A DNA stretch of 64,000 bases, taken from assembly GCF_002368415.1 (NCBI RefSeq), contig NZ_AP018293.1, forward strand, positions 1 through 64,000. Direction: 5' to 3'. The position numbers were made by a program, and so were the translations under genes. Shown here one piece after another: positions 1 to 64,000 of the stretch (its first letter is position 1; every line of letters starts with the position of its first letter). The notes below the pieces were generated by a model. The model saw only the letters and a list, made by a program, of their open reading frames with translations. It had not been told where the DNA came from and searched no databases. The DNA comes from Calothrix sp. NIES-4105 (GTDB taxonomy: Bacteria; Cyanobacteriota; Cyanobacteriia; Cyanobacteriales; Nostocaceae).

Positions 1-491
1 CCTCACCGAGGCGCCGGGGGTCACGGAAAATTTGGAGCATCGTCCCTTTTGGTTAATCATGGAGGATTCTGGAATAACCAGGCGCCTGTTTTTATGAGTA
101 ACGGTGGGAGACAGAAAAGAGCGGGCGGCTGTGAATATAAGTTAACTGTGGAAGACAAACGAAAGCGCGGGCGCCTGTGATTATAAGTTAACTATAGATA
201 ACTCATAAGAAAATTTTATAAGTGAGAATGAAAGTAAATTGTTATCGACTATTCTAACCAACATTTTGATAAAAAATACTTTGATTGCTTTGAATTTTAG
301 ATATAAACTCATTCTAATTATTGATATACGGAGATATCTACCTTTAGATATAAAAATTACCAAGATGATATAATTTTGTTTGAATTCATCAAAAAATAGA
401 TAACGAAGTGTTAAAAGAGAAGTACAGTAGCAATTAATCGAGGTAAAACAGAAAAAGAGATTGAATTATCTTATTGGGAGTTATTATCTCC
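1..491. other. Non-coding region ahead of TraKLM-like module; candidate oriT or iteron region
   Basis: I see no convincing gene here; a 60-codon minus-strand frame at 181-363 is AT-rich and looks like chance. The region holds two imperfect direct repeats (121-152 and 167-198) and several GGCGCC sites. Because the three genes that follow resemble the TraK-TraL-TraM or StbABC sets that border transfer origins, this stretch is the natural place for an oriT or for binding sites of the first gene product. That function is inference; no nick-site consensus was recognised. Confidence 0.35.
121..198. repeat. Pair of imperfect 32-bp direct repeats
   Basis: Copies at 121-152 and 167-198 begin GCGGGCG and share TGTGA-TATAAGTTAACT, differing at about five positions; the offset is 46 bp. 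Repeats of this size upstream of a DNA-binding protein gene on a plasmid are usually protein-binding sites (relaxosome or iteron type). Seen directly; function inferred. Confidence 0.6.
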
Positions 492-1019
492 GTGACACAA
501 GATAGAGTTTCTAAAGCCAAAATACCAGAGGCGCTGGATGCGCTAAGGGCTTTGGGTGCAAAGGAATTAGATGACGTATCGGCGCGCGATGCTATCAGGA
601 AGATGCGCCGACAGATTGAAAGGGTGCTGCGGTTAGGTTATAGCTATTCTGAGGTTTCAACTACGTTGGCTTCTTTGGATATCCATATTAGTGGAGAACG
701 CATTAAATACCTGCTGAACGATATCCGCAAAAAAACTCGTAAAAAATCTCAGCCATCTAATGGGGATGCTCGCTCCCATGAGATGGATGAAAATCTAAAC
801 GTTAAAGTTGAAGAAACGTCTGCCTCTTTCCACTCAACTGAGACTCAGCCAACTAACGGGAAGTCCGAATTAAAAAAACAATCTCAGTCAAGGGTAGCGC
901 AACCGAGTAAGGTGAACACAAAAACCAAAGAGTCCTTAGCTGCGAATAACAATACTAACACTAACAACACTAATCCCTTAGCCTTCCAGCCCCAATTGAT
1001 AAATGATGAGGATTTGTAA
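492..1019 (+). CDS. TraK/StbA-like small basic DNA-binding protein (oriT-adjacent)
   Basis: Predicted DNA-binding accessory protein of a conjugation or plasmid-stability module. I chose the GTG at 492, which has GGGAG at 476-480 upstream; a TTG at 474 in the same frame has no ribosome-binding site. Residues about 30-80 form a compact helical domain (SARDAIRKMRRQIERVLRLG, then a turn and SGERIKYLLNDIRKKTRKK) of the kind seen in TraK of IncP plasmids and in small proteins encoded before TraL/StbB ATPases. The C-terminal half is polar, Asn/Thr/Ser-rich and probably disordered. It is followed 22 bp later by the ATPase gene. The family call rests on gene order plus a weak motif match, so it is moderate. 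An alternative is a KfrA/StbA-type plasmid stability regulator. Confidence 0.5.
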   Translation: MTQDRVSKAKIPEALDALRALGAKELDDVSARDAIRKMRRQIERVLRLGYSYSEVSTTLASLDIHISGERIKYLLNDIRKKTRKKSQPSNGDARSHEMDENLNVKVEETSASFHSTETQPTNGKSELKKQSQSRVAQPSKVNTKTKESLAANNNTNTNNTNPLAFQPQLINDEDL

Positions 1020-1041
1020 TTGACTATTAAGGAGCGCGCAG

Positions 1042-1821
1042 ATGGTTGCCAAAACAAAACAAACCACAGTAAAACAAACCACAGTAAAACATACAGCACA
1101 ACCAAAATGCACTGGACGGTTAGTGCTAGTAACCGGGGATAAAGGTGGAACTGGTAAAAGTGTAATGGCGAGAATTCTTTTAGACACTTATCGCCACAGA
1201 AATATAAATTGCATTGCCTATGAGTGCGACCAGTCGAACCCACAATTATATAGACACTATAATCAACTTCCTCCTGGGGTGCAAACGTTGAAGTTAAATC
1301 AACGTGGTGGCGCCGATGCTTTGCAGGATGATTTAGGGCGTTTTTCTCCCAAAGTTTCGTTAGTGGACTTACCTGCTGGAGCGGCGGAATATTTTGAGGA
1401 AATAGCAAATGATATTTGTCTGTTCGAGAATGCACAGCGTATGGGATACCGTATCACAATGGTTTCTGTATTGGGAAGGGTAAAAGATAGCGTCGTGCAG
1501 TTAAAGCGGTTAGTAGATTTTTGCGGCACCCAGGTAGATTATGTAATAGCTAAAAATCTTTACTGGGGTTCAGAAAACAAGTTTATTCGGTACGACAATT
1601 CCAAAGTGCGCTCGACTATCGCAGCGTATGGTGGAGTAGAGTTGCTATTACCAGAGTTGTTTGATGATATTTTCGACTTTATCGACTCCAATGATTTAAC
1701 TTTCCGTCTAGCATTAGAACATGATGCTTTAACCGTAAGTAATAAATCCCGGATATTTGGCTGGATTGATAAAGCAGAAACTGAGTTAGCAAAAGCTGCA
1801 GTACAGTTGGGGTTAGATTGA
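1042..1821 (+). CDS. TraL/StbB-like ParA-superfamily P-loop ATPase
   Basis: P-loop ATPase related to ParA/MinD, of the type encoded as the middle gene in TraK-TraL-TraM or StbABC modules. The Walker A loop GDKGGTGKS lies at about residues 33-41, with a switch-like ECDQSNPQ at about 59-66 and a hydrophobic strand SLVDLPAG at about 105-112. Start is the ATG at 1042 with AAGGAG at 1029-1034. The N-terminus carries a short tandem repeat, visible as KQTTVKQTTVK, produced by a duplicated 15-bp DNA unit at about 1054-1084. The stop codon overlaps the next ATG by one base (TGATG), indicating translational coupling. It is not the replicon partition ParA, which is more likely the gene at 24.8 kb. Role in transfer or plasmid positioning is inferred from family and position. 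Confidence 0.6.
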   Translation: MVAKTKQTTVKQTTVKHTAQPKCTGRLVLVTGDKGGTGKSVMARILLDTYRHRNINCIAYECDQSNPQLYRHYNQLPPGVQTLKLNQRGGADALQDDLGRFSPKVSLVDLPAGAAEYFEEIANDICLFENAQRMGYRITMVSVLGRVKDSVVQLKRLVDFCGTQVDYVIAKNLYWGSENKFIRYDNSKVRSTIAAYGGVELLLPELFDDIFDFIDSNDLTFRLALEHDALTVSNKSRIFGWIDKAETELAKAAVQLGLD

Positions 1822-2798
1822 TGGCTGCAACCAATAATAGAAACAGTAAAAACGGTAAAAATAATGCCGACAAATCTCATTTAGATAAGCTTTTAGAAGA
1901 TAAACCTCCAGAGTTTCAAGCCAAAGTGCTGCGGTTCGCGCTTGACTCTGGAATGAAACAAGATGACCCAGCGTTTCGGTTAGTGCAATATATTGGGTAT
2001 TTAGCACAACTAACAGAAACAGCTCCAGAAGATTGGAAGCAGTTATTTAAAAAATTACAAGGGGAATTATCTGAGTGGGCGGAACTAACGACGGAACAAT
2101 TGGCAGCAGCAGCCGACCAGAGCGAGACAATCAACAACCTGGCTCAATCTTGCAACAGGCTTGGGACAGCGTTGAACGCATTAGACTCAACCTCGCAGCA
2201 ACAGTTGGAGCAATTGATGGACTTGAGCGAAGCCTCAGAGAGTTTGAAAAGCGTCGTTGGGGAAATACCAACGTTGAAAAAACTATTGACTCAATTGAAT
2301 CAAACCCTCTCGCAGAAACAGTTTTTGAAAGTGGAATTGACAGCTGCTCAAATAGGGGAATTGAAGAGGGAGATTTCGATAACTCAAGCGAACAGGGAGT
2401 TGAGCGAGATAAAGGGGGAGATTTTGGATGTTGCGCTGAACCAGAGGCGCCTGATGTCGAAAATAGAACAGTTGACCAACCCTCAAACCCAGAAAAGCAG
2501 ACGAACGCAAATGTTAGCCCGCATTGGGCGCCGATTAGAAAACGCGATTTTGACTTGGATTTGTGAATTAAATTTATCGTTGTCCTGGGCAGGGGCAATA
2601 TCGTATATATTCTTTTTCTCCCTGCTTTTGGCACTTATTACTAGGGCAACTTTTCAATTTGTACCTGTATCATTACCTGAAATTACACAACTACAGATTG
2701 ATAAAACTCAACAACAGGTTGGGTATATGTATACGAAAATACAGCGAATTGAAGAGCATTTAAAGAATGAGGCTCAAGGTAAACCAGCGAGTAAATAA
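1821..2798 (+). CDS. Coiled-coil protein with one C-terminal membrane helix (TraM-like position)
   Basis: Third gene of the module, starting at the ATG that overlaps the preceding stop by one base. Residues about 60-235 are rich in Gln, Glu, Lys and Leu with heptad-like spacing, so a long coiled coil is likely. A hydrophobic stretch near residues 255-275 (ISYIFFFSLLLALITRA) is a probable single membrane helix, followed by a short polar tail. I recognise no enzymatic motif. In IncP plasmids TraM follows TraL, and in StbABC systems a third protein follows StbB; the shape (coiled coil plus membrane anchor) could tether the DNA-bound complex to the membrane, but that is inference. Confidence 0.6.
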   Translation: MAATNNRNSKNGKNNADKSHLDKLLEDKPPEFQAKVLRFALDSGMKQDDPAFRLVQYIGYLAQLTETAPEDWKQLFKKLQGELSEWAELTTEQLAAAADQSETINNLAQSCNRLGTALNALDSTSQQQLEQLMDLSEASESLKSVVGEIPTLKKLLTQLNQTLSQKQFLKVELTAAQIGELKREISITQANRELSEIKGEILDVALNQRRLMSKIEQLTNPQTQKSRRTQMLARIGRRLENAILTWICELNLSLSWAGAISYIFFFSLLLALITRATFQFVPVSLPEITQLQIDKTQQQVGYMYTKIQRIEEHLKNEAQGKPASK

Positions 2799-3074
2799 CG
2801 TATAATCTTGATTGTCTAGATAAAATAAGTAAGTAACCCGTTGATTCTGTGTTACTACCTCAATTTTTAAGATTTTTAGAATAGTAACCCAAAAACAAGT
2901 CATGCAGTCCTTTGTCATGCAGTCGCAAGCCTCTGAGGTACATGGGAATATATTGATTCATGGAAAAGAAAGACAAATTTGTTTCGAGTGAGGTAACGCT
3001 CCGAAGAAACAAGATTTAAGCCCTTGGCTAAAGTTATGGAGTCGCGAGCTGCGACTGCATGACACTCCTATTTG
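2799..3074. other. Intergenic region between convergent genes
   Basis: Lies between the coiled-coil gene and the convergent Uma2 gene. No ORF of note. It contains the MITE-like 150-bp element described separately; outside that I see only AT-rich sequence. Confidence 0.5.
2914..3063. repeat. 150-bp element with perfect 14-bp terminal inverted repeats (MITE-like)
   Basis: The left arm GTCATGCAGTCGCA (2914-2927) is the exact reverse complement of 3050-3063. A nested hairpin AGTCGC-GAGCT-GCGACT (3040-3056) sits at the right end, and a partial third copy of the arm (GTCATGCAGTC) lies just outside at about 2899-2909. The arrangement resembles a miniature inverted-repeat transposable element, although I cannot see a clear target-site duplication. 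It could alternatively be a bidirectional terminator-like structure. Confidence 0.45.
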
Positions 3075-3641
3075 TTAAAGCTGCGGCGCCAATATTTTTT
3101 GGGCAGTAGCATTTATTTGTGGGAACGTAAGCGACACAATTTGTTGATTTCCAGTAAATACTGTTTGACTATAAACCTTTCCAATAAGCAAGCAGACTGT
3201 TACTTTATCCTCTAATGGGTCAACAATCCAGTATTCATTAACACCAATTGCTGCGTACTCTAATGTTTTTATATTGTAGTCGCGGTCAACAGATTCAGGA
3301 GATACGACCTCAACTATAAGCGGTGGAGCAGTTCTGAGAATAGCAGAGGTATTTTCAATCGCAGCAGCTTGTTGCGGAGTAACCATCAATACATCGGGGC
3401 GCCTGGGTTGTTTCTTGGTCATTACCTCGACACCATTAGAACGCGGTTCTAAATTTAATCCCAAACGTTCTTTTTCCAAAAAGAAGCGAATGACAAGAAA
3501 GGTAATAATAGCTTCATGTTTACCAGTACCGGGAGGCATTTCTACTAACACCCCATTTTCATCGAGTTCGTAACGCTTGTCTGTGCCGTCATCGTAAGTT
3601 AAATACTCCTCAACAGTCATCTTTAAAGGTGTTTGGGACAT
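3075..3641 (-). CDS. Uma2 family (DUF820) PD-(D/E)XK nuclease-like protein
   Basis: Member of the Uma2 family, very abundant in cyanobacteria and built on a restriction-endonuclease fold. Typical signatures are the N-terminal MTVEEYL, the RRPDVLMV segment carrying the PD aspartate (about residues 80-87), PPLIVEVVSPES with the second acidic residue (about 106-117), and a C-terminal YWIVDP (about 137-142). Length (188 codons) is normal for the family. The ATG at 3641 is preceded by a strong AAGGAGG five bases upstream. The biological role of Uma2 proteins is not established; nuclease activity is inferred from the fold. It appears monocistronic. Confidence 0.85.
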   Translation of the reverse strand: MSQTPLKMTVEEYLTYDDGTDKRYELDENGVLVEMPPGTGKHEAIITFLVIRFFLEKERLGLNLEPRSNGVEVMTKKQPRRPDVLMVTPQQAAAIENTSAILRTAPPLIVEVVSPESVDRDYNIKTLEYAAIGVNEYWIVDPLEDKVTVCLLIGKVYSQTVFTGNQQIVSLTFPQINATAQKILAPQL

Positions 3642-3844
3642 ATTGCCTCCTTATATATGGGAGTGTAGACGCCGTTGCGTACTCTGTCCCTATGATAAAT
3701 AAATCATGTTCATTGGTACAAAGTTCAATAGACAACAATATTACTGTATCCTTCAGACTTTTAAGGTATCTAACAGAGGCACTAGATGCCAATGTTTATG
3801 AGTTGTTTAACTCACCCGAAATATTTATTAGTAAGACTTGACAT

Positions 3845-4024
3845 ATGATGACAGTACAGTTAAAACAACGACAAATTGAGAGCGAACATAGACGCGATGA
3901 TAATTGGCACCAAGGAATGCGCGAAGTGCAAACGCCTAAATTCAGTATATATGGGGTAGCGCCATTCGTTTGCAGTGTGGGTAAATTAGAAGTGGCATGT
4001 ATTGAAGCAAAGCTACATAGTTAA
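3845..4024 (+). CDS. Possible small protein, 59 residues, unknown
   Basis: Starts with two consecutive ATG codons (3845 and 3848) and ends at TAA 4022-4024, about 70 bp before the next gene on the same strand. The product is mixed polar at the N-terminus (QLKQRQIESEHRRDDNWHQG) and more hydrophobic at the C-terminus with two cysteines. No convincing ribosome-binding site and no recognised family. It may be a remnant of a larger gene. Confidence 0.25.
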   Translation: MMTVQLKQRQIESEHRRDDNWHQGMREVQTPKFSIYGVAPFVCSVGKLEVACIEAKLHS

Positions 4025-4064
4025 AATTTACTACTAGATTGTATCCTGACGGCATAGTAAATTT

Positions 4065-4095
4065 ATCTACACAGGGTATATAAGCAGGTGTAGAT
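4065..4095. promoter_or_regulatory. Operator-like inverted repeat abutting the start codon
   Basis: ATCTACAC (4065-4072) and its exact reverse complement GTGTAGAT (4088-4095) are separated by 15 bp and end directly at the ATG at 4096. No separate ribosome-binding site is visible in this space. Autoregulation by the ribbon-helix-helix protein encoded just downstream, or an mRNA hairpin controlling translation, would both fit. Confidence 0.5.
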
Positions 4096-4680
4096 ATGAC
4101 TAAAATCGAGCGAGAATCAATTAACTTTAAATTGCCCAAATCCTTATGTGATGAGCTTCGTGCCGCAGCACAAACCCGTAACACCACCGCTACAGATTTG
4201 GTAATACAAGGTCTACATCATGTACTTGGAGATGTACCCGGTGTAGAAACGAGTGTAGAAATACGCTTGTACCAACTTGAAGAGGAATTTTTTCAGTTGA
4301 AAAGCTCTCTTAAAAGCGGCACTAGTTCAAGTGATGCTGAACGAATTAAAAGCATTGAACAAAAACTTGAGGAATTTTCTAGCCAACTATCGCGATTTGA
4401 GGGTGCATTGAAAGTCATGCAAAATAGCATCAACGCATCGCGGTCACGTAAGTCAGGTGGTTACTCGCCTTACAATCAATATAATTCCCAACCACCGCAA
4501 CTCCAACCATTCGATGAGTTATCATTGGCGCGGCGCCTTAATACAAATGTCTCGACACTAAGCGAAAAACGTGCAACCCTAAGCCAGGAAGAATTTGACC
4601 GTTGGTGTAAAGACAGAGATACCAGCCAATATGCGTGGCGATTCAACGAAAAAGATAATTTGTATCATCCCATAAAGTAA
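4096..4680 (+). CDS. Ribbon-helix-helix N-terminus plus coiled coil, plasmid protein of unknown role
   Basis: Residues about 5-45 fit a ribbon-helix-helix DNA-binding fold: a beta strand (SINFKLPKSL) followed by two helices. Residues 55-115 are rich in Glu, Lys, Ser and Leu and likely form a coiled coil. A Ser/Tyr/Asn/Gln-rich linker leads to a C-terminal segment (DELSLARRLNTNVSTLSEKR, then WCKDRDTSQYAWRFNEKDNL) that resembles the sequence-recognition segments of plasmid or phage DNA-binding proteins in cyanobacteria. A perfect inverted repeat ends at its start codon, suggesting self-regulation. I do not recognise the full-length family; a copy-number or partition accessory factor is possible. 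Confidence 0.55.
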   Translation: MTKIERESINFKLPKSLCDELRAAAQTRNTTATDLVIQGLHHVLGDVPGVETSVEIRLYQLEEEFFQLKSSLKSGTSSSDAERIKSIEQKLEEFSSQLSRFEGALKVMQNSINASRSRKSGGYSPYNQYNSQPPQLQPFDELSLARRLNTNVSTLSEKRATLSQEEFDRWCKDRDTSQYAWRFNEKDNLYHPIK

Positions 4681-4739
4681 TTAAAAATAAATGGCGCCAT
4701 GCGGTAAATTCTTCTGCATGTTACTAGTTTAGGTAGGGA

Positions 4740-4937
4740 TTGAGTCATAGTTACAACCGGAAATATATTCGACTTTACCATCTAAATATAGATAGTGGTG
4801 AACGCGAACTTACTTTTAGGAGGCGCCTGAAACATTTCGTGGTAAAGGGAAAGCTCAACGATAACGAATGCAGCAGCCAACAAGTTATGAAGCAATCTGA
4901 ATGTTTTTTAGCAAACTTTGCTCTTGACGTATCTTAA
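4740..4937 (+). other. Possible remnant ORF, similar to a second copy at 6010-6198
   Basis: A TTG-started 65-codon frame preceded by AGGTAGGG. Its DNA from about 4773 (ACCATCTA then ATAGTGGTGAA) and part of its translation (NIDSGERELTF-RRRLKHF) resemble 6000-6065 (NVNSDEWLTSFQVRRRF). It runs into the 3' end of the opposite-strand XRE gene. I regard both copies as diverged repeats or gene remnants rather than working genes. Confidence 0.2.
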
Positions 4938-5403
4938 TTAATTCTTGCTTATAGAAATCATCTAAAGCCGCAACAAATGTACCATCAACAAGCGTAATTC
5001 CCAGTGCATCGAGCGCACTTAGAAAATTCAAAAAACTAGCATTGTGATAGTTTTTATCCTCAAATGCTTTGATTTCATCAAGTGTGTGGTCACTTAAAGC
5101 TGCTAGTTCTTCTTGAGTGATTTTAAATGCTATTCTAGCTTTAATTAATAAGTCAGGTAAATAATTAAGATTTTCTATTTCTAAGACAATTGGTTTATCT
5201 GGGTTGTGGGCAACTAATGCTTCATATTCTTCTATTTCCGCAACCAATTTGAGCCGCAGTGCATCGTTAGAATCTTGTATTAACTGCCAACTATCCGGGT
5301 CTTTTAATCTTTTTTCATCATTGGCTCTTAATTTCCGGTTAGCCTCGGCAAATTTTTCAGCCCATTCTTTGGAATATATCAGTTGAGAATCATCTTTTAT
5401 CAT
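4885..5403 (-). CDS. XRE-family HTH protein, antitoxin-like
   Basis: Residues about 88-145 form a Cro/CI-type helix-turn-helix (LLIKARIAFKITQEELAALS, then LDEIKAFEDKNYHNASF), preceded by an alpha-helical, charged N-terminal region. The start is the ATG at 5403, whose ATGA overlaps the stop of the upstream nucleotidyltransferase gene by four bases; a GTG three codons earlier is less likely. A nucleotidyltransferase followed by a translationally coupled HTH protein is the usual layout of HigBA- or AbiE-like toxin-antitoxin pairs, so this is the probable antitoxin and regulator. The pairing is inferred from layout, not shown. Confidence 0.65.
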   Translation of the reverse strand: MIKDDSQLIYSKEWAEKFAEANRKLRANDEKRLKDPDSWQLIQDSNDALRLKLVAEIEEYEALVAHNPDKPIVLEIENLNYLPDLLIKARIAFKITQEELAALSDHTLDEIKAFEDKNYHNASFLNFLSALDALGITLVDGTFVAALDDFYKQELIKIRQEQSLLKNIQIAS

Positions 5404-5840
5404 GGCGACCACTCCAGTAAATTAATTGCTATAATACCTTTACGGTTTTGTTTTCTATCGCGCTGAAAAAACTCTATTGATATTGTATCATCTATGGGTT
5501 GGTCGGATGGGTATATTTCGCCTCGGTACTTAACTTTTTGTGCCACGCTATCAGAAAACCTTAATATTAGTGGTGCATTTTCTTTCAAGTATTCCATATC
5601 TACATCATCAGTATCCCAGCAAGCATCAAAATCATTGGGCGATGGTTCGCTTGTTACGAAGGAACCATTTAGGTAAAAAATGCGACACCCAGCATTTTTC
5701 AATTCTGCCATTATCAATTCCATATTTTGAATCATAACATTGCGCTTGCGCGTATAGCCAAAGCGCTCTTTAAATTCATCCCAATAGCAAAAATGCACAC
5801 CAGGTGGTAGATTTCCATTCGGCTCAAAATTCGGAATCAT
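5400..5840 (-). CDS. DUF6932-like nucleotidyltransferase, candidate toxin
   Basis: A short minimal nucleotidyltransferase. The motif NGSFVTSEPSPNDFDACWD (about residues 57-75) has the Gly-Ser and the D-x-D pair that bind metal and nucleotide in the polymerase-beta superfamily; a further acidic segment (TISIEFFQRD) follows near residue 122. An N-terminal segment rich in aromatic residues (PGVHFCYWDEFKERFG) is typical of DUF6932-like proteins. It is the first gene of a two-gene operon with the overlapping XRE gene, so a toxin that modifies nucleic acid or protein by nucleotide transfer is plausible. Family assignment is by eye. Confidence 0.6.
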   Translation of the reverse strand: MIPNFEPNGNLPPGVHFCYWDEFKERFGYTRKRNVMIQNMELIMAELKNAGCRIFYLNGSFVTSEPSPNDFDACWDTDDVDMEYLKENAPLILRFSDSVAQKVKYRGEIYPSDQPIDDTISIEFFQRDRKQNRKGIIAINLLEWSP

Positions 5841-6137
5841 TAGTTAATAAAAGCACCCAGTAAGTAATATAAAAAGTATACCATTAACTAATGTTTATTA
5901 ACTCACAAATATTTGATTAATAATGTATTTATCACGCTATATATTGATTTAATAATTGAGGTAATTTTTGTATTAAATCTCCAGTTATATTTATACCCTT
6001 TTACCATCTATGAATGTAAATAGTGATGAATGGTTGACTAGCTTTCAAGTACGGCGCCGTTTTACATTACTACACTTTCGTTATGTAAATTTTAGGCAAG
6101 AAACTATATCTATATATATAGTACGTTTCCATTTCTC
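5841..6137. other. Intergenic region, AT-rich, holds second diverged repeat copy
   Basis: Between two minus-strand units. Contains an AT-rich stretch with several ATTAA/TTAATAA runs at 5844-5960 that may be the promoter of the nucleotidyltransferase/XRE pair, and the second copy of the diverged repeat at about 6000-6065. No gene recognised. Confidence 0.4.
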
Positions 6138-7208
6138 TCATCGGCGCCAACGACCAAGGTTAAGCGAACTTGCTTCATCTTCGCCAGCGTGCAGGTAGTT
6201 ATCGATAGTGATTTGACCGCTGGAATGTCCCAATGTTTTGGTAATTACGTGGATAGGAGTATTTTTAGCTGCGTGGGTTGCGTGAGAGTGCCTCAACCAG
6301 TGGGGTGAGGGTATGCGTGTTAGTCCTGCGGATACTGCTATTGCTTTGATGATGCGGCGTATGTGTCTGTCGGTTACGGGTTCTGAGGTTTTTTGACTAA
6401 TGAAAATTGGTTCTGTTTTATCACTTGGGCGCCGACGGTTAGCTAGTAAAAATTGGTATAACTCAGTAGGGATAGGGACGTCACGTTCTTTGTCGCCTTT
6501 GCCAATTACTTTAATATAAGGTAATCCTGATTGGTTGAGGTGTATTGCACTCCAGGTGAGTGTGGCAACTTCGCCAACTCTAAACCCTCCACAGTAAAAT
6601 AACTCGAACACTAAGTAGTTGCGCTGCGCCTGAATTTTTTTCTGAGGCGTTTTGGCATCGCTTATTGCTAAAACTGCTGCGTCGCTCATCATTTCTATTT
6701 CAGTGACAGATAGTGTTCGCTCTTTTATCTTCTTACGTTCGGCTGGCACTTTTAATAACATTGCTGGGTTCGCGCGCAAATACCCAACGTCACAAGCATA
6801 CCGCAAAAAACTTTTGAGTGATGCAAGGCGCCGTCTAACTGATGCGCGCGCAATATGTCCAAAGTTTTCTCTTTTTAATAGATAAGCTTTGTAATTATCA
6901 ACGTCTTCTTTGGTGATGGTGTGCAAATTCAAATCATCGAGGTCGGGGTAGTCAATACCTAATTTGTACTGGACGAAGTGCATTACGTCGTTACGGTAAG
7001 CGCGCGCTGTTTGAGATGACGAGCGTGAACCTAACCAACTGCTGAATAATTCGCTTGTTGTGTTGGCGCCTGTGATTTTGGTGTTACCCGTTGCCTTAAC
7101 TACCGCATCAACAGTTGCCTGAATAAATGCTAACTGCTCAGGTGATAAATGAGCAATTGCTTCACTCAATTGGGTTTTGTCGATGTTGGGGTGCGCGGCG
7201 CCTTCCAT
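6138..7208 (-). CDS. Tyrosine recombinase (XerC/XerD-like integrase)
   Basis: Site-specific recombinase of the phage-integrase family. The N-terminal SAM-like core-binding domain covers about residues 40-140 (SARAY-type helices then VRRRLASLKSFLRYAC). The catalytic domain has the arginine in CGGFRVGEVATLTW, a lysine strand (YIKVIGKGDKERDVPI), HWLRHSHATH with the second His/Arg, LGHSSGQITIDNYLHA with the last His and the nucleophilic Tyr. The ATG at 7208 is chosen because TGAGG lies nine bases upstream; a TTG at 7223 is also in frame. On a plasmid it could resolve multimers or move an element; it stands directly before the PIWI-RE operon, transcribed away from it. No attachment site was recognised. 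Confidence 0.88.
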   Translation of the reverse strand: MEGAAHPNIDKTQLSEAIAHLSPEQLAFIQATVDAVVKATGNTKITGANTTSELFSSWLGSRSSSQTARAYRNDVMHFVQYKLGIDYPDLDDLNLHTITKEDVDNYKAYLLKRENFGHIARASVRRRLASLKSFLRYACDVGYLRANPAMLLKVPAERKKIKERTLSVTEIEMMSDAAVLAISDAKTPQKKIQAQRNYLVFELFYCGGFRVGEVATLTWSAIHLNQSGLPYIKVIGKGDKERDVPIPTELYQFLLANRRRPSDKTEPIFISQKTSEPVTDRHIRRIIKAIAVSAGLTRIPSPHWLRHSHATHAAKNTPIHVITKTLGHSSGQITIDNYLHAGEDEASSLNLGRWRR

Positions 7209-7484
7209 TACAAATTGCCTCAATATATATAATGATGTTGACTCTATGCATAATTATGACCGATAAGTTATGTTCCCAGACATTTATTTCCTGCCACGAC
7301 AAAGGCGCCTGTTTACTCTGTATACTGGTAAAGTTTTTATCAACCTATACGTAATGTAAATTTATATTGCAATGTTGGCATTATAAAGTAGGATGCGCTA
7401 ATAGCCAGCGATTAAGGTGTGTAATAAAAGATACTATTATTTTTAAGGGTTAGAAATAACACATGGAGCTAAATCTGATGAATA

Positions 7485-7498
7485 TTGTACTTGTACAA
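7485..7498. promoter_or_regulatory. Perfect palindrome TTGTAC-TT-GTACAA
   Basis: Six-base arms separated by two bases. Similar GTACA-containing blocks recur upstream of and inside the ParA gene at 25.4-25.8 kb, so it may be a binding site of a plasmid regulator. Function unknown. Confidence 0.3.
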
Positions 7499-7684
7499 AC
7501 ATTATCGGATTGACATAGGGATATCTATCACTCTCTGTTTATTCGGCAATTAGTACTGACTCAAACTATTGGGGGAGGCGCCGCAATATAGAACAGTTTC
7601 TCTCGAAGTATTGGAAACCGCGCGCTAATTTTGTTTTATAAAAAGTGGCGGGCTAAAACCGAGGCGCCTTTATAAGGAATAGCT

Positions 7685-7795
7685 GTGCGCGCTCTTGATA
7701 AATTTATTGATATTGTTGCTCCACCAATAAAAATTAAAAACACTGACAAGACTTTTGGTGATTATCGCGCATCTACTAACGTACAAAATCTCTGA
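7685..7795 (+). CDS. Possible 36-residue peptide
   Basis: GTG start with AAGGAA about eight bases upstream; ends at TGA 7793-7795. The product begins MRALDKFIDIVAPPIKIK and has protein-like composition, but no family is recognised. It may be the leftover start of a truncated gene. Confidence 0.2.
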   Translation: MRALDKFIDIVAPPIKIKNTDKTFGDYRASTNVQNL

Positions 7796-7872
7796 TTTGA
7801 TACTCTCTCCCCTTACACGCTTTACCTTTTTTATTAAACGCTACGCTTCGTTTAGTAATTCAATTTTGTTAA

Positions 7873-7914
7873 AACTGGAAACATTGGAAACATAATTGAA
7901 ACATTGGGAAATAT
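7873..7914 (+). promoter_or_regulatory. Short tandem repeats of TGGAAACAT type before the PIWI-RE operon
   Basis: Four degenerate units about 10-11 bp long (TGGAAACAT, TGGAAACAT, TTGAAACAT, TGGGAAATAT) with helical-turn spacing, some 60 bp upstream of the first gene of the PIWI-RE operon. That gene encodes an N-terminal winged-helix domain, so these could be its operator. Repeat seen; function inferred. Confidence 0.35.
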
Positions 7915-7976
7915 TGTTGACTTGTATCAGAGCAGGCGCCACAATTAGTCAAACCTCAATATATGGAGGAAAGTCG

Positions 7977-9293
7977 ATGAAGGCTAAAGTTACCAAGCAT
8001 CGAGATAAGATTTTGGCGGCGCTACATGAGTGGTTTCGCGTTCATAAGGAGGCGCCTACTCTGGAGGAGTTGTGTGTTGAGTTGGGTATGCAGCCTCGTC
8101 AGAGAGCGACTTTGCAGCGTTGGTTGCAGTCTATGCGGGGTATTGATGTTGAGTGGGATGATAATGTTGGGCGCAGTCTGCGTTTAATACATGGTGATGT
8201 GGAGGATGATGCTTTCCGGCAAGTTTCTGTAACGGAAACTTTACAATATTTGGCTACTGGTTTAATTGAGTGGGAGAAACGCAAACCTCTTGAGCGCTCT
8301 AGTATTCCTGAGTCGCTTCGGGTGGGGATGTCGAGGATGTATTTGACTTCTTTGCTGTCTGGGGATGAGGAGGCGCCTGCAAATTTACCGGAGTTTTTTG
8401 AGTGGGCAAAAAAACCTGTTGTGGAGTGGAAACCTGCTACTGATATTAAAAATCTTTCGCCTCAAGTTTCTTTTGTTGAGGATGGTACGGTTTCTCTTTT
8501 TGCGCTTCAGTGGCAGGTTACGGGAACGGATGTGGAAATGCAGGTGCAAGAGAAGGTTTTGGAAGATGTTTTAAGATACTGTCGAGAAAATCAGTTGGAT
8601 GGTGCTTATCGCGTGTTCCGAAAGCTGATTATTGAGAATCCGGTTTTACCTTATCCTGAGTTTCGTCGTATGACGTCTTCTTCTCAACTTAGACCTTTGC
8701 GTGATTTTTTACTCCAGGTATATGTAGATTTGGTTGAGTTTGCGAGTGAGGATGTTTATCACTTCTGTCCAAGGTGTAAGTATGTGATGCGTCGGCGCCC
8801 TGATAATTCTTTTAGCTGTCGCAATATGACTTGTGAACAACTAAGTGCGGAAGATAAGCTTCCACCGCTAACTTCTTTGTCTAAGGATGATGCGGCGAAT
8901 GTGAAGGTTGTCACTGCTGGGGTGCATAGGTATGGAACTTTACCTGGACTCTGGGAAATTAAATTGGCTGAGGATTTGATGCAGATGGGTGTTCGGGTTA
9001 CTTTGTGGCCTTATATTGATGAGTTTGATTTGCTTGTTGAGTTTAGTAAGAAGGTTCGCTGGGCTATTGATGTTAAAGATTGGTCTTATTTGGATGAGGA
9101 GCGTTTGCGTGCGGTTGATTATCGCTTGGATGTTTCTCAAACTTTTGTCGCTTTTCCTTCGGAACGTGAGTCTGTGCTGCGAGTTGCTGTGGAACGTCAA
9201 CGGTTAGAACCTGAATTAAATGGTGTTCGGTTGAAGTTATTTAAGGAAGTTATCTCCGAGGCTAGGGAAATATTGGAGAAAAGAAATGCGTAA
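7977..9293 (+). CDS. PIWI-RE island protein with LexA-like HTH, zinc ribbon and REase domain
   Basis: First gene of the PIWI-RE operon, of the REase-associated type described computationally for pPIWI_RE islands. Residues 1-60 look like a LexA-type winged helix (KHRDKILAALHEWF, then PTLEELCVELGM). A zinc ribbon lies at about 263-287 (CPRCKYVM then CRNMTCEQ, four cysteines). The C-terminal part has the elements of a PD-(D/E)XK nuclease: a glutamate in LWEIKLAEDL (about 325-335), an aspartate in FDLLVEF (about 349) and the IDVKDW signature (about 364-369). The ATG at 7977 is chosen because GGAGGA lies six bases upstream; a TTG 27 codons earlier lacks such a site. Its last eight bases overlap the helicase start. 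Likely role: DNA binding and cleavage in invader restriction, with regulation by the HTH. Confidence 0.8.
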   Translation: MKAKVTKHRDKILAALHEWFRVHKEAPTLEELCVELGMQPRQRATLQRWLQSMRGIDVEWDDNVGRSLRLIHGDVEDDAFRQVSVTETLQYLATGLIEWEKRKPLERSSIPESLRVGMSRMYLTSLLSGDEEAPANLPEFFEWAKKPVVEWKPATDIKNLSPQVSFVEDGTVSLFALQWQVTGTDVEMQVQEKVLEDVLRYCRENQLDGAYRVFRKLIIENPVLPYPEFRRMTSSSQLRPLRDFLLQVYVDLVEFASEDVYHFCPRCKYVMRRRPDNSFSCRNMTCEQLSAEDKLPPLTSLSKDDAANVKVVTAGVHRYGTLPGLWEIKLAEDLMQMGVRVTLWPYIDEFDLLVEFSKKVRWAIDVKDWSYLDEERLRAVDYRLDVSQTFVAFPSERESVLRVAVERQRLEPELNGVRLKLFKEVISEAREILEKRNA

Positions 9294-12200
9294 TATTCTA
9301 GAATGGAGTAAATCTATACGCGATGCTCTGAGTAAATCTTATGAGTTGAAGGCTTATATAGAGGAGATAGGCAATACAAGTACAATTTCTCGTCTTTCTC
9401 AACTTATTGTTGAGGTGGAATTGGGTTTAACTTTGTTGATGATGGTGGCGCCGAATGATAGTGCTGTATCGGTATCAGCTTTATTATTTGGGTATCGATT
9501 TCCGGTTACGGCGTTATCTAGTGATGAAAACTGGCGCCTTGTACAAGTTGCACGTTTCTACCTTTTTCGTCGTAAGGGTAAACAATGGGAACGTTGTCTG
9601 AATGAATACATTAAGTTGCCGGAAATTCTTAGGATTTTTCGGTTGAGTGAAGTCGGGGATGTTCCTAAAGTAATTCCTTGTAGTACTTTTCCTTATCGGT
9701 TGGAAGTATACCGCCAAACTTTGTCTAAAACTCCACCGCATAAAAAATATAACGTTAAATTAGCGACTGCGGGATATTGGTATGCGAAGGTTTCTCACAA
9801 AGGTCAGGCGACTGTAGAAGTTCCTATTAATATTCCTGAAGCTGTTGCATTGTCGGCGCCCGAAGCGCAAGTTAAGTTACATCGTACTCGCAGTAATAAT
9901 AATCCTTCTCATTCTTTTACTTGGAATCAATTGCTTGCAGTGGCGCAAGAAATGGATGAGAAACTTGAGCAGGCAGAATATGATAAGGAAAATTACTACG
10001 GTCGTTTGAAAGGTATTGCTATTAAAATATATGATGCAGCGATAGATGATTTTAGGCTTCTTGACCCAGATGCAGAAATTAATCTTCAGCAGTTGGTTCA
10101 TATTGTTGGTTTATTGAATGTTGGTAAATCAACGTTGCTAGAGGTTCTTATTTATAATTTTGCGTCACAGGGTTATCGTTGTGCGTTGCTTGTTAATGAT
10201 GTTGCAGCAGCGGTTCGTTTGGCTTCGCTGTTTCGAGAAGGTTTGGATGTTTTGGCGGCGCCTGTTTTAGGAAATAATCGTTCACAGCATTTGTCCAAGG
10301 TTTATGAATCGATTTTAATGACTAAGGGTGAGGAAATAGAAAAGGGTGCAAAACATTCTGCATGGCGTTGGTTTAGTCCTGTTTGTCCTTTACTTGCTTT
10401 GGTACAATCCCAAGATAAATGGGATTTTGGGGAGGAACCTTGTCATCAACTCTACAAAAAACAAGCTATTACTACTCAAAAAAGTAATACTAATATTAGT
10501 CTAGATGATGAGGAAGAGATAGAGGATTTAGAGTATAATGATGTAAACAAAATTACCTGTCCTTTATATTATAAATGTCCTCGTCATCAACTCGAACGAG
10601 ATTTGGCGACAGCTAAGGTCTGGATATTAACGCCAGCAAGTTTTATTCATACGCGCGTTCCTAGACAAGTTTTTGCTCTAAGGTTAACTTTTGCGGAAGC
10701 TGTTTATCGTGAATGTGATTTTTTGTTTGTTGATGAGGCTGATAGAGTTCAGGTGCAGTTTGACGAAGCTGGCGCCCCTGATGAGGTATTAGTTGATGCT
10801 TCTGGTAATTCTTTGTTAAATAAGTTGGGGCTTAAATTTGCTACTGCTATCTATAATTCTGACCGCCGTAATATGTCGGCTGAACTTGTTGCAGTTGCAA
10901 AAAGAGCTAATGACTATGCTCAAATTGCTGCTGATTTGATTCTCCCTAGGCTTTATAACCAGCCTAAACTTGTAGAATGGATAGGACATCATCCTTTTAC
11001 TGGTCGTTCGCTGTTTGCTCATATTATCCGCGATATTTTAGAACCACTAGAGGACAAGGAACCGTTACCTAAACAGAAGCGTGCAGAACGTAGTAAACAA
11101 AGACGCAATCAAATTGAATCGGTGCCACCTGAACAAACACGTCAGCGTCGTAAGAAAATTATGCAGCCGCTGGAGAAATTTTTGCAGGCACCTCTTAATC
11201 AAAAACAAGGAGGAGAACTTTCTGACCTTGCGTTTAATATATTAAGTGCTGATGATAGCAGAGCATTAACGTCAGTTGCGGATTGGTTACAGAAATGGCT
11301 AGCATCTGAGGAAATTCCAATTCCAAACAAAACCAAGTTTGAAGAACTTACGCATCATGTACATTTTGCAATCTTAATAACAGTACTCAACGATAGACTA
11401 AATTTTCTTGTGGAAAATCTCAATGCACTGATGCGAGTCAAAGTTCTGGATATGCATGATACTAGTCTCGCATTAGTATATCGTCCACCACACGATTATC
11501 TTCCAATTGTGCCATCTTCACCAGTTGGTAATATTTTAGGGTTTAGATACACGCGCGGTCGTGGTTATACAAGTGGAAAGTTAGAGTATTTTCGTTATGT
11601 TGGTGTTGGTCGTTATTTACTACTCAATTTCCCTAAACTTTATGCTGCTGATAATTGGGATGGTCCACATACGGTGTTAATTTCCGGTACTAGTTATGCT
11701 CCTGGTACTCCTGCCTACCATATTCAAGAAAGACCGATGATTTTGCTAGAAAGAGCAATTCATAATAATATGGCAGGTGATGCAGGCATTGGCGAAAGTG
11801 CTTTTCATTTTAGCCCTAAACGTAATGTTGCAGAGGAATATATTGCTATATCAGGACTTCCACCTGCTGGTAGGAAAAGAGCGGTTGATGAAATGGTTAA
11901 GGCTATTGTTCGTGGTAATAAGCAAACTAAAAGTTTTTTGGCTAGTTTATTTGATACTTTAAAGGAACTGCAACAGCAAGACCCAGAACGTTGGAATGAC
12001 CGTGAACGTTTACTGATTATTACTAATAGCTATGATGAGTCGGAGCTGGTTGTGTCAATTTTAAAACCTCTCTACCATGTAGAAGATATTGAAGGTATTG
12101 CTACTTTGCGTCGTGATAATGCTCCATCTGGTTTAGATGGTGTGCGTCGTAGCGAAATTAGGAATCTTGCAAAACTTAAGATTCAAATTGTTGTGGTGCC

Positions 12201-12777
12201 TTTGATGGCGTTGGAACGAGGTCACAATATCCTTAATAAGGATAGAATTGCTGCATTCGGCGCCGCTATATTTCTTAGCCGACCAATGCCCGTTCCTGAT
12301 GACTGGCAAACCACTGTACAGCAACTTAATAATTGGGCATTACAAAAGTTTGAAGATTCTAGTTTTAGCAGCATGAATTTGACAAGTGTTGAACAGGAAT
12401 TTTATCAACATGCTGTGTTAAAGATGCTTGACTTAAACTGCCGTGCTATGTCTTTTAAACAACTGACATCTGATGAACGTTCTGTACTTTGCTGGAGTCA
12501 GTTGGTTAGTATATGGCAAATTATTGGGCGCCTGGTTAGGGGTGGTGTTCCTTGTATTGTTCATTTTTTGGATGCTAAGTTTGCTCCTTTGTCTGCTAAG
12601 GGTGAAGTTGATAGTGAGGTTACTTCGCTTTTGGTCGGTATTATTAAGGAACTTGAGGTTGCTATTGAGGCTTCTGGGAAACGACCTTGGGAGAAGACTC
12701 TTGCTAAGTCTTTGTATGGGGCTTTTTTTAATGCGCTTAATCAGATGAAAGGTAACGGATTTTATTATGGCAACTAA
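9286..12777 (+). CDS. DinG-like superfamily 2 helicase of the PIWI-RE system
   Basis: Large helicase (1163 residues) forming the middle gene of the PIWI-RE trio. Residues 1-260 are a family-specific N-terminal region (possibly the island-specific domain called Z). The Walker A loop is GLLNVGKST at about 273-281. Four cysteines at about 367, 386, 425 and 431 (PVCPL, EPCH, TCPL, KCPR) lie between motif I and motif II, the place of the iron-sulphur cluster in DinG/XPD helicases. Motif II is VDEAD (about 482-486), and motif VI is QIIGRLVRGG (about 1077-1086). A basic linker (about 600-625) separates the lobes. It overlaps both neighbours (8 and 11 bp), so the three proteins are probably made in balanced amounts. 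It likely unwinds target DNA or loads the PIWI protein. Confidence 0.8.
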   Translation: MRNILEWSKSIRDALSKSYELKAYIEEIGNTSTISRLSQLIVEVELGLTLLMMVAPNDSAVSVSALLFGYRFPVTALSSDENWRLVQVARFYLFRRKGKQWERCLNEYIKLPEILRIFRLSEVGDVPKVIPCSTFPYRLEVYRQTLSKTPPHKKYNVKLATAGYWYAKVSHKGQATVEVPINIPEAVALSAPEAQVKLHRTRSNNNPSHSFTWNQLLAVAQEMDEKLEQAEYDKENYYGRLKGIAIKIYDAAIDDFRLLDPDAEINLQQLVHIVGLLNVGKSTLLEVLIYNFASQGYRCALLVNDVAAAVRLASLFREGLDVLAAPVLGNNRSQHLSKVYESILMTKGEEIEKGAKHSAWRWFSPVCPLLALVQSQDKWDFGEEPCHQLYKKQAITTQKSNTNISLDDEEEIEDLEYNDVNKITCPLYYKCPRHQLERDLATAKVWILTPASFIHTRVPRQVFALRLTFAEAVYRECDFLFVDEADRVQVQFDEAGAPDEVLVDASGNSLLNKLGLKFATAIYNSDRRNMSAELVAVAKRANDYAQIAADLILPRLYNQPKLVEWIGHHPFTGRSLFAHIIRDILEPLEDKEPLPKQKRAERSKQRRNQIESVPPEQTRQRRKKIMQPLEKFLQAPLNQKQGGELSDLAFNILSADDSRALTSVADWLQKWLASEEIPIPNKTKFEELTHHVHFAILITVLNDRLNFLVENLNALMRVKVLDMHDTSLALVYRPPHDYLPIVPSSPVGNILGFRYTRGRGYTSGKLEYFRYVGVGRYLLLNFPKLYAADNWDGPHTVLISGTSYAPGTPAYHIQERPMILLERAIHNNMAGDAGIGESAFHFSPKRNVAEEYIAISGLPPAGRKRAVDEMVKAIVRGNKQTKSFLASLFDTLKELQQQDPERWNDRERLLIITNSYDESELVVSILKPLYHVEDIEGIATLRRDNAPSGLDGVRRSEIRNLAKLKIQIVVVPLMALERGHNILNKDRIAAFGAAIFLSRPMPVPDDWQTTVQQLNNWALQKFEDSSFSSMNLTSVEQEFYQHAVLKMLDLNCRAMSFKQLTSDERSVLCWSQLVSIWQIIGRLVRGGVPCIVHFLDAKFAPLSAKGEVDSEVTSLLVGIIKELEVAIEASGKRPWEKTLAKSLYGAFFNALNQMKGNGFYYGN

Positions 12778-15598
12778 AATTATTTTTCCGGGTGCTTGGG
12801 AATTTACTTCGGATAAACAATATGAACTTTTTTCGCTTGTTGTTCCTACTTCTTGGCAACAGGTTATTAAGTCTTTGGCGCAAAGACGTGTTAGGCTTCT
12901 GGGCAGAGGATATCCATCGGTTCCTGTTTATTCGCTCGACCGCATTATATCTGTTTGCTTTCCAAATATTATTAAGACGGAAAGAAATGGTTGGCAACGT
13001 CCTTGTGTTCCTTGGTTGCTTGCTAGTTCTCGTGCTGAATTGTTTGATTTACCTGGTTTTATTAAGGATTGGTTACGGGAAGAATTTAGTTGTTTGGGTG
13101 ATGAGTTAGAATCTATTCTTGAAAATCTTGATGATGATGCTTGGCAATGGGAAGATAAGCCAGTTATATATCCTTTACAGCTTGCGTCAGAAAATTCATA
13201 TGGTATTGATATTCGTTTTCATGCAATTCCTGATTTTCTAGCTGTTGAGTTTCTTAAGAATCCACAGGTTAGTTTTGGTGTAAATGATGAATATTTACTT
13301 AGATTTTATCGCGTTGTGAATCTAAATCAAGGCGCCGAGTTAATGTCTTGGCCTCCTTACCCTGTTCCTTTAATTAAATATCAAAAACAAGTTGGTACTG
13401 CATATGTTTCGTTTGTGATTCATTTTAAACTGCAAACTGTTCCTTGGAGAAGTACACCTATTATTTACCATCAACTTTCGATTCGACGCTGGATGACTGA
13501 ACCTTTACAAATACCATATCGTGGCACCACTGCTTATATAGGAGATAATCAACGCTGGATAGATGGCAAGACTCAACCTTTTCATTTTATGCCTTTATCA
13601 ATAAAACAATTTAATACGGATGAAGGTAGGGAACCAAGATGGTCTAAAGCTATTAGTGAGTTACTCAGAATTAATGGCTCGCTTTTGCCTGAACCTACTG
13701 TTTTATCTAGTACACCTATTTATAATTGGTCGGCAGCAGGTGAAGAACCATGTAATTTACAAGCTGCTATTGCTTACGATGCTCGACACCGTGCCAGTTT
13801 ACTTTGTCTTCCTGGTGTTAGTTCACTTGATTTAGCTAGTTTAGATAGTGCTATTCAAAATAAAATTGAACTTCTTGATTTTCCGCTGCGTCGAGTTGGT
13901 GAAGCTGTTAAAATGTCATTTCCAAAGAAAAAGTTAGGTCAAAAATTTTATTTTTGGGAGAAGGCTAAGTCTGTTTCTACTCCTATGCAGCGACCAGAAG
14001 TTGCGGCACGTGCTGTGTTTCGTACACTTATAAACCTCTCCACGCCAGTTGCCTCAACCTTGGGAACCAAGACACGGCACTGGCTCCCCGAAGAGTCTCC
14101 TGCTCAGAGAGGGGAGGAGGATTTGAATACTATATTGATTGTGTGGGAGACTGAAAAATGTCGTGATGAGTTAATAGCTGAATTTTGTAGGGTCTTGTTA
14201 CTTGAAAAGGTTACAGTAACAAGTTTGGATGCCCCTTTAACGAAAATAATTTATAAAATTCCTTATGGTTGTATCTGTATAATCACTCAGCACGTTGGAG
14301 AACTTACAAAACTTTTTGATTTTAATGACCCTTCTGTCGAAGGCAATAACCGACAGCAAAAACGCATTTATTGTATGGAAAGACGTATCCGGGAAATTGT
14401 TGCGTCTTTACCTAAACCAAAAAATTTGAGTGGCGCCATTATTGAAATTAAATCTAAACCTTTGATATCGGAGCTAGATCCCAAACTTGCATTGCGAATA
14501 GGTGCCATGAAAGCAGGTTACGTAAACCAGCATATTCACGCACTTACGAAGACTAAAAAAGATGGTTCAGTATATGTAACAAAAGACGCTGATAATAGAG
14601 TTCAAAAAGCTGTATCTGATTTACTACGACAATTTGGGGTTTTACCGATTCCTTTAATAGACTTAGATAGAGATGGTATAAATCAAGATACGTGGTTAGT
14701 TTGCTTTCACGTTTTACGTCGTACTAGAAAAACAACAGCTAGTAACGCACCTTCCACTGTAGCTTTAATGGTGCGAGTTAATCCTGTTACGGGGAAAGTA
14801 GAAGCTACTACCCCTTCTTTATTTAAAACTCAAAGTTGGTTATCTTATCCCTCAGCGCTTTCACACCTTCTTACAGAAAAATGGAATCCTGATTTTTTAG
14901 ATTATCAAACTAGTTCCGATGAAGAATTTAAAGACTATAAAGATGGACAAGTATTGAGTGCATTTGTCTCTGAATGTTTACGTAACTGCTTAAACACTCC
15001 TATTCTGGAAGATAAACCGCCACAAGTATTATTTATGGTGGAAGCTCAGAACGCACGTGGTGTTTTAAAATGGCTTCAAAACCGCGCGTTGCAACTTAAT
15101 AAACTACCCGATGAACTTAAACGGGATATGGCGCCATCAGAAATTAATCGTTTATGGGTGGTACGTTTGCGTACTCCTGGTAATACTTATGAAGTACCTG
15201 TAACTATTGTTAAAAATTCTCCTGGTAGTAAAACTAGTGGTTTGTATTCTTGGCAAGATGTATGTGATTATGATGACGCCCTTTACTTGAGTATCAGGAA
15301 ACCTTTAAATACTGAACAGGGAACTAATACGTTGCAGAAAAAACAGTCTCGCTTGGATAATGGGAGTTTGCAACATGGCAACCCTAGAGCGCTGGAAATA
15401 GCTGTTGTTTATTGCTTTGGTGTGGGCGCCGACAAGTTAGCATCTTTTGTACATAATCTTAGAGACCGCTGGCCTTATTTTGCAAATGAAGTTTGTTTGC
15501 CTTTACCTTTTCGGTTTGCAACGTTGGCGTCTGAGTATGCTGTTAGCGCTAGGGATATGGAAGAATCAGATGATGTAGAGGTGGAAGATGATAACTGA
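12767..15598 (+). CDS. PIWI-RE protein (prokaryotic PIWI/Argonaute-related)
   Basis: 943-residue protein matching the pPIWI_RE family, a prokaryotic branch of PIWI proteins named for invariant Arg and Glu residues. The N-terminal 400 residues correspond to the family-specific X region; the middle (about 470-640) would be the MID-like part; the RNase H-like PIWI domain follows. Visible landmarks are the strand TVALMVRVNPVTGKV (about 663), VLFMVEAQNARGVLKWLQN (about 752-770, candidate conserved Arg), and the family-typical end NLRDRWPYF ... LPLPFRFATLASEYAVS (about 893-925, candidate conserved Glu). The first RNase H strand lacks the usual catalytic Asp, so slicing may be lost and cutting left to the partner nuclease. 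It overlaps the helicase gene by 11 bp. Family recognised by motifs and gene order, not by a search. Confidence 0.8.
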   Translation: MATKIIFPGAWEFTSDKQYELFSLVVPTSWQQVIKSLAQRRVRLLGRGYPSVPVYSLDRIISVCFPNIIKTERNGWQRPCVPWLLASSRAELFDLPGFIKDWLREEFSCLGDELESILENLDDDAWQWEDKPVIYPLQLASENSYGIDIRFHAIPDFLAVEFLKNPQVSFGVNDEYLLRFYRVVNLNQGAELMSWPPYPVPLIKYQKQVGTAYVSFVIHFKLQTVPWRSTPIIYHQLSIRRWMTEPLQIPYRGTTAYIGDNQRWIDGKTQPFHFMPLSIKQFNTDEGREPRWSKAISELLRINGSLLPEPTVLSSTPIYNWSAAGEEPCNLQAAIAYDARHRASLLCLPGVSSLDLASLDSAIQNKIELLDFPLRRVGEAVKMSFPKKKLGQKFYFWEKAKSVSTPMQRPEVAARAVFRTLINLSTPVASTLGTKTRHWLPEESPAQRGEEDLNTILIVWETEKCRDELIAEFCRVLLLEKVTVTSLDAPLTKIIYKIPYGCICIITQHVGELTKLFDFNDPSVEGNNRQQKRIYCMERRIREIVASLPKPKNLSGAIIEIKSKPLISELDPKLALRIGAMKAGYVNQHIHALTKTKKDGSVYVTKDADNRVQKAVSDLLRQFGVLPIPLIDLDRDGINQDTWLVCFHVLRRTRKTTASNAPSTVALMVRVNPVTGKVEATTPSLFKTQSWLSYPSALSHLLTEKWNPDFLDYQTSSDEEFKDYKDGQVLSAFVSECLRNCLNTPILEDKPPQVLFMVEAQNARGVLKWLQNRALQLNKLPDELKRDMAPSEINRLWVVRLRTPGNTYEVPVTIVKNSPGSKTSGLYSWQDVCDYDDALYLSIRKPLNTEQGTNTLQKKQSRLDNGSLQHGNPRALEIAVVYCFGVGADKLASFVHNLRDRWPYFANEVCLPLPFRFATLASEYAVSARDMEESDDVEVEDDN

Positions 15599-15951
15599 TG
15601 TGTTGCACCTGCATTTTCATATGCCCATATGAAGTTGAGCCTCCTATATGTAGCGAACTGCTTTCCATAAGTACTTAAAACTGCAAACAGGACATGTAAT
15701 GCAATTCGCAGCTCGGCACCTAGCTATTGTTACGCTATATTTGTACCCAGTGGCGCCTGTTGCTGTGAAAGTTCTACAATTTGTGGAAGTTTTGAAGTTT
15801 AGTCGATGATGGCGCATATTATTTCAATTTGGGATGATAAAAGCAATTGTTTAGTACAAGAATACTTAATTGATTAAGTCAAGACTGGATACCTTCTGTT
15901 ACATTGCTTTACAATGGGAGGCATTGTACATATATTATTTTAGTCCTGACC
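15599..15951. other. Intergenic region after the PIWI-RE operon
   Basis: Between convergent units. Contains an inverted repeat at 15616-15633, the last GGCGCC (about 15752) before a long GGCGCC-free block, a possible 22-codon fragment (MAHIISIWDDKSN) at about 15810-15878, and a palindrome ACTTAAT-TG-ATTAAGT at 15864-15879. No full gene. Confidence 0.5.
15616..15633. terminator. Short perfect inverted repeat after the PIWI-RE stop codon
   Basis: TTCATATG-CC-CATATGAA, 18 bp after the stop codon of the PIWI gene. It lacks a T-run, so it is a weak candidate terminator; it could instead be a protein-binding palindrome. Confidence 0.3.
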
Positions 15952-17163
15952 CTACATTCGGCTTATTTTAGCTTTTATAAATTCCAATTCCTTGTCTAAT
16001 GCTAGTCCTAGAATGGGGTTATCAATAACGTTACAAGTAGTAATAGCAAATTCGAGTAAAAAGGCTGCTTCTACAAATTGACCTATTTTAGCTCTTTTTC
16101 GAGCTTCATTGGATAAATCAATAATGAACGAATCTACTTCTTGAAGGCTGCTGCAAGAACTGATGATTGTTTCGGGTTTAAGCTTTTTTAATTGCTCGAT
16201 AATTTTATAGATGTCATCATCAGAAAAATCTTGGTTGTGAGATTCTGGTTCATCAAAATGCGAATTTACTTCATAAGAAGCGTAAGAATTCCAGGTGCGT
16301 TCAACATTTTTGTTTGTTGTTGTGCCACTTACATCGTCTACGCTAAACTTAGCTAATATCTCGAAAGCAAAAGCACTAGCATGAAGCGCTGCTATTTCCT
16401 GAGAGCCAGCAGTATCGGATTCGTTTTTACCGTCGATAAGGTCAGAAATTCCACGAACAATGAGTGCCGACACTTGCTGATTGGCATGAGCTGCTTGGAG
16501 TAATCCTCGCCCTTCCATTTCTACTGCTACCGCGTCGCCATAGTTCGACCTAAGAAACTCGCAAGTACTAGACTTGGTATCAGCTATCACTTTTTCTCCG
16601 GCTGCGATGGGTGCAACGAGCGCGCGGGGTTTTGGAGTTTCTGTGGGTGAGGTTAGCCTTTGCAGCCAGTCTGTTTTCTTGGCTTCAGCCTTAGCTCGCT
16701 GTATCAAATTATATGTAGATAGTCCGACATCAGGTCTGGGTTCAAATTGCTGTTTTGCCTTACCCGACTCGTAACCATATATTTTGGTTGCAGCTACCAC
16801 ATCACCAAGGGTAACATCTTTTATACCACCCGCTACCCCAACAAAAAGTACAACATGGGGGTTAAAGTGAGCAATTGCTCGTTCTGCTTCCATCGCTGCT
16901 GCCGAATTTCCCGCACCAATCTCAACAATTACCACCTCCCAAACCTTACCGTTGGCGATAAATTTACCTCGCTCGTAAATCGTTCCTTTGGGGTGTATTT
17001 CTTCTTGGAGGTCGCTGAGATGTCCGCGAACGGCTATATACTCAACAGGAATTGCAGTGAGTATAACGGCACGGGGTAAATTTTGACCTTGTGGTCTTAA
17101 GTTCATTTGCTGGTTGCTGTATGTAGAATACGGAATTTGTGTGCGGGTTATAGCATCACGCAT
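15952..17163 (-). CDS. Nucleoside phosphorylase/MTAN-like protein with extra C-terminal helical domain
   Basis: Residues about 30-270 form a PNP/UDP-type phosphorylase or nucleosidase domain: [42 protein letters not shown] and [10 protein letters not shown] are the core phosphate/ribose and base-binding motifs. The remaining 130 residues are charged and helical ([14 protein letters not shown], then [14 protein letters not shown]), possibly an adaptor or effector-associated domain. The neighbouring phosphorylase-SAVED gene shares the same motifs, so the two are paralogues. It follows a four-helix membrane protein gene by 63 bp, probably in one operon. A housekeeping purine-salvage role seems less likely than an NAD(H)- or nucleotide-depleting effector role in defence. 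Start ATG at 17163 is uncertain; an ATG at 17106 is possible. Confidence 0.7.
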
Positions 17164-17226
17164 CGAATGCGGATGCTTTGAAAGAAATCATTTTTAATAA
17201 GCCGATAATTATACCACAGTTATAAA

Positions 17227-17778
17227 TTACCGTCCCTTTGCTAAGTCAGCATAAATTATTATTTCTATACCTAAAATTATTATAAAAATAAGTTCAATTC
17301 CTCCAAGAAGATTAACGGCTAAGGGAGGTTTTGATACTAGGAGCCAAAAGGCTATCAAGGCAACTATGCCAGAAAACACAAAAGTTATCTGGTCAACGAT
17401 TAGCTGCTCTATTTTGCGGCGTTTTCGACGATTATCGCTGCGATGTGCTATTTCCCAACCAAAGATAGATTCACTATCTGTGTGACCAGTATGTTCTTTG
17501 ATTTTTGGAGCTAGATTTAGGCGAATATATCTACCAATTGCCGTGATTTTTTCATCGTTAACAAGGTAAGTCCAACCGAGGATTAGGCAAATCCAAGGAA
17601 TAACAAGAAGTGCATAATAATTAGCTTTATTAGAAATAGCAAAAGTGATGACTGTTCCAAAAACTCCAAGTGTTACGTAAAGTAGGTTGTCTCGAAAGCC
17701 AATTCGCTGTGTTTGCTCGTCTTTTAATTTTTCGTATTCTTGGAGATAAACTTCGAGCATTTGTTGATTATCTGTCAT
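17227..17778 (-). CDS. Four-helix membrane protein paired with phosphorylase-like effector
   Basis: 183-residue integral membrane protein. Hydrophobic segments at about 28-45 (LYVTLGVFGTVITFAIS), 52-70 (ALLVIPWICLILGWTYL), 130-147 (ITFVFSGIVALIAFWLLV) and 155-177 form two helical hairpins separated by a 60-residue charged loop with a basic RRKRRKIEQ segment. An N-terminal helix (QEYEKLKDEQTQRIGFRDN) precedes the first hairpin. It is similar in shape to small membrane effectors or anchors found beside defence enzymes, but I do not recognise the family with confidence. It is transcribed ahead of and probably with the phosphorylase-like gene. Confidence 0.6.
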   Translation of the reverse strand: MTDNQQMLEVYLQEYEKLKDEQTQRIGFRDNLLYVTLGVFGTVITFAISNKANYYALLVIPWICLILGWTYLVNDEKITAIGRYIRLNLAPKIKEHTGHTDSESIFGWEIAHRSDNRRKRRKIEQLIVDQITFVFSGIVALIAFWLLVSKPPLAVNLLGGIELIFIIILGIEIIIYADLAKGR

Positions 17779-18110
17779 ATTTTTTCACTATTATCTAATG
17801 TTAGCTTACTTAGATTTACTGTATTACAAGCAATGAAATAATGCTATCAAGAATATTCATCCATAGTCAAAAGAGTGTGTGTTTTTAAACTTTTTTATAT
17901 TATTACCCGCAAAAAGTTTATTTGTATAGGGTTATGGAGTATTTTTTATGGCTCTAATTGATAATAAAAAAGTGTGGCGGTTTAGAAAATCACTAACATT
18001 TGTAAAGATTAAATAATTATAATTACACAAAACAAGAAAAAGTAGTTTAGAATTGTCAAAATCTTGAATTAAATTGGCTAAACTATTAAGTTGCGGCGTC
18101 CCAGGTAACT
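17779..18110. other. Divergent promoter region, AT-rich
   Basis: 332 bp between the membrane protein gene and the phosphorylase-SAVED gene, which are transcribed apart. Strongly AT-rich with AATTATAATTA near 18016. No gene seen; promoters for both directions must lie here. Confidence 0.4.
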
Positions 18111-19736
18111 ATGAAAAATAACTCGGTTGATTTTGCGATTATTACAGCGCTAAGGGTTGAGCGGGACGCAGTACGCGAACGCCTTGATACTTGTGAGATA
18201 GTGCAGGATGACTTCGACCCGCTTACATATTACTATGGACGGGTTAACATTCCAGGTTCTGATGAATATTACACAGTAGTTCTTGTTGGATTGCTGAATA
18301 TGGGTAACAACTCGGCTGCTGTAGCAACAACTCGACTGCTCCAGCGATGGGAAACAAAAAATTTAATGATGGTAGGAATCGCTGGCGGCGTGCGTGAGAA
18401 AGTTGACCTGGGGGATGTTGTTGTATCGCAGTTTTGCCACTACTATGAGATGGCGAAATTAACAGATGAAGGAAACCAGCAACGACCCGAACAGTTTCCG
18501 TGCGACCGACTGCTTTTCGGTCGAGCGTATGCCTACGAAGCTTCTGAGTGGAAGGGGCAGATTCGTGTAGTACGTCCAGGTACCGTACAAGTAGAAAATT
18601 CCTTACCAAATGTACATTTTGGTCCGATTGCCAGTGGCGAAAAAGTAATCGCGGACGCAGAAACTCTACCACGGTTACTCCGGGATTGTCCTAAGTTGCT
18701 TGCTGTCGCAATGGAGGGTGCTGGAGTAGCACGGGCGGCAACAAGCCATACTAATCCCCCTCGTTTTCTAGAAATCCGGGGTATCAGCGATTTTGCCGAT
18801 GCCCAAAAAAACGATAATTGGCACGTTTATGCTGCCAATGCTGCGGCTGCCTTTGCGATTGGGTTGTTACATTCGCGACCAATTCCACCGCTTACAACAG
18901 TTAAGCTTGCCCACACCCGTGAAGCCGCGCCGTTGTTAATACTATGTGCCAAATCCTTGCGTCCAATTGCAGCAGATGAAGTAATTAAAAGTTTTGGGGA
19001 TGACTTGGGGGGGCGTGAGGTAGAAACTGCTGTGCTGGATTTCACCGATTTGGTATCCGCCGGAGTATTTACTAGTCCCGAAATTGCCGTGCAGCGCTTA
19101 ACCCAACCGCAAGGTGCGTTATTTGGAGCGCTGGCACGGCGCGGTGACGCAGAACTGGTTTTCCACGGGATAGTGCATATTCCCTTGGCTATTTTAGTCG
19201 GTCATCTTATAACAGACCGCCAGCCAGTGCGGTTTTTCGACTTTCATCCCAGCCCTGGCTCGAATACATGGTCGTGGCCAGGTTCAGACGAAGAAGAGTT
19301 TCCACCGCTAAATGTAACTGGGCTACCTGATGCACCGCTACCTCACAACGGCGATGTTGTAATTCGCGTATCTGTAAGTTATGCTGTTTTAGCCGAACAA
19401 ACCCGCATAGTTACACCGTCGGATGCGGTCGAAGTTGATTTGACTTTACCAAACCCTGAAAGAAGTATTGTGCGTAGCTCAAATCAGACGCGCGAATACG
19501 GGCGGGTGTTTCGACGAACGATGGATTTAATCACCCAGCGAATCCCCAATGCAAAGAGAGTTCATTTATTCTATTCTGGACCAGTATCGCTTGCGTTCCA
19601 TATCGGGCAGCAAATATCGGAAAATATCCATCCACCAGTAATTGCGTGGAATTTTCATCGGCGATACGACTGGGCGATTGATTTAGCAGCAGCGTATGTG
19701 GGCGAAGAATGTGTTGTCTGGCCTAAAGAAGCATAG
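18111..19736 (+). CDS. Nucleoside phosphorylase-SAVED fusion, CBASS effector
   Basis: Two-domain effector. Residues 1-265 are a phosphorylase/nucleosidase domain (NLMMVGIAGGVREKVDLGDV, IASGEKVIADAET, AVAMEGAGVARA, IRGISDFADAQ). Residues about 280-541 match a SAVED domain, the sensor of cyclic oligonucleotides in CBASS: a first repeat with LILCAKSLRPIAADEVIKSF and HIPLAILVGHLITDRQPVRF, and a second with MDLITQRIPNAKRVHLFYSG and SLAFHIGQQI, ending HRRYDWAIDL. SAVED-linked phosphorylase effectors are known from comparative genomics. It is convergent with the CBASS genes rather than in their operon, sharing a terminator with the second CD-NTase gene. Binding of a cyclic oligonucleotide would activate nucleotide or NAD-type cleavage; this is inference. 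Confidence 0.8.
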   Translation: MKNNSVDFAIITALRVERDAVRERLDTCEIVQDDFDPLTYYYGRVNIPGSDEYYTVVLVGLLNMGNNSAAVATTRLLQRWETKNLMMVGIAGGVREKVDLGDVVVSQFCHYYEMAKLTDEGNQQRPEQFPCDRLLFGRAYAYEASEWKGQIRVVRPGTVQVENSLPNVHFGPIASGEKVIADAETLPRLLRDCPKLLAVAMEGAGVARAATSHTNPPRFLEIRGISDFADAQKNDNWHVYAANAAAAFAIGLLHSRPIPPLTTVKLAHTREAAPLLILCAKSLRPIAADEVIKSFGDDLGGREVETAVLDFTDLVSAGVFTSPEIAVQRLTQPQGALFGALARRGDAELVFHGIVHIPLAILVGHLITDRQPVRFFDFHPSPGSNTWSWPGSDEEEFPPLNVTGLPDAPLPHNGDVVIRVSVSYAVLAEQTRIVTPSDAVEVDLTLPNPERSIVRSSNQTREYGRVFRRTMDLITQRIPNAKRVHLFYSGPVSLAFHIGQQISENIHPPVIAWNFHRRYDWAIDLAAAYVGEECVVWPKEA

Positions 19737-19760
19737 GCTACTTAATATGTTTATGACAGC

Positions 19761-19800
19761 AAAAACCAAATTTTTAATACCAAGTATAATTTTGGTTTTT
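19761..19800. terminator. Bidirectional intrinsic terminator between convergent genes
   Basis: Perfect 10-bp arms AAAAACCAAA (19761-19770) and TTTGGTTTTT (19791-19800) with A-rich and T-rich flanks on the two sides, lying between the effector stop at 19736 and the CD-NTase stop at 19823. It can terminate both genes. Confidence 0.6.
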
Positions 19801-19822
19801 AATTAGGCATTTATTAAGTTGT

Positions 19823-20512
19823 TTACCATACTACAGAAGACCAGTAATTTGCATTCAAAGAATTTATGGCTGCTTGATGCAGTAAAAAACGTGTTTCTCT
19901 GGGAACTTCAATAATATTGTTGCTATTGGCTGGGTCAACAATACGGATATTTAATACATTGTCACGAATAAATTCAAAAATTTGAGTTAAGCATACAGAA
20001 TAATCATCTTTGCGATATCCTTTTAATGCTCGAATCGCGATTTGCTCCAGCGCAAATGTTTTGCAATCTAATAAGTGGCGAACTTTCCAGAGTTTAAGTA
20101 GTTTTATAATGGGTCGCGTACCACTATCACGTATTGTTTCAATGTGAACTTTAAGACTTGTTTGCATGGTACTGTCTTCACCATTTTTATATAAAGTTGC
20201 GTAACGGTAACTGTAATCTTGAGCGCGTCCTGGCACAACATCAATGTGGAATCCTCCTTCATAAGGAAGTTGCAACGAAACTGTTTTGGGATTTACTTTA
20301 TAACCTGTCATTAAAAGGGTTCTGTGAACCGAGTTATAAATTTCCCGTAGTGAACGCCTTTCCGTAGGTGGAAAGTAAATTACAATGTCTAAGTCAAAAG
20401 ATGCTTTAATCATGGTTCGCTTCCCGTAAGACCCAGCATAGTAGAAACGCGGATAGCTGCCATAAACTACTCTCAAATCTTGCTCAATTTGTTCTCGTAG
20501 TTCTCTCATCAT
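19823..20512 (-). CDS. Second CD-NTase-like nucleotidyltransferase (N-terminus may be longer)
   Basis: Nucleotidyltransferase of the CD-NTase/OAS type. AGSYGKRTMIKASFDLDIV (about residues 26-44) has the GS motif and the D-x-D metal pair, and FHIDVVPG (about 92-99) gives the third Asp. A helical C-terminal part follows (PIIKLLKLWKVRH). With the ATG at 20512 the N-terminal helix is shortened. The same frame stays open upstream to a stop at 20666-20668, and the extra translation (ITPHNYLASVLSSQYLDDED) looks like the start of this family, but it contains no ATG, GTG or TTG; an ATT near 20605 could be used. It lies after Cap3 on the same strand with a 269-bp gap. It may supply a second signal for the phosphorylase-SAVED effector. 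Confidence 0.7.
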   Translation of the reverse strand: MMRELREQIEQDLRVVYGSYPRFYYAGSYGKRTMIKASFDLDIVIYFPPTERRSLREIYNSVHRTLLMTGYKVNPKTVSLQLPYEGGFHIDVVPGRAQDYSYRYATLYKNGEDSTMQTSLKVHIETIRDSGTRPIIKLLKLWKVRHLLDCKTFALEQIAIRALKGYRKDDYSVCLTQIFEFIRDNVLNIRIVDPANSNNIIEVPRETRFLLHQAAINSLNANYWSSVVW

Positions 20513-20781
20513 AATGACAGCATTATCCTCATCATCTAAATACTGGCTACTCAGTACACTTGCTAAATAGTTATGAGGTGTTATGGGTTTTACTCTGAAA
20601 GTAATAATGTTAGTTGATAAGGTTGAGTTTTTGGTCGAAAAAATTTGTATAGTTGAAATTAAAAATTAATTTTTGATTTGATTTATATAGTAATACGTAT
20701 GAATACGTGGAGTCAACATAAGACCAATGGACTATTGGCAGTATGAAGTTAATATACTAATTTTTTCAATTTTTTTTACTT

Positions 20782-21270
20782 TTATATATGCTGTAACTCT
20801 CCAATTAACGTGATAGATATATTAGATTTACTTCCTTCCCAAATTTGTATGTTTTGAATCCCAATAATAATGAAAAATAAATTTTCTGCGTTAAAAGTAT
20901 CGTATTTAAGGTGACGCTGCCAATTTTTGATATCAGTATTTGAAGGTGTAGGAACATCTTCAGGATGGGTGTGCCATTCTCCTAAGTAATTACTCGTACC
21001 TCCGCTAGAAAGCCATGTTTGGTCAAGAACCTGTTGATGGCGTTTGCGAGCGCGTTGGAAACGGTATCGCTGCATTCGGTCACCTTTCATCGGTACAGTT
21101 ACTTCATCAATTATAATATCGAAGCTACTAGCGATATATCGCCCGATTAAGACTCCTCCTGCTTCGGGTTTGCATCGAGTGTTCTGAACGTATGCCAGCA
21201 TTTGCGATAGTGCATGGCTGCTGATTTCAAGTTTTCCTCCATCGAATTTTGTAAGTATAAGCGAATTCAT
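20782..21270 (-). CDS. cap3: Cap3-like JAB/MPN isopeptidase of type II CBASS
   Basis: JAMM-type metalloprotease. The zinc motif is complete: GGVLIGRY with the upstream acidic residue region (about 38-47) and GEWHTHPEDVPTPSNTD (about 97-113), that is E-x-HxHP-x7-S-x2-D. In type II CBASS, Cap3 cleaves the bond between the CD-NTase C-terminus and its target, counteracting Cap2. It starts six bases after the Cap2 stop. Length (162 residues) is normal for a Cap3 protein. Family confident; activity inferred. Confidence 0.87.
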   Translation of the reverse strand: MNSLILTKFDGGKLEISSHALSQMLAYVQNTRCKPEAGGVLIGRYIASSFDIIIDEVTVPMKGDRMQRYRFQRARKRHQQVLDQTWLSSGGTSNYLGEWHTHPEDVPTPSNTDIKNWQRHLKYDTFNAENLFFIIIGIQNIQIWEGSKSNISITLIGELQHI

Positions 21271-21276
21271 TTGTGT

Positions 21277-23004
21277 TTATTTTCCACAGACCGGACATTG
21301 TAGATTTACATAAGTATACTTGCTTACATCTAATTGGTCGGGAGTCATCTGGTGGCGCAATGAAACTTGAAACCCTGCTGCTTGAAAATTAGCATCGTTT
21401 CCTTTCCAAGACAATATAGGACTACCTTGCTCGCGTCCGGTCAACCCTTCCAAAGCTAGTTGAACAGCTAATGTTGCGGTTCTTTGCGCGTCTAATGCAC
21501 TATACGGCGTATATAAACTGCCGCATCCCAAATCATCTTTACCAAACGATTGACCGTAATCAGCAAACGCCGCACGGTTGCGAAGAGGGGTATCATCGGT
21601 CGCTGAAGTAAAAAGACATTGGAAACAACCTGCTTTGCCAGGGCGAGTAAGTAGTGCATGTCCCCCAATCCCATATGGTTCCAACCAAGTAAACACAGTG
21701 ATAGGACTTTTAACTTGTTGGTGTAGTAAGTGGTTTGCATATAGCTCAACAGTGTGATTGCCTGTAGCAAAAATTGCCAGGTCATAGCCTGACAAATCAA
21801 CTAGTTCTTCTCGAATCGCTTCCTGTATATATTTATGGTGTGTGGTGACTGATATGTATGGATATTTACTCTCAAGTTCTTCTTTGAGGGCAGCAACTTT
21901 GGGCTGGAACAATCCTTTTTTGCCTAAAACATGTCGAAAGGTGTTTTCTGGTTGCAAGACATCGGGGTCTACCAACGTTAGGTGTATGATACCTGCTTGT
22001 GCAAGTGCGAGGGGTATGTGTCCGCCAACAGCGCCGCAGCCAACAACAAGGACACGACTTCTATCGAGTTGGGTTTGACCACCACCCCGATGTAATAAAT
22101 AGTCGCGGTCGCAGCGTTGGATTTGGAATGGTTCTGGTGGATTTTGTGCGTTTCCGGATAAAAGTGGGTGTCCGCCTGCAACACCAGAAAATAAAAGCCC
22201 AACAAGCGTTATTCCTTGATTCTGACGTGGGAAACCGAGGATGACAAGTTCAGAAGATTTCCACTTTCTCCCTAATTCTGCAAGCCGCAGACGATTGTCT
22301 TCAGACAAGTTTTTCCGCACAATCGTTTTGATATCTTGGATGTTCCAAAGTTGATTGGGTCTAGGCGGAATTACGAGCGTGCTGTCTTGGAGGGGAACAT
22401 ACAAAGCTGTGCGTCGTGTGAGCTTGTTAAGTCCTGTTCCTTGGGTATTAAAGTATGCTTTAATGCTACTGATTTCATCAGCTATTAATTCTAATTTATT
22501 ATCGTCTGTGTAGACAAATATTTTGCGTAATACGTTATCAGAAGGTAGAAACGTCAGCATTGTTTTAGAACTAATCCGCCGCCAATAAGCGCTAAACTCA
22601 TTCATAAAGTCGTACTGATTGTTTCCACTGACACCTGCATATAAAACGTCAACTGCTCTGGAAATTGCGTCGCAAATTATACTAGCGGGGTCTTCGGTAT
22701 TTAGTAGTAACCCTTCAGAATCCAAATAGCAAACGTATCCGTCAGCCTCTACATGCGGAATGAATCCGAGGACATTCGGCGGATGCAGAAATATCTTCGG
22801 CAAGCAAAGGGGAAAGTTACTATCGCCTCCGACGCATAATGTCACATCTTGACCCATGATAGTAACTTGTCCCTCGATTGCCCACTTGATTTTGCGAGCG
22901 TTGAGGGACTTGAGTTCAGTTTCTGTCAGGAGGCGTGCCCTAAGTAAGCATCCCTCCTCTGTTAAGCGTGCAAGAATTTGGAGTTGGGTTTCTGTACTTA
23001 GCAT
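21277..23004 (-). CDS. cap2: Cap2-like E2-E1 fusion of type II CBASS
   Basis: Ubiquitin-transfer-like enzyme. Residues 1-140 are an E2 domain with the candidate catalytic cysteine in ADGYVCYLDSEG (about 92). A linker (about 150-295) leads to an E1/ThiF domain with the nucleotide-binding strand RVLVVGCGAVGGHIP (about 314-328), the adenylation aspartate region TLVDPDVLQPENTFRHVLG, and the E1 catalytic cysteine candidate in KAGCFQCLF (about 457-465). A C-terminal CPVCG pairs with FQC for a zinc site. The ATG at 23004 directly follows the CD-NTase stop (23005-23007). Cap2 conjugates the CD-NTase C-terminus to a cellular target to prime it. Its length (575) fits the family. Confidence 0.88.
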   Translation of the reverse strand: MLSTETQLQILARLTEEGCLLRARLLTETELKSLNARKIKWAIEGQVTIMGQDVTLCVGGDSNFPLCLPKIFLHPPNVLGFIPHVEADGYVCYLDSEGLLLNTEDPASIICDAISRAVDVLYAGVSGNNQYDFMNEFSAYWRRISSKTMLTFLPSDNVLRKIFVYTDDNKLELIADEISSIKAYFNTQGTGLNKLTRRTALYVPLQDSTLVIPPRPNQLWNIQDIKTIVRKNLSEDNRLRLAELGRKWKSSELVILGFPRQNQGITLVGLLFSGVAGGHPLLSGNAQNPPEPFQIQRCDRDYLLHRGGGQTQLDRSRVLVVGCGAVGGHIPLALAQAGIIHLTLVDPDVLQPENTFRHVLGKKGLFQPKVAALKEELESKYPYISVTTHHKYIQEAIREELVDLSGYDLAIFATGNHTVELYANHLLHQQVKSPITVFTWLEPYGIGGHALLTRPGKAGCFQCLFTSATDDTPLRNRAAFADYGQSFGKDDLGCGSLYTPYSALDAQRTATLAVQLALEGLTGREQGSPILSWKGNDANFQAAGFQVSLRHQMTPDQLDVSKYTYVNLQCPVCGK

Positions 23005-24066
23005 TTAAGCTGAGGCGCTAGAAGAAATAATGGGTCGCGAACTTTTCTGTGCTGTGTCTTGGCGACTCGGTATGGGAAAGTCATCTCCAAATTGTTCGTG
23101 AAGAAGGGAGCAAGCGTCTACTGGGTCAACATGAAGTTGCGCTTCTTCAATAGCGTCAAGTAGAGTTTCTAATTTCTCTTTAAATTCTCCCATCTGCTTA
23201 TCGGTCATTTTTTCAAACAGGTCACAACTGGGAGAGACGGGTAGTTTTACTTCCAACCTTTCAACGATGGCGCCGTTGGAATACACCTGCTTAAAATTTC
23301 CGAGCATGGTACTAATGAAATTTCGTAGCGCCTCTAAATCGTTGTAATCATAGGTATTCTCAAAAGGTTTGTAAGTTTTGACAGGGTTAAACCAATAGTA
23401 CGCTGCAACAGTAATGCCAATTCCAATCGGTGCTGCATTTCCATCGCTTGAAAATTTCACATCTTTCCAACGCTTGAGGTAGCGAATGATGCGGCGAAAT
23501 TGTTTATTATCATCCCCGTTTGAGAAGTGATTTTTAATTAGGTCGATTAGAGCTAGAGGGTCGGACTCCTGCCAAATTCTATGTTCTACAGCGGAACTTA
23601 ACTTCCCTTTAGCTAGGTACATTTTACCGTCGGGGTTGCAGTCTTTGTCTGAGTAAATTGCTAAGTCAACATGGTAAATGGGTTCGCCATCCTGCTGGTA
23701 AAAGACTGTGACGCACGGTCGTCGGATTTCAACCCACTTGGTGTGTCCCTGCAAAGCATTAAGTACCCACTCTTTGATTAACACCGGGTCAGGATAATCA
23801 TCTTTGCAAATCTTGAAGCATACACCCGTGTCAATATCGTAATGACCACCAACTGGTTTAGTTCCAGTACCCATCGCATAACTACCTTGGTCAAAAGTCT
23901 CGTACTTGATGACTTCGATGCCTAATTTGGCAAATAGTTTTGTTAATTCTCTGTCGAGTCGTTCGAGAATGCGATCGCGTTTTTCACGAAGTACCTTATT
24001 TTCCTCGAAGCGCTTGAGCTTGATTTCTTCGTGAAACTTAAACATATATTTTTGTACGTCTGCCAT
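23005..24066 (-). CDS. CD-NTase of type II CBASS
   Basis: Cyclic oligonucleotide synthase. The active site shows QGSYAMGTGTKP (about residues 62-73) followed by HYDIDTGVCF (about 77-86) with the two metal-binding Asp, and HVDLAIYSD (about 134-142) with the third. The C-terminal half is the helical OAS-like part. The end is a flexible Ser-rich tail (SSRPIISSSASA); a small C-terminal residue is what Cap2 conjugates in type II systems. First gene of the CD-NTase-Cap2-Cap3 operon, which reads towards lower coordinates. It contains the only GCGATCGC I saw (about 23970) and a GGCGCC at about 23268, unlike the rest of the island. Clade and nucleotide product cannot be told from sequence alone. Confidence 0.88.
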   Translation of the reverse strand: MADVQKYMFKFHEEIKLKRFEENKVLREKRDRILERLDRELTKLFAKLGIEVIKYETFDQGSYAMGTGTKPVGGHYDIDTGVCFKICKDDYPDPVLIKEWVLNALQGHTKWVEIRRPCVTVFYQQDGEPIYHVDLAIYSDKDCNPDGKMYLAKGKLSSAVEHRIWQESDPLALIDLIKNHFSNGDDNKQFRRIIRYLKRWKDVKFSSDGNAAPIGIGITVAAYYWFNPVKTYKPFENTYDYNDLEALRNFISTMLGNFKQVYSNGAIVERLEVKLPVSPSCDLFEKMTDKQMGEFKEKLETLLDAIEEAQLHVDPVDACSLLHEQFGDDFPIPSRQDTAQKSSRPIISSSASA

Positions 24067-24303
24067 CCGTGGATTTTACTCCTCACGTATAATTTATATT
24101 AGATACGCACCATTGATTTGACGAAGATTATCACAATCAACGACTACGTACATCAGTACTAAATAACTTGTTCATGTAGAAAGTAATACTTATATCTACT
24201 TATACAGAATAGATAAGTAGATTTGCTAATGCTTGTAGGTAGGCCGAAGCGCGCATTGTTCTTTTTGTTGGTTGATGTCCACGTTTTGGCTTAATCCGTG
24301 TTG

Positions 24304-24723
24304 CTATCTTTTGCGAGTAGTTAAATTATTAAGTTTGGTGAGACTAGAGCGTATATTACCCGCTTCTTTCCTACTCTTCAACCGCTTTTTGGCTTCTTTA
24401 ACAACTTGGCGCATCGTTGAGTCTTTATCTTTACAAGTGACATAAAATGCCTCAAGCAGTGTTTCGATGGTGATTTTCTCGCGGTTACACAATTCGTCAA
24501 GTTCGTCTTTGATGGGAGTCTCCAACCGCACGGGTATACGCGCGGCGATTTCTGGAAAGCTTGCCAGTAATTCTTCCAACCGCTTGAGTTCCGATACTTC
24601 TCCGGGTTGTTCAACCTGGGGTGTTGTCGTATCGGTGACGGGTGTAGAGTCTTGTAATATATCAGCGCGCGGTTCAACAGTCGGTTGTGCATTGCGATTA
24701 CGAATATCATCTAATATGCTCAT
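24304..24723 (-). CDS. Ribbon-helix-helix partition protein (ParG/ParB-like partner of ParA)
   Basis: 139-residue protein encoded after the ParA gene on the same strand, 66 bp downstream. The N-terminal 60 residues are polar and Thr/Pro/Glu-rich, likely disordered. Residues about 62-110 fit a ribbon-helix-helix: RIPVRLETPIKDELDELCNR then ITIETLLEAFYVTC. The C-terminus is strongly basic (KEAKKRLKSRKEAG ... TTRKR). This size and arrangement match centromere-binding proteins of type Ib partition systems. A GGCGCC sits just upstream of the ATG. Function inferred from position and fold. Confidence 0.7.
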   Translation of the reverse strand: MSILDDIRNRNAQPTVEPRADILQDSTPVTDTTTPQVEQPGEVSELKRLEELLASFPEIAARIPVRLETPIKDELDELCNREKITIETLLEAFYVTCKDKDSTMRQVVKEAKKRLKSRKEAGNIRSSLTKLNNLTTRKR

Positions 24724-24789
24724 GGCGCCTCTATTAGTACAAGTGTAAATTTATGACATTTAGCAGGGCAACAATCAATTGTGTATTAA

Positions 24790-25647
24790 CTACACAATTT
24801 CTGCTGGGATTAATTTCGCATACTGTTCTCTTAGTGCTGGTTTAAGTTTTTGTGCCAGTACTTGAATAGAATATTCCAATCCTGGTTGTCCTAAATCGCT
24901 AGGTGATACTCTTTGGTTGATGGCATTTTTATAGACATCCGATTCGAGTAAGTGAGGTAACATCAAGTTTTTTCCAACGATTTCTTCCATCGTTTCGATA
25001 CTAGTTTTGGTTGCTTTGGTGGGATTAACGCCTGTCCATTTTGCACGGAAAGGCACCACTCCCAGCAACTCACCATAGGGTAAAGCTGACTGAAATTCCT
25101 TTACCAAATCGAGAGTACGAACGAGAGATTGCACTCCCTTGACGTTAGCTTCTGCTGGTATTACCCATTTATCACCGGCGCCGAGAGAAGTTTGTGCAAG
25201 ATGACTTCTTTCTGGTGGAGGGTCTACTATTATTACGCCAAAGTTACTAGCGATTGGTTGTAAGCGATTCCTCAATATAAATAAGCTAATCCCACTGCTG
25301 GCAAGCTTGTAATTGGCTTGTTCGAGTCCATCATCCGAGGGTATCAAAAACAAGTTAGAGTTATCAATTGTACAATTGGACAATTGTACATTCGGTACTG
25401 GTGCAATAGCGTCTACAATGTGCGTCTTATCTTCACTCTGGGTAATTACCTCCAGCAGTGTCGGGGTGTTTGGTTGAACACGAACACCAAGAAAACTCGT
25501 GAGTGATGATTGAGGGTCAGCATCGATAAATAATACAGGAATACCACAACGTCCGAGATACCGACCAAGCATGAGAGCAACGGTAGACTTTCCCTGTCCC
25601 CCCGCTAGTCCCAATGTTACAAGTGTGGGAATGTGTGATTGTTGCAT
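24790..25647 (-). CDS. parA: ParA family partition ATPase
   Basis: Partition ATPase for plasmid segregation. The deviant Walker A loop reads LAGGQGKST (about residues 14-22), followed by DADPQSSLTSFLG (about 43-55, Walker A' region) and the Walker B strand VIIVDPPPERS (about 134-144). The length (285) fits ParA without an N-terminal HTH (type Ib). It is followed by the small ribbon-helix-helix gene, and a tandem repeat that could be its operator or centromere lies upstream at 25659-25689. The coding sequence itself contains a perfect 22-bp palindrome at 25369-25390. Confidence 0.85.
   Translation of the reverse strand: MQQSHIPTLVTLGLAGGQGKSTVALMLGRYLGRCGIPVLFIDADPQSSLTSFLGVRVQPNTPTLLEVITQSEDKTHIVDAIAPVPNVQLSNCTIDNSNLFLIPSDDGLEQANYKLASSGISLFILRNRLQPIASNFGVIIVDPPPERSHLAQTSLGAGDKWVIPAEANVKGVQSLVRTLDLVKEFQSALPYGELLGVVPFRAKWTGVNPTKATKTSIETMEEIVGKNLMLPHLLESDVYKNAINQRVSPSDLGQPGLEYSIQVLAQKLKPALREQYAKLIPAEIV
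25369..25390. promoter_or_regulatory. Perfect palindrome inside parA
   Basis: TGTACAATTG-GA-CAATTGTACA: 10-bp arms, two-base centre, within the parA coding region. Related GTACA blocks occur upstream of the gene (about 25703, 25747, 25759) and at 7485-7498. Possible binding site for the partner protein; function not shown. Confidence 0.35.
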
Positions 25648-26007
25648 TGTGTTAAGGCATTATTTTACTAAAGTATTATTTTACTAAAGCATAAATATAT
25701 TAATGTACATTTTGATTTATGTAAATTTGCATAATTGTGCTTTTGTACAAAAGTAGTTATGTACAAGTATATATTTATAGTATTGTGCTTTAAATAATTT
25801 ATGGAGGAACGTATGTTGTCCAATAAATATTTCGAGTGACGTTTTGGCAGAAATGTCCGAACACTTAATTTAAACACGATATTTTTTATAAACCTGTTTT
25901 TGACCGACCGACAGGGAGCGTCAAAAATAGGTAATGGGAGGGGGTCATGGGGGACGGGCGGCAGCCCTCCCCCAGCCATGTGGGTAGTACTAGTTAATTT
26001 GAATTAC
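25648..26007. other. Intergenic region upstream of parA with repeats and GC-rich hairpin
   Basis: No supported gene. It contains the 16-bp-period tandem repeat at 25659-25689, GTACA-containing blocks at about 25700-25765, an inverted repeat TTTTTGAC/GTCAAAAA at about 25896-25927, and a GC-rich hairpin at 25946-25980 (CATGGGGGA paired with TCCCCC-AG-CCATG). Likely the parA promoter and a candidate centromere. Confidence 0.5.
25659..25689. repeat. Two tandem 15-bp repeats upstream of parA
   Basis: ATTATTTTACTAAAG occurs exactly at 25659-25673 and again at 25675-25689. The 16-bp period and place 12 bp upstream of the parA start suggest an operator or part of a centromere. Confidence 0.5.
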
Positions 26008-26606
26008 TTATTGCCCGTTTGGGAGTGCTGAAGCGCGAGAAGGCGCCTCCATAATTTCAAGTACCGTCTCAAACCATCTTAGGTGCTGGACTGTCTTATC
26101 GCGACCCTTCGCTGTGCCTAATGTCAGTTGTGAATATGGCTTACCTTTTTCAGTTGCAAGATAATCAGGATTACCCTCTGGGTTACGCACTTGAAAACCT
26201 TGTTCAGTTAAAAGCTTGTTAACACGCTGCGGCGACCAGGTATCACCAGTGCGTTCTGCGAGTATCTCACCTAATTGTTTCGGCGCCAACAATTTTTCTT
26301 CCATTGGAATAAGAAGCATCGATTTTGCTTCTTCTGCTTCTGGTAACAAGTGCGGATACCTTTTACCTATAGCGTTGAGCTTGGCGCCTGCGACTAATTT
26401 TACGTCAAGTCCCGCTTTTCCAAGTGTTAGGTCAAGCAAGGTGGAGATTTCTTCCAAGGTCGGTGTTGGAAGTTGTGGTTGTGGTTGTGGTTGTGGTTGT
26501 GGGCTAGAGTGTTCCCAACCTTTGATTCTCTGCATCCAAGTTCTGATGCCGATAGTAGCGAAAGCTTTATACGCTAATTTTGCCTGCTCCGTACAATTCT
26601 TTCCTG
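26008..26606 (-). pseudogene. 3' exon of an intron-split plasmid DNA-binding protein gene
   Basis: Continuation of the gene whose 5' part is at 34379-34662. Reading from the intron end gives GKNCTEQAKLAYKAFATIG, then IRTWMQRIKGW, then a Pro-Gln repeat (encoded by six GGTTGT units at about 26470-26502), then a domain ending with a likely winged helix (LAPKQLGEILAERT, PQRVNKLLTEQGFQV) and a terminal helix. An ATG at 26535 lies inside the exon but is not the natural start. Together with the 5' exon the product would be about 293 residues, of a cyanobacterial plasmid/phage-type protein that I know only as hypothetical. The 5' exon has a one-base frameshift, so the gene is probably inactive or the sequence has an error. 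Confidence 0.65.
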
Positions 26607-26649
26607 GATAGAGTCGATGCCCGGTATTATCCGGGGCACCTCTCTGTTC

Positions 26650-26683
26650 GATCCGGACGTGTAACTTTCGCTACATCCGGCTC
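26650..26683 (-). ncRNA. Group II intron A domain V
   Basis: 34-nt hairpin starting GAGCCGGATGTA and ending TCCGGATC around a GAAA-type loop region, followed by the domain VI helix GCCCCGG-ATAATA-CCGGGC. This is the catalytic core of the intron. Confidence 0.8.
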
Positions 26684-26692
26684 TCGATATTC

Positions 26693-27697
26693 TCAAGGGA
26701 TAACCCTATTGCCCATGTGTATGTAATCGTGACAAGATTCATGAATGACCACAAGATTGACTTTCTTCCAGTTATTATGGTTTCCATCAATGTGGTGCAG
26801 ATGAACGTGTTCATCATTCATAAATTTCATACCGCAATGAACACATGTATGGTTTTGTTTTTTTAGTAATCTAGCTTTTTCGCCATCATACATCTTACTG
26901 TTTCTTTCACTCCAGTAGCACACGTCGCCATCGAAAGGAGATTTATTTCCTTTTACTTTAACGTATCCTGCTAGAGAGTAAGGTACAGTCGGAAAGGCTT
27001 TTTTTATTAGTTCTAGGGTAGAGTATCTTGTTTGTTTCTTCTCTTTATTGAATACCTTGAATGCTCTGTGACTCATGAACCATAAAGAGAATTTTGTTCC
27101 TGACATATCACAAAATTTGTGATAGTTTCTCCACCCTCTTACTATTGGGGCAAGCTTTTCCGCTTTTTCCTTAGCACCATAATTGGAGCAGTTTACAATG
27201 GATTTTACTTTTTCTCGGAACTTTTTAAAGTTTTCTTCTGACGGAACGCAGTGATACTTCCCGTTTGATTTGACTTTAAAATTCCACCCTAGGAAATCAA
27301 ATCCGTCTGTCGTGCGTGTTACTTTTGTCTTTTTCTCACTTATTTTCATTCCTCTTTTTGCTAGAAATTCGTTAATTTGTTCAAGTATTTCTTCTGCTTT
27401 ATCTTGGGGTCTTAGGAAGATTACCATATCATCCGCATATCTTATGCTGGGGTATATGATATCTTTTTCTTTGGTTTTTTTCGTAATTCCACAATCATCT
27501 TTATGATGCCTGTGAATACTTTCAATTCCATTTAGTGCTATGTTTGCTAGTAATGGACTTACCACTCCCCCTTGACATGTTCCTTGTTCTGGAAATTCTG
27601 GATTTGTTCCTGCTTTTAGGCATCTGAATATGCCGATTTTGAGATTCTTAGGAGCTATCAGATTTTCCATAATTGAGGAATGAGAAATTCTATCGAA
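26693..27697 (-). CDS. Maturase A, segment 3 (RT catalytic, X and HNH domains)
   Basis: 334 residues beginning FDRISHSSIMENLIAP. It holds QGGVVSPLLANIALNGIE (RT4), the catalytic SIRYADDMVIFL (RT5), GFDFLGW (RT7), the X/maturase domain, and an HNH endonuclease at the end (CVHCGMKF, HLHHIDGNHNN, CHDYIH). An ATG at 27670 exists but the true frame comes from the spliced segments. The three segments total 583 codons, the normal size for HNH-type intron proteins. Confidence 0.85.
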   Translation of the reverse strand, partial: FDRISHSSIMENLIAPKNLKIGIFRCLKAGTNPEFPEQGTCQGGVVSPLLANIALNGIESIHRHHKDDCGITKKTKEKDIIYPSIRYADDMVIFLRPQDKAEEILEQINEFLAKRGMKISEKKTKVTRTTDGFDFLGWNFKVKSNGKYHCVPSEENFKKFREKVKSIVNCSNYGAKEKAEKLAPIVRGWRNYHKFCDMSGTKFSLWFMSHRAFKVFNKEKKQTRYSTLELIKKAFPTVPYSLAGYVKVKGNKSPFDGDVCYWSERNSKMYDGEKARLLKKQNHTCVHCGMKFMNDEHVHLHHIDGNHNNWKKVNLVVIHESCHDYIHMGNRVIP

Positions 27698-27758
27698 AGT
27701 GGGTAGCTAGCTAACGAGGTTTCCGTTTATTTGGTTCCTTTTCTAACTAGCCCCCTCC

Positions 27759-27792
27759 GAACCGTGCTTACAAGTTTCCAGGTACACGGCTC
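27759..27792 (-). ncRNA. Group II intron C domain V
   Basis: 34-nt hairpin GAGCCGTGTACC-TGGAAACT...GCACGGTTC with GAAA tetraloop, followed by domain VI with a bulged adenosine (GGG/ACCC). Confidence 0.8.
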
Positions 27793-27806
27793 TCCAGTAT
27801 TCTTAT

Positions 27807-29591
27807 TTACGGAACTCGTTTACCTGTTGGTTTACCTGCATGTATTGCGTCGTGGCATTGAGAGCAGACCATGAGAGTTTTCCTTTTACGTGCGGACATA
27901 ATTTGCATCCATTGCGGTAAATCCTTTCTACCCTTAATTTTGAGGTCTTTAAGGGCGCGAATATGGTGAACTTCAATGTTGCCTTTTGCCCCACAGATTT
28001 CACATTCATCCGCGAGAAGCCGCTTGATTAATTCATTTCTAGGTGCGGGTTTTCTTTGTGTTGATAAGTCTTCTATGGTTGCTTTTAGGTTACGTTTTAA
28101 TTGTATTCCTCCGAAGCGAGCTACCAAGGGTTTCTTTCCCTCAACTGGGACGGTTATTTCAACACACTTTCTTAAACCTTGTGGAAGTTTTACCGTCTTA
28201 ATATAACGAGCGCAAATTTTATTCACGCTTGTCTTATGTTTACAGGCAAGGGTTTTCATCAATGAGGTTGACATAACCCATTGTAGTTTTCGGAGCCATG
28301 CAATATTTTGAGCAAGGCTATAGAATTGTACGTACCCTCTAAACTCTGATTGAAAAATGTTGATGATAGAAAAATCATCATCATTTATTAATTCAGGACG
28401 ATGAATGGGTTTACCATTCCTCATATATAAGGTACACTTTTCTTCTATAACTTTGGCTGGTATTCTTAGTGCAACAATTCCGTTAATTGAGCGTTTACCA
28501 TTGGTATGCTTATCATCGGAATATTGGACTAATATTTCGTACCCCAAAAATTTTGCTGCTTCATTCCTAGCGTTAGTAATTAAGGTCTTTTCTGGCGACA
28601 ATTCCAACTGAAGTTTTTCGGCTAGAAATATCTTGACTTTTTCCTTAATTGCTTCTGCTTCAGTGAATGAACCAATAAAACCAAGTAGAAAATCATCAGC
28701 ATAACGGACGTAATTTAGCCTTCTGTATTCCGGGTCGCGAACGTCTTTGGATGGCATGTGCTGGTATTTAATTTCCAGTTGACGCGCTTTCTCAAATTGT
28801 CCGTTTTTCCTGTAGTACCAGGCTAGTTTTACAAGTTTTGAGTACTCTGGATTTTCTGCCCGACATTTGCCGCGTGTATACTCTGGGATGAGTATCTGCT
28901 CGATAAATTTATCTAATTTATCAAGATAGATATTTGCGAGTATGGGTGATAAAATCGAGCCTTGCGGCGTTCCGCTAAGGGTAGAAAAATATTTCCATTG
29001 CTCGCAGTAACCTGCTTTAAGCAAGTTTTCAATTAATCTTAGGAAGCGGTTATCTTGAATTTTCTCGCGTAGGATTGACATTAAGATTTTATGGTCTATA
29101 TTGTCAAAACACCCACGAATATCTCCTTCGATAAACCATTTAGTTCCTTGCCAAGTGCGGTCTATTATTGTTAATGCCGTGTGGCATCCGCGCTTGGGTC
29201 TAAAACCGTGACTGCTGTTAGAAAATTGGGGTTCGTAATACGCTTCTAATATTAAACGTATTACTTCCTGAACCAATTTATCATTCCAAGTAGGAATACC
29301 TAAAGGTCGGGTTTTCCCATTTTTCTTAGGGATATTAATTCGTCGTACTGGTGTCCATTGAAAACGTTCATAGCGAATATCCTCTATGAGGTCTTCAATC
29401 TTTTTAATGGACATCCCATCAACAGTCTCTGATGTAACTCCTTGCGTCATTGCCCCATCATTTTTGTAGATACGACTATACGCGAGAAGGTACAGGTTAG
29501 GGTTGAAAAGTTGCCTGTAGATATCATCCAGAGGTAAACCACGATAACCTCTGTCTCGAATTACACTTAAAACCGTTTCGGCGTTTCGCAT
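27807..29591 (-). CDS. Maturase C (group II intron reverse transcriptase with HNH)
   Basis: 594 residues from ATG 29591 (MRNAETVLSVI...), which has GAGAGG upstream; the frame also opens earlier at 29714 but that part is intron sequence. RT motifs: SYGF-equivalent SHGFRPKRGCHTAL, GDIRGCFDNIDH, GTPQGSILSPILANIYLDKL, VRYADDFLLGF, AAKFLGYE. The C-terminus carries an HNH domain (CEICGAKGNIEVHHIRAL and CSQCHDAIHAG). It belongs to a different lineage from maturases A and B, with the YRGLPLDDIYRQLFNPNLY start typical of another class of intron proteins. Confidence 0.87.
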   Translation of the reverse strand: MRNAETVLSVIRDRGYRGLPLDDIYRQLFNPNLYLLAYSRIYKNDGAMTQGVTSETVDGMSIKKIEDLIEDIRYERFQWTPVRRINIPKKNGKTRPLGIPTWNDKLVQEVIRLILEAYYEPQFSNSSHGFRPKRGCHTALTIIDRTWQGTKWFIEGDIRGCFDNIDHKILMSILREKIQDNRFLRLIENLLKAGYCEQWKYFSTLSGTPQGSILSPILANIYLDKLDKFIEQILIPEYTRGKCRAENPEYSKLVKLAWYYRKNGQFEKARQLEIKYQHMPSKDVRDPEYRRLNYVRYADDFLLGFIGSFTEAEAIKEKVKIFLAEKLQLELSPEKTLITNARNEAAKFLGYEILVQYSDDKHTNGKRSINGIVALRIPAKVIEEKCTLYMRNGKPIHRPELINDDDFSIINIFQSEFRGYVQFYSLAQNIAWLRKLQWVMSTSLMKTLACKHKTSVNKICARYIKTVKLPQGLRKCVEITVPVEGKKPLVARFGGIQLKRNLKATIEDLSTQRKPAPRNELIKRLLADECEICGAKGNIEVHHIRALKDLKIKGRKDLPQWMQIMSARKRKTLMVCSQCHDAIHAGKPTGKRVP

Positions 29592-30102
29592 CTCGCGTAC
29601 CTCTCGATACAAGTGTTTTGGAATACCTGTTCCCCTTCGCCATGTGGGCGGCTTTCCCGTCCTCGGACTACTATGGGAACTCTGTAACCATAGGGGTCGC
29701 CCCCCGTAGGTCATCCCGCGCTTTATTAACTTGGTACGTATCAGTGTGATTTAGGTGTCCCATTCATTCCTTAAGCCATCTCATCGGTGGCTGACTTCGT
29801 TTGAAGGAGTTGTATAGTTCAAATGCTTAAAACTACACACAAACGATTATTCCTTTTAGGCGTTGTAGGAATAGGCAATCGAGTATACCGTCAGAATTGG
29901 GCTTCAAGTAGTTTAACTTTCACCGTGTCACACAGGTCTTGCCGAACAATAGTTTTAACGCCTTCTCTCTATTCCCGGCTTTACCAACATGCTGTTGTCC
30001 CCTTTGTCTTTCGACTCCAGGTTAGTTGGTTGACCTAGAGACTATCTCCTTATTCTCTCCCAACTTTGGGTTGGGGATACCGTATTAACTGTCACGGCGC
30101 AC

Positions 30103-30201
30103 GCACTTCTCTATATCGAGTTCTATAACCCGTTTAGATATTCCATTTGCGCTAGCTTTCATGTTTTGTGCAACCTGCTGTTGGGCATCGTGTGCCGAAC
30201 G
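30103..30201 (-). CDS. Maturase A, segment 2 (33-codon mini-exon between introns B and C)
   Basis: 99 bp encoding RSAHDAQQQVAQNM...RVIELDIEKC. It completes the reverse transcriptase motif GFRPGRSAHDA on one side and the first catalytic Asp region LDIEKCFD on the other. Too short to be noticed without its neighbours. Length divisible by three and both junctions keep the frame. Confidence 0.8.
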
Positions 30202-30241
30202 AGTAAAGTCAGCGACTCCCTCACGAGAGCCACTGCTCTTC

Positions 30242-30276
30242 AAAACCGTGCTTGAACCTTTAGATTCACACGGCTC
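30242..30276 (-). ncRNA. Group II intron B domain V
   Basis: Hairpin GAGCCGTGTGAAT-CTAAAGG...GCACGGTTTT, followed by a domain VI helix (CAGTGGCTC paired with GAGTCGCTG) and a likely branch A seven bases from the end. Confidence 0.8.
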
Positions 30277-30295
30277 CTCAATAATTTGGTGTTTG

Positions 30296-32080
30296 TCACA
30301 CATACCTCATAACCAACATATCCTCCTCCCAAAACCAAGTAAGCTTGGAGGGTGGTTTAGGCTCGGCACTATTACAGCCGGATTTATTGCCAGGACTGCT
30401 ATCTAAAGCCGTCTTTGTGTCGTGGCAGTGCCTGTGTAGAAGTTGCCAATTTTTATATTCATCCTTACCACCTCTCGATTTGGGGATGATATGGTCAATT
30501 TCCATCACATCGTTTTCACGAAAAAACAGACCACAGTGGGCACACTTTCCTTTTTGCCATTTTAAGAGTGAAGCCACCCTAGATGGCATTTCTGGGTTGT
30601 TGCCCATTCTTGTACTCCAGTAAACCAAATTACCGTCGTATGGGGATGATTCGCCTTTGACTTTTATATGACGCACTATTTTAGTGCGCGTATGGTCAAG
30701 TAACCTCAGTGGGTTTTCCCCTGCTTCCTTGGTTGCGAATACCCAATTATCACCATCTATTGAGTGCCAATATTTTTTTGACACCCATGTGCATGATTTT
30801 TTGGGGTGACGGAATTTTGCCCAAGAGACAAGTTTTAGGTACACCAGGTTATCTAAAAATGCATAGATTTCCTTGCTTATGACAGTAGAGTAGTAATTAG
30901 CCCAACCCCGGATAATCGGGTTTAATTGTTTGATGAGCGCCGCTTGCGGTGCTGCTTTATGGGCATCAATTACATGTGCTAAATGGTCATAATGTGCCTT
31001 AACTTTTTCTTGACTTGGGGTGATGATGGTTTTAAAACCGAGTTTTTCTCCTTTGGTATTTTTACCTGTATGGTGTTTCCCTTTAGGAAACTGACGTATA
31101 TTGAAACCAAGGAAATCAAACCCTGGTTTTTGCCCTTCAAATGTTGATAGGGTATGTGTCAGCCTTGTTTTACTAGGTTTTAATTCCAAGCCATAGTCGT
31201 TTAACCATTCTTCTATTATTTCCTGGCATCTGGTAACAACGGTTATGTCTTCGTGGAGAATCACAAAGTCGTCGGCATAGCGAATTAATGTAGCTCCTGG
31301 TTGATAGCCAGAATATTTGCCTTTTTGTTGGATTGTACCCTTGGGAAAGGCTTGTTTAATTCGGTTTTCCATCCCGTGGAGGGCAATATTTGCCAAAAGC
31401 GGTGAAATAGTACCGCCTTGTGGTGTTCCCTCAGATGTTGGAAATAACTGCTTATTATCCATCACCCCCGCTTTTAACCACGCACGTACTTGACGGCGGA
31501 TGGTGGGGGATGTATTTAATTTGTTAAGCAGTGCTGAATGGTTGATTTTGTCGAAACATTTCGATATGTCGGCATCCAACACAAATTTTGGTTTGTATCT
31601 AATGCAGTTAAAAATTGCCTCGATTGCATCATGACATGACCTTCCGGCTCTGAACCCATATGAGTTCGGTTCAAATCGCGCTTCCCATTCTGGTTCTAAG
31701 GCGATAAGGGCAAGCGTTTGCAAGGCGCGGTCTTTCATTGTAGGTATACCTAAAGGTCGTTTTTCATTCTTCCCAGGCTTGGGAATCCATACACGCCTAG
31801 TTGGACTAACCTTAGAACCCAGTTTTAGTTGATTGATTAGAGTTAAACGTTGCTTTGGGGTCAGCGATTTAACGCCATCCACACCTGCCGTCTTTTTTCC
31901 TCTATTATCCTGGGTAACTCTACGAACCGCTAACACTCTTGCTGACCAGGAATTCATCAACGTTTTTTGGAGCCTGCGGTATGCTTTTACATCGCCACGT
32001 TGAGAGGCTCGATAAATTCTCTGTTGCAGCTTATACACCCTACGCTCCAGCTTTCGCCAGTTAATAGAGCGCCATTCCAC
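30296..32080 (-). CDS. Maturase B (group II intron reverse transcriptase with HNH)
   Basis: 594 residues. RT motifs include VTQDNRGKKTAGVDGV, NSYGFRAGRSCHDAIEAI, LDADISKCFDKINH, GTPQGGTISPLLANIALHGM and IRYADDFVILHED; GFDFLGFNIRQFPKG marks RT7; the HNH domain is CAHCGLFFRENDVMEIDHIIP plus LLHRHCHDTK (shown in parts). The frame opens with GTG at 32080. Just upstream, ATG at 32108 gives MSNTSFKTG in another frame; one extra C at about 32081 separates it from VEWRSINWRKLER, so the native start may be frameshifted. Promotes splicing and mobility of intron B. Confidence 0.85.
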   Translation of the reverse strand: MEWRSINWRKLERRVYKLQQRIYRASQRGDVKAYRRLQKTLMNSWSARVLAVRRVTQDNRGKKTAGVDGVKSLTPKQRLTLINQLKLGSKVSPTRRVWIPKPGKNEKRPLGIPTMKDRALQTLALIALEPEWEARFEPNSYGFRAGRSCHDAIEAIFNCIRYKPKFVLDADISKCFDKINHSALLNKLNTSPTIRRQVRAWLKAGVMDNKQLFPTSEGTPQGGTISPLLANIALHGMENRIKQAFPKGTIQQKGKYSGYQPGATLIRYADDFVILHEDITVVTRCQEIIEEWLNDYGLELKPSKTRLTHTLSTFEGQKPGFDFLGFNIRQFPKGKHHTGKNTKGEKLGFKTIITPSQEKVKAHYDHLAHVIDAHKAAPQAALIKQLNPIIRGWANYYSTVISKEIYAFLDNLVYLKLVSWAKFRHPKKSCTWVSKKYWHSIDGDNWVFATKEAGENPLRLLDHTRTKIVRHIKVKGESSPYDGNLVYWSTRMGNNPEMPSRVASLLKWQKGKCAHCGLFFRENDVMEIDHIIPKSRGGKDEYKNWQLLHRHCHDTKTALDSSPGNKSGCNSAEPKPPSKLTWFWEEDMLVMRYV

Positions 32081-32724
32081 GCCCTGTCTTGAAACTCGTA
32101 TTAGACATATTTACTGCTACTGGAAACTTCATCTTCCAAATCATCGTGATTCTGTCTGCATATCCTTACCATTACAGTCAGGCGTTTGCTTCTGAACCAA
32201 TCTTGCCTACTCGTAGTATTGGTTAGCACCTACTCAGCCATAAGGACTGAGAACATACGAGAGGTTACTTCGTTTCTGACAGTCATTGTTAGAGTTTTTA
32301 GAGCGGTACTATCCACCGGGTTTAGAGGAAGTGCTTGTTGGACACCCAGGACCTTGCCAACTCCCCATTATCCCTGCTCTTTTGAGACTCCCAGCGTAAA
32401 CAGCCTTATTGCGCTGGTTATTCATGACGATGGTTCAAACATACCTTCGTATTCCTACTCATGAACTCTTGCTTGATGTATACCAGATTAGGCTTCTAGT
32501 ATTTAACACCTTTCACCCCCGCTTCAAGGATTGATGGCGTGAGGAGCTACCTTGGGGGACACAGTTCGAGACTGCGCTCTGTGTGCTTTCACTCCTGCAC
32601 CTGGAGGATGGGACTTAAGTCAATACTTTCACCCATATGACTATCAAATTGTCAAAGCTACTAAGTAACTTTGTGGGTAGTCCTCCACCCTTTTCAGGGT
32701 TAGTTTATACCCAACGAATCGCAC

Positions 32725-33369
32725 GCCCGGTCTAAAACCGTAGCTGTGTGGCTCAAAAGTAGTTTCAAAGAAAGGTTCCCAAGCGTTTAGAACAACTCCC
32801 TGTTTTACCCTATCAATAATGGTGGGAATTGAGAGCGGTCTAAGTTTGCCTTTTGCCTTGGGAATATATATCCTTTTTGCAGGTAATATATCCTCGGCTT
32901 TATGCGTCATAACTTTGTCAATTAATTTGACTCTTTCATGAGGCGTAATAGCAATAAAGCCATCTATCCCAGCAGTTTTTTTACCTTGATTAACTTGTGT
33001 CACTTTTCTGATAGCAAGAAGTATATTTGAAATACTCCGAAGCATCAGCTTCATCAGGCTTTTGGCTTTACGCAGTTTGCCTAATTGGGTAGCACGAAAA
33101 ATTCTCATCCTCAGTTTCTTTACGTTACGGGTCACGGTCTTCCAATTAATGTCAGCCCATGATTTAATAACGCCTTCTACCGCAATCTTGTTGCCAAGTC
33201 CATTGCTCATAAAAGTGCTTTTACTTCTTACTAATGTTTCATTTTCGTCCAAGACCAGATGAAAGTTTGCCGTATTTTCAACGTTGGGTGATGTTGTTTC
33301 CTCAACCCATATCTCCTTCATTACAAAGGAGCTTTCGCTTTTTTCATCCTCCTTTACCCCCCTTGGCAT
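32725..33369 (-). CDS. Maturase A, segment 1 (N-terminal reverse transcriptase part)
   Basis: Residues 1-215 of the intron A protein. After a charged N-terminal leader it has the RT0-RT2 region: INWKTVTRNVKKLRMRIFRA, VTQVNQGKKTAGIDGF, RIYIPKAKGKLRPLSIPTI and HSYGFRPG, where intron B interrupts it. In the raw sequence the frame runs on into intron B for 26 codons, which would make a truncated protein without splicing. MSNGLGNKIAVEG inside the leader is an alternative start. Confidence 0.8.
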
Positions 33370-34378
33370 CTTTTTGCCTTACGGCATCAATACTTGGGTA
33401 TTAAATACCACAAGACCAATTTGGGCTTACCATGTTTTGTATGTTGGATATGTAATGTGTTGGGTTCCGTCGTTACTCCGGGAGGTGTAATGGCAGTCGG
33501 ATATTACACAGCGTCATAATATCCCAACCTCCTTGCCTTTTGGCTATGGGTGTAGTCAAGTCATATATCGCATGGTGCGATTTTCACCCATATATGTAGG
33601 ATGACGAAGCAGTCACGGTTTGCTATCGCTAACCCAATCACATCTTTCCCTTGCCAACACTTGGTTACCGTGACTTCGGTTAGGTGACTAATCACCGTGT
33701 GGCTTTCGTGGTCTGCATTCCGATATCACCGTTACCAGTTTTATCGTGACCGGGGTCAGTAACCCCTTTTACGTAGGAACCAAGTTACTGCTCCTTGGGG
33801 AGAGTCGGTTCTCCAATCCAATTCGGTATTTCTACCTCATACAACTTCACGTCGCACCGCAGCATCCTACCCGTTTAGAGAGATTTCCGTATCTCGTAAT
33901 ACCTACTAAGAATCGACTTTTCTTAGACTCTCAAAACGTTTTTATTCGTTCCCTTAATCGACTCTTTATCCCTTTAGATGTAGCCACTTTGCCTATCAGA
34001 CCCCTGGTTCTTATAACTATATTGACGATTATGTTATAGGGATTAGCTCTGATAAAGTCGGGGTTTTGTTGTTATGCCCCGCTTACGCGTAAGACACTTT
34101 TTTAGGCTCTGTTTCATCGTGGGGACTCCCCATTAGCACCAGTGTCAGCCCATAACAGCCGTCTGATTGTGCCCTGTTCCCAGCTTCAGCCTGTATAAAC
34201 CGAGTATACTCACTGTGGGCAGGTTGGGAGTTAGCGCGAACCTCGCTAGCAGGGTTTGCACCTGCATCGGATTAAGAGTTCAGTGTATAATCGTGAGATT
34301 ATATTTCACTGCTTGAGTTATACCTCGAATCCTTATTTGCTAAGGATTCTTGCGATTTCACTCAAGAACGAATCGCAC

Positions 34379-34662
34379 CGTCAAGTGCATAGTATTCAAG
34401 GATTATCGCTTCGGGCAATATCTGGAATCCCACGGGAACACCAATCAGTCAGGTTCGCACACTCAAAGCCTTGCTGAATAAGCTTTTTCGCTAATTCTGA
34501 TGGTGAATGGTTCGCACTATTAAATGCTTTCCTTAATGCCATATCACTCACGCCTGCTAGTCTTCCTGTCGCGCGAATACTAGCTTTTCCTCTCCCAGTA
34601 GTATCTACTTCAATTTCCGATTCTATTTGTTCAACAACCGAGGCTATTTCTAAGAGTGCCAT
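34379..34662 (-). pseudogene. 5' exon of the intron-split gene, with a +1 frameshift
   Basis: Starts at ATG 34662 (GGAG 11 bases upstream). The translation MALLEIASVVEQIES continues through GRLAGVSDMALRKAF and LIQQGFECANLTDW to GIPDIAR, then hits a stop at 34396. Dropping one A in CGAAGCG (about 34410) gives AIILEYYALD, which runs straight into the intron boundary and joins in frame with the 3' exon. Exon lengths 284 + 599 = 883 bases, that is 3 x 294 + 1, agreeing with one extra base. The ATG at 34746 is further upstream and less likely. Intron insertion and frameshift are both read directly from the sequence. Confidence 0.65.
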
Positions 34663-34806
34663 AATGATAAATGCTCCGTGAGCTATGTGTTTTGGACTGC
34701 CATGAAAGCGAGGAGGAGCGTATATAATGCGTACACCCGCATTCAATAGTGGTCACTTAGGAATGCGGAGTGAGACTCCTTCATTACGCTGCAAGAAAGC
34801 AAAGAA

Positions 34807-34830
34807 AGAGACGTGCGTCTACACGTCTCT
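34807..34830 (-). terminator. Intrinsic terminator of the gene at 34847-35152
   Basis: Perfect 9-bp arms AGAGACGTG (34807-34815) and CACGTCTCT (34822-34830) with a six-base loop. On the minus strand the stem is followed by TTTCTTTGCTTTCTT. It lies 17 bp after the stop codon of the minus-strand gene. Confidence 0.65.
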
Positions 34831-34846
34831 TGAGTGATGGGAAATC

Positions 34847-35152
34847 TTAAGCAGTTTGTTGCAATTGCGGATTTGAATCAATCGCAATAATCAGCAGGAT
34901 TACTTGGTTGCTGGTGCTGAATCTACCGTTGACGGTGGCATATAAAGGTTGCGCTATCCACTTCCCGTCTAGCGAAGAGTAAAAAGTTCCAAGCAGGCGA
35001 TAACTCTTCCAAACACGGTACAATTTGCCAAAATCTTTATCGTAAACACTGTCTATCTCGTAAGGTGGCGCCAGTTCATTGGATTTTTTGACACAATTGC
35101 ACTGTTCGTCGAATTGCATCGAAAATTGAGGCTCAATCGTTTTTTGAGTCAT
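34847..35152 (-). CDS. Small hypothetical protein
   Basis: About 101 residues from ATG 35152 (a TTG at 35158 with AGGA five bases upstream is an alternative). The sequence has aromatic and basic residues in the middle (GKLYRVWKSYRLLGTFYSSLDGKWIA, in parts) and a hydrophobic strand near the end (VILLIIAID). No signal peptide. I do not recognise a family. It has its own intrinsic terminator and lies upstream of the intron-split gene on the same strand. Confidence 0.55.
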   Translation of the reverse strand: MTQKTIEPQFSMQFDEQCNCVKKSNELAPPYEIDSVYDKDFGKLYRVWKSYRLLGTFYSSLDGKWIAQPLYATVNGRFSTSNQVILLIIAIDSNPQLQQTA

Positions 35153-35322
35153 AATCAATGTATTCCTATGTGTTTAGGGATAAGAGAGGCGCTTCAGATT
35201 GGTAGTCGGGGGCGCCTTCTCTATATCTAACTTTTATACTAGTGTTATATACTATAGTTGTCAACTGGTGTATAGTAAATAAATAGAAAACAAGTCTACA
35301 ATTATGGAGGCGTTATCCATCG

Positions 35323-35559
35323 ATGTTGATGAATGTTGTTAGGCAAATAAAAGCCACGGTTCCAGACCTGTCTCAAAAAATTAAGGAGGCAAGGGAAAAA
35401 GATGGTAGGTCAGTGCAGGTTTTAGCGACACTGGCTGGAATTTCAACGGCTTACTGGTATCAAATTGAGCAAGGAAAAAGGCAGTGGATTTCTGAAGATA
35501 GCCTGCGCGGTATTGAAAAGGCTCTTGGTGTTGATTTAGGGGTGCGTTTCAATGATTAA
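35323..35559 (+). CDS. XRE-family small regulator
   Basis: 78-residue Cro/CI-type helix-turn-helix protein: IKEAREKDGRSVQVLATLAG, STAYWYQIEQGKRQWISEDS and a final LRGIEKALGV helix cover the whole length. GGAGG lies 13 bases upstream of the first ATG (35323); the in-frame ATG at 35329 is also possible. Upstream (about 35236-35279) an AT-rich region contains ACTATA...TATAGT half-sites that could be promoter and operator. No toxin partner is seen next to it. Confidence 0.75.
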   Translation: MLMNVVRQIKATVPDLSQKIKEAREKDGRSVQVLATLAGISTAYWYQIEQGKRQWISEDSLRGIEKALGVDLGVRFND

Positions 35560-36152
35560 AGGTGGTTGACAATATTTTAAAATGATTTGATGCTAGCTAA
35601 TGATACTACTAGTATTGAAATTGTTCCCAATAAGCTTTGCTTGTTGACATTGGAGTGATAGTTTAAGTGACCCTGTTTAACATACCTTGTCTAGCTTTAT
35701 GACTATAAAGACAGTGAAGTATGGCACAGTATTGGCTTGAATGACCGCAAACGTAATGGCAGAGAGGAATACAGCGATTTTGGATATAGCTTTACAGATT
35801 GGAGTGGTATAAGTTAAGTGTCACTATAGTTTAACTTAGGTTAATCTACCTGTTAGTATAAAGGTTCTGCTAGAAAGCGATATTTCAATTAAAATAGTCA
35901 ATTGCATTACTAATTCACTTGTCCTGAGCGACTTTTTGCTCTTTAGTGTGCAAGTTAGGTTTAACTTAGGTATCACCTAACTGACATCTAATTTACACCA
36001 GTGGTTAATGTATTATATATAACTACAAATGTACTGTTATTGCTTGTTTGTCTATCGACAAATTGGGGAATAATGCTAAGTGCGCGAACTAAGGTCAAAA
36101 GCTTATAAGGTTTTTGGTGAGAAAGGTTAGTATAATTTAACCCTCACCCGCA
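35560..36152. other. Intergenic region with paired inverted and direct repeats
   Basis: 593 bp without a gene. It contains inverted repeats TAAGTTAA/TTAACTTA (35810-35817, 35831-35838) and AGTTAGGT/ACCTAACT (35953-35960, 35975-35982), plus a 13-bp direct repeat GTTTAACTTAGGT at 35829-35841 and 35959-35971. It follows the 3' end of the secretion operon, so these may be terminators or sites of a small regulator. Confidence 0.45.
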
Positions 36153-37775
36153 TTACCTAACATTTTTCAAGCTTTCTACGCTATTGCTAAACATATCTGT
36201 AAATATAGACATGACAGTGCGCTCACGTATCAGTATATTAGTATTAATTCCCATCCCCGACTGCAACGCGATATTACGTCCATTAACATTTAACTGCTGA
36301 CTATCGAGTTCCACCTTCGCAGGGAATCTGTAGAATGGGTATATTTGGTCGGGTGGTAGTGCATCCGAACCAATTGACACCAGCTTACCTTTGATATCTC
36401 CAAATTCGCTAAATGGGAATGAGTCAATACGCACATCAACAGTCATACCCTCTTTGACAAAACCAATATCTTTGTTGGTGATATAGACTTTAGCGATTAG
36501 TTTATCAGTGGGGACTATCTTTAATATGGGTTCGGTTGATGATGCTACAAATCCTGGTGTGTGTGCTTTTAACTCAAATACTTTACCAGCAACAGGCGCC
36601 TTAATTTCCTGATACTTCAAATTCATTTGGGTTTGGCTAATCTGTGAATCAGTCTCAGCAATCCTTTTATTATTTTCGACAATTGCTTTAGTAAGTTGAC
36701 TATCAATTTCTGCAATACGTTTATTATTATCTGCTATTTTATCAAGCCAGTCTTTGCGAGATACCGCTACAGTGTTTTGTAATTTAGCTTGTCCACCTGC
36801 TATTTCTGCTTTTAATCTAGCTTTTTCCTGGCTAAGTTGGTCAAGCTGAGATTGTGCGTTACGTACTTCTTCTTGTTGTTTGAGTAATTGAATTTGGGAT
36901 ATTGCACCTTGTTTTTCTAATCCAGTAATATTATTAAGAATGCCCTGGTTCATTTTGAGAGTATCTTTGGTAGAGGCAATCTTAATATCTGTTTGTTCGA
37001 CTTGGCGTTTGAGTTGCTCGATTAGAGATTGTGATGCATTTACACGCGCGTCTAATTCAATTTGGCTTGATGCAATACGTTCCCTTTGGTCAATGGATAA
37101 TTTACCTGTGGAACCACCATCCAAGTGGGTACGGTACATTTGATTTTCTGCTACCAATGCAGCACGACTTTTAGTTAAGTCTATCATTGATGCAGGTACT
37201 TGTAATGAGGTGACATCAACGTTGGCGCCACGCAATTGTGCAGAATAAAAGCTATTTTCTTGTACAAGAGAAGTGCGTACTTTCTGGAATGATTCTAGTT
37301 GAGCTTTGGCAGTAGTATTATCAAATGTAATGAGGCGTTCTCCCTCTTTTACTAGAGTACCATCTTTGACGTGAATATCTTTGACTACTCCACCCACTGG
37401 TGCTTGTACATCTTTAGTGGCGCCACTTGCTTCGAGTTTACCAGTTGCGGATACAGCTTCTTCAATTTTAGCAATGTTAGCCCATATAATTGTACCAGTA
37501 GTAGTTAGCATTAATAACCATAATATTAACCTTGACCATTTACGAGGTTGTTTTAATATTACAGGTTGTTCAAACTTGGGAATATATCTAGGTGCATGGT
37601 TAGGTGGTTTGGGTTGAATTTCTTCTGATGAGGGTTCTGATACAAGCTTTTCTAATTGTTCTCTTGAAACTGCCGATGGTATTTGAGGATGGACATTATC
37701 GTTGTGACCATTACCATTATCAGAATAACTGCCATTACCATTATTACCGTTACCATTATTATTATTATTATTCAT
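36153..37775 (-). CDS. HlyD family membrane fusion protein (type I secretion adaptor)
   Basis: Periplasmic adaptor linking the ABC exporter to an outer-membrane channel. It starts with an unusual Asn/Gly/Asp-rich tail (about 30 residues), a single membrane helix at about 80-100 (WSRLILWLLMLTTTGTIIW), a split lipoyl domain (GGVVKDIHVKDGTLVKEGER near 125-145; IKAPVAGKVFELKAHTPGF near 400), a long coiled coil between them, and the C-terminal beta-barrel and HlyD end (VDVRIDSFPFSEFGDIKGKL). Third gene of the operon, 132 bp after the ABC gene. The coiled-coil contains a short internal duplication (ADNNKRIAEIDSQLTK and VENNKRIAETDSQISQ). Confidence 0.88.
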   Translation of the reverse strand: MNNNNNNGNGNNGNGSYSDNGNGHNDNVHPQIPSAVSREQLEKLVSEPSSEEIQPKPPNHAPRYIPKFEQPVILKQPRKWSRLILWLLMLTTTGTIIWANIAKIEEAVSATGKLEASGATKDVQAPVGGVVKDIHVKDGTLVKEGERLITFDNTTAKAQLESFQKVRTSLVQENSFYSAQLRGANVDVTSLQVPASMIDLTKSRAALVAENQMYRTHLDGGSTGKLSIDQRERIASSQIELDARVNASQSLIEQLKRQVEQTDIKIASTKDTLKMNQGILNNITGLEKQGAISQIQLLKQQEEVRNAQSQLDQLSQEKARLKAEIAGGQAKLQNTVAVSRKDWLDKIADNNKRIAEIDSQLTKAIVENNKRIAETDSQISQTQMNLKYQEIKAPVAGKVFELKAHTPGFVASSTEPILKIVPTDKLIAKVYITNKDIGFVKEGMTVDVRIDSFPFSEFGDIKGKLVSIGSDALPPDQIYPFYRFPAKVELDSQQLNVNGRNIALQSGMGINTNILIRERTVMSIFTDMFSNSVESLKNVR

Positions 37776-37907
37776 AATTAGTTTGTATAATTAAAAGTGT
37801 GAATATTGTTTGACAATTAGAGAATTGTTAATCGATAATTACTGATTGATATATATAATTAGTAGTTACTGATTTTTTTACTATAAACACGAGTGTTTTT
37901 AATTGTT

Positions 37908-40865
37908 TTATCCCCCAGATGCTTCTTGTTGCTGATAGAGACAGTAATACAATCCCTTCATTGCCATTAATTCGTTGTGAGTGCCTTGTTCCGCTACCTT
38001 TCCTTGACTCATCATTAAGATAATGTCAGCATTCTTAATAGTTGCGAGACGGTGCGTAATGAATAGCACTGTCCTGCCTCTAAATGCAGCTTGTAGGTTT
38101 GAACAAACTTGTCGTTCGGTAGCATAATCAAGTGCGCTGGTTGCTTCGTCCATAATTAACAGCGGTGGGTTTTGCAGTACCGTGCGCGCGATTGCCATTC
38201 TCTGTCTTTGTCCACCTGATAATGCTGAACCTCTTTCACCAACGCGCGTGTTATAGCCATTGGGCAGGTTCATGATAAAGTCGTGGGCACAAGCTATTTT
38301 GGCTGCTTCAACAATTTCTTCTGGTGTTGCATTTGGTATGGTAAGAGCAATATTTTCTTGGACGGTGGTATCAAACAAGAGAGTATCTTGCAGTACCATC
38401 CCGATTTGTTGACGTAGGGAATATAATTCCACTTTGCTAATGTCGTACCCATCGATGAGAATTCTTCCCGCATCGAGTTCGTATAGTCGGGGAATTAATT
38501 TAGTTAAAGTACTTTTTCCGGCGCCACTTTGTCCGACTACCCCAACAAACGAACCTTTGGGAATTTCTATTGATACGCTATTTAATTGTGGGTTGGGGGA
38601 TTTAGCAAACGAGAAGGTGACGTTTTCATATTTGATTTGTCCTTGAATTGCTGGCATTGGTATATTATTTCTACCAGCCAATTCGCTTTCTTGGGGTGTG
38701 TCGAGAATGTCAGCTAATCGTTCCAATGATAATGCAGTTTCTTGAAAGTTCTGCCACAGTTGGATTAATCGTAATAGTGGACTAGTTACATAGCCAGCAA
38801 TAATCCTAAATGCGATTAATTCTCCTAATGTGATTTCCTGCTGCAATACTAAATAGGCGCCTACCCATAATAAAAGTAAACTGGATAATTTATTGAGGAA
38901 GTTAGATAATGAACCTGCTGTATTAGATGTGAGTACATTATCAAAGCTGGCACTGATATATTTACTATAGCGTTGTTGCCACTGCCATCTTGAATTTAAT
39001 TCAATATTCTGTGCTTTGACTGTTTGAATACCAGATACTACTTCAACTAAATATGATTGTGTTTCCGCATTACGTTCAGCTTTAGTACGAGTTTGACTGC
39101 GAATAATTGGAGCAAATATAAATGTTAATAAGGCAAATAATGGTACAGTTGCTAATGCTACTATGGTAAGTAACCAACTGTAAAATATCATCACTACAAT
39201 ATAGATTACCGAGAATATAGCATCTAGGACTACCGTCAGGGCTGTACCTGTGAGGAAGGAGCGTATATTCTCTAGTTCGTTAATCCTTGATGATATTTCC
39301 CCTACTGGTCGTTTCTCGAAGTAGCGTAGTGGTAATCTTAATAAATGGTCGATGACTTCACTACCCAAGGATAAATCGATGCGGTTGGTGGTATCTACAA
39401 ATAGGTTAGTACGCAACCAGGTAATTATTCCCTCGATGATTGCCATAGCTATCAACACAAATCCCAATACGTTGAGTGTGTTGACTCCATTTTGAATAAT
39501 TACTTTATCAATAATTACTTGGGTAACGAGTGGGTTAGCGAGTCCTAATAATTGTACAAATAATGATGCTATAAATACTTCGATTAATACAGTTTTATGT
39601 TTTTTGATTGCTGGTAAAAACCAGCTTAGATTAAATCGCTTCTTTGGTGTTTCTGGTGTAGATTGTATAAGGAGTACTTGCCCTTCTTCACCCCAGATAT
39701 CGACAAAAGCAGCAGGTTTTTTACGAACGATTCCCTGTTCGGGGATAGCGAGTACTAATTCTTTTTCAGTGGCATGGTAAACAATTGCAAAGCTGTCTTG
39801 CCAAGGAATTAATACTGGTGTAGGGAGTTTGGATACTGCGACTGCGGGTACTTCCGCTAGCTGTACTTTCAACCCCATCAATTCAGCAACGGCGCCACAT
39901 ATTTCAATTGATATTTTACCAGTTCGTTGGTGATTGTTGACTAGCGCGCGAAGTAGTACATCCTTCTTCCACGGTGTGTTCCAATATTGCGATAGCATTT
40001 GGAAACAAGCAAGTGTTGCATCAACTGGCCCTCTACCATGAACGTAGGGATATTTGGTTTGTTGCTTGTTGGTTGATTCTGCTACTTCTGGTTTCTCTGG
40101 TGCGAATGGTACACTTTCCCAAGCATTAGAATTGGTTGGTATTGCAAGAGTATCTGTAGTTGTGGGTTGCTCAAATGATAATGTATGGTCAGCAAACCCG
40201 ATGAGACGAATTCCCTTACCAGTAGATTGAATATCATCCCCATTACTAGGATTAATAATACTACCAACTGGGTAGTTACTACCATCACTGCTAACAAACC
40301 ATAGTAGATTGGGGTCGATTTGATCCAGTGGGGTTTTACCAGATGGTAAGTTTAAAATAGTAGCATGATTTAATGCTTCAATTGCTAATTCTTTTAAGTC
40401 ATGAACAACTTTACCTCTACGATTAAGTTCGGCGCCTATCAAGTCGTATATTTCTATTAAATTTATAGAGTTGCGAAAATATGTAGCAATGTCGGGTTGT
40501 TTACTTAATAATTCTAGAAAGTCTGGTACTTTGAGAGTAAGACAAACTGATTCGACTGATGCAATAACTGTTTCGCATGGTACATTTCTTATAATACTAG
40601 CGGCGCCGCTGACTTCACCTGGTTCTAATCGAGACAATGTTTGTGGCGCCTCTATACTGGGTTGATATCCCAATAAGCGTGCTTGTCCTGAGTAGATAAT
40701 ATAAATGTTAGCAGGCAGGTTATCTTTGACTAAAATTGCCTGCCCCATTCGATAACGTAATGGCTCAATTAAATTTACAATGCGCTCAAGTACCGTTGGA
40801 GAGAGCTTGTCAAACGGTGGGGTTTTGGCTAGAAATTCGTAGTAGATGTTAGTACTAGTGGTCAT
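37908..40865 (-). CDS. Type I secretion ABC exporter with cNMP-binding and C39-like domains
   Basis: 985 residues. Residues 15-140 form a cyclic-nucleotide-binding (CRP-like) domain (RMGQAILVKDNLPANIYIIY; LEPGEVSGAA). Residues about 270-410 are a C39-peptidase-like domain whose catalytic Cys position reads RGPVDATLACF, so it is probably an inactive substrate-binding domain as in HlyB. Six membrane helices follow (about 430-690), then the ATPase: GVVGQSGAGKSTLTKL (Walker A), ALSGGQRQRMAIAR (signature) and LLIMDEATSALD (Walker B). The start ATG overlaps the isomerase stop by four bases. Likely substrate: the giant protein encoded nearby. The cNMP domain suggests gating by a cyclic nucleotide; that is inference. 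Confidence 0.9.
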   Translation of the reverse strand: MTTSTNIYYEFLAKTPPFDKLSPTVLERIVNLIEPLRYRMGQAILVKDNLPANIYIIYSGQARLLGYQPSIEAPQTLSRLEPGEVSGAASIIRNVPCETVIASVESVCLTLKVPDFLELLSKQPDIATYFRNSINLIEIYDLIGAELNRRGKVVHDLKELAIEALNHATILNLPSGKTPLDQIDPNLLWFVSSDGSNYPVGSIINPSNGDDIQSTGKGIRLIGFADHTLSFEQPTTTDTLAIPTNSNAWESVPFAPEKPEVAESTNKQQTKYPYVHGRGPVDATLACFQMLSQYWNTPWKKDVLLRALVNNHQRTGKISIEICGAVAELMGLKVQLAEVPAVAVSKLPTPVLIPWQDSFAIVYHATEKELVLAIPEQGIVRKKPAAFVDIWGEEGQVLLIQSTPETPKKRFNLSWFLPAIKKHKTVLIEVFIASLFVQLLGLANPLVTQVIIDKVIIQNGVNTLNVLGFVLIAMAIIEGIITWLRTNLFVDTTNRIDLSLGSEVIDHLLRLPLRYFEKRPVGEISSRINELENIRSFLTGTALTVVLDAIFSVIYIVVMIFYSWLLTIVALATVPLFALLTFIFAPIIRSQTRTKAERNAETQSYLVEVVSGIQTVKAQNIELNSRWQWQQRYSKYISASFDNVLTSNTAGSLSNFLNKLSSLLLLWVGAYLVLQQEITLGELIAFRIIAGYVTSPLLRLIQLWQNFQETALSLERLADILDTPQESELAGRNNIPMPAIQGQIKYENVTFSFAKSPNPQLNSVSIEIPKGSFVGVVGQSGAGKSTLTKLIPRLYELDAGRILIDGYDISKVELYSLRQQIGMVLQDTLLFDTTVQENIALTIPNATPEEIVEAAKIACAHDFIMNLPNGYNTRVGERGSALSGGQRQRMAIARTVLQNPPLLIMDEATSALDYATERQVCSNLQAAFRGRTVLFITHRLATIKNADIILMMSQGKVAEQGTHNELMAMKGLYYCLYQQQEASGG

Positions 40866-41638
40866 GACATTACAAGGGCTGGTGCGAGTGTATTCGTGCT
40901 ATGGGGATTATCATTAACAAGAGAAATTGGTGTGTTTTGGATTTGTTCAGCCAACCATTGTTCAAATAGATGGTTGAGGAGGGTGGCTTTCATAGCATCA
41001 TCTAACTGTGCCCCAATTAACTTTTCGAGGCGTACAATTACGTACCAGTTTTCTAACTTCATTGGTGGTAACACTTGCCCTGGCTTGGATGTACCCAACT
41101 TCTGTGCTATTGCTGGATGGGCTTGGGATATGGGAACAGGACCAATCAATCCACCTGTTTGTGCTTCGGCGCCTTGTGAATATTCTTTTGCACAGTCAGC
41201 GAATGTGGCATCACCATCTTGAATGCGGAAGAATAATTCCTGTGCTATTTCGCTGCTGTCAGTGCGGAGGAGGGAGTAAACAACTTTATCAAGCTGGGAT
41301 TTACATTGGAGAAAATATTGTTCAAGTTTGTTGCCCCATGTGGCGATTTTGAATTTTTCTACCCGCAATTCCCTTGTGGCGATGGCTTCAAATTGCTGCG
41401 AAGTTATACACAGTTGTTTTTGTGCTGCTGTTATCGCTTCTTTTGCAGTAAGCTTATTCTGTTGGCAGAATTGCTCTATTGTTGTGGCTTTCTCTTCGGG
41501 AGTTAATTCGATAGTCGCAATGGCTTTATCGATAATTACTTCACGTTGGAGTATATGTAATATTTTATGCCCAGCTAGCAAGTGGGGTAATTCTGCTGGT
41601 TGTATTTTTTTGTTGCCAATTTGGATAACGGAAGCCAT
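40862..41638 (-). CDS. Parvulin-type peptidyl-prolyl isomerase of the secretion operon
   Basis: 258 residues. The N-terminal 110 residues are a helical SurA-like chaperone part (ELTPEEKATTIEQFCQQNKL). Residues about 135-215 are a parvulin domain: AQELFFRIQDGDATFADCAK, EYSQGAEAQTGGLIGPVPIS and GQVLPPMKLENWYVIVRLE. No signal peptide is evident. It is the first gene of the operon with the ABC exporter and HlyD adaptor; such isomerases are common in cyanobacterial type I secretion clusters and probably keep the substrate unfolded or fold it. Confidence 0.85.
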   Translation of the reverse strand: MASVIQIGNKKIQPAELPHLLAGHKILHILQREVIIDKAIATIELTPEEKATTIEQFCQQNKLTAKEAITAAQKQLCITSQQFEAIATRELRVEKFKIATWGNKLEQYFLQCKSQLDKVVYSLLRTDSSEIAQELFFRIQDGDATFADCAKEYSQGAEAQTGGLIGPVPISQAHPAIAQKLGTSKPGQVLPPMKLENWYVIVRLEKLIGAQLDDAMKATLLNHLFEQWLAEQIQNTPISLVNDNPHSTNTLAPALVMS

Positions 41639-41978
41639 AGCGAGTGGTAAAGCACCTTGTGGGTAGGAAGTGGGTAGAGTTAGCCTCCCGCATCATGGCT
41701 TAATTCAAGTATTAATGGCAACAGCAACCATACTTATTTTAGTAGTGAGGATATTTGTGGCTTGCGTGTTAATACTGTAACATTGGTGATATTCTTTGTT
41801 GTCCACCCGGCCACGTTCCTCTTTTATACTCTGCTTGTTTGAGGCGCGAAAAACAATACTTGTACACAATTGTATGTAATTAATTCGGCTTTCATCCCAG
41901 TAATACCACTGTTATTAATAATCACGTTGTGTTGATAAAAATAAATAAATTACAGTTTGTACTAAAACAAAAACTACG
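41639..41978. other. Divergent promoter region
   Basis: 340 bp between the secretion operon and the glycosyltransferase gene, transcribed apart. It holds a GTACACAATTGTATG near 41861 (partial palindrome) and an AT-rich stretch just before 41979. No gene seen. Confidence 0.4.
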
Positions 41979-42749
41979 ATGGAAAACTCTATTTCTATCA
42001 TCATGACGGTTTACAACCGAGAACGCTATCTGGAGAAGGCAATCAAAAGTGTCTTGGCTCAAACTCGTCCTCCATTTGAACTGCTGATTTGGGATGATGG
42101 TTCTACTGATGGTTCTGTAGAAATTGCTCTGCAATATGCGTCTTATGACCCAAGGGTGCGTGTCATCGCAGCAGACCATCAGGGACGAGCACGTTCTCTA
42201 ATCGCTGCAATCAAGGAAACTACTTGCCCGTATTTTGGATGGGTAGATAGTGATGATATACTGGCGCCAACTGCGTTGCAAGAAACAGCAGCTATATTAG
42301 ATGAATGTAAGGAAGTTGGATTAGTATATACCAGTTATCAGGTCATTAACGAACACGAGCAAATTATTTCTGATGGGGCACGTTGTCGTATTCCTTATTC
42401 ATTTGACCGATTGTTGGTTGACTTTATGATTTTCCACTTTCGGTTACTGCGTCGAGAAGTGTATCTTAAAGTAGGCGGCTTAAATGAAGAATTTGAATTA
42501 GCTCAAGACTACGACTTATGCCTACGACTATCTGAAGTGACTTCAATTGAACACATAAAAAAACCTCTTTACTACTATCGCTATCATGCCGATAGCGTAT
42601 CACATACAAAGCGAGTCGAGCAAATTATGGCAGCTTCTGTTGCAATTAAAAAAGCCTTGGAGCGTCGAGGGCTAAAAGACAAATATGAACTTGATGTTCA
42701 AATTGTGGGGCAGTACCGCTTACGTCCTGTTAGATACATTAGTAAATAA
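41979..42749 (+). CDS. Family 2 glycosyltransferase
   Basis: 256-residue GT-A fold enzyme. It opens with SIIMTVYNRERYLEKAIKSV, has the nucleotide-sugar binding IWDDGSTDGS (about 37-46), the metal-binding GWVDSDDILAP (about 87-97), an EEFELAQDYDLCLRLSE acceptor-side motif (about 165-181) and the typical YYRYHADSVS ending. No membrane segment. It lies alone, on the opposite strand, between the secretion operon and the giant gene, so it could glycosylate the exported protein or act on a surface polysaccharide; the substrate cannot be told. Confidence 0.87.
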   Translation: MENSISIIMTVYNRERYLEKAIKSVLAQTRPPFELLIWDDGSTDGSVEIALQYASYDPRVRVIAADHQGRARSLIAAIKETTCPYFGWVDSDDILAPTALQETAAILDECKEVGLVYTSYQVINEHEQIISDGARCRIPYSFDRLLVDFMIFHFRLLRREVYLKVGGLNEEFELAQDYDLCLRLSEVTSIEHIKKPLYYYRYHADSVSHTKRVEQIMAASVAIKKALERRGLKDKYELDVQIVGQYRLRPVRYISK

Positions 42750-42946
42750 AACACAGATTATTGAAGATAGAGGAGCATAACTGTTGGAATTATTTGTACG
42801 CGCTCGCCTTGGTCTCGTAACCCAGGCGCCTGCGCTCAAAACTTACCCAGTACGCCTCCTTTTTTTTAGGGAAATAGTATCAGTAGTACTTTTGAATTTT
42901 GGGTGCCCAAACAAGTGAGCATACCACTACTTCCAGAAAGCTTAAA

Positions 42947-42983
42947 AGCCAATACCTACCTTTAAAGTTGATAAGTATTGGCT
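42947..42983 (+). terminator. Intrinsic terminator of the glycosyltransferase gene
   Basis: Perfect 9-bp arms AGCCAATAC (42947-42955) and GTATTGGCT (42975-42983), followed on the plus strand by GTGTTTTATT. Confidence 0.55.
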
Positions 42984-43068
42984 GTGTTTTATTGGAATTT
43001 GAAAGGTGAATGCTCATACATGTACACACATGGAAAAACATTGAAATATAAGCCAGAAGAAGGAAGGA

Positions 43069-43100
43069 GTTGGAGAAAATAAATACAACATTCCTCCAAC
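43069..43100 (-). terminator. Hairpin after the giant gene
   Basis: Arms GTTGGAG (43069-43075) and CTCCAAC (43094-43100), 17 bp beyond the giant gene's stop codon. No T-run follows it directly, so termination is a guess. Confidence 0.35.
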
Positions 43101-43117
43101 TTAAGACCGCGCGTTGT

Positions 43118-46100
43118 TTATTTGCCTTGATTTTTGGGTACACGCACCTGTGTGGTTGAGATAGTGACGTTGCCAGCGCTATCGGTTGCACTATAGGTCA
43201 AGGTGTAGATACGACCGTTACCATTGCCCGAACGTTCCGCGCGTAGGAAGATGCGTCCATCAGGTCTAATTTCTATATCGCCAGTGGTATTGCCATCACC
43301 AGAACCATTAGTAGGTTCGTTGCTAGTAATTGATAGGAGTCTAACGGTGGGGTTAGCATCAAAGTCATCGCGAACATTGACGTTGACCTTAACTTCAACC
43401 ATTTTGTGGTTAGGTGGCCACAATTCGCCTGGTACGGCAGCAACAGTTAGTGTTGGTGATTCATCATCATCGATAATCGTACCCACACCAGTATTGTCAG
43501 TAATGTTGGCGTTGATAGCATCGAATAGGTTGACGAAGAAGTTTTCGTTCTGTTCGTCTAATCTATCACCAATTATTTGTACTGATACTGTTTTGGTGGT
43601 TTCACCAGCGGCAAAGGTGAGGATGCCGCTTGTTGCTGTATAATCACTTCCAGCAGTTGCTGTACCATTGGCGGTAGCATATTTGACGCTGATTGGTTTC
43701 TGGGAAGGTGCGTTGAGGCTAACGGTAAAGTTGAGTATTTGTGTTCCGTTATGTCCTTCGGTAATGGTTCTATCGTTGATTATAAGGGCTGGTGGTGCGT
43801 CGTTATCAATGATAGTAGTCATCCCAGACGCTTTGATAATGGTCGCGTTGGTGGCGCCATCTAGTTTCAGGGAGAAGTTTTCGTCAAACTCGTCGATGCT
43901 ATCACCAAGTACTTGGACTGTTATTGTTTTGGTGGTTTCTCCTGGTGTAAAGGTCAATTTACCGTTAGTTGCGGTGTAGTCAGTACCCGCAGTTGCAGTA
44001 CCATCGACCGTAGTGTAATCTACTGTGACTGGTTTACCGGAAGCTGTGTTGAGACTGACAGTGTAGGTTACAGCCATCATGCCATTATCCCCTTCGGTGA
44101 TAGTTCTATCGTTAATTGTGAGTGTCGGCGCCTCATCGTTATCTAAGATAGTGCCTACACCACTATGAAGAGCGATAGTAGCGTTTGTAGCATCGCTTAA
44201 GTTGAGGAAGAAGGTTTCATCAAATTCATCCTGGGTATCGCCAAGTACCTGTACAGAGACGGTCTTTGTTGTCTCACCTGGGGCGAAAGTAATGGCGCCA
44301 TTTGTTGCAGTGTAGTCAGTGCCAGCTTCTGCTGTACCGTCTACTGTTGCATATTTAACGGTGATTGGTTTAGCGCTGGCTGCTGACAAGCTAACTGTGA
44401 AGGTGGCAATTTGTGTGCCATTGTCGCCTTCGGTGATGGTTCTATCACTTATAGCTAGTGTTGGCGCCTCGTCGTTATCTAAGATTGTGGCTACACCTTG
44501 GTTCTTAATAATGGTAGCGTTTATTGCACCACTCAAGTTGAGGAAGAAGGTTTCTGAGAATTCATCTAGAGTATCGCCAATTAGTTGTACTGCGATGGTT
44601 TTGCTGATTTCCCCAGAGGCAAAGGTAATTGTACCGTTGGTGGCGGTATAATCGCTGCCAGAAGTTGCTGTACCATCTGCGGTAGAGTAGTTAGCGGTTA
44701 CGGTACGTAGGCTGGCTTCACTCAAGCTAGCAGTAAATACGGCGTATTTGTAACCATTATCTCCTTCGATAATTGAGATATCACCTGCTTGAATTGTGGG
44801 TGGTTTTTTCACCGTGACGGTCATTGTGTCGTTAGAGACGGCGCCCGAATTATCTGTAATGGTGAGGGTAACAGTGTATTCGCCATCTAGTGTATATATA
44901 TGAGATGGGTTGAGGACACCTGTTGTGGTATTACCATCGCCGAAGTTCCACTCGATTATATGGGTATCTAAAATACCTGGGTCGGTGAATTGTCCATCGA
45001 AGGTAACAAGTTCGTTTTGGTACATGGTTTGGTTTGCACCAGCATCAACTGTGGCTGCGACATTCAGAACCGAGGTAGCCAGGGTTTTAGTTGTGGAAGC
45101 TCCGTCGGAGTCGGTAACGGTGAGGGTGACGGTGTAAATACCATTGTCAGCGAAGGTGTGGCTAACATTTTTACCTTGTACTGGGTCTGAACCATCGCCA
45201 AAGTTCCAAGTGTAGGTCAATGTGTCGTTTCCTGGGTCAATTGCCGACGCACTGAATGTTGCTGGTGTACCTTCTGCCACTTCTGTTGTGCCCGTGAGTT
45301 GGGTAATTGTGGGTGCAACGTTGTTGACGGTGACAGTAAGGGTGTCAGAAGTTACAGCACCATCCGAATCACGGACTGTGAGGGTGGCGGTGTACTCTCC
45401 ATTATTGGCATAAGTATGAGTTGGATTGAGTACATTAGTTGCAGTTGTACCATCGCCAAAGTCCCAAGTAATGGTGTGAGTATCTAATATACCTTCTTCA
45501 GTGAAGGCGCCGTTGAAGGTTATAGCTTGACCTTCATTAATAGTTTTGTCACTACCTGCATTAACGACTGGCGCCACATTGAGTACTGTAACCTTAACAG
45601 TATCGGTTGTAACTGCACCATCCGAATCTGTAATAGTTAGTTTGGCTGTGTAAACACCATTCTGATTATAGATATGGGTTGGGTTGAGGATGTTGGTAGC
45701 AGTTGCACCATCACCGAAGTCCCATGTAATAGTATGGGTGTCTAATATACCAAGGTCAGTAAAGGCGCCATTAAATGTTACGCTTTGTCCTTCATTAATA
45801 GTTTGGTCACTGCCTGCATTAACGACTGGCGCCACATTATTGACTGTGACTAAGAGGGTTTGGAAGCTGTTTACACCTTTGCTGTCGGTAACGGTGAGGG
45901 TTGCAGTGTAGGCGCCGTTATCTACATATGTATGGTTGACGGTTTGACCTGTGACAATCTTACTACCATCACCAAAGTTCCAGATGTAGGTGAGGGTGTC
46001 ACCTGGGTCGCTGGCAGTAGCGGTAAAGCTGGTTGTTGTACCTTCGGTTGTGGTGGTGTCACCTGTAATTGCCGTTATGGTTGGGGCAATATTATTTACC

Positions 46101-49100
46101 GTGATATTGACAGTAGCTTCATTGGATGTTAAGCCATCGCTATCTAATACTGTGTAGGTGAAGGTGTCAGTTCCAACAAATGTAGTGTTGGGGGTATATG
46201 TAATTGTACCGTCTGAGTTGAGTATGATTGTGCCGTTGGTTGGGTTGGTGCTAATCGTTAGGGTTGTTGGGTTAATAGTTGTTCCTATATCATTGGCGAT
46301 TGGGTTGATAATTACTGGTTTGGTTTGGTCAGTGCTTGCTGTGTCGTTATTCGCAACTGGTGCGGTCAAATCATTGTTGAGTAGCATTACGTTGTCGAGG
46401 ACGACTTTAGCATCACGGGCGCCGAAACCGAGTAAGTCAAAGTAGAGCGTTGCTGCTGTACCTGCTTGTACTCCTGTTAAGTCAACCCTAAATGTGAGTG
46501 GTTGGTTGAGGGCGAGAGTGCTATTTAGTGTGGTGTTAACTAATTTTACTTTGCTGCTGGTATAAGCTTTGCCATCGTGTTGGATGTTGAGTAATGAGTC
46601 AGTTTTGGTTAGCCCTGTGACTGTATTGACTAGAGATTGTTTGGTTAGTGCGTCGAGTAATGCTACCTCGAAGGCATCACCAGGCGCCTGTTGAGTATCT
46701 TTACCCAGTGTTGTGTTTTTGAGGGTGAATTGTAGGTATTTGGCGCCTTCTGGGATAATGAAAGATTGGGAGAAGTTGCTATTGAATGGTGAGTCTTCGG
46801 TGAGGACTGCTTCTTTATTTAGGATAGTAGCGGCGCCACGGGTTGACCAACCAAACTCAGGCTTGCTTCTATCTGTTTCGTCGAAGTTACCGTTGGTAAT
46901 TTCTGCAAGCAGTATTGAAGTTAGTGGTGCTTTTAGTTGTGCTATACTGCTTGGCGCTACCGTGTTACTACGGACGGCGTTAATCATCTGTAGGTTCAAC
47001 CACGACGGTAGCTTACGCACGCCTGGAGCAAGAGTATTGTTCATCAGGTCGTACTGATGTACCTTCGAGTCGAGGTGGCTACCGTCGTTAGTTAGGGTTG
47101 CTGTGAAGTCGGCGCCGACGAAGGTACGTTTACCGTTGATGGTTTGTACGTGTTTGTCGAAGCCTGGGTTGCCGTCAATTATACCAACCAAGTGTCCCAT
47201 TTCATGCAGGATGGTGGTTAGTAGGTCGTACTTGCCTGCGGCGGCACCTGTTGTTGCGCGGAATGCTGTGTCAGTTAGGGTTTGAGAGAATTCGGTGTTG
47301 TCGAATGGGGTAGTGTCGATGAACCAGCCTACGCCGTTGGCATCGTTGTCGATGAGGAGGGTTCCGCCGTTGGGGCGCCCTTCTGAGTCGAATTTGGTGA
47401 TTTGGGCTTCGGCTAGCTGCCCGGTGGGGAGGTCGGTGATTTGGAGGTTGATGTTGAAGGCGGGGTCGAAGAGGGTTGACCAGAGGTTAAGTGGGTTAGA
47501 GTTGATTTGGTTGATTATTTGAGGAATTAGATTATGGATAGATTTGAGTTGAAAAGACGGATTTATGCTGGAGAAAGAGATTTCTCTGGGGTTGATTGGA
47601 GCGGTGCCAGATTGCACACTTTGGATCTGACTGGAATTATTTTGGTAGGTGCTAACCTTGTTAGGACTGACTTCCAAGATGTTGTGTTCGACGATGCCAA
47701 CTTGGAAGGAGCCTGTTTCGAGAGGGCTGACTTGAATGGGGCTAGATTCCAAGATGCCAACCTGCGTCGAGCCAACTTTGACAATAGTATCTTGGTTAGT
47801 GTTTACTTCAATCGGTGCAATTTGGATGATGCCTCTCTCAAAGAAGCTGATTTGCGTAATGCTTCGTTCCAAGAAAGCACCCTCAGAAGAGCTAATCTTG
47901 AAGATATTCTGTCCAGCGATCTCAGCTTTACTGATACTGACTTTACTGGAGCCAAAATTAGCATTAGCGATATTTTGAACGATCGTTGGGCTGTCAGAGT
48001 TACCTTGCCAAATGGGGAGATTTACACTCTCCCCAGATTGGAAGGGGAAAATCTCTGAAGACATTAAAGAATCATCAGCAAGTAGTGGAACACCGTTAAT
48101 AAACCGATCTGTTCTTCTAGCTTCTAATTGTGCTTGTACATCCACTGGCAAATTGGAGAAGAAATCATAACCAGTAATTTGTTCCAAATCATCAACGCTG
48201 ACTTGCCACTGCGTCCAATCACTCCAATTAGTGATTGTTAATGGTTGAACTCCATTAGGCAGAGGAACGATGTGAGGTCCTGTACTGTTAGCTAAGGGAT
48301 TTATATTGGGCATAATAACTGCTATCACTGGTGTGTTTCCTGTGATATCGTTTAAACCTTGCCCATGTCCTAAAGGAAGAAGAATTTTCCAAAAATACTG
48401 TGGAGCGTGAATATCTTTTGAGTTAGTTACTAAAATTGGACCTCCAAAAGTTGTGGACTTACCTGTTTCGAGATTAGCTAAACTACTTTTAATGGCAAGT
48501 AGTGCTTGTAAATCTTCATCCGAAACAATTGTTCCACCTAGTGTCTCATTTCGATATGTACCATCTTGGTTTTTGTAAATGACTCGGTTAACTGGAGCAT
48601 TTTCTAACAATCCTGGATTGTTAGACCGTATTTCTTGTAGTTTAATATCTCCAATGGTTTCTCCATTTCCATCCCCAAAACGGAATGTACCATTTACTCG
48701 CTTATAAATCTTGTTACGTAGTAAAGGTTCGGGATAACCAGTTCCTACTCGTGTTGAATCGTATCCCGCGCCTCCGGCAATGATATAGAGATCGTTGTTA
48801 GGTTGATCTTCTACATAAGTGCGACTACGCTCTTCAACACTACTCCATACCCCATTATTTAACCCCTTTGCTTGAGGGAGCATATTGGAAGTTAAGAAGG
48901 TTGCATAAATATCCTTAGTAGTCCTGTTCCTATCAGCAGAAGGAGTTAAATGTCCCCGTTCTAGATTAAAATCATTCTTCATATAATCCGAAGCAACAGT
49001 TTTGTTGAACGTGCTAGGAAGAGAACTATCTGGCAACCAAGGATAATCAGTATCCTCAAATGGGTAGTTACCTACAGAAAGGTCTCGTTTAGGATAATCA

Positions 49101-52100
49101 ACGTTAACAGCATTTTGTCCTATTACAGTTGGTCTGCTGACATTACCCAACCAAGATTTATTAAGCTTCCAGCTAACCCAGTTAGGACCTTTAAGTTCAT
49201 CATTATAAGACAGTGTGTACTGCGGTTTCTCAACCAAGTAATTATTAGCAGAACCAACATTTGCAGGTTGAGGATTGCCAAACTTAAGTACTTCACTCTT
49301 GAAGAAAACGTTATCTAGATAAACAGTATTTCCACCATTTAGTTCAAATTCCAGCGTAGCAACCCTGCCTCGCAGCGAATCTGGTACTTCTATATGAAAA
49401 GTTTCAAAACCTGTTCTACCATAGCCAATTCTGTAAGTATCAGCATCAGTATAGCCATAGGTGTAAGGACCAACTGCATCTTGAAGGCTTATAGTTTGAA
49501 CTTTTTTGTTGCTTGAATTACCTTCTTCAGTAAGAACCACTTTTAACAAATTGTTACTTGCAATCGGTGTGTGTAGATCAAACCTCAACACACCCCAATC
49601 AGGAACAACAAAACGGTTATGCGTAATTTGATTTAACCCATCTCCCAACTTCAATGCATAGTTAGTTTGAGCAGGACTGTAATTTACAGCTTGCCTGTAT
49701 TGCGCCAGAGAACTAATACCTTCCCACTTAACCAAGTTCTTCTGCGACGCATTACTATTACCATTGTAGAACGACCAACCAGGGATACTTTGCGCTTCAA
49801 AATTCGACGTAACCGCATCAAAGTTACCATTAAACAAGGTGGGTACAGCATAATCACCGCGCATCCTAGCTAGGGCAGTGTTATCTTCTGTTACTAGAGT
49901 CCGATTATTTCTCAGATATTGGTCAAAATCGCCAAGCTGTTCCTTGCTACGTTTACTACCATCGACATCATACACGCGACGGTCATAGCCACCACCTAAT
50001 GCTGAGTAGAACCAACCTGTACCAATACCTTCCCAAGGAGCATTTCTCGCTCCATGAGCGTATTTATACCCTGCATAATCTGGCGAATACCAAGTTGAAT
50101 CACTAATAGCGCTACGTTGTTCTGGTTCTAAATCCCCAAGGCGACGGTAAACTTTATCACCATTTTCCGAAGGAATAGTACTACCGCTAACATTTGCAGT
50201 TCCAGCATACCAACTTAAAACATCTTGGTGCGCTTCACCCTGCCCTTTATCCTCGCCAAAACCTGCCCTATTTCCAAGGGATGTATTTCTATCAGCATTC
50301 TCTAGTTCGCGACCATTACGTGTTTTTCCTCCGCCAGCAACATCCTGATAGTAATTGTCAGCATAAGTAACATTATTCCAAACCTTGATTTCAGGCTCAT
50401 AAAGATTTTGAAGACTCTTGCTTAAAGAATCTTGCTGGAAGTCGTGAGGGTTAACTGTTGTCATCTGAAGGTCGGGGAAGAACCTGGAGTATCTCTCTCT
50501 TGGGAAGAAAGTACCCAAGCGTTGAATTATCTCACTGTTAATAACAGCACCCTGACCAAACCCAACAAAGTGCGTGCGCGAATTAAATAAACGGTCGCTA
50601 CCTAATGTTCGATTTAAACCAACGAGTGAAGCAAATAATGTATCCGCAGCCGCCTCGCTAAATCCTGAGTTATAGGCTGTTTGGCTAAGTTGAATATCCC
50701 AACCAGGCAACAGTACCAAGGGTCTATCTAATTTAGCTTGTAATTCAGATGCACTAACAATTGCTCCAGAGTCTGCATTTTTCCAATTACCTGTATTTCT
50801 GTCGTATTCTAGAACCAAGCCTCGTTGTTCAACTGGAATCTTTTCTGGGTCATCCAACTGGGCAATATGTCGAGCCGTTGCCTTTAGTTGATTGTCTATA
50901 TCCGCACTGATTGAAGTAGGTTCGGCGCCCCGTGTCAGTATTGTTACGCTACGGAAAGTATTGCTGCCAGTTGTCGATGTTGGAAGTGGTGTGCGGAATT
51001 CGCGATTTTGAACAGGGTATTTTTTGTCGTTAGAAACCTTAGCTTCAACAGTCCAGTAATACTTTTGTCCAGCAGTTAAGATACGGTTGCTGGGGAGAGT
51101 AAATATATCGTTAGAACCTTTACTGCTACCACCATCCCAAGTCCAAGTACCTGTTCCATCTGCACCTTTTTTCCACTTAGCAGTCAGAATGCGGTTGGGG
51201 TTATTGTCATCATTTAAAGGGTTTTTGAGTCCATCCCACTTATCAGAGGGTAATAAACCTTCTTTTTCAGGGAATACACTGACATAAAGGTTAACTTCTT
51301 TTACATTTTCTTTATCTTGGTTATAACAAACATCAGATAAGTCGGAGGTTGCGCCATCAAAATTCCATTGGAATGTTGGTAAGAGTGTTTCTTCATTAAA
51401 TTCGTCAACGATTTTTGTTAAAGGTAGATTAGAACCCGTACTAATCCCGAAAGAAACACCAGCACCAAGCGGACTAGTTGTGTTACCAGGCGCCGCAATA
51501 GCTACAGAAGAATTGATTTCATCAAGTGGTTTTGTTGTTAATTCGTTGGTAGAGCTATTTTTAATAGTCTTAAGAATTTCTTGGATATCGTAGAGAGCAG
51601 TACTTGCTATGCCTGGGAATGTAGCAAGTAGGGTTCGGTTGCCTGCAATCGAAAGACCATTGGTTAGCCCCATTGGTATAGGTAGCGTTGCTGCAATTAA
51701 TTCAGCTTTAGCATCATTACCCGATGCATCTTTACCTAATGGATTCTTAATGATACCAATATTGCTACCAGATTTTGGTCCATCAATACTTTCAAGCCCA
51801 CTACCAAAATTACGACCGTTACGAGCTGCTACAAACGCATATTCCTCGCTTGATACGGGGTCGCGCATCATAGTAACGGCGACTGCTTCGTTGACATCAA
51901 AGTAATCAAAAATACTACCAATGTGTAACTGGGTGTAGTCACCGTTAAGCTTGAACTTAAATTGGGTGGGGTCATTATCTTCGATAATTAAAGAACCAAA
52001 CCCTTTCGCATCATTAAAGCGGTTGGTAAAAATCATCTTATCGAAGTATGGAGTGCTAGAAATTCCGTCAACTCCAGCATCTATTTCTATTTGACCAATT

Positions 52101-55100
52101 TCTTGATGCCATTTGAATGGATTATTAATATCTTTATTTGGAACTGACTCGTCAGGATTAATGTTAATAACAGTAATAGACCCTTTGCCAGCTTTGGAAC
52201 TAGTTGCACGAGTTACAAACAGTCGCGTACCGTCGCTATTGATAGCTAAGTTACGTATACCAATCTCTTTATCTGTTTTTAGTGGAATGTTTTGGACTTC
52301 ATTGAATTTTTTCGAGTTCGGGTCAATGTTGACAATGAAAACTTGTCCTTTGCGTTGGTCTGCAATATATGCATATTTGTTGTTTGGGTGAATAATGATA
52401 CTTCCAGATTCAACACCTTTACCTAATGAAATTGTATTAATTTCACCTTCTTTTTTCGTATCAAAATTCAGCGGTCGCATTCCTCTTAAATCGACCCAGG
52501 CAACTTTACCAGAACCCGCAAGTGGGATATACGCAAGCGAGCCATTGCTGGTTGTAGCAACATACCTGGGTCTATCTCTGACATCTTCACTACCAACTTT
52601 AATAGAAGATAATAAGAGAGCGCCAACATTTTTATCTGAAATTATTTGTTGGGGGTTAAGAGAATTAATAACTTTGACAGTATCGGTAAATGCATTTGCA
52701 GCTACAGATATTATTTGACATAACTCTTCAGGAATTGGTATTGGTACTGGGTCAGGTTTGGGTTTGTTTCTATCAGATTTTTTGGGGTCAGATGGATTAT
52801 TTGTATCTGTATCTCCATTAATTGGGTCAGTTTTGGGTTCTGGTATAGTCGTATCAGGGTTGGGGACAAACGTAACTGTCGCCTCCGGACTATATGGGAC
52901 AGTATCAGGAAGACGGAATTTTATTTCCAAATTTGGTTGCAGTATTTCAATCTTTGTTATCTCATAAGTTTTGAGACCGTATTGCACCAACAGATTAATA
53001 TCTTCAATTGTTTTTCCAAGATTTTGACCGACTACACGTAAAAACGCTCCTTCCTCATCAAAATCAAACGATACGGTTTGAATGATAGGTGTAGTCGGTG
53101 CGATATTTAAAGGTAATGGTGCGTTGATAGTTACCGTGTTAGCCATTCGTGATGTCAGCTGGTCAAAGTTGAGATTAACATTTACGTTTGTTGTTGTAGG
53201 CAATCCAATTTGAGGAACTGTTATCACCTGAATTGAGGTTTCAGCCTGTTCCCTCAATTTGTTAATTAAGAAGCCAAAAGCAACACCCGCAGCGGCGGCA
53301 AATATAAGACCAGGCAAAGTAGGAATTCTTATTGCCGCTAATGCCCCAAGAGCCGCTGCTGCAGTAGCAGTTAATTCTGCAATCGCTGGTACTATTGCAT
53401 ATCGAAATGCAGGAACTGCGATAGCATACGTGCCTGATACAAAAGCGCCAGCCATTGGTGGTGACTGAGTACGAATCATGCCATCGTCACCCACTTTACC
53501 TGATTCTTCTACAAACCAAACTGGCTGATTCACACCATTAGAGTCAGGAAATTCCCCTAGTCGCATGAAGAATACTTCCGTACCAGCTTCTAAGTTTGAC
53601 CCAGATGGTACTGGAATTGCAAGTTGTATAGGTAAATTTAGAGGTTTATCCCCTACATTTAATTGAAATGCCCCAGCAAACGAGAAATTATTATCTGGAA
53701 ACCCAAGTGTTGTCTGTTGCGTTAGTTCATTTTTACTTATCTGCTTGATGCTAACAGTAGCATTTTCCTTCAATGCCCCAGGCGCCACCATTACCATTGA
53801 GCCATCTAATGCTTGCACCGCACCACCATTGACACCCAAAGTTGCCGAATTCAGATGCGGAATTTCCACCCTCACAGGTAGTACATATTCGCTAGCACCG
53901 TAAATTACAGTAACATTTGCTACGCCTTCATCTAACGCAGTAATCAACCCATCAGGAGTAACATTTAAGATATTGGAATTGCTGATGAAGTAGCGCGTAC
54001 CTGAAGTTGCTGTCTTCAAGTCAGGAGAATCAATTACTTCGTTAATACCTACAAGAATCTGGCGTTTTACCCCTTCTACAAGCGTTACAGCTTGTGGGTA
54101 CACGTTTAGACCATTACTTTCCGCTAGCGCCACATTAAACCCTGTATCATTTGTAGGCACCCCCAACTCACCCACTCGCAGCGCTGTTACTGCACTAATC
54201 CCATTCCGCGATGCACTAAGCACCGACACACCATCACTTAACGCCGACACCACACCCATATTTGTTACAGATGCCACCGTAGACTTATCGGAAGCAAACT
54301 GCAAGTACGAGTAAGGTAAAATCACATCTTCCTGGTCAGCAAAATCACCAATTACTACCAACTCAGTACTCTCACCCGTATCCAAACGCAACCCACGTTT
54401 AACAAAATCAAGATTTATTAGCGCTGCATTGCTAACATTAACATCCACCTTAAATGGCGCCGAAGTGCTATATCCATCATCCGCAACCAGCGTAAAGCTA
54501 GCGGTGCCAAAATAATCATCATTCGGCGTAAACAACACCGACTTACCATCTGCTGTAAAGCTTGCACTACCATTCTCCGCACTAATAATACGGAAGAATA
54601 CCGCGTCTCCCTCTGGGTCAGTAGCTAGCTTGTTGAGTGCAACCGTCGCATCTAAATCAACATGGGTTAGTACGTTTGTTGGTGTTACGACAGGCGCCCG
54701 ATTTGCAGTAAACCCATAATTGCTACCAAGAATCTGCACATCGGCAGCATTTAATACACCATCACGGTTAAAGTCGTAGGCTTGATTATAACCAAGACGT
54801 ATTGCCGCATCAAGCAGGTTACTATCAACACCATCCACAGCACCATCACGGTTAATATCCCCAGCAACAGTTAGTTGTAAGTTATACCCACTATTAGCAG
54901 TAACCTCAACTAAATTCAATCCAGCTTTATCGATAGCGTACAGTGCATAATTACCATTGCTAGCAACTGGCACCAACCCATTGAGTGCAGGCAATCTTAA
55001 TACATCATTCCCCGATGCTTCCACACCCACAAGGACAATACCTGTAGCAGTGGAATTAATCTCACCATCTCTCAAGCTAAATGTGTATCTATCATTACCA

Positions 55101-58100
55101 ACACCACTCGTTGATTTACCGTTCCACTGCACTGCACCACCCAAATCACCCTTCACGGTAGAGACTTGTGGTGTGGCGCCATAACTAATTACGCTACCAG
55201 GTGTACCAGGATTACCGCTTGCCAAAGTTAGCAACTCGTCAGTATACCCATACCGACTAGCATTACCTGTTGAGAGATTGCGCGCGGCAACTAAATTACT
55301 ACCTTCATACGTATAGCTAACCAAGGTACCATCAGGCGCCGTAATTTGCTGTAACCTACCAGCAGTATCCTTAACAAATCGAATCGTCTCACCAGTTGAA
55401 GAAGTAATACCACTATCGCTATAAACTAACCGAGTACCATTGGTTGCAACTTGTTCAACCACACCTTTATCAGTACTGAGATAGTAAACATTACCACTAT
55501 TATCAGTGAGTTTGTACTCATAACCATCGAACTTACCACTGGCAGGATTATAAGCAAAACCAGTCTTCATATCGTAGAAGCTATTACCAGCAGCAGTTAG
55601 CTTGGCATCAACCGACTCTAACTTATAGCCAGCAGCATCAGATACCCAAGCTGGTGTGTAATATGTAGCACCTGGAATAGTTACTTTCTGTGGAGCAAAG
55701 GTAAACCCAATTCTATTACCATCCGGCGCCGTCAAATACAACCTTGTACCAATACGGAACGGACTGTATACACCTAGATTCTCGCTACCAGTTGGTGTAA
55801 CATTTGTTTGGATATTCGCATCGGTAAATAACTGCCAACCATCACCAAATGTACCAGTTTCATCATTTAATAACGAGTTGTAAGTACGTACTAAGTTGAG
55901 ATTAATACCACCAATCGTAGTAGTAAGGTCAGTTTCCTTGCGTATATAAGCATTCTTCGATGTGCTTGATACTTCAATATTTGAAGTAGTAGTGCTGGTG
56001 CGTCCACTAATATCAGTTGCATTCAACCGCAGTTGATAGAACCCATTTACATACTTACCTGGGTCAAATTGAGACAATACCCCATCAAGAGTTTGAGTAC
56101 CGCGCGCGATTGTTGTAAACTCATTGCTATTAAATTCAGCAATCGACAACACCCACTCATCCAGGTTCGTATCAGCAATAACCCCAGTAATACTAGTTGC
56201 ACTTATTACCTTACTGTTATCAAAACCAGCAGCAAACGATACGACAGGTGCAGCATTATCATTGATATCACGTATCTTAACAACCTTACTAGTACTACTG
56301 GTTCGACCGTCAGCATCAACAGCAATTGCTTCTACTACAACTTTACCTGGGGCAGTTGGTGTAAACTCAAACCTACCGAATGTGTCAATTGGTACTACTT
56401 GTCCAGCAACTTTAGCTGTTAGTGAGGTGATTGTCGCTAGTCCAGCAGCTTGTGTTTGTATTATTACTTTTTGTCCAGGTACAGCAGGGAAACTAGGTGT
56501 TAAATCTAACGTTACAGTTGGAGGAACTGATGCCAACGCTACTCTAATTAAAGCATTTTCGGTTGCAGTTAAATCGCCATCAGATACACGGAATGTGACA
56601 GTATAATTACCAACTTGTCCAGGGTTTGGTTGCCAGTTAAATTGTCCTGTTGCACTATCAAGTGTGGCGCCTTCTGGTAAATTAATAGCACTGTATTTGA
56701 GTGTAGAATTAGCATCAAGGTCACTACCAGCAAGTCTAAATTCCAACTTACTGCCTAATACGACTGCTCTATCAGATATTGTAAGTCTTGGCGCCCGATT
56801 TACATTTGCAATACTAACAACAACATCAAGCATTGTAGTTGCACCAGCAGGGTCTTTTGCTTGGAATTTAAGGACATGCTCACCAGCTTGTTCATAGTTA
56901 GGTTTCCAAGTAAAGTCACCAGTGCGGCTATCTAAAATTGCCCCTTGTGGTAGTGTACCAATGGCAGTATATTCAACAGTGGCGCCGTCCGCATCGTCAG
57001 CAACCAACTTGAATGTTACCCTATCGTTTTCTTGCCCATACTGAACAGCAAGCGGTGTAAATATAGGTACTTGGTTAATGTTATTAACCGTAATGGTGAT
57101 TGGTCGTGTTGCAGACTTATTACCATCAGATGCAGTTACAGAAATGTTGTAAGTTCCAGCTTGGGAGTAATCAGGAGTCCAAGTTAATAACCCAGTTTGT
57201 CGATTAAAGATTGCACCAACAGGTAAATTGCGCGCGTCGTAGGTTAATCTATCTCCATCACTGTCTGTAGCTGCTAGTCGCAAACTGAGGGTGCTGTTCT
57301 CATTAACAGTTTGTGGAGCAATTGTTGACAATACAGGTGCAGCATTACTGTTACGAACAACAACATTAAAGGTTTGCGTATCGGTCAGTACATTACCTGG
57401 AACACCATTACCGCTATCTCTGACGGTAATAGTAACAGGTAATATCTTACCAACATCATTCGCAGTTGGTGTCCATTGCAATCTAGCTTGACCATACACA
57501 CCAGTTGGAGTTGGAATAATACCTTCGGGCAATCCAGTAATCGAGTAAGTTAGCGCATGTTGGTCACGGTCACTGGTATTGATGATAAAGTCTAAAGTTT
57601 CACCAACAACTGCAACCTTATCACCGATATAACTAATTTGAGGTGCATTATTTGCAGCGATAACATTAACGTTGAATGTTAGCTCATTCTTAAGTGCAGG
57701 TGTTCCATCATTGCGAACTTCGGTTGCAACCAGTTTGAAGGTATAGTTATTACCAAATGCGTTAACACCAGGCGCCACACGTAATGTTAGAGTACCATCA
57801 CCATTATCTTTATAGGTAATATAGTCAGGAATTCCCTCACCTGCATTTCTTTCAAGTCCAAGGGATAACTGTAAATTATCACTTTCAAGGTCAGTAACCT
57901 TAAAGGTTATTTCCTTAACCTCACCCCTATTAACATCGACATTATTAAATGCAGTTCTATTGACAGAGAACGTACCATCTGGATTGAATGTAGTGATGGC
58001 TGTGGTTGTATTATTACCACCACTTCCTATCGTGACATTATCAAATAACGGCGCCCGATTAGTATTACGAATTGTAATAGGAACAGTAATAGAAGTTGTC

Positions 58101-61100
58101 TTACTTACTCCCGTACCATTACCATCATCAGTGGCAGTAAAGGTGACATCATAAGTACCCGCACTCGTATAACCAGGTGTCCAGGTAAACATTGCAGTGT
58201 CAACATCAAAGGACGCACCCGTTGGTAAACCAGACACAGTATAAGTAACGGATGGGTCACTACCTTCAAGTATTGTTAACTCACCCTTACTATTACGTTC
58301 TTGTGGTACAAATCCTGGGTTATCTGGGTCAAGTGCAAACGCACGGAACCTTACACTTTCCCCTTCTTGTGCAACCCAAGATGTTAATCCTTCAAATACA
58401 GGTGCAGCATTAACATTTAATACAGTTATCTTAGTATTTTGGGTTGTTATCGACTCACCATCGCTAACACTGAAAGGAATTTCAAACTCACCAGCTTGGA
58501 AGTATGCAGGTGTCCATTCAAACACACCTGTTACTGGGTCAAGAGTGGCGCCACCAGGTAGTAAATTAGTAAAGTAGGTAAGTGCTGTACCATCAGCATC
58601 AGAAGCTTTTAATTGAATGCGTACATAATCACCTTCACGGACAATCTTATCAGCAGGACGGGTTAATGTTGGCGCCTGATTTGTTGGTGCAACAAGGATA
58701 TTTACAGTTTGTGTAACTCTCTCAAATCCATCATTAACAACAAACTGAACATTCTCATAAGTACCAGCTTGTTCATAATTTGGTGTCCATGTCAGGATAC
58801 CAGTTGTTGGGTCAAATACCGAACCACCAGGAAGATTATCTGCCCAATATGTCAGTTTATCTTTATCAATGTCACTGGCGCCAACTTTAATTTGTAGAGT
58901 TTTACCTTCAGCACCACGAATTATTGTACCGTTTGTGTTAGTAGTAATTGTTCCACCATTAACCGCAGGAGAAGTAAATACAGGTTTGTTATTTGCCCCT
59001 AGAACATTAATACTAAATGACTGGGTTGTATAACCACCACGTAAATCATACGTGTAAAGTACAACATTCTCTTTATTGGCAGCACCAGCAACAGGAGTCC
59101 AATTAATCAACCCGTTATTATCAAGAGTCATTCCCGCAGGTGCATCATATAGCAGGTATCCAAGTACGCTACCATCTGGGTCATTCGCTGCAACTTGGTA
59201 TGTATACTCCTGCCCGACAGTTGCATTTAATACAGCATTTGAAGTAATGACTGGCGCCATATTTGGATATGGCATTGCGTAGATATCTGGTGTAAATTCA
59301 ACCCTTAATGCATCAGGGTTATTAACAGTAATTGTGCGTACTGTTGTAGATTGACCTGGTTTGAGACGATTATCAGTTAAATTATCCTTCAAATCGAGCA
59401 AGTAGGCGCCACTTGTAGTTCTTCCAACTGCATCAAGTGGTGTTCCTGTAAATGCTGTACTTGGGTCAAGTAGCAACATTACAGGCAATAATAAATCTTG
59501 GTCAGCTTTGCTTGTAATCGTTACATCGAATGATATAGTATTTGACGCACGCTCACTTCTGGCATTACTAAAGTTGAAATCAACTAAGTTGGAGAAGTTA
59601 GAAACAGTTGTAAATTTCTCACTGTATGCTGTTTCTAAGGAAGCACCAGCGGTACTCTTAATATTTTGTAGTACCTTAAATTCGTAGTTACCAGCATCAA
59701 AGCTATTAAATCCAAGTAATGCTGATTTTCTCGCAGCATCGTATTGTACAGATACTGGATTAATGATATTACTGTTGGCGCCAACTAACTGATAATTATT
59801 TGGATTCAGCACAGATGCAAGGTCATTACTTGCACCCGCAAACATATCTGATGTGAATGTGACGTTGATGGTGTTTAGCGGTAAAGCGACTATTGCGTCT
59901 TTAACGGGATTAGTTGCAGCAACTTTGGGTGCAACAATTGGACTTAAAACATCTATTTGACCCGAATGGCTAATTAATACTCGACCATCACGAGTTGTTT
60001 CTATATTTTCACCCCAAGTGGCGCCATTCTTACCAGTTGCCACCTTAACATGTTGCATGGTCAGTAAATCGACCATCAACACATCACCTTTATTTGTGGA
60101 AACAAACGCTAATCCTTCTAATTGACTACCTTCTTCACCAAATGCCAAAGAATCAACTGGTTCTGAGAAAGATAGCTTTCGCTCTGCGCTACCGTCTGGT
60201 TTAAACTTGACAACGAGTCCTCTATCCGGCCACGATGTACCCCATAAATCACCCTTGCTATTAAACACTAAACTATCAACACGCAAGTCACTATAATGCT
60301 TGAATGTTTCTGTTACAGGGTCGAATATCTCAATACCATTACCTGAAGAAACATAGATTAATCCTGTTTTTGGATTAATTGCCATTGCTTGGGTAATACT
60401 TTCCCCATATTCCTTGACAATTCTACCAGTTTGTGGATTGAGTTGCAGTAAAGGACCACCACCTGTTGTTGCCCATAACGCACCATTGCGGTCAACTGCC
60501 ATGTCATAAACAGGGTGTGGTAATGTTGCAAGTGGTGTTGTAGCAGTTCCACCAATTGAGTTGAAGCGGTATATTGAACCTCGATTGGCGCCACCACTAG
60601 CTAGTACTGTACCATCTGGAAGTACCACAATTGCCATTGCACCAATCGAAGCATTACTTGTTGGAATATTAGTTGCAAATGCACTCGCAGTAAATGGTCT
60701 TAATACAGCATCAAATTCAGGTTTGTTTGTTGTTGGTAACGTTGCAGGAATATTTTCAGAAGAAGCTTGGATAAATAATTTATTTGTAGAGATTTGTTGT
60801 GTCGGCACCTCTGCTGGTAATATTTGTTGTGTAGAAGGTCCAACAGTTGGAATAGTGCCCAAGTTGACACTAAATCCATCCGATGGTGCAGTTATTCCTA
60901 ATGGTGGTGTCTGCTTATTACCTGCATTATCTGTTGCTTGAACAAGGAATTCATATCTTGAAATAGCTCTACCACTAAATATTGCTTCAGTATCCGATAT
61001 TTGCGACTTCCATACTTTAAAATCTCCACCATTTTCTGCAACATATATAGTTACATGCTTCACCCCTGAACCATTGCTTTCATCGGTTGCATTCCACTTA

Positions 61101-64000
61101 ACTTTATAATCAGTGCTTCCACTAACTGTTGCAAGTGGACTATTATTTGTCGCACTATTATTACTACCAAGTGGTGTTGCGGTAATTGTTGCAGTTGGTG
61201 CTGCACCATCTATTTTACTTACGGCACGATTTGTATCGATTGGTGCTGTTGTGTTGAAGATAATTTTGGCAGTGCTAGTTATCTCAGTTCCTGTAGTTCT
61301 ATTATTTAATGGTGCAACTGTGTAGCTAGCAAATCCGGCGCCTTTCGCTTCGGCATCATTTGGCAGTAAAATACCAACGTTGGGGTTTTTGATTACATTA
61401 CCAGTTTCTGGGTCAATTGCTTCGAGTAACCAAGATGCGGTTCTGGTTGGTAAATCAATTCCTGCACTGACTCTTAATATAAATCCTTTGGTTGCTATAA
61501 AGTCAAAGTCACCTTGGAACGAACTTCTTCCACCAGGGATATTAACTTGGATATCTCCTAATTTAATTCCACCAAGTTGGAAGCTAAGTTCATCTAAATC
61601 ATCATCGAGTTGAGTTACGAGTCGAACAGAGCTAACAGCAGTTGGTGCAGTTGCAGCGTTTTCAAATCTGATTGTGTAAGGAAGGTCGGCGCCAATTGGT
61701 ATTATATTATCGTTACCATAACCAATTGGTCCTGTTAGGGAAACAAGGTTACTTGTACTGCTTGGTGTTGTAAATGCACTGCCAAAATTAGGTGCTGGGA
61801 CTGGTACACCCTGCGGTAACTCTACTCTTGCTTCTTTGAATGGGACGTATATGTTAAATGCTTGGGAATGAGTTTTACGGGATAATCCTTTATCAAATTG
61901 TGTCAGATTAGGAATATCTGGACTGCCAATCTTGCTTGCATCGTGACCATACCATTTACGAACATTTTCAAAGAAGTTGACGAGATTGCCAGTTGATTTT
62001 ATTTCTCTACCAGCAGGACCAACTAATAAACCAGTAGAAAGTGTTGCGATTAAACTAATAATTTGCTGACTTTCTCTAATTGGTGGAGTATCATCTTCTT
62101 CTCGCAATAATCCTGTTTGTTCTAATGCTGCAAGGAATGCGTTTGTCCAAGTGTCAGCATTTGCAGCAAGGTTAATTAATGCCGACGTTGCGGTTCTATC
62201 ATTAAGTATTGCTTGTCGTAATTTTAGTGCTTCTCGTGATTGAAGAGCAACAAACTCTGCACGAGTCATTGCGGTTGCAGTTGCGACAATATTAAATTTA
62301 AACGCTACATCACTAGGATTTATGTCCTCTAATAAATCAGGATTTCGCAGTAGTAGTTCTTTCAATCCTGGGTAGGTTTCAACATTGAAGTTCATTCCCG
62401 TAAACCCAGCATTGGGTAGGTCTATTACATAACCAGGTGCTAGGATTTGCCCATTTAAGTTGACATCGGATACGATTTGTGCCCAAGGTACATCATCAAG
62501 TTTACCATTGGGGTTAATATCAGGTTCCCCACGTAAGTTTGAAGTGAATTTAACGTAAGGCAATTCTAGAATTGGGTTATCACCAAGTTCAGGAATACCA
62601 AAGCTGAAGTGGACGTAAGGAGTATCTATATTAGTTAGACTTTGTACCGATACTCTATATGTACCAGTTTCTCCTGGCGCCAGTATATTCGGTCCTCCTA
62701 ATCCTACCGTAACATCAGTTTCAATTGCACGCTCAACTAAATAACGGTAAGGTAAAGTTGCTTCAATTGGGTTTGTGTTAAGAGCAGTAGTCTTGCTAAC
62801 CTTAACATCATATAGTCCATGTGGTGCGTCGGTAAGGTCGAATACTGCTTTAATTGTGGTGCTATCAATTACCTTGATATTAGATGCGAGGAATTCACCA
62901 ATACCGGGACGAACTAATTTGACGGTTGTATTATTATCAAATTGGGCGCCACTTATTGTAGTGGTAACATAACGACTATCACCACCTCTATCTGTTGCAA
63001 TGTCAGTGACACTAAATGGTAATACTTCTGCAAATATAGTTACCGATTCGCCACTTCCTTCAGTACCGCGTACTAATATATAGTATTTACCTGGTCGAGT
63101 ATTAGAAATAATCGCGCTTTGGTCAGAACCAATTGCTCCCTTAGAAACTGAAGTGTATTTGGTGCTGGTTGGTGCTTCTCCAAAACCTACATAAATTTCG
63201 TTTCCTGTTCCTTCACTACCATCAGTCGTGATGCGGATGGTTTGACCGACTTCGGTAATATCTAATTCAAACAACCTTTCTTGCTGTTTGCGTAGAGTTG
63301 TAGATTTATTTTGATTGAGTGAGAGTGTTTCTGCATTGACTTGGAAAGTGTCTGCACTTGCTTTGGAGTTATTGGTTTCTCCACCGTTGACACCTTCATA
63401 GATTTCATTGTAAACGTCGGTGCGAACAATAATGCGATAGTCACCTGGTGTTACACCTGGTAGAAGAATATTATCAGATAAACTTAATTGAAGTGAATAA
63501 GCATTGCTGCCATCGGTAACATTATTACCCGCAAGTGTTCCCTTAAAGATTTTACGTCCAAGTAAGCGGTCTGTAATATCCCATGTACCATCTTTACTCA
63601 GATATACTGCATCACTCCATTCTCCAGTAATGCTATTAGCGCTGTTATTTTTAACCCTCCAGTTAATATTATTGAGTTTTTCTCCCACATTACTATTACT
63701 TGGAACGGTAATAGTATTAGTTAGGGTATCTACTTCTAAGTCTACTGGGTCTGGGCGCCTAATAATTAAAGCGCTGTTACTTGACTTGGTATTGTTACCT
63801 TCTAGCGTACCTTCATATACTACTCCACGGGCGCCATTTAATTGTGGGTCGGTGACAACAAAGACGTAATATGAACCATCGAGGTCAAAAGGTAAATCAA
63901 AGGTTCGTTTATTGGTATAGCTTGAATTTCCATTTAACCCACCTGTATGGGATATAAAACCAAGATAACGGTCAGCAACTAAATCAAGTTTTTGGTCGCG
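43118..64000 (-). CDS. Giant modular surface or secreted protein, 5' end outside window
   Basis: At least 6960 codons; the frame is open to the window edge, so the start is missing. From the N-terminal side (high coordinates): CARDB/TIG-like segments; a beta-propeller (about 60.05-60.65 kb); about nine He_PIG/cadherin-like Ig repeats (56.7-59.25 kb, units such as GILTWTPNYEQAGTY); an RHS/teneurin-like stretch (55.2-55.95 kb); a dockerin-like pair (GDINRDGAVDGVD, DFNRDGVLNAADV; 54.7-54.86 kb); a BIg2-like part; a hydrophobic Ala-rich helix (53.25-53.4 kb); a second YVTN-type propeller (51.6-52.65 kb); a hydrolase-like GFGQGAVINSE (50.5 kb); a non-specific DNA/RNA endonuclease with ERGHLTPSADR (48.1-49.2 kb); the antisense-coding stretch; HEMGHLVGIIDGNPGFDKH, a zinc-metalloprotease motif (47.2 kb); five PKD repeats (44.8-46.1 kb); four Calx-beta repeats (43.44-44.8 kb); and a C-terminal WPPNHKM domain. 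No RTX repeats seen. Export by the adjacent type I system is likely. Confidence 0.85.
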   Translation of the reverse strand, partial: RDQKLDLVADRYLGFISHTGGLNGNSSYTNKRTFDLPFDLDGSYYVFVVTDPQLNGARGVVYEGTLEGNNTKSSNSALIIRRPDPVDLEVDTLTNTITVPSNSNVGEKLNNINWRVKNNSANSITGEWSDAVYLSKDGTWDITDRLLGRKIFKGTLAGNNVTDGSNAYSLQLSLSDNILLPGVTPGDYRIIVRTDVYNEIYEGVNGGETNNSKASADTFQVNAETLSLNQNKSTTLRKQQERLFELDITEVGQTIRITTDGSEGTGNEIYVGFGEAPTSTKYTSVSKGAIGSDQSAIISNTRPGKYYILVRGTEGSGESVTIFAEVLPFSVTDIATDRGGDSRYVTTTISGAQFDNNTTVKLVRPGIGEFLASNIKVIDSTTIKAVFDLTDAPHGLYDVKVSKTTALNTNPIEATLPYRYLVERAIETDVTVGLGGPNILAPGETGTYRVSVQSLTNIDTPYVHFSFGIPELGDNPILELPYVKFTSNLRGEPDINPNGKLDDVPWAQIVSDVNLNGQILAPGYVIDLPNAGFTGMNFNVETYPGLKELLLRNPDLLEDINPSDVAFKFNIVATATAMTRAEFVALQSREALKLRQAILNDRTATSALINLAANADTWTNAFLAALEQTGLLREEDDTPPIRESQQIISLIATLSTGLLVGPAGREIKSTGNLVNFFENVRKWYGHDASKIGSPDIPNLTQFDKGLSRKTHSQAFNIYVPFKEARVELPQGVPVPAPNFGSAFTTPSSTSNLVSLTGPIGYGNDNIIPIGADLPYTIRFENAATAPTAVSSVRLVTQLDDDLDELSFQLGGIKLGDIQVNIPGGRSSFQGDFDFIATKGFILRVSAGIDLPTRTASWLLEAIDPETGNVIKNPNVGILLPNDAEAKGAGFASYTVAPLNNRTTGTEITSTAKIIFNTTAPIDTNRAVSKIDGAAPTATITATPLGSNNSATNNSPLATVSGSTDYKVKWNATDESNGSGVKHVTIYVAENGGDFKVWKSQISDTEAIFSGRAISRYEFLVQATDNAGNKQTPPLGITAPSDGFSVNLGTIPTVGPSTQQILPAEVPTQQISTNKLFIQASSENIPATLPTTNKPEFDAVLRPFTASAFATNIPTSNASIGAMAIVVLPDGTVLASGGANRGSIYRFNSIGGTATTPLATLPHPVYDMAVDRNGALWATTGGGPLLQLNPQTGRIVKEYGESITQAMAINPKTGLIYVSSGNGIEIFDPVTETFKHYSDLRVDSLVFNSKGDLWGTSWPDRGLVVKFKPDGSAERKLSFSEPVDSLAFGEEGSQLEGLAFVSTNKGDVLMVDLLTMQHVKVATGKNGATWGENIETTRDGRVLISHSGQIDVLSPIVAPKVAATNPVKDAIVALPLNTINVTFTSDMFAGASNDLASVLNPNNYQLVGANSNIINPVSVQYDAARKSALLGFNSFDAGNYEFKVLQNIKSTAGASLETAYSEKFTTVSNFSNLVDFNFSNARSERASNTISFDVTITSKADQDLLLPVMLLLDPSTAFTGTPLDAVGRTTSGAYLLDLKDNLTDNRLKPGQSTTVRTITVNNPDALRVEFTPDIYAMPYPNMAPVITSNAVLNATVGQEYTYQVAANDPDGSVLGYLLYDAPAGMTLDNNGLINWTPVAGAANKENVVLYTYDLRGGYTTQSFSINVLGANNKPVFTSPAVNGGTITTNTNGTIIRGAEGKTLQIKVGASDIDKDKLTYWADNLPGGSVFDPTTGILTWTPNYEQAGTYENVQFVVNDGFERVTQTVNILVAPTNQAPTLTRPADKIVREGDYVRIQLKASDADGTALTYFTNLLPGGATLDPVTGVFEWTPAYFQAGEFEIPFSVSDGESITTQNTKITVLNVNAAPVFEGLTSWVAQEGESVRFRAFALDPDNPGFVPQERNSKGELTILEGSDPSVTYTVSGLPTGASFDVDTAMFTWTPGYTSAGTYDVTFTATDDGNGTGVSKTTSITVPITIRNTNRAPLFDNVTIGSGGNNTTTAITTFNPDGTFSVNRTAFNNVDVNRGEVKEITFKVTDLESDNLQLSLGLERNAGEGIPDYITYKDNGDGTLTLRVAPGVNAFGNNYTFKLVATEVRNDGTPALKNELTFNVNVIAANNAPQISYIGDKVAVVGETLDFIINTSDRDQHALTYSITGLPEGIIPTPTGVYGQARLQWTPTANDVGKILPVTITVRDSGNGVPGNVLTDTQTFNVVVRNSNAAPVLSTIAPQTVNENSTLSLRLAATDSDGDRLTYDARNLPVGAIFNRQTGLLTWTPDYSQAGTYNISVTASDGNKSATRPITITVNNINQVPIFTPLAVQYGQENDRVTFKLVADDADGATVEYTAIGTLPQGAILDSRTGDFTWKPNYEQAGEHVLKFQAKDPAGATTMLDVVVSIANVNRAPRLTISDRAVVLGSKLEFRLAGSDLDANSTLKYSAINLPEGATLDSATGQFNWQPNPGQVGNYTVTFRVSDGDLTATENALIRVALASVPPTVTLDLTPSFPAVPGQKVIIQTQAAGLATITSLTAKVAGQVVPIDTFGRFEFTPTAPGKVVVEAIAVDADGRTSSTSKVVKIRDINDNAAPVVSFAAGFDNSKVISATSITGVIADTNLDEWVLSIAEFNSNEFTTIARGTQTLDGVLSQFDPGKYVNGFYQLRLNATDISGRTSTTTSNIEVSSTSKNAYIRKETDLTTTIGGINLNLVRTYNSLLNDETGTFGDGWQLFTDANIQTNVTPTGSENLGVYSPFRIGTRLYLTAPDGNRIGFTFAPQKVTIPGATYYTPAWVSDAAGYKLESVDAKLTAAGNSFYDMKTGFAYNPASGKFDGYEYKLTDNSGNVYYLSTDKGVVEQVATNGTRLVYSDSGITSSTGETIRFVKDTAGRLQQITAPDGTLVSYTYEGSNLVAARNLSTGNASRYGYTDELLTLASGNPGTPGSVISYGATPQVSTVKGDLGGAVQWNGKSTSGVGNDRYTFSLRDGEINSTATGIVLVGVEASGNDVLRLPALNGLVPVASNGNYALYAIDKAGLNLVEVTANSGYNLQLTVAGDINRDGAVDGVDSNLLDAAIRLGYNQAYDFNRDGVLNAADVQILGSNYGFTANRAPVVTPTNVLTHVDLDATVALNKLATDPEGDAVFFRIISAENGSASFTADGKSVLFTPNDDYFGTASFTLVADDGYSTSAPFKVDVNVSNAALINLDFVKRGLRLDTGESTELVVIGDFADQEDVILPYSYLQFASDKSTVASVTNMGVVSALSDGVSVLSASRNGISAVTALRVGELGVPTNDTGFNVALAESNGLNVYPQAVTLVEGVKRQILVGINEVIDSPDLKTATSGTRYFISNSNILNVTPDGLITALDEGVANVTVIYGASEYVLPVRVEIPHLNSATLGVNGGAVQALDGSMVMVAPGALKENATVSIKQISKNELTQQTTLGFPDNNFSFAGAFQLNVGDKPLNLPIQLAIPVPSGSNLEAGTEVFFMRLGEFPDSNGVNQPVWFVEESGKVGDDGMIRTQSPPMAGAFVSGTYAIAVPAFRYAIVPAIAELTATAAAALGALAAIRIPTLPGLIFAAAAGVAFGFLINKLREQAETSIQVITVPQIGLPTTTNVNVNLNFDQLTSRMANTVTINAPLPLNIAPTTPIIQTVSFDFDEEGAFLRVVGQNLGKTIEDINLLVQYGLKTYEITKIEILQPNLEIKFRLPDTVPYSPEATVTFVPNPDTTIPEPKTDPINGDTDTNNPSDPKKSDRNKPKPDPVPIPIPEELCQIISVAANAFTDTVKVINSLNPQQIISDKNVGALLLSSIKVGSEDVRDRPRYVATTSNGSLAYIPLAGSGKVAWVDLRGMRPLNFDTKKEGEINTISLGKGVESGSIIIHPNNKYAYIADQRKGQVFIVNIDPNSKKFNEVQNIPLKTDKEIGIRNLAINSDGTRLFVTRATSSKAGKGSITVININPDESVPNKDINNPFKWHQEIGQIEIDAGVDGISSTPYFDKMIFTNRFNDAKGFGSLIIEDNDPTQFKFKLNGDYTQLHIGSIFDYFDVNEAVAVTMMRDPVSSEEYAFVAARNGRNFGSGLESIDGPKSGSNIGIIKNPLGKDASGNDAKAELIAATLPIPMGLTNGLSIAGNRTLLATFPGIASTALYDIQEILKTIKNSSTNELTTKPLDEINSSVAIAAPGNTTSPLGAGVSFGISTGSNLPLTKIVDEFNEETLLPTFQWNFDGATSDLSDVCYNQDKENVKEVNLYVSVFPEKEGLLPSDKWDGLKNPLNDDNNPNRILTAKWKKGADGTGTWTWDGGSSKGSNDIFTLPSNRILTAGQKYYWTVEAKVSNDKKYPVQNREFRTPLPTSTTGSNTFRSVTILTRGAEPTSISADIDNQLKATARHIAQLDDPEKIPVEQRGLVLEYDRNTGNWKNADSGAIVSASELQAKLDRPLVLLPGWDIQLSQTAYNSGFSEAAADTLFASLVGLNRTLGSDRLFNSRTHFVGFGQGAVINSEIIQRLGTFFPRERYSRFFPDLQMTTVNPHDFQQDSLSKSLQNLYEPEIKVWNNVTYADNYYQDVAGGGKTRNGRELENADRNTSLGNRAGFGEDKGQGEAHQDVLSWYAGTANVSGSTIPSENGDKVYRRLGDLEPEQRSAISDSTWYSPDYAGYKYAHGARNAPWEGIGTGWFYSALGGGYDRRVYDVDGSKRSKEQLGDFDQYLRNNRTLVTEDNTALARMRGDYAVPTLFNGNFDAVTSNFEAQSIPGWSFYNGNSNASQKNLVKWEGISSLAQYRQAVNYSPAQTNYALKLGDGLNQITHNRFVVPDWGVLRFDLHTPIASNNLLKVVLTEEGNSSNKKVQTISLQDAVGPYTYGYTDADTYRIGYGRTGFETFHIEVPDSLRGRVATLEFELNGGNTVYLDNVFFKSEVLKFGNPQPANVGSANNYLVEKPQYTLSYNDELKGPNWVSWKLNKSWLGNVSRPTVIGQNAVNVDYPKRDLSVGNYPFEDTDYPWLPDSSLPSTFNKTVASDYMKNDFNLERGHLTPSADRNRTTKDIYATFLTSNMLPQAKGLNNGVWSSVEERSRTYVEDQPNNDLYIIAGGAGYDSTRVGTGYPEPLLRNKIYKRVNGTFRFGDGNGETIGDIKLQEIRSNNPGLLENAPVNRVIYKNQDGTYRNETLGGTIVSDEDLQALLAIKSSLANLETGKSTTFGGPILVTNSKDIHAPQYFWKILLPLGHGQGLNDITGNTPVIAVIMPNINPLANSTGPHIVPLPNGVQPLTITNWSDWTQWQVSVDDLEQITGYDFFSNLPVDVQAQLEARRTDRFINGVPLLADDSLMSSEIFPFQSGESVNLPIWQGNSDSPTIVQNIANANFGSSKVSISKAEIAGQNIFKISSSEGAFLERSITQISFFERGIIQIAPIEVNTNQDTIVKVGSTQVGILESSPIQVSPLETGSFQVGIVEHNILEVSPNKVSTYQNNSSQIQSVQSGTAPINPREISFSSINPSFQLKSIHNLIPQIINQINSNPLNLWSTLFDPAFNINLQITDLPTGQLAEAQITKFDSEGRPNGGTLLIDNDANGVGWFIDTTPFDNTEFSQTLTDTAFRATTGAAAGKYDLLTTILHEMGHLVGIIDGNPGFDKHVQTINGKRTFVGADFTATLTNDGSHLDSKVHQYDLMNNTLAPGVRKLPSWLNLQMINAVRSNTVAPSSIAQLKAPLTSILLAEITNGNFDETDRSKPEFGWSTRGAATILNKEAVLTEDSPFNSNFSQSFIIPEGAKYLQFTLKNTTLGKDTQQAPGDAFEVALLDALTKQSLVNTVTGLTKTDSLLNIQHDGKAYTSSKVKLVNTTLNSTLALNQPLTFRVDLTGVQAGTAATLYFDLLGFGARDAKVVLDNVMLLNNDLTAPVANNDTASTDQTKPVIINPIANDIGTTINPTTLTISTNPTNGTIILNSDGTITYTPNTTFVGTDTFTYTVLDSDGLTSNEATVNITVNNIAPTITAITGDTTTTEGTTTSFTATASDPGDTLTYIWNFGDGSKIVTGQTVNHTYVDNGAYTATLTVTDSKGVNSFQTLLVTVNNVAPVVNAGSDQTINEGQSVTFNGAFTDLGILDTHTITWDFGDGATATNILNPTHIYNQNGVYTAKLTITDSDGAVTTDTVKVTVLNVAPVVNAGSDKTINEGQAITFNGAFTEEGILDTHTITWDFGDGTTATNVLNPTHTYANNGEYTATLTVRDSDGAVTSDTLTVTVNNVAPTITQLTGTTEVAEGTPATFSASAIDPGNDTLTYTWNFGDGSDPVQGKNVSHTFADNGIYTVTLTVTDSDGASTTKTLATSVLNVAATVDAGANQTMYQNELVTFDGQFTDPGILDTHIIEWNFGDGNTTTGVLNPSHIYTLDGEYTVTLTITDNSGAVSNDTMTVTVKKPPTIQAGDISIIEGDNGYKYAVFTASLSEASLRTVTANYSTADGTATSGSDYTATNGTITFASGEISKTIAVQLIGDTLDEFSETFFLNLSGAINATIIKNQGVATILDNDEAPTLAISDRTITEGDNGTQIATFTVSLSAASAKPITVKYATVDGTAEAGTDYTATNGAITFAPGETTKTVSVQVLGDTQDEFDETFFLNLSDATNATIALHSGVGTILDNDEAPTLTINDRTITEGDNGMMAVTYTVSLNTASGKPVTVDYTTVDGTATAGTDYTATNGKLTFTPGETTKTITVQVLGDSIDEFDENFSLKLDGATNATIIKASGMTTIIDNDAPPALIINDRTITEGHNGTQILNFTVSLNAPSQKPISVKYATANGTATAGSDYTATSGILTFAAGETTKTVSVQIIGDRLDEQNENFFVNLFDAINANITDNTGVGTIIDDDESPTLTVAAVPGELWPPNHKMVEVKVNVNVRDDFDANPTVRLLSITSNEPTNGSGDGNTTGDIEIRPDGRIFLRAERSGNGNGRIYTLTYSATDSAGNVTISTTQVRVPKNQGK
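47534..48058 (+). CDS. Pentapeptide-repeat protein encoded antisense within the giant gene
   Basis: 174 residues. After MDRFELKRRIYAGERDFSGV come about 20 A(D/N)LXX-type repeats (ANLEGACFERADLNGARFQD, ANLRRANFDNS and so on), ending in a non-repeat tail (VTLPNGEIYTLPRLEGENL). The ATG has GAGGAA at 47521-47526, seven bases upstream. Its codons line up exactly with codons of the giant gene on the other strand, and none of its 22 Leu or 12 Ser codons is TTA, CTA or TCA, so the giant frame stays open. The giant protein in this stretch is low-complexity (ISFFERGIIQIAPIEVNTNQ). I think a pentapeptide-repeat gene was inserted here in reverse and has kept both frames open. Whether it is expressed is unknown. 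Confidence 0.6.
   Translation: MDRFELKRRIYAGERDFSGVDWSGARLHTLDLTGIILVGANLVRTDFQDVVFDDANLEGACFERADLNGARFQDANLRRANFDNSILVSVYFNRCNLDDASLKEADLRNASFQESTLRRANLEDILSSDLSFTDTDFTGAKISISDILNDRWAVRVTLPNGEIYTLPRLEGENL

Follow-up and report, generated by a model that had tools for sequence, protein, structure and literature searches.

Three mobile group II introns in the window (the whole stretch of 64,000 nucleotides of Calothrix sp. NIES-4105 DNA that was analysed) were confirmed from their sequences to be nested, two of them, B and C, being located within the maturase gene of the third, A. The explanation proposed here, which is considered highly probable, is that the lineage of C is site-specific and makes its home in other group II introns, in their catalytic core, and we infer retrohoming, splicing and the dependence of A on its guests as parts of this explanation. 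The anatomy, the repeated insertion at the same site, the near-identity of C in diverged hosts and the match of EBS1 to target are directly visible in the sequences compared.

The coordinates of all features are given in Table 1. B and C are wholly contained in A and the outer sequence is continuous after their removal, as in a twintron. The three domain V hairpins noticed in the original prediction were recovered as three minus-strand matches to RF00029 (domain V/VI), each scoring above the gathering threshold, and the three predicted GTGCG starts were found at 34378, 32724 and 30102 for introns A, B and C, respectively, in agreement with GTGYG. No Rfam D1-D4 family was found for A, B or C at E 0.5 in the Rfam model search. 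The predicted boundaries held at the codon level, with the correction that A (26607) and B (30202) end one base past the Rfam match, as required by the frame and by the second copy of B. In-silico excision of 32724-30202 and 30102-27698 restored the predicted 583-codon frame as 215 + 33 + 334 = 582 amino acids plus the stop. An intron-encoded RT/maturase was found for A, B and C, respectively, that of A only once B and C had been removed in silico; all three frames are open and that of A is restored exactly. The RVT_1 match in the rejoined maturase A was whole (127.4 bits, 1-205) versus two pieces of 22.7 and 65.2 bits in the interrupted gene, and RVT_N and GIIM (Pfam) were also matched. Three RT/HNH proteins had been predicted, which stood for RT in all of them and for HNH at E 0.001 (Pfam) in B and C only; an HNH-like motif is visible by eye in maturase A.

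All 29 uninterrupted homologues that were fetched (56-64% identical) contain the 33-residue segment between B and C as a block, and the alignment over A residues 205-260 was gap-free in 28 of the 29. B and C were likewise found to cut, as predicted, a conserved motif of maturase A each, FRPG/RS and IEKC/FD, respectively (the slash marks the point of insertion). Assemblers can be misled by identical repeats, but an assembly artefact was rejected as practically impossible, since the junctions are codon-exact and the same nesting recurs in further genera and on two plasmid records from Nostoc (counted with the C-type loci below).

Table 1. Features of the nested introns and of the host gene of A, with positions in the window.
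Feature	Position	Strand	Size or sequence	Remarks
Intron A	26607..34378	-	7772 nt with guests, 2844 nt without	GTGCG start, RF00029, Calothrix empty site
5' exon of the host gene of A	34379..34746	-		frameshift about 40 nt before A
3' exon of the host gene of A	26008..26606	-		flanks the 3' end of A
Candidate EBS1 of A	34022..34027	-	CGTCAA, intron nt 352-357	6/6 pairs with exon end TTGACG
Maturase A coding piece 1	32725..33369	-	215 codons	last residues FRPG
Intron B	30202..32724	-	2523 nt	at FRPG/RS; second copy, same junction, in L019
Maturase of B	30296..32080	-	594 aa	RVT_N, RVT_1, GIIM, HNH
Maturase A coding piece 2 (mini-exon)	30103..30201	-	99 nt, 33 residues	last EKC
Intron C	27698..30102	-	2405 nt	at IEKC/FD; four genome copies
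Maturase of C	27807..29714	-	635 aa as listed ORF	RVT_1, Intron_maturas2, AI2M-like HNH
IBS1 of C	30103..30108	-	AAGTGC	pairs with GCATTT of C
EBS1 of C	29821..29826	-	GCATTT, intron nt 277-282	
Maturase A coding piece 3	26693..27697	-	334 codons + stop	first residues FDRI
Domain V/VI of A	26608..26685	-		RF00029, 51.9 bits
Domain V/VI of B	30203..30278	-		RF00029, 47.0 bits
Domain V/VI of C	27698..27794	-		RF00029, 51.9 bits

The outer boundary of A agrees with an uninterrupted homologue of its host gene on a plasmid of Calothrix sp. PCC 7716, and relatives of this gene are located on plasmids. The presence of two different intron lineages in one maturase gene was supported by the closest solved relatives of the IEPs, which were 6me0 for B (E 6.8e-105) and LtrA 5g2x for C (E 9.6e-123, the next at 1.4e-41). 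On this basis B is classed as CL/IIB-like and C as LtrA-like, ML/IIA, each by its closest solved structure; 6me0 is of the T. elongatus type. A, which shares RVT_N and GIIM with B, was assigned as CL/IIB-like through its likeness to B. The true start of the C maturase may lie further in than that of the listed ORF.

Four copies of C are present in this genome with 0-1 differences over 2405 nt, all of them in other introns at one codon junction, IEKC/FD, which adjoins an RT catalytic Asp. For the wider comparison, introns with at least 77% DNA identity were taken as C-type, which gave 18 distinct loci, 16 with a readable 5' junction. The insertion was at IEKC/FD or IAKC/FD in 15 of these 16, belonging to several cyanobacterial genera, and both sides were seen in 13; the exception, L056 from Brasilonema, lies within a transposase-like gene. 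Two loci were left out of the site count, namely L059 and L097 (Microseira; 5' junction unreadable with the first 75 nt missing, counted as one locus because of identical matches) and L061 (a Fischerella fragment some 190 nt long), and the C-type count leaves out the short weak DNA matches to C that seven genomes (G672, G229, G675, G679, G142, G016 and G017), among 11 with a match, contain. The nine C-type IEPs placed in a tree, L056 included, formed one group with a support of 100/100. With the same C at the same codon junction at three more loci here and in other genera, chance is excluded. The nesting is therefore not a one-off event: beyond the anatomy, in which the original prediction was right, C is a repeated site-specific invader of the RT genes of other introns, here and in further genera.

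It is very improbable that C spread inside complete twintrons (through DNA transposition, gene conversion or vertical inheritance) instead of homing repeatedly, because across the 3' kb the host introns A, D and E share 71-74% identity, versus a difference of 0-1 base between their C copies. In Scytonema tolypothrichoides, too, four C copies with 0 differences over 2399 nt are located in diverged hosts (70-78% identical, with L057 giving no blastn match to the others), and the hosts of C-type introns span both A-type and B-type maturases. Carriage as a unit does apply to L015 and L016, which are a single twintron moved as a 4658-nt unit, and exchange by gene conversion between resident C copies could give them too young an appearance. 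Genome G678, presumed from its four 2399-nt copies (86% identical) to be the same Scytonema, contains one empty IEKC/FD site. IBS1-compatible sites without C are also present in B (AAATGT/TTCGAC) and in its second copy (AAGTGC/TTCGAC), so that the occupancy of targets by C is incomplete; since compatible empty sites exist, target saturation in the carrier genomes is not claimed.

Pairing between EBS1 and IBS1 was scored for 24 introns, giving 228 where shuffling gave 147.4 on average (sd 11.8), and for a less redundant set of 14 introns, giving 134 versus 79.8 (sd 10.5), with 0 of 20,000 as high in either set. EBS1 in this lineage and its cousins tends, by this measure, to be matched to the target of each intron itself; poor pairing was found for L095, L112, L113b and L115. 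EBS2-IBS2 of C and the EBS sequences of B (EBS1 included) were sought and none was pinned down.

All seven more distant cyanobacterial relatives of C that were examined lie within another group II intron: domain V is the site in six cases (two seen one-sided) and YADD/F in one. In a phylum sample of 386 genomes, a C-cousin match at E 1e-80 was present in 2, the genome studied here included. Among plasmids, 611 records matched the IEP of C, of which 21 were fetched, comprising the 2 Nostoc records and 19 others with 20 introns from other phyla. Seven of these 20 introns are in a host domain V or its base (3 of the 7 seen one-sided), 6 are in transposase-like motifs as read by eye, and the remaining 7 are in other genes or at sites not assigned. 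The domain V cousins of C have relatives in Streptomyces, Priestia and Microvirga. We take the transposase-like motifs to be those of IS transposases. Together with L056, these 6 introns would fit a C without preference for introns, to which the codon string is simply a common multi-copy sequence and any similar site may be entered. This is possible and rather unlikely, in view of the group II introns that harbour 15 of the 16 C-type sites that could be read and 7 of the 7 cyanobacterial cousins examined; it is also in part no rival, as position alone cannot separate target abundance from dedication.

One further copy of B is present in this genome (L019), again at FRPG/RS, and the evidence of a common junction for B consists of these two copies, both from this genome. 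They differ by about 10%. Among 29 relatives of B (63-78% identical), 27 had no RT match within flanks of up to 1500 nt, which a contig end shortens in some cases, a partial RT ends 49 nt upstream of L078, and L089 has a tandem copy; clear nesting at an RT codon was found in 0 of the 29. B as a long-standing dedicated intron parasite was accordingly rejected, and the dedicated habit is claimed for the lineage of C only.

Several hosts and copies are damaged. At L052, L060 and L094 the host RT has a frameshift or truncation in its 5' part, for which reason these hosts are probably dead, and damage to the C-type intron itself was found in L058, L059, L060, L061, L094 and L109, with an insert in L056 and a stop in L093. 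Such broken hosts, the 1-nt insertion in the host gene of A (by comparison with the Calothrix homologue, about 40 nt before A), the broken IEP frame of the second B copy and C copies too recent for decay would be compatible with a dead pile-up, in which B and C landed in a non-working intron, nothing splices and the open frames reflect recency. We regard this as improbable, however, since a dead target cannot account for same-site insertion in many hosts, and since the three maturase frames in the window are intact, that of B despite its distance from the L019 copy. In the host ORFs pN is low versus pS, which mostly predates the arrival of C, and selection on host frames after that arrival is not claimed.

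Under the favoured explanation of site-specific homing, A would represent a CL/IIB-like host intron, in a gene with plasmid relatives, whose maturase gene was invaded by B and C. The C lineage would recognise, by EBS1-IBS1 pairing, the near-invariant codons just upstream of a catalytic aspartate of CL-type maturases and would retrohome from intron to intron, and in its cousins EBS1 would be adapted to further invariant stretches of group II introns (the YADD codons and domain V). B and C would each splice with their own maturase and so restore the mRNA of maturase A. The production of the A protein, and hence the mobility of A, would then depend on prior splicing of both guests, which is a fair inference given such splicing. 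The ORF of a group II intron loops out of domain IV, so the ribozyme of A may be able to splice without the removal of B and C. A broader reading, to which we lean slightly, is that hyperparasitic group II introns form a guild whose permanent habitat is the invariant catalytic core of other introns of this class. Its sites would be FRPG/RS (B), IEKC/FD (C), GGVV/SPLLAN (an intron in G674, a genome from the same family, where its copies break the contigs), YADD/F (a cousin of C) and domain V (cousins of C), each with a separate intron. Drift at these sites would kill the host intron and the target of the parasite would therefore never decay; the host RT or ribozyme would be active only after splicing of the parasite, which would thus control the mobility of the host.

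Twintrons would in this way become a matter of predictable ecology, with one intron lineage in the catalytic core of the introns of another, at codons and RNA stems hardly able to change, the equivalent among RNA elements of inteins and homing endonucleases at active-site codons. Whether inner splicing licenses outer mobility and how a change of EBS1 retargets the intron are questions testable in one strain, and a further one is whether the parasite benefits the cell by disarming another mobile element. For annotation, nested introns make RT genes look fragmentary, and a survey program is described by its authors as unable to detect the outer intron of a twintron (PMC8919778).

In the part of the literature that was searched, we found no intron lineage whose dedicated sites are RT-motif codons, nor one with domain V of bacterial introns as its dedicated site. 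Homing into related group II intron ORFs was reportedly described for Methanosarcina acetivorans by Dai and Zimmerly in 2003, to judge from the title, so that entry into intron ORFs is not new as such. The inner intron of Euglena psbF is located in domain V, in which the C cousins resemble Euglena twintrons; to our knowledge, the latter are not autonomous introns at RT codons. Euglena chloroplast twintrons are organellar introns in introns, and in M. acetivorans group II introns home site-specifically into others of their kind, with nests of up to five, a perpetual homing site and flanking exons that lack coding ORFs (PMC4424553). C is similar in homing site-specifically into group II introns and differs from the archaeal case in that an LtrA-like intron enters RT-motif codons of CL-type introns of several kinds in several cyanobacterial genera and shares the host gene with a second intron from a different lineage, the reading frame being preserved. 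The F1/F3 twintrons of Thermosynechococcus elongatus have identical inner introns at a fixed site in diverged outer introns, which is evidence of the kind obtained for C; F3 is ORF-less, of one stock with its hosts and located between the first two start codons, so that the host IEP could form without inner splicing (PMC2882425). Unlike F3, C has its own maturase, differs in lineage from its host and cuts the RT core. The Tery_4732 twintron of Trichodesmium erythraeum, like A, B and C, is a cyanobacterial case of a group II intron within another; its sequential splicing was demonstrated in vivo, and it is one twintron in one protein gene, with no homologue in other bacteria known to its authors (PMC4649490). 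Homing into other introns is already known from Methanosarcina and T. elongatus, and it is the lineage of C and its sites that look new.

Three group II introns are nested within one another, B and C lying inside the maturase gene of A. The predicted domain V hairpins were recovered at all three 3' ends, with scores of 51.9 (A), 47.0 (B) and 51.9 bits (C) against the Rfam domain V/VI model. When the pieces of maturase A were joined by script, the proposed single frame was restored as 215 + 33 + 334 aa (582 aa plus stop), and the joined protein, in which Pfam detected RVT_N, RVT_1 and GIIM, gave a full-length RVT_1 match of 127.4 bits (22.7 and 65.2 bits for the separate pieces). The 33-residue mini-exon block was kept in 29/29 uninterrupted homologues fetched (56-64% identical), and residues 205-260 of A were aligned without gaps in 28 of the 29. 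B and C carry open genes for intron-encoded proteins (IEPs) with RT, maturase and HNH domains; of the three RT/HNH proteins originally predicted, RT was thus found in all, and HNH in B and C, with an HNH-like motif in A recognized by eye only.

Features of the nested introns and adjoining genes in the window
Feature	Coordinates	Strand	Description
Intron A	34378-26607	minus	group II intron; maturase gene interrupted twice
Intron B	32724-30202	minus	inside maturase gene of A
Intron C	30102-27698	minus	inside maturase gene of A
5' exon of A's host gene	34379-34746		
3' exon of A's host gene	26008-26606		Pro-Gln repeat
Transporter genes and giant ORF	36153-63688		HlyD-like and C39-peptidase ABC transporter genes adjoining a 6856-codon ORF

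The outer boundary of A agrees with an uninterrupted host-gene homologue (77.4% identical) carried by a plasmid of Calothrix sp. PCC 7716. Compared with this homologue, the host gene in the window contains one additional base some 40 nt upstream of A; being frameshifted, it may be dead. Elsewhere in the window, the 6856-codon ORF probably encodes a giant surface or secreted protein, with Ig-like and cadherin-like repeats in the 4856 codons scanned.

That two different lineages occupy the maturase gene of A was confirmed by the closest solved structures and the domain sets of B and C. The IEP of C is closest to LtrA (5g2x, E 9.6e-123) and that of B to 6me0 (E 6.8e-105), a T. elongatus-type maturase; RVT_N and GIIM are common to A and B, and C has Intron_maturas2 and an AI2M-like HNH instead. 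An ML/IIA-type and a CL/IIB-type intron thus reside in one CL-type maturase gene. One more full-length copy of B (90% identical, IEP frame broken) was found in the genome at FRPG^RS (caret, insertion point) of another RT. Relatives of B were matched in 142 of 243 genomes, and clear nesting at an RT codon was seen in 0 of the 29 fetched; the habit of invading other introns' RT genes is claimed for the lineage of C only.

C is present four times in the 12.04-Mb genome (the window and loci L015, L016 and L017), always at RVIELDIEKC^FDRIS in another intron's maturase. The insertions are recent, with 0 or 1 difference per 2405 nt between copies (nt 1192 is T in L016 and the window, C in L015 and L017), in hosts that are only 71-74% identical over the 3' kb (window, L015, L017). 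Since L015 and L016 are one twintron duplicated in a 4658-nt unit with differing flanks, C has three independent hosts in the genome. C fills all four IEKC-type sites found there but is missing from the corresponding positions in B, in B's second copy and in the remaining group II RTs; two of these unoccupied positions have a compatible IBS1 (the exon sequence paired by the intron's EBS1). At L015 and L016 (C1 of the genome, about 6.69 and 10.10 Mb), C lies in host intron D; differences between the units are concentrated at their ends, one of which resembles a hairpin, so this twintron may have travelled in a DNA transposon-like unit.

Scanning genome contigs with the IEP of C gave 10 loci in seven genomes. 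C-type introns are rare, with 9 of 388 sampled genomes of the order matching at E 1e-120 (own genome and distant cousins counted in); this sample added sites L093 and L094, and plasmid records added two in Nostoc (L108 and L109). The distinct C-type loci, own four included, numbered 18 (DNA identity at least 77%). IEKC^FD or IAKC^FD was the site in 15 of the 16 with a readable 5' junction, both sides of the junction being seen in 13 of the 15; the sole exception, L056 (Brasilonema), lies at EEY^FHP in a transposase-like gene, where a similar-looking target, GAATAC, faces an EBS1 that is still GCATTT. Both A-type and B-type maturases serve as hosts, and Scytonema tolypothrichoides has four C copies with 0 differences over 2399 nt in four hosts. 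The nine C-type IEPs included in a 34-IEP tree, that of L056 among them, formed one group (support 100/100). Counting against this picture, L052, L060 and L094 have a frameshift or truncation in the 5' portion of the host RT, and C is damaged or cut at L056, L058, L059, L060, L061, L093, L094 and L109. At L059/L097 (Microseira), the C-type intron lacks its first 75 nt and its IEP is split by a stretch holding an opposite-strand intron with a B-type RT.

More distant cyanobacterial relatives were within other group II introns in 7/7 cases examined, L100 at RYADD^FVVF in the host RT and the others in the host domain V hairpin (L095, L096, L098, L198, L102 on its 5' side only and L099 on its 3' side only); when flanks were joined, a hairpin resembling domain V formed for L095, L096 and L198, and a less clean one for L098. 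Seven further genomes gave matches that were short and weak. Among 20 introns of other phyla (19 plasmid records, chosen out of 611 matching), host domain V or its base was the location of 7 and a transposase-like motif that of 6, with 7 elsewhere or unplaced. The domain V label requires four changes on the IEP tree, implying either several origins of this habit or an ancient one with losses. LtrA-type introns of Streptomyces plasmids (L113, L114, L117, L153) were located at the 3' base of other introns' domain V; nesting at the ribozyme core thus extends beyond cyanobacteria. In G674, a genome of the same family, maturases carry an intron at GGVV^SPLLAN, with its copies falling at contig ends (5' sides L199-L201; 3' sides L198, L202 and L203); the L198 host additionally has a cousin of C in domain V.

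EBS1 of C (nt 277-282, GCATTT) pairs with the six exon bases preceding the intron, AAGTGC in the window. At the same aligned position, relatives have differing hexamers, each fitting its own exon: CCTTTC with GAAAGG (L098, L116), ACCGTG with CACGGT (L114, L117), ATGCAT with ATGCAT (L111) and GTCGTC with GATGAC (L100). The pairing score (best of seven registers, in observed and shuffled alike) was 228 for 24 introns (shuffled mean 147.4, sd 11.8) and 134 for 14 less redundant ones (79.8, sd 10.5), kinship being only partly removed; neither was equalled in 20,000 shuffles. Four pairings were poor (L095, L112, L113b, L115). AA(A/G)TGC^TT(C/T)GA occurs in 28 of 29 uninterrupted A-type maturases (exception, L140), and a target so nearly invariant provides a large reservoir of empty sites.

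The anatomy, the insertion site, the recency of insertion and the pairing are shown by the data above. We infer that C, and perhaps B, would retrohome by base pairing into other introns' RT genes and then splice out of the host RNA. The host could not change the site without loss of its RT, and the target would therefore not decay. Maintenance of an inner intron by insertion at a site essential to the host intron is recorded as an assumption in an earlier study (PMC4649490). Maturase A would be makeable only from RNA rid of both B and C. The ORF of group II introns loops out of domain IV, and hence the ribozyme of A may not need their removal.

The title of Dai and Zimmerly (2003), on Methanosarcina, reportedly speaks of homing into intron ORFs. 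In the literature covered, which is far from full, no comparable report was found of an autonomous intron of another lineage at an RT-core codon site in several genera. Group II introns home into other group II introns in Methanosarcina (PMC4424553) and T. elongatus (PMC2882425), and a cyanobacterial twintron is spliced in vivo (PMC4649490). Against these systems, C stands out as an autonomous intron of another lineage than its host, inserted at an RT-core codon in several genera, with relatives whose pairing is tuned to other sites of the core.
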